In this document: positions 1-10,607 of the stretch, piece after piece
How the letters are laid out: every line of letters begins with the position of its first letter
How positions within the stretch are numbered: the stretch's first letter is position 1
From: Clostridia bacterium
GTDB taxonomy: Bacteria > Bacillota_A > Clostridia > Oscillospirales > Acutalibacteraceae
Direction: 5' to 3'
Length of the DNA stretch: 10,607 bases
Assembly: GCA_024699005.1 (NCBI GenBank)
Contig: JAILQN010000346.1
Location: forward strand, 1-10,607
Made by a program: the position numbers and the translations under genes
Notes under the pieces: generated by a model
What the model saw: only the letters and a program-made list of their open reading frames with translations
What the model was told of the DNA's origin: nothing
Database searches by the model: none

Positions 1-69
1 AAAGACAGCGTGATCGCCACCGTACTCCCGGATCGCGCGGAACGGTATTTCAGCACCGCGCTGATCTGA
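1..69 (+). CDS. cysK: O-acetylserine sulfhydrylase (cysteine synthase), C-terminal end only
   Basis: Only the last 22 codons and the TGA stop are inside the window. The frame reads ...VIATVLPDRAERYFSTALI, which matches the usual C-terminus of CysK-type cysteine synthases (a VLPD..ERY.ST.L pattern). Members of that family are pyridoxal-phosphate enzymes that make cysteine from O-acetylserine and sulfide in the cytoplasm. The stop is 8 bases before the start of the next gene, so the two are probably co-transcribed. The call rests on a short tail, so a related PLP-dependent beta-family member (for example cystathionine beta-synthase-like) cannot be excluded. Confidence 0.72.
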   Translation, partial: KDSVIATVLPDRAERYFSTALI

Positions 70-77
70 TATAAGAA

Positions 78-857
78 ATGGAATACGTAAGAGTAACAAA
101 AGAAAATCTGGAGCGGGAGCACATCTGCTGCGCCATTTCCAACAACAATGATATCCAGGTCGCATCCAAAAAGGCGTGGCTCGCCGTCAGATTCGACGAG
201 GACCTGGTCTTTCTGAAAAGCGTCGAACGCGGAAAGTGTTTCATCGAGTATATTCCGGCGGAAAACGCGTGGAATCCCATAGACGCCGACGGATATACGT
301 ATATAGACTGCCTCTGGGTATCCGGCTCGTTCAAGGGGCACGGATATGCCGACGACCTGCTCGGGGCGTGCATTGAAGACAGTAAGGCGGCGGGCAAAAA
401 AGGTTTGTGTATCCTCAGCTCTGTGAAGAAAAGACCGTTCCTCGCCGATCCCGGATTCCTGAAATACAAGGGTTTTTCCGTATGCGACGAGGCGGACAAC
501 GGTATCCGGCTGTGGTATCTGCCCTTCTCTCCGGACGCGGAAAAACCGCGGTTCAGGGACTGCGCAAGGCATCCTCATACCGACGCCGGCGGGTACGTGC
601 TTTATTACACGGATCAGTGCCCGTTCAACGCGAAGTACGTGCCGATAGTGGAGCGGACAGCCGAAGAGCACGGCATACCGTTTACGGCGATACATATCGT
701 GAGCAGGGAACAGGCAAGGAACGCCCCGACTCCGGTCACCACCTACGCCCTGTTTTTTAACGGGGAGTATCTGACGAACGAGCAGATGAACGATTCGAAA
801 TTTTTAAAGCTCGCTGCAAAAACGCAGGGTGATAAGCGGATAGTGGATGGTGGATAG
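78..857 (+). CDS. yoaP: YoaP-like GNAT-family N-acetyltransferase
   Basis: A 259-residue protein with two parts. Residues 1 to about 150 form a GNAT acetyltransferase fold; the acetyl-CoA binding motif A is seen as LWVSGSFKGHGYADDLL (79-95), with K86-G-H-G-Y-A in place of the usual (R/Q)xxGx(G/A). Residues about 155-248 match the YoaP C-terminal domain, a thioredoxin-like module that starts with YYTDQCPFNAKYV and contains TTYALFFNGEYLTNEQM. Length agrees with B. subtilis YoaP (about 250 residues). The substrate of this family is not known to me. The start at 78 is 8 bases after the cysK stop and has only a weak purine-rich site (AAGAA), so translation may be coupled to the upstream gene. The last residues (about GDKRIVDGG) are encoded by a 7-bp tandem repeat that also supplies the TAG stop, so the original C-terminus may have been replaced. 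Confidence 0.9.
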   Translation: MEYVRVTKENLEREHICCAISNNNDIQVASKKAWLAVRFDEDLVFLKSVERGKCFIEYIPAENAWNPIDADGYTYIDCLWVSGSFKGHGYADDLLGACIEDSKAAGKKGLCILSSVKKRPFLADPGFLKYKGFSVCDEADNGIRLWYLPFSPDAEKPRFRDCARHPHTDAGGYVLYYTDQCPFNAKYVPIVERTAEEHGIPFTAIHIVSREQARNAPTPVTTYALFFNGEYLTNEQMNDSKFLKLAAKTQGDKRIVDGG

Positions 858-879
858 CGGATAGTGAATAGCAGATAAC
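831..879 (+). repeat. Degenerate 7-bp tandem repeat (GGATAGT), seven units
   Basis: Seven consecutive heptamers can be read without gaps: GATAAGC, GGATAGT, GGATGGT, GGATAGC, GGATAGT, GAATAGC, AGATAAC. The array covers the last codons and stop codon of the yoaP-like gene and about 22 bases beyond it. Because 7 is not a multiple of 3, adding or losing a unit would change the reading frame and the protein end. Units in the middle are best conserved, edges decay. Confidence 0.75.
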
Positions 880-930
880 AAAAAACTGACATAGCTCAGC
901 ATTCAGAATCATGAACCGGGATCCGTTTTC

Positions 931-939
931 TGTTAGAAT
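931..939 (+). promoter_or_regulatory. Possible extended -10 promoter of the AraC-type gene
   Basis: TGTTAGAAT has the TGn extension and a TAGAAT hexamer (5 of 6 to TATAAT). No good -35 hexamer is seen at the right distance, so this would act as an extended -10 promoter. It would start a leader of about 17 bases ahead of the AGGAGG at 951-956. Weak evidence; transcription could also come through from yoaP. Confidence 0.3.
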
Positions 940-962
940 AGCCGCAGGACAGGAGGAAAACC

Positions 963-1835
963 ATGGACTGGATAAAATGTATTCAGAGAGCGATCGATTA
1001 CACGGAGGCGCACCTGACCGAAGAAATTGACTATGACGCGGTGGCGGGAGAGGCCTGTTCGTCCTCGTTTCATTTTCAGAGGGTATTCGGCATCATGTGC
1101 GGCTATACGCTCGGAGATTATATCCGCATGCGGCGTCTTTCCCTTGCGGCGGAAGAGCTCAGGGGCGGCGCTAAGGTGATCGACGTCGCTCTGAAATACG
1201 GGTACGAAACGCCGGAGAGCTTCAGCCGCGCTTTTTCGCGGTTCCACGGAATCACGCCGAAGGAAGCAAAAAACGGCGGCACCGTCAAGTCCTTTTCCAG
1301 ACTGTCTGTAAAACTTATTCTGACAGGAGGAAACGAAATGGAATACCGGATCGAAAAACCGGGCGCGATCAGCGTGATCTGCAAAAGGACCGCCGTCCGT
1401 AAACCGGAGACCGGAGCCGGAACACCCGAGATCACCGGATTCTGGGCAGAGTGTGGCAGGGACGGCACGATGGGCAAAATCATAAGCCATATCCCCGAAA
1501 AACCGCGGCTCAAAGGACTCCTCGGCATCTGCTTTTCGCTCGAGACCCAGGGGAATACGTTCCCTTACGGTATAGGCGCGGAGTATGACGGCGCCCCGGT
1601 CGAGGAAGGGCTTGAGGTCATAGATCTGCCGGAGTACACCTACGCGGTGTTCCCGTTCAGGGGAAAAATGCCGGATGCGTTCATCGGGACGTACAGAAAG
1701 ATCGTGAGCGAGTTCTTCCCGGGCACCGACCGCTACGAGTACGCCGGGGGCGCGGAGTTCGAGGTCTATCCGTCCGATGATACGGCGGATCCGGATTATT
1801 ACGGAGAGATCTGGATCGCGGTGAATGAGAAATGA
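963..1835 (+). CDS. AraC-family transcriptional regulator with GyrI-like effector-binding domain
   Basis: A 290-residue protein. Residues 1-105 are a two-helix-turn-helix AraC DNA-binding domain: IDYTEAHLTEEIDYDAVA begins the first HTH and VALKYGYETPESFSRAFSRFHGITP is the classical second HTH signature. Residues about 126-288 are a GyrI-like small-molecule binding domain, beginning MEYRIEKPGAISVICKR and ending with a run DPDYYGEIWIAV typical of that fold. Proteins of this Rob/GyrI layout bind hydrophobic or drug-like ligands and often control efflux or stress genes; the ligand here is unknown. The start is set by AGGAGG at 951-956, six bases before ATG. A second AGGAGG with an in-frame ATG sits exactly at the domain junction (1325-1340). 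It is followed by a small hairpin (1857-1872) and then the terminator at 1918-1950. Confidence 0.92.
   Translation: MDWIKCIQRAIDYTEAHLTEEIDYDAVAGEACSSSFHFQRVFGIMCGYTLGDYIRMRRLSLAAEELRGGAKVIDVALKYGYETPESFSRAFSRFHGITPKEAKNGGTVKSFSRLSVKLILTGGNEMEYRIEKPGAISVICKRTAVRKPETGAGTPEITGFWAECGRDGTMGKIISHIPEKPRLKGLLGICFSLETQGNTFPYGIGAEYDGAPVEEGLEVIDLPEYTYAVFPFRGKMPDAFIGTYRKIVSEFFPGTDRYEYAGGAEFEVYPSDDTADPDYYGEIWIAVNEK
1325..1340 (+). promoter_or_regulatory. Internal Shine-Dalgarno and in-frame ATG at the AraC/GyrI domain junction
   Basis: AGGAGG (1325-1330) lies seven bases before an ATG (1338-1340) that is in frame with the AraC gene and encodes Met126. Initiation here would give a 165-residue stand-alone GyrI-like domain. 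The GGA GGA codons encode Gly-Gly of the linker TGGNEM, so the site may be only a by-product of protein coding. Confidence 0.35.
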
Positions 1836-1917
1836 TCTAAAAAGCATTTTGGCATCGGCGCCATTGTGCGCCTGAAAAATAGCGGCGGAAAGCCGAAAAG
1901 AATCGTTAGTGAAAAAG

Positions 1918-1950
1918 AAAACGGGCTCTTTGCGGAACCCGTTTTGTTGA
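1918..1950 (+). terminator. Bidirectional Rho-independent terminator
   Basis: The stem is AAACGGG (1919-1925) with CCCGTTT (1938-1944), extended by two pairs inside one C/A mismatch (1927-1928 with 1935-1936), around the six-base loop TTTGCG. On the + strand it is followed by TTTTGTTGATTTTG. Reading the - strand, the A-rich stretch 1911-1920 becomes a T tract. It can therefore end the AraC transcript from the left and the SMI1-like transcript from the right. Confidence 0.75.
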
Positions 1951-2010
1951 TTTTGTTCGGAATCAGATCAGGATACAGTACATGGTAAGGAATTGTGCAA
2001 TTTGTTCAGA

Positions 2011-2430
2011 CTATGCTTTATAAGTTTCGACGGCATCTGATACTCTGTCGGATAGATAATCATCAAACGAATCGAACGTCGATATCATATCTTGTTCGGT
2101 CCATGCCACAACTTTGCCGGTATTGCAGTCTAAACAGTAAACCTATTCGTCACAGTTTTCGATAATGACAAGATTATCCGGCAGGCCGTATTTGCGGTAA
2201 TCCAGAGTTTCGTAGACAAAAATCGGCTGACTGTTCTTTCCTATGCCTATTGTCTCGACTCCTCCGATCCCGTCGTGACCGAAATTGATAAGAAATTCAA
2301 TATACTGTTCGGGCAGTTTGACTCCTAATGCGTTTTGTGTATCGTTCAGTAAGGATTCGTCAAATATTGCGTGAGTAAAGTCGTTGGGTTTTTCGTGCAG
2401 TTTTATTTGTTGTTTTAATGTATCATTCAA
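2011..2430 (-). pseudogene. SMI1/KNR4-family protein broken by an in-frame amber codon
   Basis: The reading frame runs from TTG (2428-2430) through 95 residues to TAG (2143-2145), then continues in the same frame for 43 more codons to TAG (2011-2013). The front part shows the SMI1/KNR4 pattern: LLNDTQNALGVKLPEQYIEFL, then FGHDGIGGVETIGIG. The part after the amber codon reads VYCLDCNTGKVVAWTEQD, which is the usual end of the same domain (YCLD.. ..VV.W). Together they give about 139 codons, normal for the family, so one protein has been split. TAG could derive from TGG (Trp) by one transition. The TTG start has no visible Shine-Dalgarno site, and the frame stays open upstream to a TAA at 2464-2466, so the start is uncertain. 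Bacterial family members often act as immunity proteins to polymorphic toxins; no toxin gene is seen here. Suppression or strain variation is an alternative to true decay. Confidence 0.78.
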
Positions 2431-2689
2431 ATACTGCGGATAAAGCTTAATTTCGAACTGAAATTACAAGTGGCGAACTATTATTTTTCCTTTTCTGAAG
2501 TAATTCATTTATTCGTTTTTGTCTTTACAGTCTTTGTAATGTTCTGTATTCCTGCGGAAACGTATTTAAGTTTAACAATATAAACCGCAATAAAAGACAA
2601 ACGAGTCGGTGAAATACAAAACGTCCGTCATTCCCGGGGAAGCCCGACCATCTCTCCAAAGAACAGATCAAAATGCATTATCAGCAGAA

Positions 2690-3829
2690 TTAAAACAGGT
2701 GATTATACAGCAGCATGAATCCAAGCAGCAGGAACAGAAAACTGAAATTCAGCAGCGAAAACCGACCGATGTAATAACCTGTCTTCCCCGGATTGTTTTT
2801 GACATATTCTCTGAAGGTGATCAGGCTGGCAAGAGAGGCAATCAGTGTGCCCACGCCGCCGATATTCACGCCAACCAGCAAATCCTTATAATTAGACGTG
2901 AATTGTGAAAGCAGAATTGCAGAAGGTACATTACTTATGACCTGACATGACAATGTGCTGAAAATCAAAGTGCTTTTTTCAAGCAGCGTGGAAAAGAAAT
3001 GGCGGAATGCTTCTATCCGAGCCATATTCCCGGAAAAAATGAAGAAAAAAACAAAAGTGCACAATAGTGGATAATCCACCATTTTCAGCGCCTTCCTGTC
3101 CGCAAAAAAAAGCGTGATTGGAATAACGATCAGTCCGATCCAATATGGTATGACGCGAAAAACGATAATGATCGAAAATGCGAACAGCGCCAGATACAGC
3201 ACAGTCCTTCCTGCCGGCAGACTGATTTCCGTGTTCTGGATTTCCATCGGTTCGTTCTTGACGGCAATCAGGCACACCACTGTGATCAGCAGCACGGCAA
3301 ACACAAAAGGCGGTGCCATAATACGGATAAACTCTCCTGTCGGTATATCAAATTTTGTATACAAAAACAAATTTTGAGGATTGCCGAAGGGAGTCAGCAT
3401 GCCGCCAAGATTCGCAGCAATGTTCTGCATGATGAAAGTGAACGCCATATACTTCTGCTTGCCGGTGGTTGTAAGCACAAGGAAACCGAGAGGCAAAAAT
3501 GTGAGCAGCGCCATATCATTCGCGATCAGCATTGAACCGATAAACGTTATATATACCAAAGCGACAATGCACAGGCGGGCATTCCTGAACATCTGAACGA
3601 TCTTATGCGCCAACATATAGAAAAAGTTAATGTTCTTAAGCGCACAAACTACAGAGAGAACGCAGAACAGGCAGGTCAGCGTTTTGTAATCAAAATAACC
3701 AAGATAGTGTTCATCCGGAGGTATAACAAAGGAAGTAATGATTGCAGCCAGCATGGCCACAATCATTACGACATTCTTTTTTGCGAAAGCCAAAAATGCT
3801 TGTTTAGAAACGCTTGTTTTTTCTTCCAT
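2690..3829 (-). CDS. SLC13/ArsB-like (ion transporter superfamily) permease
   Basis: A 379-residue very hydrophobic protein with about ten membrane segments. Two re-entrant-loop-like motifs typical of the CitMHS/ArsB/SLC13 ion transporter group are seen: NDMALLTFLPLGF (104-116) with NIAANLGGMLTPFGNPQNL (136-154) in the first half, and SNVPSAILLSQFT (299-311) with VGVNIGGVGTLIASLASL (319-336) in the second half, giving the expected internal symmetry. Family members move citrate, other di- or tricarboxylates, or arsenite across the cell membrane; substrate cannot be told here. An ATG 54 bases further upstream in frame exists, but it lies inside the preceding gene. The ATG at 3827-3829 is preferred because it overlaps the stop of the TIR-LRR gene by one base (TAATG) and has no strong ribosome site of its own, pointing to translational coupling. 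No clear terminator follows before the SMI1-like pseudogene. Confidence 0.88.
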   Translation of the reverse strand: MEEKTSVSKQAFLAFAKKNVVMIVAMLAAIITSFVIPPDEHYLGYFDYKTLTCLFCVLSVVCALKNINFFYMLAHKIVQMFRNARLCIVALVYITFIGSMLIANDMALLTFLPLGFLVLTTTGKQKYMAFTFIMQNIAANLGGMLTPFGNPQNLFLYTKFDIPTGEFIRIMAPPFVFAVLLITVVCLIAVKNEPMEIQNTEISLPAGRTVLYLALFAFSIIIVFRVIPYWIGLIVIPITLFFADRKALKMVDYPLLCTFVFFFIFSGNMARIEAFRHFFSTLLEKSTLIFSTLSCQVISNVPSAILLSQFTSNYKDLLVGVNIGGVGTLIASLASLITFREYVKNNPGKTGYYIGRFSLLNFSFLFLLLGFMLLYNHLF

Positions 3830-5466
3830 TATTCTATGATCTGTTCTTCGATCGGCTTGACCTTGATTCCGTTTCGTTGGCAATAAACACTGATCGTGGA
3901 ATCCGGTTCACAGTATACTGTTACCGTATTTTCACAGCCGTCGAACAGACCCCAGCCAAGGTCTTTCACAGAGTTGGGAATGACGACCCTTTCGAGGCTG
4001 ACACATCCGCGAAACGCGCAGTCGTCGATTTTTTCAACGCTGTCGGGAATGACGACTTCATCGAGCAGCGAGCAGTTGCAGAACGCGCCCTCTCCGATAG
4101 TGTAAACACTGTCCGGGATCGTGATGCGGTTCAGCTTTTTACACTCACAGAACGCCCAATCACAAATATTGGTAACACTGTCCGGAATGTCGTACTGTAC
4201 CTCCCTGCTTGCCGCGGGATATGCTATAAGTATTGACTTATTTTTATTAAACAGTACGTGATCTTGCCCGTCACGCTTGCTCGGCGAGGATTTGTAATAC
4301 TTATTCCGGCTTTCCACTCTGATGGATTTCAGCGATTCACAACCGCGGAACGGCGCATCATTTATATTGGAAAGTGAGGCAGGCAACACGATCTCAGTCA
4401 GGGAATGACAGTTTTTAAAAGCGCCTTTGCCGATTTTTTTGAGTCCTTCATGCAACTCAATCTTTGTCAGCGAGATACAGCCGTTGAATACGAGATCGTC
4501 GATTTTGTTTACTGTTTCGGGAACATAAATATCTTCCAGGGATACGCAGTCGGCAAAAGCACTTTCACCAAGGATCGAAAGATTGCTTGGAAGTTGTATG
4601 TGCTTCAGACTACGGCAGCTGTTAAATACACCTCCGTAAATTTCCATCAGGCCGTCCGGAAGGTCTACTTTATCCATAGACGAGCAGTTTTCAAATGCAC
4701 GTTCTCCGATCTTAATACAGGAATTCCTGATCTTAAGCGATTTGATGCTTGTGCAGTCGCGAAATGCGCTTTCGCAAATACGGATAGTTGATTCGGGGAT
4801 GTCCATCTCTTCAATATTAGTGCATCCGCGGAAGCTCTCGGTCCCGATTTCTTCCAATGTGGAAGGCAGGATAACGTGATGCAGTTTTTTTCTGTTTTTA
4901 AAAGCATCACTGTCGATGAAACGGATCCCTTCATCAATGGTGATTTCTTCGCCGTTGTCTTCGCATTTTTTCAGACGATCGTCTTCTGTCGTCAGACGAT
5001 CCATTGTAGCGGCAGGAAGATCCCGGACCATAGAGCGTATCAGCCGGTCCATATTCTCCGCAGTACTATGGTGCGTATTTGCAAGCAAGATCGCAAACGC
5101 GGGCGGTATTTCAGAATCATCGAGGAAAATGGGGTACAAGCGCTTTTTGTTCTCACGGGCGACAATGATCTCCATGCCGCAGAAAGGAGACGCCATTGAA
5201 TTCTTTGATACAAAAAGAATCACTGCCTCCGCTTTTTCAATACGATGACGCAGCTCATCTCTGAAATCGTTCCCGTTCTCACAGGATTCATCGTACCAGA
5301 TACGATACTTTCGATCGTAAAGCAAATCCAGAATAGGATATACCATATCGGTATCCCTGTGTGAATAACTGACAAACAGATATGGTTCTTTCCCGCTATA
5401 AGCCTCAAATTTTGTACTTATATTGGCATTGTCCGGAATTTGTTCCACGTTTTTCTTTGATGCCAT
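3829..5466 (-). CDS. TIR-domain protein with BspA/TpLRR-type leucine-rich repeats
   Basis: A 545-residue protein without signal peptide or membrane segment, so cytoplasmic. Residues about 28-150 are a TIR domain: YLFVSYSHRDTD (29-40, box 1), YRIWYDESCENGNDF (54-68) and VILFVSKNSMASPFCGMEI (82-100). E99 falls in the SxxFCxxE position of the catalytic glutamate of NAD-cleaving TIR enzymes, so NADase activity is plausible but inferred. Residues about 172-520 hold some 13 repeats of about 23 residues with the pattern (I/V)xIPxSVxxIGxxAFxGCxSL, the LRR_5/BspA type; after the eighth there is an insert of about 45 residues (NKYYKSSPSK... LFNKNKSILIAYPA) often seen in BspA proteins. The start at ATG 5464-5466 is chosen over TTG/ATG codons at 5500-5505 because the promoter -10 box overlaps those, and GAGGGG lies seven bases before this ATG. 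The downstream permease overlaps its stop. Such TIR plus ligand-recognition layouts suggest a sensor/effector, possibly in defence; this is inference. Confidence 0.9.
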   Translation of the reverse strand: MASKKNVEQIPDNANISTKFEAYSGKEPYLFVSYSHRDTDMVYPILDLLYDRKYRIWYDESCENGNDFRDELRHRIEKAEAVILFVSKNSMASPFCGMEIIVARENKKRLYPIFLDDSEIPPAFAILLANTHHSTAENMDRLIRSMVRDLPAATMDRLTTEDDRLKKCEDNGEEITIDEGIRFIDSDAFKNRKKLHHVILPSTLEEIGTESFRGCTNIEEMDIPESTIRICESAFRDCTSIKSLKIRNSCIKIGERAFENCSSMDKVDLPDGLMEIYGGVFNSCRSLKHIQLPSNLSILGESAFADCVSLEDIYVPETVNKIDDLVFNGCISLTKIELHEGLKKIGKGAFKNCHSLTEIVLPASLSNINDAPFRGCESLKSIRVESRNKYYKSSPSKRDGQDHVLFNKNKSILIAYPAASREVQYDIPDSVTNICDWAFCECKKLNRITIPDSVYTIGEGAFCNCSLLDEVVIPDSVEKIDDCAFRGCVSLERVVIPNSVKDLGWGLFDGCENTVTVYCEPDSTISVYCQRNGIKVKPIEEQIIE

Positions 5467-5472
5467 ATCTTT

Positions 5473-5478
5473 CCCCTC
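5473..5478 (-). promoter_or_regulatory. Shine-Dalgarno site that fixes the TIR-LRR start
   Basis: On the - strand GAGGGG stands six bases before ATG at 5464-5466. No comparable site precedes the earlier in-frame TTG or ATG codons, which also lie at or upstream of the predicted transcription start. Confidence 0.65.
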
Positions 5479-5493
5479 TGACTTTTTTTGTTT

Positions 5494-5522
5494 AGTATAC
5501 ATCAAAAACTCGAGGTTGTCAA
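5494..5522 (-). promoter_or_regulatory. Near-consensus sigma-A promoter of the TIR-LRR/permease operon
   Basis: On the - strand TTGACA (5517-5522, 6 of 6) is separated by exactly 17 bases from TATACT (5494-5499, 5 of 6). The sequence upstream of the -35 (about 5523-5550) is made of A and T tracts, like an UP element. The spacer holds the palindrome CTCGAG. Predicted start of the RNA is near 5487, giving a leader of about 20 bases before the ATG. Confidence 0.82.
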
Positions 5523-5570
5523 TTCTAAAAAAAGGATAAAAAGTTCAAAAAAGACCGACGATGAATGATG

Positions 5571-5656
5571 AAATACGATGAGTTTTTCAGCACCTTTTTA
5601 TTTGTTATCGCCTTGATTTTGTTCCGATAATCCGTATAATGGTATAAATACGATGA
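5571..5656 (+). repeat. 11-bp direct repeat flanking the 5670 gene promoter
   Basis: AAATACGATGA occurs at 5571-5581 and again at 5646-5656, a shift of 75 bases. One copy is upstream of the -35 box and the other is just downstream of the -10 box of the promoter at 5613-5640. It could be a pair of regulator sites or chance in AT-rich sequence. Confidence 0.35.
5613..5640 (+). promoter_or_regulatory. Sigma-A promoter of the PNPOx-like gene
   Basis: TTGATT (5613-5618, 4 of 6) and TATAAT (5635-5640, 6 of 6) with a 16-base spacer. It is divergent from the TIR-LRR promoter about 90 bases away. The start of the RNA would be near 5647, ahead of the AAAGGA ribosome site at 5656-5661. Confidence 0.65.
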
Positions 5657-5669
5657 AAGGATAATCAAA

Positions 5670-6062
5670 ATGGAAAAAGTGGTAAAATTCTTAAAGGACG
5701 CGGGAACGTATTATCTCGCGACCGTCGACGGCGATCAGCCGAGGGTCAGACCATTCGGCACGGCGCACGTTTTTGAGGGCAGACTGTACGTCCAGACCGG
5801 CAAGGTCAAGGAAGTATCAAAACAGCTCCACGCGAATCCGAAGGCGGAGATCTGCGCGTTCAAAGACGGGGCGTGGCTGCGTTTATCCGGCGAGCTTATC
5901 GCCGATGACAGGCGCGAGGCGAGAAAGTCCATGCTTGACGCCTATCCCGAACTGCGCCGCATGTATAACGAGGACGACGGCAATACGGAAGTGTTTTATT
6001 TCAGAAATGCGACAGCAGTTTTCAGCTCTTTCACAATGGCGCCGGAGACTGTGAAGTTCTGA
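5670..6062 (+). CDS. Pyridoxamine 5'-phosphate oxidase-like flavin-binding protein
   Basis: A 130-residue single-domain split-barrel protein of the PNPOx-like group (the branch that includes small NimA/NimC-type proteins). Typical features are LATVDGDQPRVRPFG (16-30), with the basic residues that hold the flavin phosphate, GRLYVQTGKVKEVSKQL (37-53), and WLRLSGELIAD (69-79). Proteins of this group bind FMN (or related cofactors) as dimers and reduce small molecules, including nitro compounds in some cases; the substrate here is unknown. The full expected length is present. ATG is preceded by AAAGGA eight bases upstream and by its own promoter. The aldo/keto reductase follows after 81 bases with no clear terminator between, so the two may share a transcript. 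Confidence 0.88.
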   Translation: MEKVVKFLKDAGTYYLATVDGDQPRVRPFGTAHVFEGRLYVQTGKVKEVSKQLHANPKAEICAFKDGAWLRLSGELIADDRREARKSMLDAYPELRRMYNEDDGNTEVFYFRNATAVFSSFTMAPETVKF

Positions 6063-6143
6063 AAAACGCTTTTAAAGGAGTGAAAAACGAAAAACACCCG
6101 TTTACCCGGTTAACGGAAATAATAACTTCTGGAGGTAAATAAA

Positions 6144-7268
6144 ATGACAACCACTACATCTGCTTACTTCGGAAAAGAAGTTCCGAAACTCGGCTTCGGT
6201 CTTATGCGTCTGCCGCGCAAGGGCGTGCGTATTGATATCGAACAGGTCAAGACCATGGTAGATATGTTCATGGAAGCGGGATTTACCTATTTTGATACTG
6301 CGTACGTATATCTCGGCTCGGAAGCCGCGGCAAAAAAAGCGCTTGTCGACCGTTATCCGAGGAACAGCTACACCCTCTGCACCAAGCTCAACGTTACTCC
6401 GGCGCTGACCGAAAAGGCGGCGAAACAGCAGTTCGAAACCAGTCTGGAGCGCACGGGAGCAGGTTACTTCGACTATTATCTGCTCCATGCTCTGATGGAG
6501 AACAACTATAAGAGATACGACAAATTCCACCTCTGGGATTTTGTGAAGGAGCAGAAAGAAAAGGGACTTATACGCTCCTATGGTTTTTCCTACCATGCGG
6601 GTCCCGAGCTGCTGGATAAGATACTCACGGAGCATCCGGAAGTCGGTTACGTCCAGCTTCAGATAAACTACGCGGACTGGGAAAATCCCTCGGTATCCTC
6701 ACGGAAAAATTACGAGGTCGCGCGCAAACACGGCAAGTCCGTGATAGTGATGGAACCTGTCAAGGGCGGCAAGCTTGCCGACCCGCCCAAGGATGTCAAG
6801 AAACTCTTCGGCGCTTATCATCCGGATATGTCCTGCGCCTCCTGGGCGATACGTTTCGCGGCGTCGCTGGACGGGATCCTGACCGTGCTTTCGGGTATGT
6901 CGAACGTCGGACAGATGCGGGACAACCTATCGTATATGAAGGACTTCACGCCGCTGAACGGGGAGGAACTGAAGATCATCAGAGAAGCGCAGAAGATCAT
7001 TGGCAGATCGTCTGCGATACCCTGTACCGCTTGCCGTTACTGCGTCGAAGGGTGCCCGAAGAACATCGCTATCCCGGAAATATTCGAGGCGATGAACAAA
7101 CAGCTCGGCGACGGTCAGCTTGAAACAGCGAAGGAGATGTACCGGGAGATAACGGCGAAAGGCGCCGGAGCGGGCGACTGTATCGGATGCGGTCAGTGCG
7201 AAAAAGCATGCCCGCAGCATATTCCTGTGACAGAGAATCTTAAACAGGCTGTGAAAATGTTTGAGTAA
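6144..7268 (+). CDS. Aldo/keto reductase with C-terminal double 4Fe-4S ferredoxin domain
   Basis: A 374-residue cytoplasmic oxidoreductase (the COG1453 type). Residues 12 to about 275 form the aldo/keto reductase barrel, with the expected catalytic tetrad D51 and Y56 (FDTAYVY), K81 (CTKLNV) and H115 (YYLLHAL). Residues about 288-365 carry two cluster-binding motifs: CTACRYCVEGCP (C294, C297, C300, C304) and CIGCGQCEKACP (C346, C349, C352, C356). This joining of an NAD(P)H-dependent barrel with ferredoxin-like clusters is common in anaerobes and suggests electron exchange with ferredoxin; the carbonyl substrate is unknown. Start is fixed by GGAGGT (6131-6136) before ATG. It may be co-transcribed with the PNPOx-like gene upstream. 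It is followed by the palindromic region at 7311-7370, which can act as its terminator. Confidence 0.93.
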   Translation: MTTTTSAYFGKEVPKLGFGLMRLPRKGVRIDIEQVKTMVDMFMEAGFTYFDTAYVYLGSEAAAKKALVDRYPRNSYTLCTKLNVTPALTEKAAKQQFETSLERTGAGYFDYYLLHALMENNYKRYDKFHLWDFVKEQKEKGLIRSYGFSYHAGPELLDKILTEHPEVGYVQLQINYADWENPSVSSRKNYEVARKHGKSVIVMEPVKGGKLADPPKDVKKLFGAYHPDMSCASWAIRFAASLDGILTVLSGMSNVGQMRDNLSYMKDFTPLNGEELKIIREAQKIIGRSSAIPCTACRYCVEGCPKNIAIPEIFEAMNKQLGDGQLETAKEMYREITAKGAGAGDCIGCGQCEKACPQHIPVTENLKQAVKMFE

Positions 7269-7310
7269 AAATTCCTGTCAGGATATATATCTTTTGTTTT
7301 GTTAATAAAT

Positions 7311-7370
7311 ATTCCGAATTCGGAAAATAATTTCGATTTTTGTCGAAAAAATTCCGAATTCGGAATTTTT
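7311..7370 (+). repeat. Paired 14-bp palindromes 40 bp apart with a central inverted repeat
   Basis: TTCCGAATTCGGAA is present at 7312-7325 and 7352-7365 (an identical 15-mer starting one base earlier, offset exactly 40 bases). The second copy is extended by A and T runs to a 24-bp perfect palindrome (7347-7370). Between them TTTCGA (7331-7336) and TCGAAA (7343-7348) form another inverted repeat, almost exactly in the middle. As DNA this looks like a pair of operator sites about four helical turns apart; as RNA it could form two hairpins or one long one. Confidence 0.85.
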
Positions 7371-7375
7371 GTGTT
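7347..7375 (+). terminator. Probable intrinsic terminator of the aldo/keto reductase transcript
   Basis: The 24-bp palindrome folds to a stem with an AATT loop and ends in TTTTTGTGTT. A stem of GC-poor ends and a five-T run makes it a fair but not strong terminator. It overlaps the proposed operator role and ends three bases before the -35 box of the next promoter. Confidence 0.5.
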
Positions 7376-7402
7376 GACTTTTTGATGAAAATACTTTAAA
7401 CT
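7374..7402 (+). promoter_or_regulatory. Sigma-A promoter of the AAA/DUF4143 ATPase gene
   Basis: TTGACT (7374-7379, 5 of 6) and TAAACT (7397-7402, 4 of 6) with a 17-base spacer. The RNA would start near 7409. This rules against the GTG at 7409 as translation start and favours ATG 7436. The long palindrome ends three bases upstream of the -35 box. Confidence 0.6.
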
Positions 7403-7435
7403 GCGATTGTGATTCAATATTATGGAAGTGAATTT

Positions 7436-8659
7436 ATGATACAAAGAAAAGAATATCTGGAACAGCTTATACAATGGAAAGATAAACAGGTTATAAAAGT
7501 CGTTACCGGTATCAGACGGTGCGGTAAATCTACGCTTCTTGAATTGTTTCAGGAACATCTGAAAACGACCGGTGTAACTGATGATCAGCTTATTTCCGTT
7601 AATTTTGAGAATCTGGAATATGAGACATTGCTGGATTACAAAGCGTTATATAACTATGTTATTAAACGGCTCCATAAAACCAAAACCACTTATATTTTTC
7701 TTGACGAGATACAGCAGGTCGATGATTTTCAGAAAGCGGTCGACAGTCTGTACGTACAGAAGAATACGGACTTATATATAACCGGATCGAATGCTTATCT
7801 GTTATCCGGAGAACTTGCGACTTTGCTTTCAGGCAGATATATAGAGATCAATATGCTTCCTCTGTCGTTTTCCGAATATCGCGCAACAAACGATTTCGCC
7901 GATAATGACAGTCTTTTCGCCGATTATATGAAATACGGCGGAATGCCTTACGTGGCGGCGATCGGCAAAGATGAGAATATGATCGATACGTATCTTGAGG
8001 GGATATATAATACGATTATAGTCAAGGATATCGAGGAACGTCAGAACCGAAAAGAAAGTGACCCCGACAAACGAAAAATAACCGATATTTCTCTGCTTAA
8101 AAACATTTCAAAGTTCCTTGCCGGTTCCGTCGGCAGTCCGATTTCCGTAAAACGTATCACCGATTATGTCGTCTCAGGCGGAAGAAAAGTATCACAGAAC
8201 ACGGTCGACGACTATATAGAGGCCTTGACAGAACCGTATATCTTTTACCGGGCGGAACGTTATGACGTCCAGGGTAAACAGCTTCTGAAACAGAATCAGA
8301 AACTGTATATCGTCGATCTGGGGCTTCGCAGGCATCTGCTCGCCAGACATAATTACGATCTCGGTTATTCTCTTGAAAATATAGTATTCTTTGAACTGAA
8401 GCGAAGAGGTTACATCGTCAATATCGGCAAAGTCGGAATGACGGAAATAGATTTTGTCGCGGTAAAAGGTGACAGTGTCCGGTATTTTCAGGTATCCGCT
8501 TCCGTGGTCGACGAAGCCACGTTCCAAAGGGAGATCTCTCCGCTTCGGAAAATCAATGATAATTACCCGAAAACGATATTGACTCTTGATAAGTTCACGA
8601 CAGGCAATTACGATGGGATAGAAGTTGTGAACGTGATAGACTGGCTGCTGCAGAAATAA
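7436..8659 (+). CDS. AAA-family ATPase with C-terminal DUF4143 domain
   Basis: A 407-residue protein of the AAA_14/DUF4143 group. Residues 20-150 are the ATPase core: Walker A GIRRCGKST (25-33), Walker B YIFLDE (86-91), and the sensor-like run YITGSNAYLLSGELATLLSGRY (two short parts, 114-135). Residues about 210-290 form a winged-helix-like segment (ISKFLAGSVGSPISV... NTVDDYIEAL), and 310-360 a nuclease-like fold with E314 (ENIVFFEL), EIDFVAVK (337-344) and FQVS (351-354); glutamine stands where active PD-(D/E)XK enzymes usually have an acidic residue, as is common in this family. Role unknown; such ATPases are often multicopy accessory genes in gut bacteria. ATG 7436 is chosen because GGAAGTGA precedes it, homologues begin MI.RKEYL, and the promoter lies just upstream. 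GC is visibly lower at its front (about 33% in 7621-7680 by hand count), suggesting transfer. Confidence 0.9.
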   Translation: MIQRKEYLEQLIQWKDKQVIKVVTGIRRCGKSTLLELFQEHLKTTGVTDDQLISVNFENLEYETLLDYKALYNYVIKRLHKTKTTYIFLDEIQQVDDFQKAVDSLYVQKNTDLYITGSNAYLLSGELATLLSGRYIEINMLPLSFSEYRATNDFADNDSLFADYMKYGGMPYVAAIGKDENMIDTYLEGIYNTIIVKDIEERQNRKESDPDKRKITDISLLKNISKFLAGSVGSPISVKRITDYVVSGGRKVSQNTVDDYIEALTEPYIFYRAERYDVQGKQLLKQNQKLYIVDLGLRRHLLARHNYDLGYSLENIVFFELKRRGYIVNIGKVGMTEIDFVAVKGDSVRYFQVSASVVDEATFQREISPLRKINDNYPKTILTLDKFTTGNYDGIEVVNVIDWLLQK

Positions 8660-8714
8660 AATCAGCGGTATCGTCCTGGATCATGGCACGGCGGCGTATG
8701 GGGAGTGAGCTGAA

Positions 8715-9488
8715 TTGAATGATATTTACGGCTGGTTCACAGTCGACAGACTCGACGCGCAGACGTTCGTAATAAGCGAGTACAGGCATTGGGAAGAAAC
8801 TCACTGTTATCTTTTATGCGGACGGGATAAAGCCGTTCTTATCGATACCGGTCTGGGCGTATCGGATATCGGAAGCATCGTTGCCGGTCTGACCTCTCTG
8901 CCTGTCACGGTGTTCACCACGCACGTCCACTGGGATCATATCGGCGGACACGGACGTTTTGATAACATTGCCGTGCATGAAGCGGAGAAGGATCTGCTTT
9001 CCGGCAGGTTTCCGCTGCCGCTGCGGGAGGTTAAGGAACAGCTCGCGAAAGTTCCATGTGATTTTCCGGAAGGATTCGATATCGGTTCGTACAGGATCTT
9101 TCAGGGAGAACCGCAGATACTTCTGCACGACGGCGACATCTTTGATCTGGGCGGGCGAGCGGTACGGGTCATACATACGCCCGGACACTCTCCGGGGCAC
9201 TGCTGTTTTTATGAGCCCGAAAGAAAATGGCTGTATTCCGGAGATCTGATCTATAAGGGCTGTCTTGACGCTTTTTATCCTTCGACCGATCCGCGGCTTT
9301 TTTACCGTTCCGTAAAATGCTTAAGGGAATATGATATCGGACGGGTTCTGCCCGGGCATCACGATATCGATATTCCTGTCTCATTGATCGGCGATATCGA
9401 AGCCGGATTCGCAAAGCTGGATAAGAATGGGCTGCTGAAACAGGGGAGCGGGCTGTTCGATTTCCGAGACTTTCAGCTCAGAATATGA
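8715..9488 (+). CDS. Metallo-beta-lactamase-fold hydrolase
   Basis: A 257-residue MBL-fold protein. The metal ligands are all present: HVHWDH (H70, H72, D74, H75), TPGHS (H158), SGD (D177) and PGHH (H215), so two metal ions and hydrolase activity are expected. The N-terminal strand YLLCGRDKAVLIDTG is typical. The family includes glyoxalase II-like thioesterases, lactonases and phosphodiesterases; the substrate cannot be told. No signal peptide. The start codon is TTG at 8715, the only possible start before residue 10, because a stop codon (8706-8708) lies in frame just upstream and GGGGAGTGA (8700-8708) stands at the right distance. It follows the ATPase by 55 bases with no terminator seen and may be co-transcribed. 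The next gene starts 30 bases later. Confidence 0.92.
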   Translation: MNDIYGWFTVDRLDAQTFVISEYRHWEETHCYLLCGRDKAVLIDTGLGVSDIGSIVAGLTSLPVTVFTTHVHWDHIGGHGRFDNIAVHEAEKDLLSGRFPLPLREVKEQLAKVPCDFPEGFDIGSYRIFQGEPQILLHDGDIFDLGGRAVRVIHTPGHSPGHCCFYEPERKWLYSGDLIYKGCLDAFYPSTDPRLFYRSVKCLREYDIGRVLPGHHDIDIPVSLIGDIEAGFAKLDKNGLLKQGSGLFDFRDFQLRI

Positions 9489-9518
9489 ACGGCAGCTCCC
9501 GGTTCTTTTGGTGAAAAT

Positions 9519-10607
9519 ATGAAAAAGATAATTTCCCTTTTCATGTGCGCGGCGCTGGTATGCTGCGCGGCGGTCCCGGCCTTTGCCGGCGACGGCGGCT
9601 GCGACTGCGGATTCTCTCCGGTCATTTACGTGGGGCCTCTCGGCTGCACTCCGATCGTCAGGGACGAGGGTGCGGAAAACGAGCAGCAGCTTTGGAAGAC
9701 CGATACGAAATTCCTGCTTGCCAATCTGAAAGACGCCATGCCGGATATAACGAAAGCCCTGCTGACGCGCAGCGCCGATAAACTCGGGGACGCTCTTTCG
9801 GAATTTGTCAAAGCCTGTTTCGGGGATCTCGCGCTTGACAGCGAAGGAAGATCGAAGGATAACGTCACGACTCCGGAACTGAACGCGCCGGAAGGCGACA
9901 GACATGGTCCCGACAGCGACTACTATTTCGACTACGATTTCAGGCTCGATCCCTATGAACACGCTGACAGACTGCACGGATTCATAGAGCAGGTAAAAGC
10001 CCTGACGGGGCACGACAGCGTGAAACTGAAATGCTCGAGCATGGGCGGCGTCGTGCTCTCCGCGTATCTTGACAGATACGGCTGTGACGGTATCGACGTT
10101 ATCATCTGCCGCTGCTGTCCTCTTTGGGGGACCGCAGTCGCGGGCGAAGCTTTCACCGGCAGGATTGAGCTGAACGCCGCCGCGCTCACGTGCTACGGAG
10201 AGGACGCGATTCCGTTCCTTGAGACGGGATTCGCCGACGATTTCATCGAGGGCTCGCTCTACGCCCTTCTCGACGTCCTCAAAGGAGCCGGGATAATCGA
10301 CGCTTTATGCGCTCTCGGGGACAGAGTCATAAAGGACGTCGGGGACAAAGTATACGAGCAGGCGCTTATCCCGGTTTTCGGAACGCTCCCCGGGCTGTGG
10401 GCGTTCGTTCCCGAAGAATACTTCGACGAAGCGGTCGAATTCATGAACGTGCCTTCCGGAGGCGGACTTCACGATAAGATATTCGCCTACAGGAACGCCA
10501 TGGCGGATATCGCGGACAACCTCAGAGCCGCGAAAAACGCCGGCGTCAGGATCTGCATGATCTGCGGATACAACGTGCAGAGGACGCCGTTTGTCATGCT
10601 CTGGAAG
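9519..10607 (+). CDS. Secreted alpha/beta hydrolase (lipase/LCAT-like), 3' end outside the window
   Basis: The frame is open from ATG 9519 to the last base (363 codons, no stop). MKKIISLFMCAALVCCAAVPAFA is interrupted nowhere: a lysine pair, a hydrophobic core and AFA before GDGG form a clear type I signal peptide (about 23 residues, shown in two parts: MKKIISLF and CAAVPAFA). Later, YYFDYDFRLDPYEHADRL (about 138-155), then TGHDSVKLKCSSMGGVVLSAYL (two adjoining parts around 163-184) is the nucleophile elbow of a lipase-like enzyme, with S174 as the likely nucleophile. The usual first glycine of GxSxG is C172 here. The YDxRLDP pattern before the elbow resembles lecithin:cholesterol acyltransferase-like esterases of Clostridia. 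The remaining catalytic Asp and His would lie at or beyond the end. GGTGA (9510-9514) precedes ATG by four bases. An extracellular or cell-surface esterase is likely; substrate unknown. Confidence 0.8.
   Translation, partial: MKKIISLFMCAALVCCAAVPAFAGDGGCDCGFSPVIYVGPLGCTPIVRDEGAENEQQLWKTDTKFLLANLKDAMPDITKALLTRSADKLGDALSEFVKACFGDLALDSEGRSKDNVTTPELNAPEGDRHGPDSDYYFDYDFRLDPYEHADRLHGFIEQVKALTGHDSVKLKCSSMGGVVLSAYLDRYGCDGIDVIICRCCPLWGTAVAGEAFTGRIELNAAALTCYGEDAIPFLETGFADDFIEGSLYALLDVLKGAGIIDALCALGDRVIKDVGDKVYEQALIPVFGTLPGLWAFVPEEYFDEAVEFMNVPSGGGLHDKIFAYRNAMADIADNLRAAKNAGVRICMICGYNVQRTPFVMLWK

Follow-up and report, generated by a model that had tools for sequence, protein, structure and literature searches.

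What might a bacterium gain from coupling the translation of a TIR protein with leucine-rich repeats to that of an ion permease? This question is raised by two genes on the minus strand of a 10.6-kb stretch of DNA from a Clostridia bacterium, the whole of which was analyzed and is referred to here as the window. With a probability of roughly one half, we consider that the window carries the sensor-enzyme and the ion-transport part of a TIR-based membrane signaling system.

The gene for the TIR-LRR protein (TIR plus LRR_5) occupies positions 3829-5466 on the minus strand and encodes 545 residues between an ATG start and a TAA stop; the start is likely the ATG at 5466 rather than a TTG at 5505. 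It is followed on the same strand by the gene for a permease of the CitMHS/ion-transporter superfamily (2690-3829, 379 residues). At the junction, which reads AGAATAATGGAAG on the minus strand, TAA (3831-3829) and ATG (3829-3827) have one base in common, forming a TAATG stop/start overlap at 3827..3831. Both reading frames and the overlap lie where the initial annotation, made from the sequence letters, had put them. An AAA_14/DUF4143 protein encoded at 7409-8659, candidate PDC-S01, is the sole other PADLOC match in the window.

Within TIR-LRR, Pfam matched only TIR and LRR families (TIR_2, 2e-18; LRR_5, 3.7e-81) and recognized no NTPase between the TIR domain (residues 18-155; 5002..5415, minus strand) and the BspA-type repeats (residues 181-520; 3907..4926, minus strand), as had been claimed. 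The estimate of about 13 repeats is consistent with the 11 regular xF..C cores found by pattern count plus two looser ones seen by eye. Residue 99 (codon 5170..5172, minus strand), for which a catalytic-type Glu had been predicted, is indeed the Glu within SPFCGME and is invariant in 17 of 17 aligned homologues, which were picked out of the best 120. This candidate catalytic residue of an NADase site aligns, at weak E-values, with the Glu of SSWCLDEL in 3jrn and that of DWTNYEL in AbTIR chains, both of which we take to be catalytic. The predicted structure of the TIR domain resembles NAD-cleaving TIRs, so the proposed NAD site withstood the structural-model check as far as a model can tell. 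No membrane segment was found by a simple hydropathy scan, consistent with the cytoplasmic location previously suggested. Residues 1-190 matched 637 proteins at E<=1e-3. A search of IMG/VR for phage carriage gave three loci, their likeness being confined to the LRR part, and in the PubMed Central open-licence literature we found no role in print for this TIR-LRR family of gut Clostridia.

The initial annotation had made the idea of a system depend on how regularly the two genes are neighbors, a check that was set beforehand. A scan with one genome per species yielded 49 TIR-LRR loci, of which 30 were treated as close relatives (L001-L029 and L031; L030, at 33% identity, was excluded), and the permease count covered 26 of these, L015, L021, L026 and L027 being left out because a contig end was too near. 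A CitMHS permease lies directly downstream on the same strand in 20 of the 26 readable loci, 14 of these permeases being of the window's subtype (71-77% identical) and six standing at 43-48%. An ArsB-type permease lies directly upstream in four others (L011 and L023-L025), so that TIR-LRR is beside a permease of the same superfamily in 24/26 loci, and neither arrangement occurs in two (L018 and L029). The idea of a system thus withstood this check. The genome of L018 carries its permease on a different contig. Of the 20 relatives with a downstream permease, 11 show the one-base overlap again, and in eight the nearest ATG is 5 to 23 bases further on; the TIR-LRR frame of L022 is broken. Trees of the two proteins, from which L061 and L074 were omitted as copies of L003 and L006, conflict with each other, with many weak forks. 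L013, with a 72% permease, clusters with L015, L016 and L020 (100/100), and L016 and L020 carry a 45% permease, while L011, of the ArsB type, falls within the main TIR-LRR clade. Therefore, related sensors have come to be paired with different permeases.

The permease matches CitMHS (PF03600) at 1.3e-24, scoring 87.3 bits against a gathering cut-off of 31.9. At least 7999 homologues were scored, and no solved structure has a similar sequence at E<=1e-3. Where the initial annotation had counted ten helices, a hydropathy scan gave eight merged hydrophobic stretches, several of them of a length that could hold two helices. In L001, the permease gene is followed by one for a P-type ATPase.

The view of the pair as a two-part system held for the pairing and is incomplete, as many relatives add a further membrane protein. 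In 16 of the 30 related loci, the gene adjoining that of TIR-LRR encodes a membrane protein in which a tandem RCK gating ring is combined with a RyR domain at the C-terminus (RCK-RyR), and such a protein is encoded in 24 of the 30 TIR-LRR genomes. Eight of the 14 relatives in which it is not adjacent have a match elsewhere in the genome, some of these being distant (down to 2.7e-72), and six of the 30 genomes, all of them bins, gave no match. A predicted model places two RCK-like Rossmann domains behind the membrane helices; inspection of the Clostridia protein by eye revealed no K+ filter motif. The RyR profile PF02026 (cut-off 27.4) scored 17-23 bits on five of six Clostridia RCK-RyR proteins and did not match that of L012, and it was present in seven of the 120 listed homologues; on five RCK-RyR proteins from Anaerolineae it scored 58-65 bits. 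According to the available part of a 2026 preprint (PMC13232231), the RyR domains of phages act on TIR-made 2'/3'cADPR by binding or cleaving it, with H, W, H and D as ligand residues. Each of the 46 aligned RCK-RyR partners carries the corresponding H545, W548, H570 and D587, spaced 3/22/17 in 24, 3/27/17 in 20 and 3/38/20 in two, the phage protein having 3/22/17. RCK-RyR is a better candidate than the permease for the receiver of a TIR-made signal. The RyR domains may, alternatively, cleave the signal instead of being gated by it.

Does RCK-RyR go with TIR proteins beyond these loci? Among the 63 genomes of the G003 family, RCK-RyR was found in five of five genomes with a TIR match (E<=1e-20) vs three of 58 others (Fisher p 8e-6), only two of the five having a true TIR-LRR. 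In the order sample, it was found in six of seven TIR-matching genomes, two of them with a true TIR-LRR, vs 18 of 288 (Fisher p 1e-6); both tests ignore kinship and the two samples overlap. At most four RCK-RyR candidates were scored per genome, some of the matches are partial, and one of the six genomes (G078) matches in the RyR part only. Among 14 RCK-RyR neighborhoods in genomes that lack a true TIR-LRR (L116, L124, L129-L132 and L134-L141), three contain a different TIR: a TIR+LRR_4 protein in L131, a TIR-only together with a RyR-only protein in L132, and a protein with TIR and a weakly scored beta-propeller in L137. In the rest, three of which are short contigs, one profile found no TIR among the ORFs listed, nor did it find one in six stretches around RCK-RyR genes unlinked to TIR-LRR in the genomes that have both (L133 and L142-L146).

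A similar association was seen in a second phylum. The Anaerolineae (Chloroflexota) were picked because L038, which came from the TIR scan (genome G360), belongs there. Of their 249 genomes, 12 carry RyR, with 22 matches, and for eight of these matches (six genomes) a TIR_2 match on the same strand starts no more than 500 nt downstream, where 0.005 such adjacencies would be expected by chance within 700 nt. When G360 is set aside, seven of 21 matches remain, in five of 11 genomes. Of all 22 matches, 14 lack a TIR within 500 nt, and TIR went unmatched throughout two of the 12 genomes. Of the eight, four fall in TrkA_N+RyR proteins, two in RelA/SpoT-TPR-LSDAT-RyR proteins, one in a RyR protein with weak AAA matches, and one in a protein from a Pelolinea contig, the locus that had led to this class, the gene for which (RyR, 2.8e-17) stands directly before that of a TIR+LRR_4 protein. 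In addition, 3 kb away from a TIR gene on the opposite strand, RyR occurs together with TrkA_N in a K+ channel (Ion_trans_2, TVGYGD), each of these domains scoring above cut-off. The TrkA_N-RyR and K+-channel-RyR proteins support the RCK-RyR architecture independently of the weak Clostridia scores. At L181:69-2192, a TrkA_N (RCK) gene precedes a TIR gene and has no RyR match. In 14 control genomes, PF02026 matched in none and TIR_2 in three. One planctomycetotal genome (G361) has RyR and TIR on one contig, about 14 kb apart.

Taken with the linkage of the genes, their domain content, the model folds, the invariant RyR ligand residues and the co-occurrence, the pair and RCK-RyR in gut Clostridia suggest a bacterial sensor-to-ion-channel pathway. 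The scheme that we infer, from trigger and catalysis through ligand and gating to flux direction and purpose, would run as follows: the LRR surface would sense a conserved, probably internal, cue; this would activate the TIR domain, which would convert NAD+ to an ADP-ribose-type signal (a cADPR isomer or ADPR); the RCK-gated, channel-like membrane protein would read this signal via its C-terminal RyR domain; and ion flux via RCK-RyR and the translationally coupled CitMHS/ArsB-type permease, the latter adding to or balancing the former, would shift the ion balance so as to stop a phage or answer a stress. The window gave no profile match for RCK-RyR or for tubulin-type, vWA-type, C4 or C5 proteins; as there is no RyR gene in its 10.6 kb, the RyR reading step is, for the window, an extrapolation from relatives.

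An account confined to the two genes would make the permease the effector, which the TIR product or the LRR protein itself, on direct contact, would open or block, with RCK-RyR as a separate add-on. The permease is the most constant neighbor of TIR-LRR, RCK-RyR being adjacent in just over half of the loci and unseen in a fifth of the genomes; the pair stands without an adjacent RCK-RyR in the window and in L006, L008, L013, L014, L017, L019, L028 and L031; and the one-base overlap suggests matched synthesis. However, no nucleotide-binding domain was recognized in the permease by Pfam, PADLOC or NCBIfam, its subtypes swap for one another, which argues against a specific ligand site, and across the order of G003 (295 genomes) the permease is present in 159 (E<=1e-40) and a true TIR-LRR in two. 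As most permease-bearing genomes have no TIR-LRR, the permease has a role of its own. We consider this account unlikely; the idea of the permease as the sole downstream target was weakened once the RCK-RyR genes were found. Very improbable is mere hitch-hiking, in which the genes would be neighbors by descent with transcription alone in common. The loci do come from related bacteria, and the permease is also found without TIR-LRR. Nevertheless, of the best 30 permease loci, two are TIR-LRR loci and 28 are solo, these 28 having no neighbor common to all (1.5-kb flanks, by eye; small kin groups share some), and the changes of permease subtype and side among related TIR-LRRs would need repeated re-pairing. 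Chance adjacency was rejected.

TIR-LRR could also serve routine physiology, tuning ion or anion transport to osmotic, pH or nutrient state, with the TIR domain acting as a scaffold or a slow NADase. This is consistent with the conservation of the LRR, equal to that of the TIR domain (mean column identity 0.85 vs 0.88 in 17 sequences) and thus unlike that of an arms-race sensor, with a permease that is not only common but usually present once per genome across the order sample and single-copy in 23 of the 24 TIR-LRR genomes having a permease match, and with the P-type ATPase of L001. It is also consistent with the lack of a defence cluster nearby. From 129 selected neighboring ORFs, 90 were aligned and scanned with PADLOC (39 were omitted, six of them antisense to core genes), and 21 families matched at E<=1e-10, each in one or two proteins; these scattered matches were counted as no support for a defence island, and the nearness to known defence genes that had been envisaged was not borne out. 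On the other hand, the presence of a true TIR-LRR in only two of the 295 genomes is patchy, the pairing of RyR with TIR in two phyla points to immune-type signaling, phage RyR proteins counter TIR signals according to the available text of PMC13232231, and some relatives adjoin vWA/tubulin genes reminiscent of a predicted conflict system. The gene runs of these relatives encode a membrane protein of the vWA type, a protein of the Tubulin_2 type and two more that are large; L007 and L012 have all or most of these, L003, L009, L010 and L022 have part of them, and in L129, L130 and L138 RCK-RyR lies within such runs without TIR-LRR. Pfam gave nothing on the C5-type and vWA-type proteins of L012, and the C4-type protein of L003 matched Transglut_core below the cut-off. 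A purely routine role is, in our judgment, quite unlikely. For the signaling system that we favor, a use in defence would accord with the TIR signal logic, the phage RyR proteins aimed at such signals and the patchy presence; the conserved LRR, the common permease and neighbors without a defence island speak against it.

More tentatively, and on balance with some doubt, we propose a bacterial TIR-RyR ion-channel axis, in which TIR-made cADPR isomers would open RCK channels via RyR, with an ion permease as co-effector, and which would recur in Bacillota (TIR-LRR, RCK-RyR and a CitMHS/ArsB permease) and in Chloroflexota (TIR beside TrkA_N-RyR and K+-channel-RyR). The action of cADPR on animal ryanodine receptors has long been debated. 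If true, the axis would provide a counterpart of that action in bacteria, and perhaps its forerunner, and the question could be tested using small bacterial proteins. A TIR-made nucleotide would then directly control bacterial ion flux, which to our knowledge is not the case for any described bacterial TIR effector. Moreover, the RyR domain of animal ryanodine receptors and phage anti-Thoeris proteins would gain a bacterial signaling partner, phage RyDEP-like RyR proteins could be captured receptor domains, and the TIR-LRR family of gut Clostridia would be offered a role. In the PubMed Central open-licence literature, we found no report of the TIR-LRR/permease pair or of a bacterial RCK-RyR beside TIR; a 2015 NAR paper on nucleotide-centric conflict systems or the 2025 preprint of Yirmiya et al. 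may already name an RyR partner.

Among known systems, Thoeris likewise pairs a TIR protein with a second protein, and the TIR domain of the window has an NADase-like fold in the model and a Glu at the catalytic place; in relatives, a partner bears the domain family shown to bind 2'/3'cADPR. Thoeris effectors are of the SLOG/SIR2, Macro-TM or caspase kind, whereas here an LRR is fused to the TIR and the partner is an ion permease, with RCK-RyR in relatives. Thoeris models matched TIR-LRR weakly (PADLOC ThsB, 7.7e-7, 26.8 bits; NCBIfam ThcB4, 17.1 against a cut-off of 220), and the adjacent permease matched CitMHS only, had no PADLOC match and carries no known Thoeris effector domain, so that no assignment to Thoeris was made. 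TIR-NLR/STAND receptors also join TIR to leucine-rich repeats within a single protein that has no membrane helices, but TIR-LRR has no NTPase module by Pfam and so falls outside the STAND class. The permease belongs with CitMHS/SLC13 by PF03600, and not with the curated ArsB or NhaD families: ArsB gave no Pfam row at E<=0.01 and was absent from the NCBIfam matches, and the NhaD equivalog scored 25.5 bits against a cut-off of 80. The tubulin/vWA theme in the gene runs of some relatives recalls the GAP1-N2 systems (Kaur et al. 2020, PMC7159879), as far as the available text describes them; the word 'RyR' is absent from that text, and the window contains none of these genes. RyDEP and other phage RyR proteins share with the partners the RyR (PF02026) family and the four ligand residues; in the available part of PMC13232231, from which the words 'neighborhood', 'adjacent' and 'membrane' are absent, they are phage counter-defence enzymes or sponges, while here RyR is the C-terminal domain of bacterial RCK membrane proteins beside TIR genes. 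Finally, the RCK-RyR model, with two Rossmann domains after membrane helices, resembles CASTOR/DMI1, GsuK, KtrAB and TrkHA, and TrkA_N scores above cut-off in the Anaerolineae counterparts; unlike these RCK channels and transporters, RCK-RyR adds a C-terminal RyR domain and a TIR gene as its partner.

Two neighbourhoods of the RCK-RyR membrane protein gene, both from genomes without a true TIR-LRR gene, encode a protein of 93-94 amino acids consisting of RyR only, in each case adjoining the RCK-RyR gene itself (L132, 6919-7203, minus strand, PF02026 at 5.5e-39; L140, 9791-10072, plus strand, PF02026 at 3.6e-38). It is possible that these stand-alone proteins are bacterial signal buffers or hydrolases. 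Among the Anaerolineae loci, a RelA/SpoT-TPR-LSDAT (SLOG in TRPM)-RyR protein is encoded directly before a TIR gene in L180 (5985-8474, minus strand) and L181 (3268-5757, plus strand), and L182 encodes a K+ channel (8562-10559, minus strand) that has a TVGYGD filter together with TrkA_N and RyR domains; a TIR gene lies roughly 3 kb away on the opposite strand.

Genes for a vWA-type membrane protein, a Tubulin_2-type protein and large unassigned proteins share a gene run in loci of close TIR-LRR relatives (L012, 7392-15876; L007; part of the set in L022) and in the RCK-RyR neighbourhood L138. The Planctomycetota locus L035 holds TIR, vWA and Tubulin_2 genes within one stretch, and its genome gave three RyR matches.

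Immediately downstream of the permease gene in L001, a TIR-LRR relative's locus, lies a P-type (E1-E2) ATPase gene (12906-15470, plus strand). The N-terminal part of a 490-residue permease homologue, P0122, is repeated, perhaps through an assembly artefact. Behind the permease gene in the window, a short TTG-initiated ORF (2143-2430, minus strand) encodes 95 residues of SUKH_5 (SMI1/KNR4) type and may be a remnant. An AAA_14/DUF4143 protein (window 7409-8659, plus strand) matches the PADLOC candidate PDC-S01 (PDLC04787) at 3.2e-156.
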